Positions 1-32,320 of a DNA stretch of 32,320 nucleotides are shown one piece after another. The position numbers were made by a program, and so were the translations under genes. The notes under the pieces were generated by a model. That model was not told the origin of the DNA and ran no database searches. It saw only the letters and a program-made list of their open reading frames with translations. Position 1 is the first letter of the stretch. Each line of letters starts with the position of its first letter. The stretch covers positions 1 to 32,320 of the IMG/VR virus record IMGVR_UViG_3300027881_001080; one strand, 5' to 3'. The DNA is from a virus.

Positions 1-728
1 AAGTTAAGCTTATGCTTAAGAATAGCTGCCTGTATTGTGTCCAGCCTGAAGTTCCCTCCTAGGTTTGGATACAAAACCCCACTCTCTACTCCATGTTTCC
101 TTAAGCTCAGCAACTTGTCAGCCAGTCTCCCATCTCCTGTAACAACCATTCCTCCGTCTCCCATTCCACTGAGGTTCTTGGTAGGGAAAAAACTAAACAC
201 TCCCATATCCCCAACGGTTCCAGCACTTATCCCACCTATCTCTGTTCCAAAAGCCTGACACGCATCCTCGATCACATGCGCATCCCCAGCTATATCCATT
301 ATAGCAGCCATATCGCAGGGATATCCAAATAGATGAACCGGTATAATTGCCTTGGTTTTTTCTGTTACAAGGTTCTCCAAACACCTAACGTCCATTGTTA
401 AGAAGCCTCTTGTTATGTCACAGAATACAGGGGTGGCTCCCAATCTTAATACCACGTTTGCAGTAGCAATAAAACTGAAGTCTGGGACTATCACTTCATC
501 TCCAGGCCCTACCCCAATGGACATTAGAGCCATCAGAAGTCCATCAGTTCCCGAGCTTACACCTACTGGGTACTTTATATTCAGGTACGACTGTACGGCT
601 ATCTCGAACTCAGTAACTTCAGGGCCAAGAATGTAGTTCCCTTTGTCAATGACTGAACCAATCAATGACTTTATCTCGTCTGAAAACTTAAGCTCCTCTG
701 CTGGTTTATCTATTAACTTTATTTTCAT
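1..728 (-). CDS. DegT/DnrJ/EryC1/StrS sugar aminotransferase (partial, C-terminus outside window)
   Basis: The reading frame starts at an ATG at 728 and stays open to the window edge, giving 242 residues of the PLP-dependent DegT/StrS family, which transaminates keto groups of nucleotide sugars. Visible hallmarks are the N-terminal segment ending GNYILGPEV, the SSGTDGLLMAL cofactor-phosphate segment, HLFGYPCDM, the EDACQAFG motif, and FPTKNLSGMGDGG carrying the Schiff-base lysine. Its 5' end overlaps the stop of the upstream acetyltransferase by 4 nt. With the neighbouring dehydrogenase and N-acetyltransferase it fits a 3-amino-sugar pathway: 3-oxidation, transamination, N-acetylation, as in WbpB/WbpE/WbpD for UDP-diacetamido-glucuronate or GnnA/GnnB for UDP-GlcNAc3N. 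The exact substrate cannot be read from the sequence. Family assignment is firm. Confidence 0.93.
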   Translation of the reverse strand, partial: MKIKLIDKPAEELKFSDEIKSLIGSVIDKGNYILGPEVTEFEIAVQSYLNIKYPVGVSSGTDGLLMALMSIGVGPGDEVIVPDFSFIATANVVLRLGATPVFCDITRGFLTMDVRCLENLVTEKTKAIIPVHLFGYPCDMAAIMDIAGDAHVIEDACQAFGTEIGGISAGTVGDMGVFSFFPTKNLSGMGDGGMVVTGDGRLADKLLSLRKHGVESGVLYPNLGGNFRLDTIQAAILKHKLN

Positions 729-1318
729 TTATTCATGTCCGTATCCATACATACTACAGTCCACTGATCATCTATCACCTTGTAGGTTTTCCCAATAGGG
801 CATTTAACTAAATCATTTTTATTCTTAAATACTATACGGCTCCCTTCTTGACTCACAAACCCTACAGGTCGGGCTGGGTTCCCAAGAACCATAACATAAT
901 CCTTAACATCCCTCTCAACCAAAGATCCTGCTCCTACAAAACAATATCTACCTAATGTATTTCCACAAATAATTGTAGCCCTAGCCCCAACCGAAGCTCC
1001 CCTTTTTACCAATGTTTTCCTCATCTCTTCTTTCCTATTGATAAAAGCCCGTGGGTTAATTACGTTTGTAGTAACAACAGAAGGCCCTATAAATACATCA
1101 TCCTCTAATGTCACCCCCTTATTGAGGGAGGCATTATTTTGTATCTTTACTTTATTTCCTATAACTACGTCTTCACCAACCCAAACACCAAAAGCTATAA
1201 TACATTTCTTCCCTATCCTGGCGTTCTTTTGAATATGACAGAAATGCCATATTTTAGTACCCTCTCCAATAAAGGAAGGCTTATCCACATAAGAACTTTC
1301 ATGCACATAATAATTCAT
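725..1318 (-). CDS. Left-handed beta-helix sugar N-acetyltransferase (WbpD/WlbB-like)
   Basis: A 197-residue protein made mostly of hexapeptide repeats (IGEGTKIWHFCHI, ARIGKKCIIAFGVWVGEDVVIG, VTLEDDVFIGPSVV, LGRYCFVGAGSLV), the fold of trimeric acyl-CoA-dependent acetyltransferases. The opening WHFCHI and the NVINPRAF segment with a following RGASVGARATI stretch are typical of the WbpD/WlbB group, which acetylates the 3-amino group of a UDP-2-acetamido-3-amino sugar. It ends in the usual GNPARPVG motif plus a C-terminal extension of about 45 residues. ATG start; it overlaps both neighbours by 4 nt (ATGA), so translation is probably coupled. It would act directly after the DegT aminotransferase encoded downstream. 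Confidence 0.9.
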   Translation of the reverse strand: MNYYVHESSYVDKPSFIGEGTKIWHFCHIQKNARIGKKCIIAFGVWVGEDVVIGNKVKIQNNASLNKGVTLEDDVFIGPSVVTTNVINPRAFINRKEEMRKTLVKRGASVGARATIICGNTLGRYCFVGAGSLVERDVKDYVMVLGNPARPVGFVSQEGSRIVFKNKNDLVKCPIGKTYKVIDDQWTVVCMDTDMNK

Positions 1319-2256
1319 ACTGGTATTTCGATTCCCCCCTTTAGGTATGACTTATTTAAGGCCAGCATAACCTTTGCCGTTTGATACCCTATGTCTCTAT
1401 AAACAGGCGGAAGGTTCTTCCCGTTTACGCATTCCGTAAACTGCCTGTCTTGGGCTTCCAGAGGAGGAACAAAGGGACTATCTAGTTTTCTTCCCTTTCC
1501 CTTTGTTAAAGAAAGATAGTCATTCCCTTTTATCGAATGGCTATACTCATAAATAGAATCGGACTCGAACCTAAATGTCTTTTTAGTTCCGACCACTATA
1601 AATCGGTGCTCTTTGAATGGATGTATCCAACTCAATGATACATGGGCAGTAAACTTATTGAACATCAGATAAGAGGATGAAACATCCCTTGATAACTTCA
1701 GACATCGGAGGGATTCTGGAAATTCACCGGCAAGCATTAAAAGAATGGATATGTCGTGGGTTCCGAAACTCCACAGAACATCCTCTTGCTTCCTGACAGT
1801 CCCAAAGTTTAATCGGTTGGAATAAGCATATAATATATCACCCAACTCCCCTTCCCAATATTGATTAACGATGTGTTGTATATTGCTATGAAACAACAGT
1901 AAGTGGCCACTCATCACCACAAGCCCACTCTTCCTGGAAGCTTTCTCAATCTGGACCACATCAAACTCATTCAAGGCAATGGGCTTCTCTATTAGCACAT
2001 TCTTTCCTCTGCCCAGAAGATAGATTGCATTGTCTGCATGGCATTGGGCTGGGGTTGCAATAACCACTCCCTCTACAGATTTATCCTCTGCCAAATCCTT
2101 TATGGAACTGAATGCCTTCTCTCCATTGGTTAGTGAATTACCAAGGGTTTCCTGACAGGAATCACAAACCCCATAAAGTGACCCTATTTTCCGAAGGGTT
2201 TTGACATGGTTCTTACCCCATTTACCAGCTCCCAGAACCACTATGTTTTTCTTCAT
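1315..2256 (-). CDS. Gfo/Idh/MocA-family NAD-dependent nucleotide-sugar dehydrogenase
   Basis: A 313-residue oxidoreductase with an N-terminal Rossmann fold (VVLGAGKWGKNHV, residues 5-17) and the family's EKPIALN motif near residue 90, followed by the alpha/beta substrate domain with the WSFGTHDISILL motif that carries the catalytic-region histidine. Such enzymes oxidise the 3-hydroxyl of UDP-GlcNAc or its uronate. That would create the keto group used by the DegT aminotransferase two genes downstream. The WSFGTHDI form is closer to GnnA-type UDP-GlcNAc 3-dehydrogenases than to classical WlbA, so the final sugar could be UDP-GlcNAc3NAc rather than the uronate; this is inference. Start and stop overlap the neighbours by 4 nt. 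Confidence 0.88.
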   Translation of the reverse strand: MKKNIVVLGAGKWGKNHVKTLRKIGSLYGVCDSCQETLGNSLTNGEKAFSSIKDLAEDKSVEGVVIATPAQCHADNAIYLLGRGKNVLIEKPIALNEFDVVQIEKASRKSGLVVMSGHLLLFHSNIQHIVNQYWEGELGDILYAYSNRLNFGTVRKQEDVLWSFGTHDISILLMLAGEFPESLRCLKLSRDVSSSYLMFNKFTAHVSLSWIHPFKEHRFIVVGTKKTFRFESDSIYEYSHSIKGNDYLSLTKGKGRKLDSPFVPPLEAQDRQFTECVNGKNLPPVYRDIGYQTAKVMLALNKSYLKGGIEIPV

Positions 2257-2972
2257 ATTGTTATGGCTGGGTGAAGCCTTCTCGACTCCTTATTCATCTC
2301 GCTATCCGTTGGATTCTTAAAGGAGGCTATGCTTTTCACAAGATGATATAAGTTAAATCTCTTGGCTACTAAACGCTGGCTTATGTCTTTCCCAACCCCT
2401 GAACCTAGAGTGGGGTCTTTGCTCCATCGGGTAAGGGGAATAGGCATTACCCGATAGTCTAATTGAGCGAGCATCCTATGGGTACATATAAATGCCATGT
2501 CAGTCCATTGAGTCCAGTGATAAGGAACTCCATCAAATACAAATGCTTTTGGTTTGTGCCCTGTCCAATTTGATTTTCCGAAAGAAGACTTAAGCATTAT
2601 GTAGCTCAGACATATCTTTCCTCTGTCTGGAATCCTCTCAAAGCTCCTGATGGCAGTTGATATAAATTCTGGGCCAATAGTCAAATCATCGGCAGTATAT
2701 ACTATATAGTCAGACCCATCCCCTTTTACTTGTTTAAATGTCTTCGTAACAAGTTCCCAGTACCTTCTCTTTCCATGATTTACATGGGTGAATACTTCTA
2801 CCTTAACCTTCCCATGAACGCCTTTAAGTTTATTGGCATAGGGTTTCTGGCTTCCATCATCATTTAGCACCACCTTTATTGTGTGGTTTCCAGACTGACG
2901 ATTCAATTGCTCAACCAATCTCCTACACTGGTCTGGTCTATTGTAGGTATTTACTATAACAGATACCTTCAC
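2253..2972 (-). CDS. GT-A fold glycosyltransferase (family 2-like)
   Basis: A 239-residue protein opening MKVSVIVNTYNRPDQCRRLV, the classical start of family-2 glycosyltransferases, with a nucleotide-binding VVLNDDGS segment near residue 35 and YTADDLTIGPEF (ADD in place of DXD) around residue 95 for metal and nucleotide-sugar binding. It probably transfers one sugar to a glycan acceptor; donor and acceptor are unknown. The start is GTG and overlaps the stop of the upstream methyltransferase-like gene by 1 nt. It may use the amino sugar made by the three enzymes encoded downstream. There are no membrane segments, so it is probably cytoplasmic. Confidence 0.82.
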   Translation of the reverse strand: MKVSVIVNTYNRPDQCRRLVEQLNRQSGNHTIKVVLNDDGSQKPYANKLKGVHGKVKVEVFTHVNHGKRRYWELVTKTFKQVKGDGSDYIVYTADDLTIGPEFISTAIRSFERIPDRGKICLSYIMLKSSFGKSNWTGHKPKAFVFDGVPYHWTQWTDMAFICTHRMLAQLDYRVMPIPLTRWSKDPTLGSGVGKDISQRLVAKRFNLYHLVKSIASFKNPTDSEMNKESRRLHPAITI

Positions 2973-3463
2973 TAGAAGAATTTACGAACGTCTATCTGGT
3001 TGCTTAAAAGGGTAGTTGTCTTCGTGAAGACGGGATAAGTATATTGATACTTAAACTTATTAAAAGCCGGTTCATATCCATAGTAGTTCATCTTGTCTGT
3101 ATCATGCACAACGAATATCTCTGTACTCCCCAAGAACCTTTCTATTTCCACCACCCTTCGACTAGCTGGAGCATGGTCTATAAATACAACTGATGCCTTT
3201 TCTACAGGTACCTTATCCCAGTCCCTTACAAGATGTACCGAATGTTTTCCTTTTATGAATTGTCCTCCAAAACTCCTATACCAGGACTTGTTGCTTTCAT
3301 AGGTTTTAACTGTCCTTCCATATACTTGTGATATCACATGGAGCAATGGAGTGCTGAAGGTTCCTGCTCCCATCTCTATAATGGTTCCATCCGTCTTAAA
3401 GACTGCCATTAAGAGAGGAGCTTGGTGAGTAGAAAAGGGAGCTTTGTTTAAGATAGGGTCCAT
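2972..3463 (-). CDS. Putative SAM-dependent methyltransferase-like protein
   Basis: A 163-residue protein with features of a compact class I methyltransferase fold: IIEMGAGTFSTPLL (motif I, SAM-binding glycine loop, about residue 28), VKTYESN with an acidic residue ending strand 2, VVFIDHAP (motif for strand 4) and FVVHDTDKMNYYG. The ID-H and HDTD segments resemble small methyltransferases found in glycan clusters, but I cannot assign a substrate. It overlaps the upstream glycosyltransferase gene by 16 nt and lies inside the glycan operon, so modification of a sugar or of a surface glycan is the natural guess. Confidence 0.6.
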   Translation of the reverse strand: MDPILNKAPFSTHQAPLLMAVFKTDGTIIEMGAGTFSTPLLHVISQVYGRTVKTYESNKSWYRSFGGQFIKGKHSVHLVRDWDKVPVEKASVVFIDHAPASRRVVEIERFLGSTEIFVVHDTDKMNYYGYEPAFNKFKYQYTYPVFTKTTTLLSNQIDVRKFF

Positions 3464-4197
3464 TTCTCTACCTCCCTTAAATTACTAAATGTAGATACCC
3501 TATTTCCCATATCGAACCTAGTTCCCTTGTGGATTATTCCCCACTTACAATCCGGCTTCATAAACCGATTCACTGTAAGATGTATGGGAGCCGTCTGAAC
3601 ACCAACCACATAAGAACACGTCATTGCAAGAGTGGCTAGGTCAAGACATGTGAAGCCAAAATGCTTCCCACAGAAATACTTTGGAATGGGTTCCGTACAT
3701 GCTACCCTTAACCCCTTCGAGGCAAACTTGTCAGCCAGTTGATTGAAGTCATCAGGCTTTGAATCACACTGACTTGATTTCCCAACGCTGTTCACAATAA
3801 GAACATCAAAGAACTTATCATCGGGAGCCTCTATTTTGTTATCCTGGATTTCCTCCCAGTCAAACCATAGGTCTGCCTTGCTTCTTATGGGACAGGGAAC
3901 CTTTGCATCCCTACATACCAGTCTGTACAGGTCCATTTGACATGCCACATAATCTTCCCGTCTGAGGGGGTGGTCGAAGAATATTCTCCCCAGCCACGTG
4001 TCGATGGCTCTTCGGGGCATCCTGTCCAAGTCCTCTACTATCACCCCTCCGCAACAGAAGGATAGCTCGTAGTGATAAACGGGGGAGCAATAGTAAGTAA
4101 CATCTTCCCCTGCTTCCACTAGCTTCCTGAGAAGAAGGAGAGTGAGGAAGTGATCCCCTAAGTGCCACTTATTGTAAAAGTGTAATGGTTTAGCCAT
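3448..4197 (-). CDS. Family 9 (heptosyltransferase-like) glycosyltransferase
   Basis: A 249-residue protein resembling GT-B family 9 transferases. The N-terminus has HLGDHFLTLLLLRKL, equivalent to the GD-x(3)-T/A helix of heptosyltransferases. The C-terminal half has DVLIVNSVGKSS (in place of the usual 'I.l.pg..' nucleotide-binding segment) and LATLAMTCSYVVGVQTAPIHL, the donor-binding site where family members show D-T/S-G-x-x-H. Here Q-T-A-P-I-H keeps the histidine but not the D-S/T-G. The protein is shorter than the usual 320-350 residues. ATG start, 8-nt overlap with the upstream sulfotransferase. Role: transfer of a sugar to a surface or virion glycan. Confidence 0.6.
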   Translation of the reverse strand: MAKPLHFYNKWHLGDHFLTLLLLRKLVEAGEDVTYYCSPVYHYELSFCCGGVIVEDLDRMPRRAIDTWLGRIFFDHPLRREDYVACQMDLYRLVCRDAKVPCPIRSKADLWFDWEEIQDNKIEAPDDKFFDVLIVNSVGKSSQCDSKPDDFNQLADKFASKGLRVACTEPIPKYFCGKHFGFTCLDLATLAMTCSYVVGVQTAPIHLTVNRFMKPDCKWGIIHKGTRFDMGNRVSTFSNLREVEKWTLS

Positions 4198-4756
4198 TGA
4201 GATACTTCAATGCTGCCTCCTCAGCCTTCATTCTAAATACATCCGTCATAAACTCAAACCCTCTATGGGCATTAGGTAATGGTCTTATGGCCTCTTTCTT
4301 TATGGCTTCCCTCAGCTTTTCCATATTAACTCTTTCCCTTGAAATAGTTTCCACAATAGAAGCGAATGACGGAATAGGGTATGATAGGATTCTCCTGTAA
4401 ATAAAAATAGGAGCCTTCGACATTTTCCACTTCTTCACAAACCCTTCCCAATACCTTAGTTTTTCCAGTGAAAACCTTTTCCAGTCGTCTTCGTTCCCCT
4501 TTGGGAAAAACAATTTCCAAAAGCTTACTATGCTCTCTTCGGGATGTCGTATTAAAACTATCTTATTGTGGCCCTTCCAGGATTCATTCAACTTAAAGTC
4601 GTGTGTCTTCACGACATTGTGTTCCGGTCTGACGGGCCTCTTGTACCTTTCAGAGTATTTCATCCTGTCCCCAAAATAGGACTGAAGCACCCTGACCACC
4701 ATGTGGTGACCTGACCTTGGGTACGAAATGATTACTGTTTTAGGAAGCTTACTCAC
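4190..4756 (-). CDS. PAPS-dependent sulfotransferase
   Basis: A 188-residue protein with both PAPS-binding signatures of the sulfotransferase family: the 5'-phosphosulfate loop SYPRSGHHMV (residues 11-20) and the 3'-phosphate motif KIVLIRHPEESIVSFWK (about residues 64-80), where arginine and serine contact PAPS. The histidine in VVKTHDFKL is a candidate catalytic base. It would move sulfate from PAPS to a hydroxyl or amine of a sugar, consistent with its place at the head of the glycan operon. GTG start, directly after the stop of a possible small ORF. The family is clear; the acceptor is unknown. Sulfotransferases are uncommon in phages. Confidence 0.85.
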   Translation of the reverse strand: MSKLPKTVIISYPRSGHHMVVRVLQSYFGDRMKYSERYKRPVRPEHNVVKTHDFKLNESWKGHNKIVLIRHPEESIVSFWKLFFPKGNEDDWKRFSLEKLRYWEGFVKKWKMSKAPIFIYRRILSYPIPSFASIVETISRERVNMEKLREAIKKEAIRPLPNAHRGFEFMTDVFRMKAEEAALKYLNG

Positions 4757-4885
4757 CTAAAATGGTAAGTTAGCTGTTTTTGTTACACTTCTCCCGATCT
4801 TTGCTTCCAGAGTATTCTTAGACCACCCCTTGTTCGTCTTGACTCTTTCCACAAGGTCGATTGATTTCGAGTCTTGAGCGTTCAT
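4757..4885 (-). CDS. Possible small protein of unknown function
   Basis: A 42-residue frame from an ATG at 4885 (a GTG at 4942 would extend it to 61 residues). It is basic, with the core DLVERVKTNKGWSKNTLEAK. Its stop abuts the GTG of the sulfotransferase, which favours a real gene, since this operon is packed with such junctions. Against it, plus-strand terminator-like hairpins and a TTGACA box overlap its 5' part, so the region may instead hold small RNA elements. No family recognised. Confidence 0.33.
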   Translation of the reverse strand: MNAQDSKSIDLVERVKTNKGWSKNTLEAKIGRSVTKTANLPF

Positions 4886-4890
4886 GCTCT

Positions 4891-4930
4891 GGGTTGTTTC
4901 ACATCTAACCGTGTGGGGCAACCCTTTTTT
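4891..4930 (+). terminator. Plus-strand hairpin followed by T6
   Basis: GGGTTG at 4891-4896 pairs with CAACCC at 4919-4924, with CACA/TGTG able to pair inside, followed by six T at 4925-4930. It is shaped as a rho-independent terminator for the plus strand, although the annotated genes here run leftward, so it implies an antisense or small RNA. Confidence 0.45.
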
Positions 4931-4935
4931 GTTTC

Positions 4936-4941
4936 TTGACA
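4936..4941 (+). promoter_or_regulatory. Orphan TTGACA box in a 14-nt repeat shared with the 17980 promoter
   Basis: TTTCTTGACACCCA (4932-4945) is identical to the sequence at 17976-17989, where TTGACA heads a promoter for a small gene. Here no convincing -10 lies 17-19 nt downstream and no ORF follows; a terminator hairpin ends at 5021. It could start a roughly 50-nt RNA or be a leftover duplication. Confidence 0.3.
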
Positions 4942-4991
4942 CCCAGTTGGTTTTCCCTCGTGGTGGGAATCTTATTCATCTCATCGTTTTA

Positions 4992-5021
4992 GGGAGAGGG
5001 TTTATCGCCTCTCCCTTTTTT
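4992..5021 (+). terminator. Plus-strand rho-independent terminator
   Basis: GGGAGAGG (4992-4999), an 8-nt loop, CCTCTCCC (5008-5015), then T6 (5016-5021). It is a textbook terminator on the plus strand. No plus-strand gene precedes it in the window, so it may end a small RNA or block antisense transcription into the capsid gene. Confidence 0.65.
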
Positions 5022-5044
5022 GTGTCTAGTATTTTGCGTTTCGC

Positions 5045-5084
5045 TATACACAAACTACTTTGTGGCTATCCTAATATACACAAA
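5045..5084. repeat. Direct repeat TATACACAAA, two copies 30 nt apart
   Basis: TATACACAAA occurs at 5045-5054 and again at 5075-5084, between the terminator at 5021 and the capsid terminator. On the minus strand each reads TTTGTGTATA. It may be a protein-binding site or part of a promoter for the leftward glycan operon; no standard promoter is obvious. Confidence 0.4.
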
Positions 5085-5115
5085 AAGGGCCACCCCGAAA
5101 GGTAGCCCTTTTTTT
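5082..5115. terminator. Bidirectional terminator after the capsid gene
   Basis: An A5 run (5082-5086), GGGCCACC (5087-5094), loop CCGAAA, GGTAGCCC (5101-5108), T7 (5109-5115). Both strands read as hairpin plus T-run. It lies 30 nt past the capsid stop codon and would end the strong leftward capsid transcript. Confidence 0.8.
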
Positions 5116-5145
5116 ACAACATTACTTGAACAACAACAGATTCTA

Positions 5146-6819
5146 TTAAGAACCAATCGTAGGTTCGCAGAATGACATTTCGTACTCTGGGCATTCGTCT
5201 GAGAAATTCTCAACGATTGCGTGACGGTTCTCATCACCGATAAGAACAGTACCAGTTTCAGAACGAAGCTCGTGCATCGTCTTGATCGTTTTGATCCTGC
5301 AACGATAGTCCGGATTCGTTTCTGGGTCTGGATCAGTTCTGCGTACTGCGTTGGTTTCAAATACCCCGTAGGATATATCTGACCAATCGAGAATCCAAAT
5401 AGCATTCCCGCGACTTACTAGATTGCCCGTAAAGTTTTCCTTATGGTCTGTGAAATAGTTTTCCACATACAAGGTAAACATAACGTCAATATCCTCGAAC
5501 TCATAGGATACCCGTCTCCATAGAATGTTGCCATCGAAAACGATAGGCTCATCTGCGGAGTAATGACGCTGCCAGTCTATATCATATTTGCGCTGATATA
5601 CACGTGTCATTAGGGTCTTGAATTGATTGGCAACCTTACGATTAGCCATCCCTACGATTTCGGATACTGAACCAACTACGTTAGTCTCTCTATGGCGACG
5701 CACGAATTCGAGAACTCCTTCGAGGAAGTTCACATCAAGTGCTGCACCACGCATATCAAACACACGCCCACAATTAGCAAGCTGAGGTCTGATTCCGATT
5801 AGCTGGGTATCATAATGTATGAAAGAGCCGGCGCTATTCGGGTTAGGATCAACTACACGAGGTAGGTTTTGGTAGCCTTCTACCGTTTGGTTTTCATCAA
5901 TTCTATCACCATAGAAAACGGTGTTTAACCATTTCTTACGATATAGAGTAAATGCTTCCTGATTTTGTTTTACCAAAGGAAGTTCTTGGAACTTCTGGAG
6001 GTAAACATTCACATCACCAGAGAAGATTCTTTTCAGGTATTCTTCCTGAAGGTCATCCCATGTCCATGTGAACCGGAAAGTCTGAGGCCAGTAGGCTTTC
6101 AAACGAACCGAGTTGTTCACCGGCTGGTTGTGACAATAAGAATCGTAGTCGCTGATATGGTTACTCAGGTTTACGACAATACCATTTACCGGGTGGAAAG
6201 GAGTTTGTTGAGCAGGAGTCAACGCATTCCAACCTGCGTTAGTGAAGTACGGCTGTACTGTTACTAAAGCACCCTTTTCGGCTCCAATGTCGTCGTTGAC
6301 GGCTGATAGAACTTTAAGGTTAATGGTCTGCGCATTTCCATTGGCTCCCTTGTTCAGAACCGTAATACCTTCGTTAATTAGAAAGTATCTTTCGATTGCT
6401 GGAACATCTGTAACCCACCTGGAAGATGATGCTGTTACCCGAATTCTCCACTGTCCTGGGTGCGCACCTGCCGTAGCAGAGCCAGCCGTGATAGAGAAGT
6501 AATTCTGGTTAATTATATCCTTATGCTCCCTTAAAATATAAGGAAGAAAAAAGGATTTATTAGGCCCAAGACGCTGCTGGGTAAGTTCCCCTTTAACGCC
6601 CTCGACTTTTCTAAGCAAGACATCTACTAGAATACTTTCCCTGACACCTGAAAGACGACCCATCAACGTATTGCGATATACGTTAGCGGCATCATCCAGA
6701 CCTCTATTGCGAAAGTCTTCAATGTCCTGCGGGGTCATACCCCTTACACTCTCTTTAGTAAGAGTGCCGTACGGAGTCACTTGGACTGTACGTGGTAAAC
6801 ATTGTGATAATACTGACAT
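5146..6819 (-). CDS. Probable major capsid protein
   Basis: A protein of 557 residues from the ATG at 6819; a GTG at 6840 would add 7 residues but lies upstream of a good promoter -10 (6834-6829), so the ATG is preferred. No motif names it directly. The call rests on position and shape: it follows portal and scaffold-like genes on the same strand, has capsid-like size, is rich in beta-prone and aromatic segments, has no signal peptide or membrane helix, has its own promoter, and ends at a strong terminator as a highly expressed gene would. The N-terminal helical part (about residues 25-80) is charged, as in HK97-type delta or N-arm regions. Another abundant head protein is the main alternative. 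Confidence 0.72.
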   Translation of the reverse strand: MSVLSQCLPRTVQVTPYGTLTKESVRGMTPQDIEDFRNRGLDDAANVYRNTLMGRLSGVRESILVDVLLRKVEGVKGELTQQRLGPNKSFFLPYILREHKDIINQNYFSITAGSATAGAHPGQWRIRVTASSSRWVTDVPAIERYFLINEGITVLNKGANGNAQTINLKVLSAVNDDIGAEKGALVTVQPYFTNAGWNALTPAQQTPFHPVNGIVVNLSNHISDYDSYCHNQPVNNSVRLKAYWPQTFRFTWTWDDLQEEYLKRIFSGDVNVYLQKFQELPLVKQNQEAFTLYRKKWLNTVFYGDRIDENQTVEGYQNLPRVVDPNPNSAGSFIHYDTQLIGIRPQLANCGRVFDMRGAALDVNFLEGVLEFVRRHRETNVVGSVSEIVGMANRKVANQFKTLMTRVYQRKYDIDWQRHYSADEPIVFDGNILWRRVSYEFEDIDVMFTLYVENYFTDHKENFTGNLVSRGNAIWILDWSDISYGVFETNAVRRTDPDPETNPDYRCRIKTIKTMHELRSETGTVLIGDENRHAIVENFSDECPEYEMSFCEPTIGS

Positions 6820-6828
6820 AAGGGGCTT

Positions 6829-6858
6829 ATTATAGCCCACTTACAGCAGTATTTACAA
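6829..6858 (-). promoter_or_regulatory. Promoter of the capsid gene (leaderless layout)
   Basis: On the minus strand: TTGTAA (6858-6853), 18 nt, perfect TATAAT (6834-6829), 9 nt, then ATG at 6819. The expected transcript start is about 2-3 nt before the ATG. The same TATAAT-9-ATG spacing occurs before the tail gene at 31496. Confidence 0.7.
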
Positions 6859-6916
6859 AATAGGGTAGGTTTTCCTACAGCATTTAACCAATAATAATAT
6901 GGTTACAAAAAAATAT

Positions 6917-8443
6917 CTACTTACTCCAACCAGTGATTAAGCCAGAATACTTCTCTCCCTTTTGGGGTTGTTTAGTTCCTGGACTATCTGTGTTGGGCTT
7001 TGCTGCCGGAGCTCTCGGGCTTTCTTCAATATCTTTATCTATTGTCTTTTCCCCTTTCTTGAGGTCATTCAGAGTCAACCCTCGTTTCTTGAGGTAGGAT
7101 TCCAACTTTTTCTCCTCAATTCCACGAGCTTCCTTCACGGCCTTTTCTGCCTCTGTACGTGAATGATGGGAGAACATTCCGACAACATCATTCTCTGTAA
7201 ATGTCCAGTTCCTAGATAAGTCCTGCTTTGCCTTCAGTCTCTTTGCATACTCCCCTAGGTTAAGAAATGTCTTACCATCTCTAACCCTAGCTTTCTCGTA
7301 TCTCTTCTGGGTTTCAACTTCCTTACCCCATTTATCCAACAGATTCCACATTTCCATGTGTTCCTTGTTACCCTTATCAAAAGTCATTACATCCTGTCTG
7401 ATGCGAAGATAATTATTCGCATGTCTTATCCCCTGATTAAAAGCACCCAATAGAGCTGGGGCTTCTTCTGGGTATTCCTCTAGAGCTTTGTCGTATCCCA
7501 CTTCCTTGTATTTATCTATAATAGGCTTTAGGTCCTTAGACTCATACAGGTTCTTAAACGCACCGTCCTGATACTGCTGCACCTGTTTTTGAACAATGGG
7601 CTCCAACTTGGAACGACGTTGCTCCTCCTTCACCTGCCTGATTTCTCCAGACATCTCCTTCTTGGCTTCCGCGACAGCTACTTTTCTTTCAATCTCTTTT
7701 ACCTGACGGGTGGTGATTTTAGGCTTATTCTGCCTTACAAACTTTATATACTCTTCGTTGTCATCGTAGGATTCATCAGATGCCAGGTCAATATTAGCCT
7801 TCTTCTCCTCTAGCCTTCTTAAGTAATCCACCTGCTTCCTAAAAAATCCTTTGTACTTCTCTGGAAGATGTTCTTCGGCTTCTCTTCCGAACTCTGCAAA
7901 GTAACGACTGTCTTCATCTAGGGAATCTAAAAACGCATTATCCTCGGGGGTTACTAAAACCCTACTGGTTTCTTTTTCCTCTGGAATTGTTTCCTCTGGA
8001 ATATCTAATGTTGAGAAACTATCTTCCCCAGGTAGCTTCGAGAACGGATCTTCCTGGTCGGACTTATTTACCTTTAACTTACCTTCCTCGTCCTTTGGTT
8101 TTTCCTCAGTATCCGCATCCTTCTTTTCCTCTTCTTCCTTTTTCTTATCGTCTCCGGGCTCTATTCCCTTTTCTTTCTGACGCTTTATTTCTTCGAGAAC
8201 CTCATCCGCAGACATGCGGTTGAATACGTCATCTTCCTTCGTATCTACGTCGAAGTCGGTGAGAGCCTGTGGCTTCCCAACCCTATCTTTTAATAGGTCT
8301 TCTTCGGGAGCTTTCTTTTGCTCTTCTTCTTTGGCTTGGATTTCGTTGCCATAACCTAAAATAAGATCATTGAACTTGTTGAAGTCCTGGGGTTCCTTGT
8401 CCTGGGCTGGCTGCTGGTTGTTGTCCTGGTTGTTGTTGTCCAT
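6917..8443 (-). CDS. Probable head scaffolding protein
   Basis: A 508-residue, very hydrophilic protein dominated by E, K, D and Q, with long predicted helices and coiled coils. It has a low-complexity acidic N-terminal third (DDKKKEEEEKKDADTEEKPK around residue 100) and a lysine-rich C-terminal region. It sits between portal and capsid, the usual scaffold position, and has the composition expected of a scaffold core. No protease motif was seen. Its first 77 nt overlap the 3' end of the portal gene in another frame, where both proteins are Q/N-rich because of CAA/AAC repeats. Function is inferred from position and composition. Confidence 0.68.
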   Translation of the reverse strand: MDNNNQDNNQQPAQDKEPQDFNKFNDLILGYGNEIQAKEEEQKKAPEEDLLKDRVGKPQALTDFDVDTKEDDVFNRMSADEVLEEIKRQKEKGIEPGDDKKKEEEEKKDADTEEKPKDEEGKLKVNKSDQEDPFSKLPGEDSFSTLDIPEETIPEEKETSRVLVTPEDNAFLDSLDEDSRYFAEFGREAEEHLPEKYKGFFRKQVDYLRRLEEKKANIDLASDESYDDNEEYIKFVRQNKPKITTRQVKEIERKVAVAEAKKEMSGEIRQVKEEQRRSKLEPIVQKQVQQYQDGAFKNLYESKDLKPIIDKYKEVGYDKALEEYPEEAPALLGAFNQGIRHANNYLRIRQDVMTFDKGNKEHMEMWNLLDKWGKEVETQKRYEKARVRDGKTFLNLGEYAKRLKAKQDLSRNWTFTENDVVGMFSHHSRTEAEKAVKEARGIEEKKLESYLKKRGLTLNDLKKGEKTIDKDIEESPRAPAAKPNTDSPGTKQPQKGEKYSGLITGWSK

Positions 8444-10781
8444 TTGTTACTAATTGGTTTGCTAGTTGTAAAAGCTGTGCGATGGCCTGCGAGTTTGCGT
8501 CCACCTTGTCCTCCAGTTCATTCGGATTGGATATGACAGGAGGAGCCTTTGGTAATTTCAGGGAGAATGGAGACCCTGCTTGTCGCCATAGCTCACTTAT
8601 CATTGTCGACATCGATTCCTCTCCATACTTATCTATGAACATCTTGAATATCTCTGGAGAAGACATTATCCTGCTCATAAATTCCGCTATTACCTTTGCA
8701 CCCTGAACATTGGATACTCGGTTAATGCCATCCCTTGAGGAATAATTAAACTCCATCCCAGAGAGCTGTTCAATCCTTCCAGTTAATGTAAGGTCAAACT
8801 CCTGTAGCTTGTATCCGGGGTTTACGTTCATTACCGGATTCCCTTCTTCACTTTCCAATATAGCAGGAGGTACAGGTTCAAACCCAGCGGCAGCCACAAT
8901 CCTATCGTCATACCTTTCTGGTACAGTTACCTTAATGTCTTTTGAAGCATAGGCCATAAGGGACTGGTAGATTATCTTTTTCTGGGCTGCTCGACCCGCA
9001 TCAATCCCAGAGGATACGTATTCTGACAATGCCTCCGTAGTACCGGAAACCAGTTGCACCTCACTTGCAGAGGTTTCCCTCTCTGACAGTTGCCCCAACT
9101 CATTGGGGGACATCATAAGAGATCGGTCCAAATAAGCCAGAAGGGTAGATATGCCCTTCAGTAATTCATTTATAGCCTGTCCTACTTCTGCCTGAAATAG
9201 ATGTATAGGACGCTTCTGTGCAGATGGATTAGGAGCTGAGAATACTTGCTTCGATTGCTCTCCAGAGAACTCAAATGCTAGGGGTTGATTGTAATAAAGC
9301 TTCCCACTCAACTGGTTCATCAGAGTGTCTCTAAGCTCCTTTGGTATTTGGTCGGAATCAATAGCCACCAAAAGGATACTCTGGATCTTCATCAAGTGAA
9401 GCATTTGAGAAGCAAGGTTGTTCGCCTGATCTTCGTATGGCATTATCTCATGTGCCATTGAGGGGCTTAACACCTTGTCATCCATCCTGTCGTAAGACAT
9501 TACGAAGGCCGGTGTGGTTGCCCTGAACTCTCCGAAAACAATGGTTCTATCACCTGCCACCGATACCTTCATCCATACTGGGAAAGGGTATTCACCGAGC
9601 ATTTCATCTGCCGGTGTCAACTTAACGAAAAACTCAGTCTCCCAGAGTGGAGTGTCTGCGGTATTTTCGTTGTAATAGGCAACGTTAGTATCTATGTTGT
9701 TTCCCTCTGTGAAGGAATTTGCAGGACTGGAAGCATTCTTTACTATGCACCCATCAAAGTAGTAGTTGAAGTATGGGCCATACAGTTCGTAGGCATCCCC
9801 GAAGCTTCCTGACTCAGGTATCTTATCCAGATTAAAGAAGCGTTTGTCGTTCTTTATGTCCTTATATTGAAGTACGTTCCAATAACCAAAATGCTTTACC
9901 CCGTTGTCCTCATTGAGAGAGGTTATCGGGTATCTTGTATCCCAGAATGATCGTGTTGGATGTGGTGAAACAAAAGGTATCCCCTCACGGGTTATAATAT
10001 TGTTTATGTCTCCCTCGGAATCCTTCTGCCATGTCCTGTCTCTTTGCCACGCAGAATCAGCTATTACAAGAGCGTAGGAGTACATAAGCATTTTCTCTAC
10101 ATGCTGAGAAAACTGAGCTCTATATCCGAATTGATCTACAATTTCCTCAGCTCTCTGAGATAGCACATCAGCCCGTAGCTTTTCCGTAATTTGGCCCGAT
10201 CTTGCCTCGTACTTAAAGTATGGATACAGACTGTTGTACTTGTTTATCTGAGCTGCCTTTCTTCTTCTGACATAAGACTTAACCAGGTTCATACTGAACT
10301 CGGAAAGTCTGGTAAGGTTCAGAGCCTTTATGTTGCCGTCGGCCAGCTTCTCATTTACAATAAACTTTTCTTTCTTGTCGGCTCCCAGTTCATCCAACTG
10401 CTTACAGCAATCCTCGAAATTGATTAGGCCGGAAGCGTACAGGAGCTTTGGGAAGTTATCGGGAATTATTGGCTGCGCCTGCATAGCAAGGTCGGCAGAC
10501 ATATAAAACTGATAGTTCTTTAATCCTAGAACTCGTCCCTCGTAAATATCATTGGCTATTCTATTCTCCCAACTCTCTCTCTTTTTGTAGAGCTTGTCCT
10601 TGAATTTCTTCTTCAGTCCCTCCAAATCTTTACCTTTGGGTTTCTCATCGTAGTTGGAACTTATCCAACGATTGAATACGGTTTCCCCGTCAGGATTTAA
10701 TTTATCTTCCTGAGCCGTAAACATTGCTCGTATGGCAACGTTGTCAGTCCCGTATTTCTTAAGTATGTCTGGATGATTCAC
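8367..10781 (-). CDS. Portal protein
   Basis: An 804-residue protein with features of large-phage portals: an N-terminal helical arm, a central region with SHPTRSFWDTRYPI, a beta-rich wing segment with TPAFVMSYDRMDDKVLSPS, and a long-helix region with NNLASQMLHLMKIQSILLV followed by SPNELGQLSERETSASEVQ, a segment typical of portal crown and stem regions. The C-terminus is Q/P/G-rich and disordered. It forms the dodecameric channel at one capsid vertex, binding terminase. GTG start; the gene overlaps the upstream small ORF by 23 nt and the scaffold by 77 nt. The terminase gene lies about 1 kb upstream in the same operon, as expected. Confidence 0.85.
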   Translation of the reverse strand: MNHPDILKKYGTDNVAIRAMFTAQEDKLNPDGETVFNRWISSNYDEKPKGKDLEGLKKKFKDKLYKKRESWENRIANDIYEGRVLGLKNYQFYMSADLAMQAQPIIPDNFPKLLYASGLINFEDCCKQLDELGADKKEKFIVNEKLADGNIKALNLTRLSEFSMNLVKSYVRRRKAAQINKYNSLYPYFKYEARSGQITEKLRADVLSQRAEEIVDQFGYRAQFSQHVEKMLMYSYALVIADSAWQRDRTWQKDSEGDINNIITREGIPFVSPHPTRSFWDTRYPITSLNEDNGVKHFGYWNVLQYKDIKNDKRFFNLDKIPESGSFGDAYELYGPYFNYYFDGCIVKNASSPANSFTEGNNIDTNVAYYNENTADTPLWETEFFVKLTPADEMLGEYPFPVWMKVSVAGDRTIVFGEFRATTPAFVMSYDRMDDKVLSPSMAHEIMPYEDQANNLASQMLHLMKIQSILLVAIDSDQIPKELRDTLMNQLSGKLYYNQPLAFEFSGEQSKQVFSAPNPSAQKRPIHLFQAEVGQAINELLKGISTLLAYLDRSLMMSPNELGQLSERETSASEVQLVSGTTEALSEYVSSGIDAGRAAQKKIIYQSLMAYASKDIKVTVPERYDDRIVAAAGFEPVPPAILESEEGNPVMNVNPGYKLQEFDLTLTGRIEQLSGMEFNYSSRDGINRVSNVQGAKVIAEFMSRIMSSPEIFKMFIDKYGEESMSTMISELWRQAGSPFSLKLPKAPPVISNPNELEDKVDANSQAIAQLLQLANQLVTNGQQQPGQQPAASPGQGTPGLQQVQ

Positions 10782-11100
10782 GTGGAAGGTCCCCTTGCTT
10801 AATCAGTTTATCAACGATTGTTGCTTCTGGATTCCTTCCCCATTTGCAATAAAAGTAATACTGCTCAAGGTTTTCCCAGTGAACACATATAGCGGCGGTT
10901 GCTTTTAATTTACCCCTCATAAAAACAGCCGTATCTTTTCTACTCATATACCCCAAGCAGCATACTTCCCTAAACGTCTTTCCGAGCTGAATAGACAATC
11001 GCTTTACCCTTGCTCTTGTCCATTTCTGTTGAAGCTCCTTTGCCTTGGTTAGTATTAAGATTTCTGCTGTTGAATACTTTAGTCGTTGTTCCTTCAACAA
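10759..11100 (-). CDS. Small basic protein of unknown function in the packaging operon
   Basis: A 113-residue basic protein (many K and R), largely helical at the N-terminus (AEILILTKAKELQQKWTRARVKRL), with several cysteines but no clear metal-binding spacing. The start is TTG, 3 nt after the upstream stop; no in-frame ATG is available. It lies between two small structural-like genes and the portal. It could be a head-tail connector or a DNA-binding packaging accessory; I do not recognise the family. Confidence 0.6.
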   Translation of the reverse strand: MLKEQRLKYSTAEILILTKAKELQQKWTRARVKRLSIQLGKTFREVCCLGYMSRKDTAVFMRGKLKATAAICVHWENLEQYYFYCKWGRNPEATIVDKLIKQGDLPRESSRHT

Positions 11101-11103
11101 TCA

Positions 11104-11505
11104 TTAAAAACGCCAGAGAATAGCGATCAACTCAAATGGAAGTGGTGCTTGGTCTAGTGCAAACTCTATCTCATTCAGGTCTTTAATTAACCCAAGGTCT
11201 GAAATCGACTGTAATCCTGACATTGCGAATACTGCTGTTTCTCCGGTACGCCTAAATAGTAATGTATTGGCTGGAGGAGCAACATATACAATGTTACATA
11301 TCAAAGCTGATTGGTCTACACTGGTAAAGTTGGGGTCCTGCTGAATGGTTGGAGTAGCTATGTTTACAACTCCCCAGTTAGTGACGCCTCCGGGAACACT
11401 ATAGAGCATGTGCTGGGCGTTCTTCGCTACAATGCTTTGTGCTTCAGCTTTTACGTTATCGCTAATGTTCTTTGTTTTTAAGTCTAGCAGTCTTGGGATA
11501 ATCAT
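11104..11505 (-). CDS. Putative virion-associated protein of unknown function
   Basis: A 133-residue protein with a helical N-terminus and a beta-rich remainder (GGVTNWGVVNIATPTIQQ, SALICNIVYVAPPANTLLF, AVFAMSGLQSISDLG). It has no signal peptide or membrane helix. It overlaps the acidic gene upstream by 1 nt. Its place between terminase and portal suggests a virion or head-completion protein, but I see no diagnostic motif. Confidence 0.6.
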   Translation of the reverse strand: MIIPRLLDLKTKNISDNVKAEAQSIVAKNAQHMLYSVPGGVTNWGVVNIATPTIQQDPNFTSVDQSALICNIVYVAPPANTLLFRRTGETAVFAMSGLQSISDLGLIKDLNEIEFALDQAPLPFELIAILWRF

Positions 11506-11774
11506 TATGCGTTCTCCTGTCCTTCTTCTTTGGTTAGTAATATTACCCCTGCTGGAGAATCATCTTCTTCCTCCTGCACCTCCTCGGGTGGTTTGTCTTT
11601 CAACGTTACTTCATTAACTTTAAGTTGAAGCACTCCCTCGTCGTTGGAGATTATAGTAGTCTTTAATTCCTCAAAGGTAAGCTTATCCCCAGGTTTCCGG
11701 GTGATAACTAAGTTAGACAGTTCGTTGTCCCCTGACGCGTCCAACGTCATTGTATTTATGTCTACGTCTGGCAT
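11505..11774 (-). CDS. Small acidic protein of unknown function
   Basis: An 89-residue acidic protein with a short beta-prone N-terminal half (LSNLVITRKPGDKLTFEELK) and a disordered EEVQEEEDDSP stretch near the C-terminus. ATG start, 10 nt downstream of the terminase stop. It is co-transcribed with the packaging genes. No family recognised. Confidence 0.6.
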   Translation of the reverse strand: MPDVDINTMTLDASGDNELSNLVITRKPGDKLTFEELKTTIISNDEGVLQLKVNEVTLKDKPPEEVQEEEDDSPAGVILLTKEEGQENA

Positions 11775-11783
11775 AGTCCTTTT

Positions 11784-13334
11784 TTAAAATCCAACTACCC
11801 TTTGAGGGCTTTCCTCTTCTATTGCAACATCTTTATCCTCCACAGCCTCGAAAAATATCTTGGGGTAAGATACGGCGTCAAACATGTGTATTTCTCCTGT
11901 GACTGTTTTAAGGGGCTTCAACTCATCTTCTTTCCCCAGCTTATCCTTAGCCATCCTAAGATTTTGAAACATATTATAGATCGGAACGCAGGAAGCAGAT
12001 ACCATTATTCTGTCTGACAACAGAAGGTCTTTGGCGAGCCGAATCCTAGCAGCCACACTTCCCACTCCCTTCGGCGCTCCTATCATCTTTATCGGGGTGA
12101 GGTCCTTATACTCGTCTCCTTCTTCGATAAGTCTTTTGCTTATCCTTTCGTACTCCATGTAAAGGTAAGAACCCTCGCGAGATACATTCAAGGCCCAGTT
12201 ATCGCTTATGTGGTAAACTGGGAAAAGATAGGTGTTCTTCTGCGCCCCAAGCGGTAGCTCACACCAATACTTGAGCTTCTGGAGAATCTTCTTCACCATT
12301 ACCTCGGTGTTGATCCTCTCGTTAATCATGTTTATGCAATCAAACCATCGCCATACCTTTTTACGTCCCACCTTTAGGTACTGGCCAAACGCCACCGCAT
12401 TGTTTTTATCCCCAGGGTCATAGCCTATAATTATAGGTTCCCCGGCTATCGGTATAAGTCTTGTTTTTCCGAACTCTCCCTTCACTACCCTATTCTTGTT
12501 GTAGTAATGCTGGAACATGGAGCTTCCAACAACCTTTTCAACCCACAGCCCCAATACATCTCTTGAGTAGGCAGTCGGGTCGACGGCGGCCTTTTGCATC
12601 AGGCGCTTTATGTACCCTTCCTTATTCTCCAACCACTTGTTTTCGGATAGGGGAACGAAGTGAACGCCGTAGTCCTTATCCCACTCGACCCGCTTCTTAT
12701 TCTCCCACTTATGGGGCTTCACGAAAAATCCCTGGTACACCCAATGTCTTTTACCGGCTTCCGCAGGATTACAGGTAGCTACATACTGCTGGGCTTTCTC
12801 CGCAACGGTGTTCCTTCTACCTAATTGCTGTATGATTGCATAGAAATAACTGGGGTCTTCGGTATTGGATAATTCATCAAACAGAAAGAATGATACGGCA
12901 AAGGGCTTTATTCTATCCTTAATGTGAGAACCAACCGGCATCGACTTCAGCATAACCCTTGAGATTCCCCCATGCCTGTTTCGTATATCCACAAACATGT
13001 TCTTGGATACGTCCATGTAGGGTTCCGGGGAGTGTTCCAGACCCATCCCTTCCCTCCATTTTCTTAGGTTTCCCGAAGGTCTTCCTGATACTTCGGTGGC
13101 CTCCGTAGTAAGTTTTTCCCAAGCTCCCCCAGTAGTAGCTCCAGTGAGGGTGATGTTCGCTATAAGAGCCAGGGCGTCGTTGTGCAGGTAGCAATGACGT
13201 ATTAGCTTATCAATACATATCAGAGTTTTTCCCGAAGCTCTCCCTCCATGACTCAGAACGTAAGGGGATGGATCGTAATACACCCTCCTCTGGTGTTCGT
13301 TCATCGGAGGTTCCCATAGCTCTACCTCTTCCAC
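11784..13334 (-). CDS. terL: Terminase large subunit (packaging ATPase and nuclease)
   Basis: A 516-residue protein with the two-domain layout of TerL. The N-terminal ATPase has Walker A SHGGRASGKT (about residues 28-37), an ATNP-like coupling segment YVATCNPAEAGKRHW, and Walker B SFFLFDELS near residue 150. The C-terminal RNase H-like nuclease begins at IIGYDPGDKNNAVAFG (metal-binding Asp, about residue 300), with further acidic residues in HISDNW and HMFDAVSY. It cuts and pumps concatemeric DNA through the portal. GTG start, 4 nt after the stop of the probable small terminase. Confidence 0.95.
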   Translation of the reverse strand: MEEVELWEPPMNEHQRRVYYDPSPYVLSHGGRASGKTLICIDKLIRHCYLHNDALALIANITLTGATTGGAWEKLTTEATEVSGRPSGNLRKWREGMGLEHSPEPYMDVSKNMFVDIRNRHGGISRVMLKSMPVGSHIKDRIKPFAVSFFLFDELSNTEDPSYFYAIIQQLGRRNTVAEKAQQYVATCNPAEAGKRHWVYQGFFVKPHKWENKKRVEWDKDYGVHFVPLSENKWLENKEGYIKRLMQKAAVDPTAYSRDVLGLWVEKVVGSSMFQHYYNKNRVVKGEFGKTRLIPIAGEPIIIGYDPGDKNNAVAFGQYLKVGRKKVWRWFDCINMINERINTEVMVKKILQKLKYWCELPLGAQKNTYLFPVYHISDNWALNVSREGSYLYMEYERISKRLIEEGDEYKDLTPIKMIGAPKGVGSVAARIRLAKDLLLSDRIMVSASCVPIYNMFQNLRMAKDKLGKEDELKPLKTVTGEIHMFDAVSYPKIFFEAVEDKDVAIEEESPQRVVGF

Positions 13335-13338
13335 TGTT

Positions 13339-14091
13339 TTATTCTACCTGAACCGGAGTTACATTTTCAGGCTCCTTGTAACGAACCAGTCTATTTTTCT
13401 TTGGCTTTGCGGGATTTCCCCCAGCCTCGCCTTGTAGATTCTCCCTCTCCATTTCCATTCTGGTTTTGGTTTGGCTGTTTATTCCTTCGGCTATACTCTT
13501 TATCTGGGCGCTTATCTCAATCCACATCTTTTGCCACATAAGTCTAACCTGAATCAGTGAGGGCATCCCCTCTTCCCACTCGTACTCAAACTCATTGTCT
13601 AAATACTTTTCCTTTATCCAGTCTGCTCTCTCTCTTAGGTCGAACAGTTGCTTGTAGAGTGTTCCCGTAGTTGAGTCCTGAACTATCTGGCCTCCCAGCT
13701 TAATGAAGTCGGCGTTTGATAGGGTGGACTTGATCTGCTCTGGGGTAAACTTCGATTCCCTCATTCCCTTAACAAATAGGAATTTCACCTCCTCCTCAGA
13801 TATGAGGGACACCTGGTCTTTCGATAAGGCTGCTCCGTTCTTCTTTATGGAATCTACAAGAGTAAGCTCACTTCCGGTCTCATCATTCATCCAGGCATAC
13901 CGAAGGGCCTCGTCCTTTCTAGCTATCCTCTTAAGTTCCCGAGTTCCCTTTATGTCATGCCCAAGACGATTTAAGGTCTGAACGGCAAGCTTCCAATCAA
14001 GGGAATTATCCGTACTGGTACGCTTTATGTAGGTAAATAGATCGTGTAAATCTGCTGGGTGGAGTTCTTGTGCTTTCTTCTCTACAGTCAT
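13339..14091 (-). CDS. Probable terminase small subunit
   Basis: A 250-residue, mainly helical, charged protein immediately upstream of the large terminase (4-nt gap). The N-terminal part (LHDLFTYIKRTSTDNSLDW, then NRLGHDIKGTRELKRIARKD) could form a helix-turn-helix DNA-binding region, and later segments (LRERADWIKEKYLDNEFEYE, LMWQKMWIEISAQIKSIAEG) could form oligomerisation helices. The tail is basic and proline/asparagine-rich. It would recognise the packaging site. The call rests on position and architecture only. ATG start; overlaps the upstream ATPase gene by 4 nt. Confidence 0.5.
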   Translation of the reverse strand: MTVEKKAQELHPADLHDLFTYIKRTSTDNSLDWKLAVQTLNRLGHDIKGTRELKRIARKDEALRYAWMNDETGSELTLVDSIKKNGAALSKDQVSLISEEEVKFLFVKGMRESKFTPEQIKSTLSNADFIKLGGQIVQDSTTGTLYKQLFDLRERADWIKEKYLDNEFEYEWEEGMPSLIQVRLMWQKMWIEISAQIKSIAEGINSQTKTRMEMERENLQGEAGGNPAKPKKNRLVRYKEPENVTPVQVE

Positions 14092-14792
14092 ATTCTGATG
14101 CCGTCCGAAAACTCTCTGAGTCGGCGCACTATAGCCTTTGCCCTCTCCTTGTTCTGAAACATTTCTATAACGCTTTCACCTTCCCTTTGAGTGGTTGCAA
14201 ATATGGGTAGCATGTTCCTGGTGCGGGTGTCAATAATTCTAAACAACACATCCTCAACCCTATCGGAACACTTCTCGGCAAATATATCATCTATAAACAA
14301 AAGTGAACAGGTCTTCCAGGAATCCTCCAGCTTGGAATAAGCCTTGGTATCTTTCAGAGAGTCTAAAACGTGGAGACTTAAATCACCTACCCATATAATA
14401 GTAGGAATTACATTTTTGGTGAAGTAGAGTTTCTTTAGGTATTCAAACATCAACCGTGTTTTCCCGGTCCCAGTCTTGCCGGTAAGAATAAGACTCCGCT
14501 CGCTGAATTCTCTTTTTGAAAGCTCTTTCCATTTCGCAAGAGGGAATTGCTCGTGGGCTATCTTGGTTTCCCGGTAAAGGGGGGGGCATATAACTTTCCA
14601 CTCCTCGTTCTTTCCCTGCATCTTTTCTATCTCACTATCCACCTCCTGTTCCTGTTCGTATTTTTTCAGACAATCATCGCATCGAACTGATTCCGGGTGA
14701 TTCTTATGTAGGTAATTTAAAACCTCCGTTTTAATATTACATGTCGCACAGGTGGAATCCACCATCTTCCAATCATCCATGTTTATATCCAT
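14088..14792 (-). CDS. DnaC/IstB-like AAA+ ATPase with N-terminal zinc finger (helicase loader-like)
   Basis: A 234-residue protein. Residues 15-41 hold a probable zinc site (C15-x2-C18 and C38-x2-C41). The AAA+ core follows, with Walker A LTGKTGTGKT (103-112), Walker B SLLFIDDIF, a sensor I segment IFATTQREG, and an arginine-rich C-terminus (IVRRLREFSDGIRI). This is the layout of DnaC/DnaI-type helicase loaders found next to DnaD-like initiators, and the upstream gene does encode such a protein. It probably loads a replicative helicase at the phage origin. The gap to the upstream gene is 2 nt. Confidence 0.82.
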   Translation of the reverse strand: MDINMDDWKMVDSTCATCNIKTEVLNYLHKNHPESVRCDDCLKKYEQEQEVDSEIEKMQGKNEEWKVICPPLYRETKIAHEQFPLAKWKELSKREFSERSLILTGKTGTGKTRLMFEYLKKLYFTKNVIPTIIWVGDLSLHVLDSLKDTKAYSKLEDSWKTCSLLFIDDIFAEKCSDRVEDVLFRIIDTRTRNMLPIFATTQREGESVIEMFQNKERAKAIVRRLREFSDGIRI

Positions 14793-14794
14793 AA

Positions 14795-15391
14795 TTAAAA
14801 AGCGTGTTTTGAGGTCTTTCTTCGTTCCTCAAGGTTTCTTTCGCTTAAAAGCATCTCGTATTTCCTTATCCAGTCTATTTCCTTGGGAGTATAAGTAAAT
14901 CCCTGAAACCCATTTGTGGCTGCATTCTGTATATGTTTCAAAGCCAACCAAGGAGAGGGGTTATACTCCCTATCAAGATAGTTTATATGCCCCTGAAACA
15001 GCTTCTTCCAGTTCTTAACGGCCCCTCCTTTTTTCGATAATCTTATGTCTATCCATTCCTGAAATGCTTTCTTTATGGGCTCCTGATCTAAGAAATGAGG
15101 CCATTCAAATCCTTCCGAAACGACCCTTGGAGAGATTACGCGAGTCCCAACTACTCTATAATAAGAGCCTTTCTCTGTAATACGGAATTCAATAAGATTT
15201 TTCTCCTTAAGTTTATCTCTTAAGCGGTATATCTCAAACCTATCCTTAATCATCTCCTCCTCTAACTCTTTGGTTGGGATAAGCTTCTCCCCTTCCCCAC
15301 ACTTAAATAATAAATATAGGTATAGGGGAGATAGCTTGTTCCTGTCTGCTGTTCTATTGATTCGTCCGTAAAACAATCCAATGGATTTCAT
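14795..15391 (-). CDS. DnaD/winged-helix-like replication initiation protein
   Basis: A 198-residue basic protein. Residues 15-80 look like a winged helix (LSPLYLYLLFKCG, then PTKELEEEMIKDRFEIYRLR, with a beta wing LIEFRITEKGSYYRV). The C-terminal part (AFQEWIDIRLSKKG, then WLALKHIQNAATNGFQGF) resembles the DnaD-type helical module, whose hallmark is the A-x(4)-NGWxG-like end. Paired with the DnaC-like ATPase downstream, it probably recruits the loader to the origin. Its ATG is the last three bases of the final box of the small tandem array that precedes it. Confidence 0.6.
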   Translation of the reverse strand: MKSIGLFYGRINRTADRNKLSPLYLYLLFKCGEGEKLIPTKELEEEMIKDRFEIYRLRDKLKEKNLIEFRITEKGSYYRVVGTRVISPRVVSEGFEWPHFLDQEPIKKAFQEWIDIRLSKKGGAVKNWKKLFQGHINYLDREYNPSPWLALKHIQNAATNGFQGFTYTPKEIDWIRKYEMLLSERNLEERRKTSKHAF

Positions 15392-15485
15392 TTCGCTCTA
15401 TTGTCATGGGATTTCTACCGATAAGGGCTCCCTTACTTGTAATGGGACTTCACCTCTTTGGGTCACTCGTCTCCGATGGGGGTTT
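15389..15485 (-). ncRNA. TIGR-like mini-array, three units, downstream of the tas gene
   Basis: Read on the minus strand, the gap between the tas stop and the next gene is filled by alternating boxes and spacers. Boxes: AAACCCCCA (15485-15477), AGTGACCCA (15467-15459), GAAGTCCCA (15451-15443), AGGGAGCCC (15433-15425), GAAATCCCA (15415-15407), AGCGAAATG (15397-15389). Spacers are 9 nt (one is 7). The first box follows the tas stop directly and the last ends in the ATG of the next gene. Box types, order and spacing match the 32-unit array at 30158-31290. The mini-array would be transcribed with tas. Confidence 0.85.
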
Positions 15486-16376
15486 TCATGCTGTGGATTC
15501 AAGCAGTCCAGCCTCCACCTCTTCTACTGTGAAGGGTGGTGGAATGAAATCCGTATGGTTCCCATGTGCGATTGCCCAAGGCATAGGGGGAGTTTCATTG
15601 TAGTGAATCTTATAAGCCTCGTGCCACCAGTGAGAGATAAACAACTTTGCCGCGTATCTCTGGGCTCTGGCCATAAGCTGCGCCTTTGGTAGCTTTCCCT
15701 TCATATACTCTTTATAAGCAATCGTTGTCTTCTTGTAGGTTTTCTCTCTTAGCGCTCTCTCGGCCTCCGACTTAAAATCGCCAGCATCATTCTTACTCAC
15801 CTCTTGCTTCATCCGATCCGCGTAGACCTTGCCATAGTAAGCTCCTTCCTTTTTCGAGGAGAAACAAAACGAGTGGCCTATTAAGGAAACCAGGGTCTTA
15901 AATGCTCGGCAGCAAGGGGGAGGCTTTCCCTTTTCCCATTTCTGTCCTGGCACTACACCGGCAAAGGAATAGATATGCCCTGGGTGTTTGGCTATATCCA
16001 TATCTATAAAGGCTATCAATCCGGTGGCAAATATGGGGCCTATTCCCTTATTGGCCATTGCCCACCTACCCATCTTCTTATGCTTGGCGTATTCTTCAAG
16101 TATCTTCTTCTGTTGATCCTCAAGCACCTTGTACTGAGAAAAGTGGTACTGGTTTATCCTGCATGGCTTTCCCTCTTTCAGCTTAGCCCTATACTGCTCT
16201 TCCAAAGATTTTCTATGCTTTTGAGTTTGGTAGTAGCCGCGAACTGTATCTTGTATTTCCCCCCTTCCTATACTCTTTGCAGATTCCCGAATATCCTTGT
16301 GTAGCTTTTCTACGAACTTTGGAAGTTCCGCATTTGTTAGCTTTTGTACTTTTGTTTTTGCTTCTGTTTTTCTCAT
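15486..16376 (-). CDS. tas: Tas-like protein: coiled coil plus IS110/Nop-like domain, no nuclease (TasA type)
   Basis: A basic 296-residue protein from the ATG at 16376; a TTG at 16439 would add 21 residues but would run through the upstream mini-array. Residues 15-105 are long charged helices, probably a coiled coil. Residues 110-147 (KGIGPIFATGLIAFIDMDIA, then YSFAGVVPGQKW) match the core of the IS110-family C-terminal transposase domain, which is structurally related to the Nop domain of box C/D snoRNPs. The helical remainder has HSFCF and LFISHWWHEAYKIHY. No RuvC, HNH or DEDD residues are present, so alone it should bind but not cut. Tas proteins bind 36-nt tigRNAs and target DNA through two spacers. 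Array units with matching boxes flank the gene on both sides. The family call is from pattern recognition plus context; an IS110 remnant is the alternative. Confidence 0.82.
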   Translation of the reverse strand: MRKTEAKTKVQKLTNAELPKFVEKLHKDIRESAKSIGRGEIQDTVRGYYQTQKHRKSLEEQYRAKLKEGKPCRINQYHFSQYKVLEDQQKKILEEYAKHKKMGRWAMANKGIGPIFATGLIAFIDMDIAKHPGHIYSFAGVVPGQKWEKGKPPPCCRAFKTLVSLIGHSFCFSSKKEGAYYGKVYADRMKQEVSKNDAGDFKSEAERALREKTYKKTTIAYKEYMKGKLPKAQLMARAQRYAAKLFISHWWHEAYKIHYNETPPMPWAIAHGNHTDFIPPPFTVEEVEAGLLESTA

Positions 16377-16386
16377 GGTTTTAAGT

Positions 16387-16465
16387 TGGGCGATGTGGTT
16401 ATTATGGTGTGTGGTTTCTAATGGCTCACTTTCTCCCAATGGGGTCTTGTTGTAAGTGGCTACAT
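16387..16465 (-). ncRNA. TIGR-like mini-array, about two degenerate units, between the ruvC-like gene and tas
   Basis: On the minus strand: ATGTAGCCA (16465-16457, degenerate, overlapping the upstream stop codon), 8 nt, AAGACCCCA (16448-16440), 9 nt, AGTGAGCCA (16430-16422, exact to the box-2 consensus), 8 nt, CACACACCA (16413-16405), 9 nt, CATCGCCCA (16395-16387, degenerate). The central unit is convincing; the outer boxes are recognised mainly by their exact 17-18 nt spacing. The stretch lies just ahead of the tas ATG and in the same orientation. Confidence 0.75.
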
Positions 16466-16948
16466 ATTATGGAAGTGGTGTGCGATAAGGAGGCCGTCTG
16501 CATCCTTATGCTTCATTATAAATTCGGTATGTTTAGGGTAAAGTTCCATCCCTTTAAGGCGACTTGCTTTCTTTAACTCGGGTCCTTTAAAGCCAGGTAT
16601 CAACGATCGCTGCCAAGTTCCTGAATCGACTGTCTCGTATCCTATACTCAGCATCTCAAGGCATTGCCGAGTAGCCAGGTAACAGGACATTCCTGACATA
16701 CTGGAGTTAAAGAACTTTGGGTTTACAAAGGGTCTCTCTATAAATGCTCTTGGATTTCCAGCGCCCTCGGTGAAGGCCCGTATCTCCTGGGATAGCTCAT
16801 GCCAGTCTAGCATCCTGAGCATCTTCTTAGACTTAGTATAGTGAAGGGCCTCCTTTACTGGGGTTGGAAAGAATACGCTATCTTCATCAGATATAATTGC
16901 TACAGCCCCGGTGGTCCCGTTATCTATCCCTATAGTTACCTTGGCCAT
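16460..16948 (-). CDS. RuvC-like RNase H-fold nuclease (phage Holliday junction resolvase type)
   Basis: A 162-residue protein with the RuvC active-site pattern: D9 in TIGIDNGTTGAVAI, E71 in AFIERPF, and D149/D151 in HKDADGLLIAHH. The size fits phage RuvC-like resolvases, which cut branched DNA during recombination and before packaging. That is its safest role. It lies directly upstream of the Tas-like gene in the same operon. In IS110 transposases an RNase H-fold domain precedes a coiled coil and the C-terminal domain in one chain, so these two genes have the order of a split version; nuclease supply in trans to Tas is possible but inferred. ATG start; overlaps the upstream gene by 13 nt. 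Confidence 0.8.
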   Translation of the reverse strand: MAKVTIGIDNGTTGAVAIISDEDSVFFPTPVKEALHYTKSKKMLRMLDWHELSQEIRAFTEGAGNPRAFIERPFVNPKFFNSSMSGMSCYLATRQCLEMLSIGYETVDSGTWQRSLIPGFKGPELKKASRLKGMELYPKHTEFIMKHKDADGLLIAHHFHNM

Positions 16949-17313
16949 TTAGCACTACCTTCTATAATTATGGTTTCAGGGAATTTCTCGGCCATAGACT
17001 TACATATCGTATTCCAAATTGGAACGGTAGTGGTTCTCCACTCTAGTATTTCTTCCGGTTCAGCAAAGAATCCCCGTATCACTTTTACCGAACACCATAT
17101 AAATCCCGCCTTCTTCGCTATTAAATCTTTAGGGCCTATCTTTATGGCTCCCGCATAATATATAAGTTCAGACCCATACTTAAATCGTATAACTCTGGGT
17201 CTTTTCTTAGTATAGGCCAACCTTTCCCAAGCTTTCAAAACAACCTGGCTTGCTCCGGTCTCTTCCCTTGTGGTATTGGCTAGATTATATCCAGTCCTTA
17301 TATCTTCATTCAT
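16936..17313 (-). CDS. Conserved-looking phage protein of unknown function
   Basis: A 125-residue protein from the ATG at 17313, chosen because it gives an 8-nt overlap (ATGAATGA) with the upstream gene instead of 68 nt. It is a compact alpha/beta protein with segments RPRVIRFKYGSELIYYAG, GFIWCSVKVIRGFFAEP, WRTTTVPIWNTICKSMAEKF and TIIIEGSAKWP. There is no signal peptide or membrane helix. I do not recognise the family. It lies between the RuvC-like nuclease and the small Acb2/Tad1-like protein. Confidence 0.65.
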   Translation of the reverse strand: MNEDIRTGYNLANTTREETGASQVVLKAWERLAYTKKRPRVIRFKYGSELIYYAGAIKIGPKDLIAKKAGFIWCSVKVIRGFFAEPEEILEWRTTTVPIWNTICKSMAEKFPETIIIEGSAKWPR

Positions 17314-17626
17314 CGTTATTACGTTCTTTTGAATGGTAGGTATTATCGTCAAGCTTTTTCGCCAGATAATCAAGGCCCCTCATAAATCTTTCCCTATCGG
17401 GGAAGGATTTCCTTAACTGTACCCTATGCCTGATTATGTTCAGTAGAGTAACCTCTGTTATTCCATTTGCCTCACTCTTTCGGTCTCCGAACCTAAAGAA
17501 CTGGGGATCAAACTTTTCGGGTGGCCCCTCCACCATATAGTGATAGGCCATATCGGTATCTCCAAGCTTACCTACCGTCTTTATTACGATTCCTTTCCTG
17601 TCCTTGTTTCCTTCAACTGTTTCCAT
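17306..17626 (-). CDS. Small protein, possibly Acb2/Tad1-like
   Basis: A 106-residue protein and the first gene of the operon that includes RuvC-like, tas and replication genes. The C-terminal two thirds (FFRFGDRKSEANGITEVTLL, then HR, FPDRERF and LDYLAKKLDDN) recalls a widespread phage domain with the pattern FQ-G-x-V-x-x-x-NGVTNEALL followed by a helix with RENALALTKLEEAL. Some members of that domain (Acb2/Tad1 hairpin family) bind cyclic nucleotides and block CBASS or Thoeris immunity. The match is from memory and partial; other roles are equally possible. ATG start, good promoter upstream. Confidence 0.4.
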   Translation of the reverse strand: METVEGNKDRKGIVIKTVGKLGDTDMAYHYMVEGPPEKFDPQFFRFGDRKSEANGITEVTLLNIIRHRVQLRKSFPDRERFMRGLDYLAKKLDDNTYHSKERNNDE

Positions 17627-17637
17627 ATTTATTTGAC

Positions 17638-17667
17638 CTTATATGATATTTAATAATCACGTGGCAA
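17638..17667 (-). promoter_or_regulatory. Promoter for the leftward operon starting at 17626
   Basis: Minus strand: TTGCCA (17667-17662), 18 nt, TATAAG (17643-17638), 11 nt, ATG at 17626. It overlaps a plus-strand TTGACC (17633-17638) that lies 36 nt before the divergent gene at 17669, so the 42-nt gap probably holds two face-to-face promoters. Confidence 0.6.
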
Positions 17668-17668
17668 T

Positions 17669-17983
17669 ATGATATTGAAAACTAAATATTATTCCCTTCT
17701 TCTAAAACTATTCTGGGTGATGGTTAAAAGGGGATGGAAATACCAAACTGGAGCCTTATCGAAAGACCAGGAGTATGACCCTGATGCTCACTCCCCAGAA
17801 AACCCTAAGCTCGGAATAGGAAGAATGTCGCCAATGGAACAAATGGAAATGCTTATACACTGGGAAACCTATAGAGAAAGACCCCTTAAGGATAAACTAG
17901 ATAAACTCCAGCCTAAGTATGGCTTTGCCGGTTACAGAAGAAGGGGATTCGAAAGGGACTATCGTAGTCTAGGGATTTCTTGA
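17669..17983 (+). CDS. Small protein of unknown function (rightward islet)
   Basis: A 104-residue protein against the surrounding leftward genes. The N-terminus is hydrophobic and basic (LLLKLFWVMVKRGWK) and could be a short amphipathic or membrane-associated helix; a start at the internal ATG of MVKRGW is possible. The rest is polar, with PDAHSPENPKLGIG, a helix MSPMEQMEMLIHWETYRERP, and a basic C-terminus GYRRRGFERDYRS. The last bases overlap the TTGACA of the next promoter. No family recognised; the coherent composition and divergent promoter support a real gene. Confidence 0.6.
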   Translation: MILKTKYYSLLLKLFWVMVKRGWKYQTGALSKDQEYDPDAHSPENPKLGIGRMSPMEQMEMLIHWETYRERPLKDKLDKLQPKYGFAGYRRRGFERDYRSLGIS

Positions 17984-18011
17984 CACCCAACTATTAAGCA
18001 ACTCTTAATAG
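17980..18011 (+). promoter_or_regulatory. Promoter with internal 8-bp inverted repeat, upstream of the 18018 micro-gene
   Basis: TTGACA (17980-17985), 18 nt, CTTAAT (18004-18009), 8 nt, ATG at 18018: the leaderless layout seen elsewhere. CTATTAAG (17991-17998) and CTTAATAG (18004-18011) form a perfect inverted repeat across the spacer and -10, a likely operator. Confidence 0.6.
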
Positions 18012-18017
18012 TTCACC

Positions 18018-18167
18018 ATGCCTAAAACATCAGGATATCCAGAACAAGAAGGTAAAACACACCGCAAACCCCTTCCTGCCAAGAAAGGCAAGATCACAAA
18101 GGGTGCTCCCATGTCCAAAAACATGAAAGCAGGAAAAGGTGTGAACTCTATGGGTCTTACCCGATAG
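18018..18167 (+). CDS. Basic micro-protein, 49 residues
   Basis: An ATG-started frame of 49 residues with about one quarter K/R (segments EGKTHRKPLPAKKGKITKG and SKNMKAGKG). It is probably disordered and may bind nucleic acid or act as an inhibitor. It has its own promoter and operator-like repeat upstream and a hairpin over its stop codon, which together support expression. No family recognised. A similar Lys/Pro-rich micro-protein is encoded at the end of the large array (31292-31411). Confidence 0.6.
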   Translation: MPKTSGYPEQEGKTHRKPLPAKKGKITKGAPMSKNMKAGKGVNSMGLTR

Positions 18168-18180
18168 AGCCACCCTCTTC
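18146..18180 (+). terminator. Hairpin terminator at the end of the 18018 gene
   Basis: CTCTAT-GGG (18146-18154), loop TCTTA, CCC-G-ATAGAG (18160-18169), followed by a T/C-rich stretch with TTTT at about 18181-18184. It overlaps the stop codon. It separates the rightward islet from the converging ammonium transporter gene. Confidence 0.5.
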
Positions 18181-18190
18181 TTTTAATTGT

Positions 18191-19381
18191 TTAGTGTTGT
18201 TGCGCGGATTCTCCGTGCAGTGTTTCGTCTGTGCCTTTTTCCTGAACTGTAGAGCATATCTTAATGTCCCTGAAGATCAGTTTGGCCAGGTAGAAACATG
18301 CTACGGTAACGAGTGAACACCAGACGATTGATGTACCGACGCCTACCACTTGTTTTCCAAGCTGGGAAATCCAATTATCGAAAGCAAAGGCTGTCATAAG
18401 CCCTCCAATGATACCACCGGCCAAGTGAGCAGGTATAACGTCTACCGTATCATCCAAATCAAGTATATCGTTAAACAGGTGCATTAAGCCCCAGGCTCCT
18501 ACCGAACAAGCTGCTCCGATTCCTATTGCTAAAGGAACTCCAGCTACACCGGCTGCTGGGGTTATTCCAGCTAAGGCTCCTACGGCTGCGGTAGCAACTC
18601 CTATAACGGAAGTCTTTTGACGAGCTATAAGATTCACTATCACCCATGTAACCATTCCTGCGGCGGCTGCTACAAGAGATACAAACAATGCCATTCCAGC
18701 TTTTCCATTGGCGGCCAATACTGATACCGCATTAAAGAAAGGCCATCCCACTATAAGGAGTCCTATGCCTATAAGGGCTTGTGAGTTGTTCCACGCGTAC
18801 ACATCTCTATGTTTTAGTCTGCGGCCAGCAAAGAACAAGCCTACTGCACAAAGGATGCCTGAAGGTATGTGAACTACATTCCCTCCTGCAAGGTCTTCCA
18901 CTCCTAGCTTAAGAAGAAACCCGTTATCTGCCCAGGACATATATGCTATTGGGCAATAGGAAAACGTAAGCCACAGTAAGGTAATAAAGGCTAAGGGAAG
19001 GAGCTTAATCCTACCCAGGATGCCTCCGAACCCAATTACAGGGGTAATTACAGCAAAGGTAAGTTGAAATCCGGCTATCAGTATCTCCGGAATTCCGTCT
19101 TCAGTTACACTCCCTTTTAGGTTTCCAAGGAATAGGTTACTGAAGTTACCGAAGAACTTCCCGACCCCGTTAAAGGCAAAGTTGTACCCGTATATTCCCC
19201 ACATAAGGATCGCTATGGCTGAGATCACCAACCCGTTACACCATGTATTCATGGCTTCTGACTTCTTACAAAGCCCGCTATTCAGGACAATTACGCCCAC
19301 TATCATCAACGTCACCATTCCTATACCCAGGGCAAGGAATGTGGAATTTCCTGAATCAATCAGGGATTTTACTTCTGGCAT
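18191..19381 (-). CDS. amt: Ammonium transporter (Amt/MEP/Rh family)
   Basis: A 396-residue polytopic membrane protein of near-full family length with about 11 hydrophobic segments. Signature residues are present: FQLTFAVITP (the Phe-gate region), SYCPIAYMSW, EDLAGGNVVHIPSG with D163 and the first pore histidine H171, GWPFFNAVS, and DDTVDVIPAHLAGGIIGG with the second pore histidine H319. The twin-His pore is therefore intact and transport of NH4+/NH3 across the inner membrane is expected. The tail is short and lacks an obvious domain fusion; no glnK-type gene is nearby. It lies 1 nt after the upstream small gene. As a phage-borne gene it is probably an auxiliary metabolic gene for nitrogen uptake. 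Confidence 0.95.
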   Translation of the reverse strand: MPEVKSLIDSGNSTFLALGIGMVTLMIVGVIVLNSGLCKKSEAMNTWCNGLVISAIAILMWGIYGYNFAFNGVGKFFGNFSNLFLGNLKGSVTEDGIPEILIAGFQLTFAVITPVIGFGGILGRIKLLPLAFITLLWLTFSYCPIAYMSWADNGFLLKLGVEDLAGGNVVHIPSGILCAVGLFFAGRRLKHRDVYAWNNSQALIGIGLLIVGWPFFNAVSVLAANGKAGMALFVSLVAAAAGMVTWVIVNLIARQKTSVIGVATAAVGALAGITPAAGVAGVPLAIGIGAACSVGAWGLMHLFNDILDLDDTVDVIPAHLAGGIIGGLMTAFAFDNWISQLGKQVVGVGTSIVWCSLVTVACFYLAKLIFRDIKICSTVQEKGTDETLHGESAQQH

Positions 19382-19382
19382 A

Positions 19383-19670
19383 TTATTTACCCCAGGGAAG
19401 GTTTAGTGCTGAATGAGGACAATATGTTACCGCTTCAGCTAAAGAATAACTTCCGTCTGGATTCCTTTGCTGCGTAGTCACCTGTAGGAAAAACCCCGCT
19501 GTAATCCCGTCCTTACCTACACTTAGGATTTTCGTACTTTTCATCCATCCCTCTTTTTCAGAACTGGCCTTACACAGAAGTTTCCATGCGTCTCCATCTC
19601 CGAATACTTTTACATCAGGAACATTTTTAGACGTACCTGATATATCACTGTTATGTAATGTTTTGTTCAT
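19383..19670 (-). CDS. Small protein of unknown function upstream of amt
   Basis: A 95-residue soluble protein with a compact beta-rich look: VPDVKVFGDGDAWKLLCKAS, WMKSTKILSVGKDGITAGFF, LQVTTQQRNPDGSYSLAEAV. This resembles small phage proteins that track with metabolic cargo, but no family is recognised. It is translated just ahead of amt (1-nt gap) and follows a strong terminator, so it begins a new transcription unit. Its leader is A-rich (AATAAAATAAAAAGAT) without a Shine-Dalgarno sequence. Confidence 0.6.
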   Translation of the reverse strand: MNKTLHNSDISGTSKNVPDVKVFGDGDAWKLLCKASSEKEGWMKSTKILSVGKDGITAGFFLQVTTQQRNPDGSYSLAEAVTYCPHSALNLPWGK

Positions 19671-19700
19671 ATCTTTTTATTTTATTGTTTGTCGTTATTT

Positions 19701-19741
19701 AGAAAAGAAAAGGGGGAGTGGCCCTTCACCTCCACTCCCCC
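19701..19741 (-). terminator. Terminator after the outer-membrane barrel gene
   Basis: On the minus strand GGGGGAGTGG (19741-19732) pairs with CCACTCCCCC (19721-19712), 10-nt loop, followed by TTTTCTTTTC. It ends the leftward transcript of the 19767-20465 gene. Confidence 0.8.
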
Positions 19742-19766
19742 GACCGTCTTTCTCTGTTCCCTAGTT

Positions 19767-20465
19767 CTACATTAGGAAGTTAAAGGAAATCCCTCCGAAG
19801 AGGTTTCCTGAATCTTTCCCAAAGGATAATAGCCCTGAGTAGTTTACACTAGCTGTTGCCGTTACTGCCTCAGTTATACTAAAGTCTTTCGATGCTCCGA
19901 AGGAATATCCATGCAGGTTGCTTTCGTCTACTCCATGATAAGCTTCGTTATACTCCGCGTTCGAGTAGGATATTAGCGATGAAAAGTCGACACCGTATCG
20001 TGTAGCTCCCACTCCAGTCTCCAGGTAAATACCATCAGCACGATCAATGTCATAAAACAAAGATACATAGGGCGAAACATGTTCTGCATCGTAGGTGATA
20101 GTCCCGTATACCTCTCTTGTCCCGAGGTCTCCTGTAGGAAAAACATATTCAATAGCTCCAATCTCTCCATTTAATTTTCCTTTCGTTTTGCTGTAGGCTA
20201 TAAACAGGTCGACCTCGTTAAAGTCGCCCATCTTATTGCTATAGTCAGGGTGGATCAGGTTATTGAACCACGCGCCTACAGTAAGACCTTTCTCAGTCGC
20301 AAGTGATACTTGTCCCTGGGAAATAGTCTTTTCGTTTAAAGTTTCCTGCCGCCAGTTATACTCACTAAAAGCGCCTAAATCAAAGGATAACTCATACGTC
20401 TTTTGAGCCCGCGATATAAGTGCGGTAAATAATAGGGGAACGATTAGTAATGTCTTCATTTTCAT
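19767..20465 (-). CDS. Outer-membrane beta-barrel protein (TorF/Gcw_chp-like porin)
   Basis: A 232-residue protein with a signal peptide (MKMKTLLIVPLLFTALISRA, cleavage likely after the Ala-Gln site) followed by about ten amphipathic strands such as YELSFDLGAFSEYNW, GLTVGAWFNNL, VDLFIAYSKTKG, EVYGTITYDAEHVSPYVSLF, TASVNYSGLLSF, ending GGISFNFLM. The order 'strand, GLTVGAWFNN, DFNEVDLFIAY, YVFPTG, EVYGTITYD' recalls the TorF family of putative porins. It would insert in the host outer membrane. Close to amt, it may aid solute uptake; blocking of superinfecting phages is an alternative. ATG start; overlaps the helicase stop by 4 nt. Confidence 0.75.
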   Translation of the reverse strand: MKMKTLLIVPLLFTALISRAQKTYELSFDLGAFSEYNWRQETLNEKTISQGQVSLATEKGLTVGAWFNNLIHPDYSNKMGDFNEVDLFIAYSKTKGKLNGEIGAIEYVFPTGDLGTREVYGTITYDAEHVSPYVSLFYDIDRADGIYLETGVGATRYGVDFSSLISYSNAEYNEAYHGVDESNLHGYSFGASKDFSITEAVTATASVNYSGLLSFGKDSGNLFGGISFNFLM

Positions 20466-21811
20466 ATTCTCAGCTCAGTTTGCTGTATATCAGGGTTTGT
20501 CAAACTCTCTTTTTTTACCTTATACTCTCCAATTAGGTCTTTAATAATACTGTTTTTATTATCAGACTTCCCACCGTCTATGGTATCTCGAATAAGCTTT
20601 TTCTTGCTTTTTATTATACCCATTATCTTTTCCTCTACAGTGTTCTCTCCCAATAAGTACCAAGAGGTTACGGGGTTGGTTTGGCCTATCCTATCAACCC
20701 TCCCGGTGGCCTGTTCGTGAACCACCGAAGTCCACCCCAACTCTACGAATAGAACGTCGCTTGATTCCGTAAGGTTATGCCCCTCGCTATCTGCCGAAAG
20801 GCTGCAAACAATAACTTTTACTTCTTCCTTGTCCTTAAATAAGTCAATGGCCTCGGAGGAATTCTTGTACGCCCCGGTCCACACCGAATCCTTTATGCTT
20901 TCGTGAAGCGCTTTCTGGGCCTTTCGGTGACTTGCAAACACCACAAGCTTTCCCCCTCCACTCGTAAAGTTCCATATCCACTCAAGCACATGGCGCATCT
21001 TTCCTTCGGATACAGCCGCCTTCATCTTCTCCAGCCTTATAAGAGCCTCTGCCTTTTGCTCGTCGTCGCTTAGAAGCCCTATAAACCCTTTCTCATATAC
21101 CTCGTACTCTCCCCGGTTATCTATTGGTATCTTGATTATAACGTCTCTCTGGGGGGGTAGCTCTTTCTGCACCTCTTTTTTCCTTCTCCTTATAAAACAG
21201 GTGCTTCGTAATTCATCCCCAAGCTCCTTCATGTTTTGAGTTCCGGTTATCACCATCCTGAACTTCCCCGGGGAATTATAAATCCTGGACTTGGTACAGT
21301 ATTTAGCAACGAACTTTATGTATCCTCCGAAGTGGGATTCAAATACTCCTAAGAACTGCAACTGAGGAATAAGCTCCAGTATCCTGTTTTTTATCGGGGT
21401 TCCCGTAAGACATATTCGGTATTCCGCAAAACAGTTTCTAGCCAACTTAAGGATAGCTTTCGTTCTCTGGGTAGTGGAACTCCCTATGTTATGGCTCTCA
21501 TCTAATATGATAGTTCTCCAGTTGGTATCCATCAAGGCTTCCAGATTCTTCTTAACCCCGTTGTAATGGACTATCTTTATATAATCTCTACCTATATCGT
21601 CTATCAAAGCCTCCTGGTTTATCCACTTCTTAAACTCCCTCTTCCAGTTCGACTTCAGCCCCTTTGGGCAAATAACAAGAATAGGGTAGCAACTCTCGGT
21701 GGCTACTATAGCCTGGGCGGTTTTCCCCAGACCCATTTGGTCTCCAAGGAGAACTCTCTTCTTATCCTGGATATATTCTACCCCTTTAATTTGGTAGGGA
21801 GTTAGGTTCAC
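20462..21811 (-). CDS. SNF2-family DNA translocase/helicase
   Basis: A 449-residue superfamily 2 protein with all SNF2 motifs: Q-like LTPYQIKGVEY, motif I GDQMGLGKTAQA (Walker A, residues 23-34), Ia CPKGLKSNW, II ILDESHN (DESH), III LTGTPIKNR, IV LVVFASHRK, V ADSEGHNLTESSDVLFVE, and VI QATGRVDRIGQTNPV. There is no additional domain, so it is a minimal phage SNF2-like translocase. It may remodel protein-DNA complexes in replication or recombination. GTG start overlapping the upstream micro-gene by 4 nt. It is encoded with a SWIM zinc-finger protein, a domain often fused to SNF2 enzymes. Confidence 0.92.
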   Translation of the reverse strand: MNLTPYQIKGVEYIQDKKRVLLGDQMGLGKTAQAIVATESCYPILVICPKGLKSNWKREFKKWINQEALIDDIGRDYIKIVHYNGVKKNLEALMDTNWRTIILDESHNIGSSTTQRTKAILKLARNCFAEYRICLTGTPIKNRILELIPQLQFLGVFESHFGGYIKFVAKYCTKSRIYNSPGKFRMVITGTQNMKELGDELRSTCFIRRRKKEVQKELPPQRDVIIKIPIDNRGEYEVYEKGFIGLLSDDEQKAEALIRLEKMKAAVSEGKMRHVLEWIWNFTSGGGKLVVFASHRKAQKALHESIKDSVWTGAYKNSSEAIDLFKDKEEVKVIVCSLSADSEGHNLTESSDVLFVELGWTSVVHEQATGRVDRIGQTNPVTSWYLLGENTVEEKIMGIIKSKKKLIRDTIDGGKSDNKNSIIKDLIGEYKVKKESLTNPDIQQTELRI

Positions 21812-21960
21812 CGCTTATACACAATGTTTCCGTCTGCATCCTTGATGATTATTCTACCAGAATAAACCCCACGTGCTGCCAGAGCTGCTTCTAGGGTATC
21901 GAATTGGGTCGTTCTCTCCCCATAGAAGGGGTCACTTGAATATAGTATGTAATTTTTCAT
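21808..21960 (-). CDS. Micro-protein, 50 residues
   Basis: An ATG-started 50-residue frame with a well-formed alpha/beta look: MKNYILYSSDPFYGERTTQF, a helix DTLEAALAARGV, and RIIIKDADGNIVYKR. It overlaps both neighbours by 4 nt (stop in the GTG of the SNF2 gene; start in the stop of the next micro-gene), which is the operon's normal junction and strong evidence that it is real. Function unknown. Confidence 0.65.
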   Translation of the reverse strand: MKNYILYSSDPFYGERTTQFDTLEAALAARGVYSGRIIIKDADGNIVYKR

Positions 21961-22049
21961 TCTACTCCTATTTCCCTTCTTCTTTCCTCCAGGTCTGTCA
22001 GCAGAGAACCAAGTGCATCTATTTTTACTTTCAGTTCTTCATATTTCAT
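21957..22049 (-). CDS. Micro-protein, 30 residues, helical
   Basis: A 30-residue frame starting MKYEELKVKI, predicted as a single charged helix. ATG start inside the stop of the SWIM gene (ATGA) and stop inside the start of the 50-residue gene. The leader is A/C-rich (AACAACAAACG before the ATG), matching the leader of the gene starting at 25602. Function unknown. Confidence 0.5.
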   Translation of the reverse strand: MKYEELKVKIDALGSLLTDLEERRREIGVE

Positions 22050-22312
22050 CGTTTGTTGTTTTTTTCGGTTATTATTGCATCTAACCAGAATTCCCTGGCT
22101 TTTCGTATATGCTTACATCGAGTTAAGTTGGTTATCTTTCCAGTTACTTGGTATCTGGGGAGCTTCCTGATTACAAAGTCTTCACAGGTACAACTACCAT
22201 TTCCACTCAGGTCGCAAATATCAACGTGATGATGCCCCTTCCGGGACAAGCTCTTCACTAGACACTCGCCAAAATGGTCCCTCGGTATTATCTGTTCGTG
22301 TTGCGTGTTCAA
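22046..22312 (-). CDS. SWIM-type zinc finger protein
   Basis: An 88-residue protein with the SWIM signature C41-x-C43, 22 residues, C66-x-H68 (SCTCEDFVIRK then RCKHIRKA). SWIM domains bind zinc and act in DNA binding or protein contacts, often with SNF2 helicases or recombination mediators, and this gene lies between SNF2- and UvrD-type helicases. The track start is TTG, with 92 nt overlapping the helicase 3' end; no in-frame ATG is available. Confidence 0.72.
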   Translation of the reverse strand: MNTQHEQIIPRDHFGECLVKSLSRKGHHHVDICDLSGNGSCTCEDFVIRKLPRYQVTGKITNLTRCKHIRKAREFWLDAIITEKNNKR

Positions 22313-23747
22313 AGTGTTTCATGTATTTACCCGGCTTGCCGAAGGCATCTTTAAATCCCCATTCCACCGGGTATCTCTCTGCAAATAACCCACATAGCGT
22401 TTTCTTTGCGCGAGTCATAGCCACATACATTATCCTATCCTCCTCTGGCTCCTCGTTCATAGGGAACTGTTTTTCGGATAGGCCATATACGTAAACATTA
22501 TCGAACTCGTGGCCCTTCGCCTTGTGAGCCGTAAGCACCGATATAACTCCCTTGGTTGGTGTCCAGTTGTAATCGTCTATCTTATTCCAGTCTGACCATC
22601 TACCTGTCTGTTCCATGGCTGCATTTATCTTATCATTTACATCAGGGAACTTATCTCCTAAAAGATCCATCAACACCCCAGTAAATTGAGGAATCATATC
22701 ATCTCTTTTCTTTAAAGGTGCTTTAAGTATTCCAGTTAGTTTATCTAAACAATATTTACTGTTTCCTAATAAAGCATTAGCCACTAAGGAAACCTTCTCG
22801 TCTACATCTCCGCTAGAACGCTTAGACACCACCTCATAGTTCCATGAACCCTTCTCAAGAACCTCTCCCACCTTCACGCAATCATAGTTCTTTCTGCAAA
22901 TTATGGCTGTCGTTCCAGATATGTCTAATAATATGTCATCAATGGACCCTATCCCCGCTATAGTGGATAACCTTATCTTCCATCCCTCCCTATCCTCAGT
23001 GAATCCACAGGACTTGTTGGTGGCTCTCTCGGTCAATAATCCTATGGCTTCGGGAACTCTAAAGTTCTTTATCAGGTTCATCCGCACAGCGCTTTCCCCA
23101 AACTCCATCTCCTTAGCCCCCCGGAATGAATATATTCTCTGGTTTGGGTCTCCTACAAAGAATTTAGTAGTGGTGTTTAGGCGCTCATAGAAATCCATGT
23201 CCTCCCTATTGGAGTCCTGGTACTCGTCCACCAGGAGGTGAATAGGTTTCCTTTGGTATGCCAGTCGGCACGTAGCCACCCTCACTATCTGCTCGTAGTT
23301 TGCTACCCTTCCCCGGTGACATATCTTATCGAACAACTCTAGTTGATCTTTGTCCTTAAGGGAGAGGGATCGGTCGATTCGTTTACTCTTTAGCTGACTT
23401 AAATCCTTCCTGCTATACCGTATCATCTTCTCCAGAAAATAATCATCCCATTGCTTATCGGTAAGTATGCAATAGGCAGGATACTCCTCGTTTACTATCT
23501 TCAGGCAATAAGAGTGCAGCGTCCCTATAAACTGAATACCCGCAGTTACTTTCTCCCGTATCTGCATGGCAGCAGCGTTCGTGTAGGTAAGGCAAACTAT
23601 GTCGGACGGAAATACGCTTGGCCTAAACAATAACCAATTTACCCTTTCGGCAAGAGTCGTGGTTTTCCCAGACCCAGCTACCGCATCTATAACGGTAAAT
23701 GCGTGTGTGCTTCGTGCTGCCCTTATTTGCTCATCATTTAGCTTCAT
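22221..23747 (-). CDS. UvrD/Rep-family superfamily 1 DNA helicase
   Basis: A 508-residue helicase with the motif set of UvrD/PcrA/Rep: Q-motif LNDEQIRAA, motif I AVAGSGKTTT (22-31), Ia FIGTLHSYC, II LLVDEYQDSN, III VGDPNQRIYSFRGA, IV LIKNFRVPEAI, V VLTAHKAKGHEFDNVYVYGL, VI RIMYVAMTRAKKTL. It is shorter than bacterial UvrD (about 720), mainly through reduced accessory domains. It probably moves 3'-5' on single-stranded DNA in replication or recombination. ATG start; it overlaps the SMC-like gene by 14 nt. Confidence 0.95.
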   Translation of the reverse strand: MKLNDEQIRAARSTHAFTVIDAVAGSGKTTTLAERVNWLLFRPSVFPSDIVCLTYTNAAAMQIREKVTAGIQFIGTLHSYCLKIVNEEYPAYCILTDKQWDDYFLEKMIRYSRKDLSQLKSKRIDRSLSLKDKDQLELFDKICHRGRVANYEQIVRVATCRLAYQRKPIHLLVDEYQDSNREDMDFYERLNTTTKFFVGDPNQRIYSFRGAKEMEFGESAVRMNLIKNFRVPEAIGLLTERATNKSCGFTEDREGWKIRLSTIAGIGSIDDILLDISGTTAIICRKNYDCVKVGEVLEKGSWNYEVVSKRSSGDVDEKVSLVANALLGNSKYCLDKLTGILKAPLKKRDDMIPQFTGVLMDLLGDKFPDVNDKINAAMEQTGRWSDWNKIDDYNWTPTKGVISVLTAHKAKGHEFDNVYVYGLSEKQFPMNEEPEEDRIMYVAMTRAKKTLCGLFAERYPVEWGFKDAFGKPGKYMKHFEHATRTDNTEGPFWRVSSEELVPEGASSR

Positions 23748-25602
23748 CTTTTATTTGAATCCCTCCTACTGACAATTCTTCATTGTTTGGTACAGTAAGA
23801 AAAACCTGGTCTATCTTCCCTTCCATTAGCTTTTCCGTAAGAGACATTTTAACTCGGTTTTGATTCCCCTCAGAAATCCTTCCGAATTCATCTATCATAA
23901 GTATTCTGGTTTCTGTATTCTGAGCCAGATACAATAATATGCTTTGCTGTATAATCTCTTTCTCGGAGCCTGAGAAACAGTCCATAGGGATAAAAGAATG
24001 GCCCCTTAGACAACCGATTCCCTCTTTCTTATCTACTATTATTTCTCCGTCTATTATTGGGGAGGCAACCTGACGTATTATCTCCAGCCCTTCATTAAGA
24101 ACCTTGTTTACCTCTTTCTCCTGCTGAACCTTTAGCCTTTGGTTCATCTTCTTTATCTCTCCCGAAACGCCTTCCAGAAACTCTTTCCTTTCTTTTGATC
24201 TCTCAAGGTCTTTCTCTATGGATTTTACCATCTTCAGATTAGAGAGTTCATCAATAAGCAACGCCTTTATTCCATTCCTCTCCTCCAAGTTTGGTTTGTC
24301 CTTAAGGAATTCATTTATCTCAGCCAAGGTCTTTTTACCAACCTCTATGGAAGTCTCGTGCCTTTTAATATCTACCTTAAGATCCTCTATGGTTTTATTT
24401 CTTTCCTGATACTCACTAAGCTTTTGCTTCCTTAGCTTAAGAGCCTTCTTGTTTTCCTTTAATAATACGTTGGATGCGGAAATCTCTATATTGTTATTCT
24501 CCTTATCCAGATACTTGTCCTTCCTTAACTGCTCCAGAGTAGCCAATTCCTTCCTATAGCTACCCAATATGTTATCCGACCATCCATCGCCCCAGTTACC
24601 ACACAACACGCATTCCTTGGGGTTCTTCCGTATGGCCTCTATCTTTTTCCCGATCTTTAGTATGTCCTTATCAATACTCTCTATTTCCTGATATATCCTG
24701 CCTTCATTCAGCTTTAGCTCGTTGTTCTTAGGTGTCTCGGTCTGTAAATGCTCTTCCATAGAAGCCAACCTTTCGGCGGCTTTCTCCATATCTGGAATTC
24801 CACTTTTCTTAAGGTCTGACAGGGATAGAGATTTCTCGGCTATTAACTTCTCAAGCTCAGAAAGGCTTTCCTGAGTGACCTGTAGGCGGGTTTCATTTGC
24901 GTCTACGGCATCCATATCCCTCATATCTCTATCTATCTCTCCTTTAGACCTTATATCAGTCTCGGATAGGTTCTCATACTTTTTAAGGCTTTCCTCGTAC
25001 TCAGCCACTATCCCTCTGCTGTACGACTGAACAGCATATATGGATTTCGATACTGCTTTCTGAGCCTCCTGGATAGATTCCTTCCCCTTCCAATCCTTAA
25101 TAAACTCCAGCACCAGCTCTTTCTCCATATCAACCTTCTCCATTAGGATTCCGTGTAGCTCATCCCCCACACAATCTATACTATCCTCTTTTGCCATCAT
25201 CTGAAGAAGGCTCCTAACTATCTCGTTTGAGCTTTTCTGAAAGAAGGCATCCTTGTCCACCAGGGTAGAAACAAGTGACTTATCTGAAACCTGACCCTCC
25301 CTTTTTGTGTTTATTACATTTCGCTTACCTTCGGACGCCTCGTATAGGAATTTCCCCTCATCGGTCTCCATGTATATTTCTATCTTCCTGGGAATCAGCT
25401 TACTCTTTCTGGAGGCGTTCTGAAATATAGCCCTTGGGGTCTTTCCGTGTCCCGGAATATAGCCGATTAAACACAGGGATATAGCACTAAGTATAGTGGT
25501 CTTTCCACTTCCATTGATTCCCGATATTATATTCAGGTCGCCGAATTCAAAGGAACGGTTTATCCCCCTGAACCCCTTTATGTTCAGTTTATTTATTCTC
25601 AT
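23734..25602 (-). CDS. Rad50/SbcC/SMC-like ATPase with zinc-hook motif
   Basis: A 622-residue protein with ABC-type head motifs at both ends: Walker A SGINGSGKTTIL (27-38), signature-like CFSGSEKEIIQQS near residue 535 and Walker B RILMIDEFGR near 570. Between them are two long coiled-coil stretches around C331-V-L-C334, the CxxC of a zinc hook. This is the T4 gp46/Rad50 architecture, normally partnered by an Mre11/SbcD/gp47 nuclease. No such nuclease gene is visible in the window, so the partner may lie outside or be a host or other phage nuclease. It functions in end processing and recombination-dependent replication. Confidence 0.88.
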   Translation of the reverse strand: MRINKLNIKGFRGINRSFEFGDLNIISGINGSGKTTILSAISLCLIGYIPGHGKTPRAIFQNASRKSKLIPRKIEIYMETDEGKFLYEASEGKRNVINTKREGQVSDKSLVSTLVDKDAFFQKSSNEIVRSLLQMMAKEDSIDCVGDELHGILMEKVDMEKELVLEFIKDWKGKESIQEAQKAVSKSIYAVQSYSRGIVAEYEESLKKYENLSETDIRSKGEIDRDMRDMDAVDANETRLQVTQESLSELEKLIAEKSLSLSDLKKSGIPDMEKAAERLASMEEHLQTETPKNNELKLNEGRIYQEIESIDKDILKIGKKIEAIRKNPKECVLCGNWGDGWSDNILGSYRKELATLEQLRKDKYLDKENNNIEISASNVLLKENKKALKLRKQKLSEYQERNKTIEDLKVDIKRHETSIEVGKKTLAEINEFLKDKPNLEERNGIKALLIDELSNLKMVKSIEKDLERSKERKEFLEGVSGEIKKMNQRLKVQQEKEVNKVLNEGLEIIRQVASPIIDGEIIVDKKEGIGCLRGHSFIPMDCFSGSEKEIIQQSILLYLAQNTETRILMIDEFGRISEGNQNRVKMSLTEKLMEGKIDQVFLTVPNNEELSVGGIQIKDEAK

Positions 25603-25617
25603 CGTTGTTGTTTTTGT

Positions 25618-26349
25618 TTAGAAAGGAATCTCGTCGTGATCCTCTAGTCCATCGGAGGAAAACTTTGGCTGTGGTTTTGGTGGAGGCTGAGATGGAGGAG
25701 GAGGTGCGATAGGTTGTTCCTCCGGTACACTCATGTCCTCCGGTATCCTGCGGAGAAGTCCGTCCTTCTCCAAGGTAATTATAAGGCTCCTGGCCAACGT
25801 GTGAAACTCGGCTCCCGCTATCTCTATATTTATTTCCTCTTTTACCGTCTTAGAAGCCAGCTTTGCGGCAGTATAGGCAGCAGCTACCAGATTTGCCGTC
25901 TTTCTAAGGGTTGTCCTTATATTACTTGCTCCTTGTGGAGTTGCGGTAGGCGCACTCTGAGTAGGGGGAGAGAACGTATTATCTTCACCCGACTTTATAG
26001 GAGCCCCGTCCAGCAATATTTGAGCAGCCCCTTTAATCTCCAACTTAGGGTTATCTTTATACTCTTGTAACTCTATTCCTATAATACCCTGCTTTTCGGT
26101 GTGCTTTCCACGAATTAAAACAACCTTTCCCTTTAGATCGGATAGATCAGGGTGATTCCAAATAGTTATTCTTATCCAAGACTGGCCGTCTTCCCCTTCA
26201 AGTGAACCGGCTTGCATAGACCATTCCCTGTCATCCTGGGCTTTCCCGTTCTTGCGCTCATATAAATTCTTTAGCCTTCCTTTTACAGCGGGTATCTTTG
26301 TTCCCACCATAAGCTCCAATACTTGTTCTATGGTAGCTGCATCTTTCAT
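25618..26349 (-). CDS. ssb: Single-stranded DNA-binding protein (SSB-like)
   Basis: A 243-residue protein. Residues 15-115 look like an OB fold (PAVKGRLKNLYERKNG, SWIRITIWNHPDLSDLKGKV, IIGIELQEYKDNPKLEIKGA). A middle helical segment (LVAAAYTAAKLASKTVKEEI) follows, then a proline-rich linker (APPPPSQPPPKPQPK), and the C-terminus ends DEIPF, the acidic-hydrophobic tip by which SSBs recruit partner proteins. The extra helical segment is unusual for a standard SSB. It leads the replication and recombination genes encoded downstream (SMC-like ATPase and helicases). ATG start overlapping the upstream gene by 4 nt. Confidence 0.75.
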   Translation of the reverse strand: MKDAATIEQVLELMVGTKIPAVKGRLKNLYERKNGKAQDDREWSMQAGSLEGEDGQSWIRITIWNHPDLSDLKGKVVLIRGKHTEKQGIIGIELQEYKDNPKLEIKGAAQILLDGAPIKSGEDNTFSPPTQSAPTATPQGASNIRTTLRKTANLVAAAYTAAKLASKTVKEEINIEIAGAEFHTLARSLIITLEKDGLLRRIPEDMSVPEEQPIAPPPPSQPPPKPQPKFSSDGLEDHDEIPF

Positions 26350-26555
26350 ATTGTTTCTATAATCTCTGGTTCAATGTTATGGTTTAATAAATTAAGTATC
26401 TGTTCCTTGGGATTCTTTCGTGTAATCTCATAGAGGCATATCTTTACCTTTTTATTTGTGGATTCCTTTATCTTCTTGGCTGTACGCCGGGCCTCCGTAG
26501 CTCCCCCAAAGAACTCTTGGAATCCCTTTCTAGGGAGTATCTGAAATATCTTCAC
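26346..26555 (-). CDS. Small basic protein of unknown function
   Basis: A 69-residue basic protein, KIFQILPRKGFQEFFGGATE, then a lysine-rich helix and KICLYEITRKNPKEQILNLL. GTG start. It is the first gene of the replication and recombination operon, with a TTGACA 36 nt before the start. It overlaps ssb by 4 nt. Function unknown. Confidence 0.55.
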   Translation of the reverse strand: MKIFQILPRKGFQEFFGGATEARRTAKKIKESTNKKVKICLYEITRKNPKEQILNLLNHNIEPEIIETI

Positions 26556-26585
26556 GAGATAAATTCCCGTAAATTTTTATTCGTT

Positions 26586-26591
26586 TGTCAA
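26586..26591 (-). promoter_or_regulatory. Possible -35 (TTGACA) for the ssb/recombination operon
   Basis: TTGACA on the minus strand at 26591-26586, 36 nt from the GTG at 26555. This fits the 36-40 nt distance seen at the other promoters in the window, but the -10 region (GGAATT/AATTTA) is weak. Confidence 0.4.
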
Positions 26592-26604
26592 ATAGAAATA
26601 CTGC

Positions 26605-27276
26605 TCAGGGATCATTAAAAGTATCCCAAAGTCCTATGCCTCCTGAAATAGACCCGGCGACGGCTCCTACCCTGGCTCCTATCGAGCCTCCTAGGATAGA
26701 GCCTGGTATATTTCCAACCGCTCCACCTATTATCATTCCAACTGCTCCACCTCCCAATGCTCCTGCTGCGTCACATCCTGCCGTTGCTACTACCCATCCC
26801 CAGAATCCTTTGTCACCTCCAGTAATATTTCTCCAATAAATTACCGATGCCTTGGACTGGTCAAAGGCAAGCATAGCTATTTCTGATTCTACTCCCCATT
26901 TCCAAGTGGAGAAATGGTCTGCCAGCTTTATAAAGGTTTCAATATCCTGTACGCTGTACAGGGACTTGATTGCTTCCTTCAGAGAATCTGATATGTTCAG
27001 TTGCTCAAATAGGACTATGGCATCAAAAGATGCTGATTCAAGTGCATCTACACTGGATTCCATATAGGAAATATAGTCTCCGTATCCTTCTTCCAGAAAT
27101 AAGTTGGTCAGGTTTTCTTTTACCTTTTTGCTGTCATACTTTTCTCCTAAAGCTTCCGGATACTGCTCAAGGTATCTGTCGCATAACCGATTGTGTTCGG
27201 TCACGATAAGGTAATTCTCCGTAGAGAATCCCAATAGGGAAGAGGTAATGAAAAGGGGAAGAAGGTAACGAATCAT
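26605..27276 (-). CDS. Secreted protein with C-terminal glycine-zipper segment
   Basis: A 223-residue protein with an N-terminal signal peptide (MIRYLLPLFITSSLLGFS), a helical middle with many acidic residues, and a C-terminal small-residue stretch rich in Gly, Ala and Ile (CDAAGALGGGAVGMIIGGAV and GSILGGSIGARVGAVAGSI) that could insert in a membrane as packed helices. Such glycine-zipper tails occur in pore-forming peptides and in membrane-spanning envelope proteins. It overlaps the next secreted-protein gene by 4 nt, so the two may work together. Candidate roles are lysis, superinfection exclusion or an effector against competitors; none is proven. Confidence 0.6.
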   Translation of the reverse strand: MIRYLLPLFITSSLLGFSTENYLIVTEHNRLCDRYLEQYPEALGEKYDSKKVKENLTNLFLEEGYGDYISYMESSVDALESASFDAIVLFEQLNISDSLKEAIKSLYSVQDIETFIKLADHFSTWKWGVESEIAMLAFDQSKASVIYWRNITGGDKGFWGWVVATAGCDAAGALGGGAVGMIIGGAVGNIPGSILGGSIGARVGAVAGSISGGIGLWDTFNDP

Positions 27277-27692
27277 AGTTGTTGAAAATATAGTTTTTCG
27301 ATAGCATTGAACCGCTTCAGAGTCTTATTCAAATTACCCATGAAGTTCTCTCTATTTACATCTCCAAGTATTTCCTGAAGTCTCTGACATAATTCTATTC
27401 CGAACTCTATTATATCAGGCTCTATATCCGTTCTCTGCGACCAGTCTTCCCATCCAAGGTCAGCATCATACGAACTCCCCAAAAAACCTCCTATAGCACT
27501 ATTCAAAACCTCTTCATCAGGTGTCTGTAGTGTAGATTGATACCCTACAAAAGATAATTCTGTAGAAGCTGCGTAAAAATATCCTGCATTTCTGCGAAGG
27601 AATCTGTCAAACTCAGGATTGGATGAACGTATAAATGTGTCACCAAACAGAGAAACACTAAATAGTAGGAATATGCTTAATAGTTTTTTCAT
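27273..27692 (-). CDS. Secreted/periplasmic protein of unknown function
   Basis: A 139-residue protein with a clear signal peptide (MKKLLSIFLLFSVSLFG). The mature part is mostly helical and acidic (NPEFDRFLRRNAGYFYAAS, IIEFGIELCQRLQEILGD, NLNKTLKRFNAIEKLYF). There is no lipobox. It is coupled by 4-nt overlaps to a 29-residue membrane peptide on one side and the glycine-zipper protein on the other. No family recognised. Confidence 0.6.
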   Translation of the reverse strand: MKKLLSIFLLFSVSLFGDTFIRSSNPEFDRFLRRNAGYFYAASTELSFVGYQSTLQTPDEEVLNSAIGGFLGSSYDADLGWEDWSQRTDIEPDIIEFGIELCQRLQEILGDVNRENFMGNLNKTLKRFNAIEKLYFQQL

Positions 27693-27778
27693 TTTACCAA
27701 CTTACTTCGGATTGATACCGCAGCCACAGACAAGCCTATTCCAGTAAAAACTCCTCCTACGAATAACAACCGGTTCAT
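27689..27778 (-). CDS. Single-span membrane micro-protein, 29 residues
   Basis: An ATG-started frame with one hydrophobic helix (LLFVGGVFTGIGLSVAAVSI) and a basic tail. It overlaps both neighbours by 4 nt, which supports it as a gene. It belongs to the secreted/membrane cluster 26605-28240 and could be a small holin, antiholin or membrane anchor. Confidence 0.55.
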   Translation of the reverse strand: MNRLLFVGGVFTGIGLSVAAVSIRSKLVK

Positions 27779-28083
27779 GTCTTGGTGTTCTTGGGGAAGG
27801 GAACTACTATCCCGGCTCCATTATTTTCCTTATCTTTAAGGGCGAGTATGTTGGTAAGTTCGTTCAGCTTTGCTGCAAAATGCTTTGTTCCAGTAAGAAG
27901 AAGTCCTATAAACTCTCCACAGTCTCTAAACTCCAACCTATCCCACACCTTAAATTTATCCTGCCTACGGTATCGGTAGCTGATCTCAAGCTTCTCCTTC
28001 ATAATCCCCAGTTGCCACTCCACAATACCATGTATAATGTCGTTCATGGTCTGGTCATCCGGTTTAAATCTCTTATTCTTCAT
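27775..28083 (-). CDS. Small charged protein of unknown function
   Basis: A 102-residue soluble protein with helical segments DDQTMNDIIHGIVEWQLGIM and HFAAKLNELTNILALKD. There is no signal peptide. ATG start; it overlaps the two-span membrane gene upstream by 11 nt. The segment KLNELTNILALKD resembles KLNELTYILEIMD in the gene at 29248-29523, so the two may share a fold or be distant paralogues. Function unknown. Confidence 0.6.
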   Translation of the reverse strand: MKNKRFKPDDQTMNDIIHGIVEWQLGIMKEKLEISYRYRRQDKFKVWDRLEFRDCGEFIGLLLTGTKHFAAKLNELTNILALKDKENNGAGIVVPFPKNTKT

Positions 28084-28240
28084 GGTTCGGGTAGGAGGTT
28101 ACTATCGACCAAAGGCAGATAAAAACAGAGGGGATTACAATAAAAACTCCCCATAGGTGGTTGTTTAAAAGCACTACTACCCCTATCACGAAGGTTATTA
28201 GAGTAGTTATAAATATGTAGTATTTAACATTTGATCTCAT
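28073..28240 (-). CDS. Two-span membrane micro-protein (holin candidate)
   Basis: A 55-residue frame with two hydrophobic helices (YYIFITTLITFVIGVVVLL and WGVFIVIPSVFICLWSIV) joined by a short NNHL turn, with small polar ends. Size and topology fit class II holins, but many phage membrane proteins look alike. The start ATG directly follows the stop of the AP2-like gene. No endolysin was recognised in the window. Confidence 0.55.
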   Translation of the reverse strand: MRSNVKYYIFITTLITFVIGVVVLLNNHLWGVFIVIPSVFICLWSIVTSYPNHEE

Positions 28241-28693
28241 CTATGCAGCTTTCTTGCCTTTCTTTTTGTTTGTAGTCAAGTTTTCCTGTAAATTTTCTCC
28301 CGTATATGTTTTCTTAACTACACAATTCCCACTCAACTCCAGGAACTTCTCATACCCCTTCAATCCCCATCGAAGACGCCAGGTTATACACCCTATCACA
28401 CCAGCCAAATCCCTGGCGTTCATCCTGTCTATGTCCTTCATGGCGGAAAGTGAACGAGCCCTCACCTCATTCCTGATAGGCTCCATGTTTCCGTCGTTGT
28501 AGACCTTTCCAAATACACGCACATACCCCAGCTCTGACTCCTTTATAGCCCTAGCCACCTTTGCTTCCTCTACGGTATCAAAACGGCCACAGTTTATAGT
28601 TTTCCTATCCTTATCATACACATTCACCTCATACCTAACCCTATCTCCACTCAGGGTCCTCTTTATTATTCCCGTAGGTAGCTTTTCTTCCAT
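28241..28693 (-). CDS. AP2-like DNA-binding protein
   Basis: A 150-residue basic protein. The N-terminal 60 residues (GIIKRTLSGDRVRYEVNVYD, then CGRFDTVEEAKVARAI) match the three-strand plus helix pattern of AP2/ERF-type and integrase-arm DNA-binding domains, where the 'G.F.T.EEA..A' helix packs on the sheet. The C-terminus is lysine-rich. In phages such domains occur in homing endonucleases and regulators; no nuclease motif is visible here, so a regulator at the divergent 28.7-kb junction is plausible. ATG start, 41 nt from the divergent gene. Confidence 0.55.
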   Translation of the reverse strand: MEEKLPTGIIKRTLSGDRVRYEVNVYDKDRKTINCGRFDTVEEAKVARAIKESELGYVRVFGKVYNDGNMEPIRNEVRARSLSAMKDIDRMNARDLAGVIGCITWRLRWGLKGYEKFLELSGNCVVKKTYTGENLQENLTTNKKKGKKAA

Positions 28694-28734
28694 GCCAGTA
28701 AGCTTTAAACGGAGAGCTGTATGGAAATCGGTTC

Positions 28735-28995
28735 TTGATAAATGAACGTTTATACGCTTCCTTACAACCGCTTATGGACGACCACGAAAGGGAAGCATAC
28801 GAAAGAGGGAAGCTGAACGCTACTATAGAAAATCTCGTAAAACTAATGGAGGATGGGCGTCTACGATTTACAAACATCGAAAAGGAACTCATACACCTAA
28901 AAGAATCTCGGTCAAAGCTAATAGGAGCCCTCATAGTAATAAATGTTGCATGGCCTGTTGTTATAGCCATCGTCCTGCCTTTACTATCCAAATGA
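28735..28995 (+). CDS. Coiled-coil protein with C-terminal membrane anchor (XhlA-like shape)
   Basis: An 86-residue protein from a TTG at 28735; an in-frame ATG at 28774 would give 73 residues. A charged helix (residues 14-60, REAYERGKLNATIENLVKLM and HLKESRSK) is followed by one membrane span (LIGALIVINVAWPVVIAIVL). This tail-anchored layout is shared with XhlA-type holin accessory proteins and other small phage membrane proteins. It is the first gene of the rightward set, overlapping the next start by 4 nt. Confidence 0.6.
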   Translation: MINERLYASLQPLMDDHEREAYERGKLNATIENLVKLMEDGRLRFTNIEKELIHLKESRSKLIGALIVINVAWPVVIAIVLPLLSK

Positions 28996-29282
28996 TGAGG
29001 TACGACCCATTTCCTTTCTTTAGTTCAGGAAATATAATAGGCAGCTCAATAAGCTTCCTTGGGATCATACTCTCTCACGTAAACCTCATTCTGTCCTTCA
29101 TGCTTGTGCTTGTGGGGATTTCCTTCTTCTTCTTGGTCCATATAACCATAAAGAAAATTGTATCCTTCGACAAAAACCGAATAGACCGTAAGCTTTCCGT
29201 AGAAATCAGCTCCCTAAGAAAAAGAACATCTAAACCCCCATTCAGACATGCCAAGACCAGAAGACGACTTCCTCCTAGATAA
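28992..29282 (+). CDS. Two-span membrane protein of unknown function
   Basis: A 96-residue protein from the ATG at 28992, chosen because it overlaps the upstream stop by 4 nt; a longer frame from 28950 lies inside the previous gene. Two hydrophobic helices (IIGSSISFLGIILSHVNLIL and FMLVLVGISFFFLVHITI) are followed by a basic C-terminal tail (RKLSVEISSLRKRTSK). With the preceding tail-anchored protein it may form a holin-like pair. It overlaps the next gene by 35 nt. Confidence 0.6.
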   Translation: MMRYDPFPFFSSGNIIGSSISFLGIILSHVNLILSFMLVLVGISFFFLVHITIKKIVSFDKNRIDRKLSVEISSLRKRTSKPPFRHAKTRRRLPPR

Positions 29283-29523
29283 GTGGTTCCTTAAGCTTGA
29301 GTCCTTAAGTCCAAAACACGTAGGTAGGATTACATACAAACTCAACGAATTAACTTATATCCTGGAGATAATGGATCACGAAAACAACTGGGAGAGTACG
29401 TGCTTCAACATATACGACATAAACGATCTCAAGGGAGTCTTTATCTTCTCCAACCAAGAAAAGCTAAGGGGGTTCATGGATATGAATAATATGAACTACG
29501 ACGAGAGAGATAGTTCAGAATAG
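29248..29523 (+). CDS. Small acidic protein of unknown function
   Basis: A 91-residue soluble protein (DFLLDKWFLKLESLSPKHVG, YKLNELTYILEIMDHENNW, NDLKGVFIFSNQEKLRGF) with an acidic C-terminus. ATG start within the previous gene. It is followed by a terminator. A KLNELT-x-IL-x-(L/I)-x-D segment is shared with the leftward gene at 27775-28083. No family recognised. Confidence 0.6.
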   Translation: MPRPEDDFLLDKWFLKLESLSPKHVGRITYKLNELTYILEIMDHENNWESTCFNIYDINDLKGVFIFSNQEKLRGFMDMNNMNYDERDSSE

Positions 29524-29547
29524 GACAACGACTAATTTACCCCATCT

Positions 29548-29590
29548 AGCCCCCCTTCGCAAACCTCCTTCCCCGCGTCGGGGGGCTTTT
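29548..29590 (+). terminator. Terminator after the rightward small-gene set
   Basis: AGCCCCCC (29548-29555) pairs with GGGGGGCT (29580-29587), followed by TTTT. The 24-nt loop is long, but the stem is eight perfect pairs. Confidence 0.6.
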
Positions 29591-29595
29591 ACATC

Positions 29596-30045
29596 TTGGA
29601 AGAGAAAAAGAAAAAACCATTTCATCGGATTTACCACAATCCCGACGATAACAGAAACGGAAGGAAGTGGCACAAGGGACCTCAGCGCTGGTGCAACGTT
29701 CACCAGTTCATAAGACATAGGGAAATCGTCAGGTTCTTTCAGGAGAAGGACAGGATGCCCCTCACCCTCCGCAATCGACACCTGCTCAATCCTAGGTACG
29801 GAACAAAGTGGTTTCCCTCTATGATGGAGTTCGTAGGCCATCCCTCACCAACAAAGCAAACCACACGGTTACTGAGGGGGCTTTACGTAAACATGTATCA
29901 GACGTTCCTACTCCTAAGACTGGGGTTTCACAACACCGATCACTTCGAGAATCTAATCATCCCCTTAGACAAGTTACACGAAACGTTTCTGCTACAGGAG
30001 TCCCTAATTTCCTTGCACCCCTATCCCTACACTTCAAAGTCCTAG
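29596..30045 (+). CDS. Basic protein of unknown function
   Basis: A 149-residue basic protein rich in His, Arg and Trp (KPFHRIYHNPDDNRNGRKWH, GPQRWCNVHQFIRHREIV, MPLTLRNRHLLNPRYGTKWF) with a more hydrophobic helical C-terminus. Only a TTG is available as start; it lies just past a terminator, which is unusual. The frame is open further upstream to 29536. The composition suggests nucleic acid binding. It is followed by a terminator and then the large array. Its reality is likely but its start uncertain. Confidence 0.45.
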   Translation: MEEKKKKPFHRIYHNPDDNRNGRKWHKGPQRWCNVHQFIRHREIVRFFQEKDRMPLTLRNRHLLNPRYGTKWFPSMMEFVGHPSPTKQTTRLLRGLYVNMYQTFLLLRLGFHNTDHFENLIIPLDKLHETFLLQESLISLHPYPYTSKS

Positions 30046-30069
30046 TTTTTCTCATGTATGTTGTGGTTC

Positions 30070-30108
30070 GCCCCTGGGTTTGTCTTTTGGCCCAGGGGCT
30101 TTCCTCTT
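30070..30108 (+). terminator. Strong terminator just before the array promoter
   Basis: GCCCCTGGG (30070-30078) pairs perfectly with CCCAGGGGC (30091-30099), 12-nt loop, followed by TTTCCTCTT. It isolates the array from upstream transcription. Confidence 0.75.
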
Positions 30109-30142
30109 GACAGGGTGTTAAGTTTTTCCGTAAATTCTTAAC
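30107..30142 (+). promoter_or_regulatory. Promoter and inverted repeat driving the large array
   Basis: TTGACA (30107-30112), 18 nt, TAAATT (30131-30136); the expected transcript start near 30143-30145 is about 14 nt before the first box. GTTAAG (30117-30122) and CTTAAC (30137-30142) form an inverted repeat over the promoter, with the same TTAAG half-site as at the 17980 promoter. It indicates rightward transcription of the array. Confidence 0.6.
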
Positions 30143-30157
30143 TTAACCATAACAAGA

Positions 30158-31290
30158 AATACCCCATCTTTTTTCTTAGTGACTCATCTAAAGAGGATAC
30201 CCCACTAACCGATAAAGGATTCAAATGTCAAAGACACCCCATAAATAGAGAAAGAACCAAGCTCGTTAATACCCCACAACGTGGAAGTGAACCAAATGAC
30301 TCTATTACTCACCGGATCAAAGTGAACCAAAAATTACAGATTCACCAATAGTAAGGAGTGAGCCCAGACCCAAGATTCCCCACCATAACCAGAGCGATCC
30401 AATAAATCGTGATTCCCCAAAACCAATAAGAGACCCAGAAAACCATAATACCACATAACCATTGAGGGAGTCATTTATGATAATACCCCACATTACGCGA
30501 ACGAGTCAATTAGACTAAATCCCTACAGTAAACAAACGAACCATGAATTGCCATTCCCCACAACGGATAAGTGACTCAAATTGTACAAAACCCCACAGCA
30601 TAAGAAGGACTCACTCCACTTAATACCCCACTACACCAGAAGGAGCCATTAGAGGAAAAACCCCCACATTGAAGAAGCGAACCAAGCGAATCAAAAACCC
30701 ATAATGCCCAAGTGATCCAAGGCATCTGAAACCCCACATTGAACTAGAGATTCAACGACATCAATACCCCAAATCAAATAAAAGATTCACCATACCCTAT
30801 TCCCCATTGACGATCTAAAGAACCAGCATGTGAAATCCCCCATATCGTCTCAGTGACTCAATTCCAGATCATACCCCAATGGGAGCGAAGGAGTCATAAA
30901 ACAAGTTACACCAAAAATACAAAACGAATTAGGGCATCAGAAACCCCACATCATGCGAATGACCCACAATGGATCAAACCCCAAACTAAATAAAGGGAGC
31001 CATCATAATTTAAATCCCCAAAGTTTGAAGAGCGACCCAGCTATCCGCAATTCCCCATACAAGTAGAGGGAGCCACATTAAAGGAACATACCAAAATCCC
31101 TGAGCGATCCAGGTAAAACCGAATCCCCATAATATTTAAGAGACCCACCAATAGAAAATACCCCAACTCAATACAGGGAGCCAAAATACGCTAAATCCCC
31201 ATCATTTCCATAGCGACCCCAAATGTTTAAACCCCCAACGGAGACTAGGGAGCCAAATAAACCAATCCCCCAATGTATGTAAGCGACCTG
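30158..31290 (+). ncRNA. TIGR-like tandem guide-RNA array, 32 units of about 36 nt
   Basis: A non-coding 1.13-kb array. Each unit is box 1 (consensus RAWWCCCCA), a spacer, box 2 (consensus ARNGANYCA) and a spacer. CCCC starts are found at 30162, 30200, 30237, 30272 and so on to 31267: 32 box-1 positions, 31 intervals, mean 35.6 nt (range 34-38). Twenty-five of the 32 keep CCCC. Spacers are mostly 9 nt (range about 7-11), and I saw no repeated spacer. Weak boxes lie at about 30304, 30905 and 31087. The boxes drift, yet the phase is kept. This fits TIGR arrays, which are processed to 36-nt tigRNAs with two roughly 9-nt spacers. The R-N-G-A-N core of box 2 recalls box C (RUGAUGA). It is too short in repeat and too regular for CRISPR, and indels exclude a coding repeat. 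The same boxes flank the tas gene. Confidence 0.9.
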
Positions 31291-31291
31291 C

Positions 31292-31411
31292 CTACTTCTT
31301 CCCGGTCTTCAATGGCTCTTTCTGCCACCGGGGGGGTATACAAGCTATCTTGGTAGGCTTGGGTTGGGATACGTAGTTGTCCTGACTCTTGATGTTACTC
31401 TTCTTGCTCAT
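31292..31411 (-). CDS. Lys/Pro-rich micro-protein at the array end
   Basis: A 39-residue ATG-started frame on the strand opposite the array (SKKSNIKSQDNYVSQPKP, then CIPPRWQKEPLKTGKK). Its stop lies 1 nt beyond the last array box. Composition resembles the basic micro-protein at 18018. If transcribed, its message would run into the array antisense strand. No family; moderate support only. Confidence 0.4.
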   Translation of the reverse strand: MSKKSNIKSQDNYVSQPKPTKIACIPPRWQKEPLKTGKK

Positions 31412-31455
31412 ATCCCCACTGAAAGGACCAAGGGGATACCCGTCAACCTTCAATA

Positions 31456-31486
31456 TTGACTTTTACCAACCACAGCCCTGTATAAT
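31456..31486 (+). promoter_or_regulatory. Promoter of the tail/fibre gene (leaderless layout)
   Basis: TTGACT (31456-31461), 19 nt, perfect TATAAT (31481-31486), 9 nt, ATG at 31496. Transcription should start 2-4 nt before the ATG, leaving no room for a ribosome binding site. Confidence 0.75.
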
Positions 31487-31495
31487 ACTTTCATT

Positions 31496-32320
31496 ATGTC
31501 AGTAACCGCTTCCAAAGTTTTAAATAAAGATAAAGTAATAGTATTTAAAAACCCCGGAGAAACTCCAAAGTACGCGGAAAAAGAAGAGTTTCTTACAGGG
31601 GCCATACAATCAGCCTTCCCAATAGCACAACAGGAAATCCTGGAGGGAACCGTAGTCGTAAATCCAGGAGACAATGCAATAAACGGCTCCAACACTTTCT
31701 TTACCAAGCATTTCAAACGGGGAGATGTTATATTTTCCGAGGGGAATTACCTCCTCATAGCAGAAGTTGAAAGTGATACCGTTCTAGGGCTCTTCGATGA
31801 CTCCACCGTATCTCTGGCTAATACACAGTACAAAAACGGCGGCCCAATACAAGAGTTCCTGGACGCAGAAGGGAATCGAATCGGAGCCTTGTCAGAAAAT
31901 GGACTGGTGATGGACAAAGCTTCACGGTTTCAAGAACTAAGGGCAAACTCCTCAGACCCTAACGACGCCAGGGTCCCATACATAACGGGAACCTTAACAA
32001 TCACTTTGGGAAGCCCCAACGTAGTTGGAGTTGGAACCAAGTTCATAGAGGAAGTAAAAGAGGGCCAAGTGTTGTGGGTAGAGGATGCAAATGCGTTTCT
32101 ACTGGTAGATGCCATTAACTCCGACACCTCTATAGGTCTTCTATTCCCATTCCCAGGAGCCACAACGCCAGGGTCGAAGGCAAAGTTCCTGCCGAATCCA
32201 ATAAGAGTTATAAACAGCCTCGGGGAACTTGTCCTGGACATACCAGCAACGGGAAAGATGTTTAACGCTACGGGATTGCAGATGGTTGCACTCGGCACAT
32301 CTGAACCAACCATAGGTCTT
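31496..32320 (+). CDS. Tail/fibre-type structural protein (partial, runs off the window)
   Basis: Open for 275 codons to the window end. Two beta-rich repeats are visible: residues about 50-102 (GTVVVNPGDNAINGSNTFF, FKRGDVIFSEGNYLLIAEV, ESDTVLGLF) and about 164-214 (GTLTITLGSPNVVGVGTKF, VKEGQVLWVEDANAFLLVD, NSDTSIGLL). Both follow 'G-T-hydrophobic strand-N-V-x-G-x-G-T-x-F-GD-x-h-SDT-x-h-x-L', a module common in phage tail fibre and baseplate proteins. Between them lies a DAEGNRIG...MDKASRFQELRAN region. It has its own leaderless promoter. The assignment as a virion tail component is from this module and is not more specific. Confidence 0.65.
   Translation, partial: MSVTASKVLNKDKVIVFKNPGETPKYAEKEEFLTGAIQSAFPIAQQEILEGTVVVNPGDNAINGSNTFFTKHFKRGDVIFSEGNYLLIAEVESDTVLGLFDDSTVSLANTQYKNGGPIQEFLDAEGNRIGALSENGLVMDKASRFQELRANSSDPNDARVPYITGTLTITLGSPNVVGVGTKFIEEVKEGQVLWVEDANAFLLVDAINSDTSIGLLFPFPGATTPGSKAKFLPNPIRVINSLGELVLDIPATGKMFNATGLQMVALGTSEPTIGL

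What the first reader, a model, noticed from the sequence alone, without database searches (positions are those of the whole stretch)
30158..31290. A 32-unit two-box tandem array with a 36-nt period: a TIGR guide-RNA array
Seen directly: CCCCA-type boxes recur 32 times at a mean of 35.6 nt. Midway between them is a second box (ARNGANYCA), and the roughly 9-nt segments between boxes are non-repeating. Known: TIGR-Tas systems (Faure and colleagues, 2025) have arrays processed to 36-nt tigRNAs with two spacers of about 9 nt, used by Nop-domain Tas proteins, and were found in phages. Inference: this is such an array with about 64 spacers. Box drift with fixed phase suggests selection on the boxes as RNA motifs.
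Basis: partly seen in the sequence, partly recalled or inferred. Interest (0 to 1): 0.97.

Follow-up and report, generated by a model that had tools for sequence, protein, structure and literature searches.

The report
Phage RNA-guide array with TasA protein
This phage fragment carries a long array of short paired guide sequences plus the matching guide-binding protein gene 14 kb away, a new member of the recently described TIGR-Tas family of RNA-guided DNA-binding systems whose natural role is still unknown.

Summary
The array at 30159-31290 (+) has 32 units, mean period 35.7 nt: edge box AWNCCCCA, 9-10 nt spacer, loop box ARNGANYCA, 9-10 nt spacer. All 63 complete spacers differ. A strict unit pattern occurs 21 times against 0.004 in shuffles. 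At 15486-16376 (-) lies a 296-aa Nop-domain protein, flanked on both sides by further units with the same boxes. Its family profile hits solved TasR (E 3.7e-27) and TasH (2.3e-19), and its AlphaFold model (pLDDT 84) matches TasH/TasR best (Z 18.1/15.8, then IS110 12). It has no nuclease domain, so it is TasA-type. A scan with the box motif alone recovered another phage with a Nop gene between such arrays, and a family scan found 176 viral relatives. The layout is a minority one: the main array lies 14 kb from tasA on the other strand; 3 of 33 surveyed relatives also have a distant array. Natural targets were not found. A small excess of self-genome matches (3 vs 0.15 expected, p 0.0016) did not replicate across 33 related phages. 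RNA processing and function were not tested.

The parts
30159..31290 (+). Main TIGR array: 32 units of edge repeat (AWNCCCCA, 8 nt), spacer A (9-10 nt), loop repeat (ARNGANYCA, 9 nt), spacer B (9-10 nt)
30107..30136 (+). Promoter-like site TTGACA-N18-TAAATT, 22 nt before the first edge repeat; candidate promoter of the array
   Evidence: 10 of 12 consensus matches; consensus match only
30070..30099 (+). Intrinsic terminator-like hairpin closing the upstream gene, so the array looks like its own transcription unit
15486..16376 (-). tasA: solo Nop-domain protein, 296 aa (ATG at 16376; an upstream TTG at 16439 lies inside a TIGR unit and is unlikely to be the start)
16405..16447 (-). Satellite TIGR unit just 5' of tasA: edge AGACCCCA, TTGGGAGAA, loop AGTGAGCCA, TTAGAAACC, degenerate edge ACACACCA
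15391..15484 (-). Satellite mini array just 3' of tasA: about 2.5 units (AACCCCCA / AGTGACCCA / AAGTCCCA / AGGGAGCCC / AAATCCCA / truncated AGCGAA running into the ATG of the next gene)

Best explanation
It is a TIGR-TasA system of a tailed phage. The array is transcribed on the + strand from a promoter at about 30107-30136 into a long A/C-rich precursor. Dimeric TasA, made from the replication-gene region on the other strand, binds the pseudosymmetric edge and loop boxes, and a host RNase cuts the precursor into tigRNAs of about 36 nt, each with two 9-nt spacers. The TasA-tigRNA complex then binds double-stranded DNA with spacer A on one strand and spacer B on the other, and, lacking a nuclease, acts by blocking or bending its target rather than cutting it. 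The most likely targets are other mobile elements competing for the same host. Shown here: the array, the gene, their shared boxes, family and fold. Inferred from the published TasR/TasH/TasA work: transcription, processing, tandem-spacer DNA binding. Guessed: the biological target.
For: Unit anatomy equals the published TIGR definition: alternating 8-12 nt repeats, 9-nt spacers, 36-nt unit (PMC12045711). The same boxes flank the Nop gene in this contig. The A4 profile hits PDB TasR 9mty at 3.7e-27, TasH 21kl at 2.3e-19, IS621 at 1.9e-4. AlphaFold model pLDDT 84: Foldseek ranks 1-11 are all TasH/TasR, VIA-align Z 18.1 TasH, 15.8 TasR, 12.2 ISCro4, 11.7 IS621, next 7.5. A box-motif scan of IMG/VR recovered a phage whose Nop gene lies between such arrays. 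Relatives in Halomonas sp. NO4, Acidobacteriaceae KBS 96, Ca. Propionivibrio and Microcystis phage Mvi-JY20 all have adjacent arrays. 33 of 36 surveyed TasA phage contigs have an array called within about 3.5 kb of tasA; a 34th (G012) has an adjacent 35-nt array seen by eye. Across 1498 repeat elements, positions 3 and 8 keep pairing through G-C, A-T and T-A (86% paired, 75% in within-array shuffles, z 16).
Against: No RNA or binding data. The main array is 14 kb from tasA and on the opposite strand. The edge box of this array does not keep the 3-8 pair (T-C 17, A-C 11 of 32), and the loop pair is not significantly covarying within the array (p 0.25). No clear intrinsic terminator follows the array. 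No convincing targets were found.
Confidence: 0.93

Rival explanations
1. The array is a set of DNA binding sites (iterons or ParB-like sites) for a replication or segregation protein, and no small RNA is made.
For: A regular phased array of two short boxes in a phage is also what iterons look like; Faure et al. mention TasA loci in operon with ParB-like genes (PMC12045711).
Against: The spacers are held at 9-10 nt yet none is repeated; the same boxes flank a Nop gene here and in many relatives; box positions 3 and 8 change in a compensatory way across relatives, which a duplex DNA site does not need.
Confidence: 0.03
2. The main array has lost its partner and is a relic: tasA at 15 kb serves only its own flanking mini arrays and the 32-unit array is decaying.
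For: The main array is remote and several of its boxes are degenerate (CACCA, CCACA, ATACC).
Against: Boxes keep 1.5-1.8 bits per core position over 32 units, which neutral decay would erase; the flanking units and the main array share the same boxes; G018, G020 and G029 also have large well-kept distant arrays.
Confidence: 0.1
3. The guides act on the phage's own genome, as a regulator or as a remnant of relatives' sequences, rather than on foreign elements.
For: In the published geometry (A followed by reverse complement of B, gap 0-2) 3 self matches with at most 2 mismatches of 18 against 0.15 expected from mispaired spacers, p 0.0016; none in three control geometries.
Against: No such excess in 33 related phages with about 1600 spacer pairs; none of the matches is perfect; the best one was not found in any other viral contig.
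Confidence: 0.12

Closest known systems
TIGR-TasA systems (Faure et al. 2025, Science, PMC12045711), e.g. Flavonifractor plautii FpTIGR
   Same: Solo Nop-domain Tas, dual alternating repeats, 9-nt spacers, about 36-nt unit, found in phages, array units flanking the tas gene.
   Different: Main array 14 kb away on the other strand; 32 units against the 5-15 given as most common; edge box AWNCCCCA lacks the box D/box C pair; boxes more degenerate.
TasR (PDB 9mty) and TasH (PDB 21kl, 9w04)
   Same: Nop and coiled-coil fold, profile E 3.7e-27 and 2.3e-19, Z 15.8 and 18.1.
   Different: No N-terminal RuvC or HNH nuclease in this 296-aa protein.
TasA loci found here: Microcystis phage Mvi-JY20 (PP438412.1), IMGVR_UViG_3300036768_001410, IMGVR_UViG_3300021090_000071
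   Same: TasA with dual-repeat arrays of the same kind; the last is the sister in the tree (98/98 support).
   Different: Arrays immediately beside tasA; in the first two the repeats are ACGAAACCCA/ATGCGAGCCA and GAGAACCCCA/GAGCGAGCCA.
IS110 family recombinases (IS621, ISCro4) with bridge RNA
   Same: Shared Nop-type RNA-binding domain (Z about 12).
   Different: No DEDD/RuvC catalytic domain, and an array instead of a single bridge RNA.

Membership tests
TIGR-Tas, dual-repeat type | Two distinct alternating 8-12 nt repeats separated by about 9-nt spacers, 36-nt unit | tested here: met
   8-nt edge, 9-nt loop, 9-10 nt spacers, mean unit 35.7 nt, 32 units
TIGR-Tas, dual-repeat type | Non-repeating spacers | tested here: met
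   63 of 63 distinct
TIGR-Tas, dual-repeat type | Nop-domain Tas protein in the locus | tested here: met
   15486-16376 (-); profile hit to TasR 3.7e-27, TasH 2.3e-19; fold Z 18.1 and 15.8
[quoted passage not shown]
   Met by satellite units on both sides of tasA with the same boxes; the large array is 14 kb away
TIGR-Tas, dual-repeat type | Box C/box D motifs that pair and covary in edge and loop repeats | tested here: inconclusive
   Family wide: positions 3 and 8 covary, z 16. In this array: 26 of 32 loops pair but covariation p 0.25; edge boxes mostly do not pair
TIGR-Tas, dual-repeat type | Rho-independent terminator after the array (typical, not obligatory) | tested here: inconclusive
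   No strong terminator-like site between 31290 and 31496; one weak match at 31361-31388
TIGR-Tas, dual-repeat type | Processing into 36-nt tigRNAs and tandem-spacer DNA binding | not testable with these tools
   Needs small-RNA sequencing and binding assays
TasR or TasH subtype | N-terminal RuvC or HNH nuclease fused to the Nop domain | tested here: not met
   296 aa; only the coiled-coil and Nop region aligns (model 35-285 to TasH 65-309, TasR 111-322); no nuclease family hit
CRISPR array | One repeat of 25-36 nt alternating with spacers of similar size, with cas genes | tested here: not met
   Two boxes of 8-9 nt with 9-10 nt spacers; no cas gene hit among the window proteins scanned (not every ORF was scanned)
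IS110 transposon | DEDD/RuvC catalytic domain plus Transposase_20 domain and a bridge RNA | tested here: not met
   Only a sub-threshold Transposase_20 match (18.6 of 21.3 bits); no catalytic N-terminal domain

The most novel reading that the evidence does not exclude
The array guides TasA to sequences shared by this phage and its close relatives, so that the phage binds (and represses or bends) homologous sites in competing sibling phages while tolerating mismatched versions in its own genome. This would be the first natural target set for a TIGR-TasA system.
Probability: 0.1. Interest if true: 0.8.

Novelty: new member of a known kind. Interest (0 to 1): 0.42.

Why it matters
TIGR-Tas was described only in 2025 and its natural role, spacer origin and targets are open. 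This case adds a phage TasA system with a large array placed far from the protein gene, linked to it by shared boxes. The survey made on the way gives three things. Remote arrays recur (3 of 33 relatives), so a tas gene and its array need not be neighbours and searches by neighbourhood will miss some. Box positions 3 and 8 covary across 1498 repeats, which is independent comparative support for an RNA role. An isolated cyanophage in GenBank (Mvi-JY20) carries an unannotated complete system, the kind of cultured model in which targets could be measured. The pooled negative self-target test also argues against self-targeting as the general function of TasA arrays.

Tried and rejected
Self-targeting: significant in the window alone but not in 33 relatives, so not claimed. 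Cross-targeting among 37 phage genomes: no excess in the published geometry. Pattern for the best self match in all IMG/VR: no hit. A RuvC-like resolvase gene sits just upstream of tasA (16460-16948), which suggested a split TasR; of 39 TasA contigs searched only this one has it, so rejected as a functional pair. Single-sequence scans for relatives failed; a nine-member alignment succeeded. The first structure job with two sequences gave pLDDT 39 and was discarded. Best-scoring relatives G006/G007 show no array near tasA; their weak 36-nt periodicity is low-complexity sequence. CRISPR, iteron and IS110 readings were rejected for the reasons given under membership and rivals. L010 and L012 from the motif scan carry single short matches only.

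Full report
What was checked. The window is a complete IMG/VR virus record of 32,320 bases, classed linear and probably a fragment. The array claim was re-derived by hand and by script. There are 32 edge boxes and 32 loop boxes between 30159 and 31290 on the + strand, mean unit 35.68 nt. Information is concentrated in edge A-W-N-C-C-C-C-A and loop A-R-N-G-A-N-Y-C-A; the intervals are 9 nt (42 of 63) or 10 nt (18 of 63) and near random in sequence. The array is 40% A and 28% C. A strict unit pattern gives 21 hits in the array, against 0.004 expected from dinucleotide shuffles.

The partner gene. The ORF at 15486-16439 (-) matches PHROG 4285 'transposase' at 5e-27 and the Pfam IS110 Transposase_20 model weakly. 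A single-sequence search of the PDB hits TasR 9mty at 2.7e-9. When the unit pattern was run over the whole record, the only perfect hit outside the array was at 15459-15484 on the minus strand, directly after this gene. A one-mismatch unit lies at 16422-16447 directly before it and a two-mismatch unit at 15425-15450. Reading the sequence shows a 5' unit and about 2.5 units 3' of the gene, the last running as AGCGAAATG into the start of the next gene. The true start is therefore probably the ATG at 16376 (296 aa). These satellites tie the remote array to the Nop gene by sequence.

Independent confirmation. A motif-only scan of IMG/VR with the box pattern returned four contigs. In one (IMGVR_UViG_3300036768_001410) the arrays flank a PHROG 4285 gene on both sides; another (IMGVR_UViG_3300006050_000027) has a 15-element array just before a large ORF, but no Nop gene on a 13.6 kb fragment. 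Alignment-based scans then found relatives in bacterial genomes, such as Halomonas sp. NO4 at 41% and Acidobacteriaceae KBS 96 at 40%, and 176 in viral contigs. The cultured Microcystis phage Mvi-JY20 has a TasA annotated as hypothetical with a nine-unit array and terminator right behind it. A profile of nine members hits TasR 3.7e-27, TasH 2.3e-19, IS621 1.9e-4. The AlphaFold model (pLDDT 84) finds TasH and TasR as the eleven best Foldseek matches, with VIA-align Z 18.1 and 15.8, IS110 recombinases at about 12, and unrelated helical proteins at 7.5 or less. Only the coiled-coil and Nop region aligns, so this is a nuclease-free TasA.

Comparative anatomy. In 36 TasA phage contigs, 33 have arrays called within about 3.5 kb of tasA, with 13 to about 100 repeat elements; a further one (G012) has an adjacent array of 35-nt period that the caller missed. 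Typical repeats are GAGAGAACCA (edge) and GAGCGAGCCA (loop). Whole-contig scans of those 33 found a further distant array in three: G018 about 7 kb away on the other strand, G029 about 19 kb away on the other strand, G020 about 9 kb away. The window belongs to this minority layout. Its tree sister is L108 (98/98 support), though the window's branch is long. Over 1498 repeat elements, positions 3 and 8 of the ten-base repeat stay complementary while changing between G-C, A-T and T-A (86% paired against 75% after shuffling within arrays, z 16). Part of this comes from edge and loop repeats using different pairs, and related arrays are not independent, so z overstates the evidence. It agrees with the box C/box D pairing reported for TasR (PMC12045711). 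In the window the loop boxes follow a weak version of this (26 of 32 paired, p 0.25) and the edge boxes do not.

Targets. The published rule is spacer A on one strand and spacer B on the other, contiguous or with a 1-2 bp gap, giving 8-nt 3' overhangs when cut (PMC12045711 section 7). From that I inferred the order: target sense strand equals A followed by the reverse complement of B. In this order the window's own genome holds 3 sites with at most 2 mismatches of 18 at gaps 0-2 (units 10, 22, 30 at 2445, 3181, 10351), against 0.15 from mispaired spacers (p 0.0016 by shuffling pairs). Gaps 0-3 give 5 against 0.24; three other geometries give none. The mismatch threshold was chosen after seeing the data. 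The same kind of test pooled over 33 phages and about 1600 pairs shows no excess, nor do cross-matches among 37 genomes, and the unit 10 site is in no other viral contig. I therefore record the self matches as a lead only.

Mechanism. Shown: array, partner gene, shared boxes, family and fold. Inferred from the published relatives: transcription of the + strand from the promoter-like site at 30107-30136, TasA-dependent maturation into 36-nt tigRNAs by a host RNase, dimeric TasA with pseudosymmetric boxes, tandem-spacer binding of both DNA strands, and a non-cleaving effect such as blocking or bending. Guessed: competition with other mobile elements as the purpose.

Verdict. It is a new member of a known kind, with an uncommon split layout.

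Noticed in passing
window 18191-19381 (-): Phage-borne ammonium transporter (Pfam PF00909, E 1.5e-63; PHROG 33847), a likely auxiliary metabolic gene.
   Followed up: no
window 16460-16948 (-): RuvC-like Holliday junction resolvase (PHROG 1770, 3e-12) directly upstream of tasA and its 5' satellite unit; not found in 38 other TasA contigs.
   Followed up: yes
window 3-2972 (-): Sugar cassette: DegT aminotransferase, hexapeptide acyltransferase, GFO/IDH/MocA oxidoreductase, glycosyltransferase.
   Followed up: no
L024:2446-3171 and about 3186-3500 (Microcystis phage Mvi-JY20, PP438412.1): An isolated cyanophage in GenBank carries an unannotated TasA (XAI95461.1, 'hypothetical protein') and a nine-unit TIGR array with terminator.
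   Followed up: partly
L163:467-1592 (G018), L193:1286-2106 (G029), G020 record about 39642-40063: Large TIGR arrays 7-19 kb from tasA, two of them on the opposite strand, in other TasA phages.
   Followed up: partly
window 15391-15400 (-); G029 and G018 distant arrays; L011:416-431: Arrays end in a truncated loop repeat (GAGCGAAATGA, GAGCGATGA, GAGTGAAACACCAATG) that abuts or overlaps an ATG, apparently the start codon of the next gene, which may couple array processing to translation of that gene.
   Followed up: no
G006/G007 (IMGVR_UViG_3300030102_001767, IMGVR_UViG_3300012920_000070): AT-rich phages with a TasA at 40% identity but no array recognisable near the gene.
   Followed up: partly
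L017:6273-7256 (P0002), about residues 206-226: TasA of this phage carries an inserted CxxC...CxxC zinc-ribbon-like segment in the Nop domain region.
   Followed up: no
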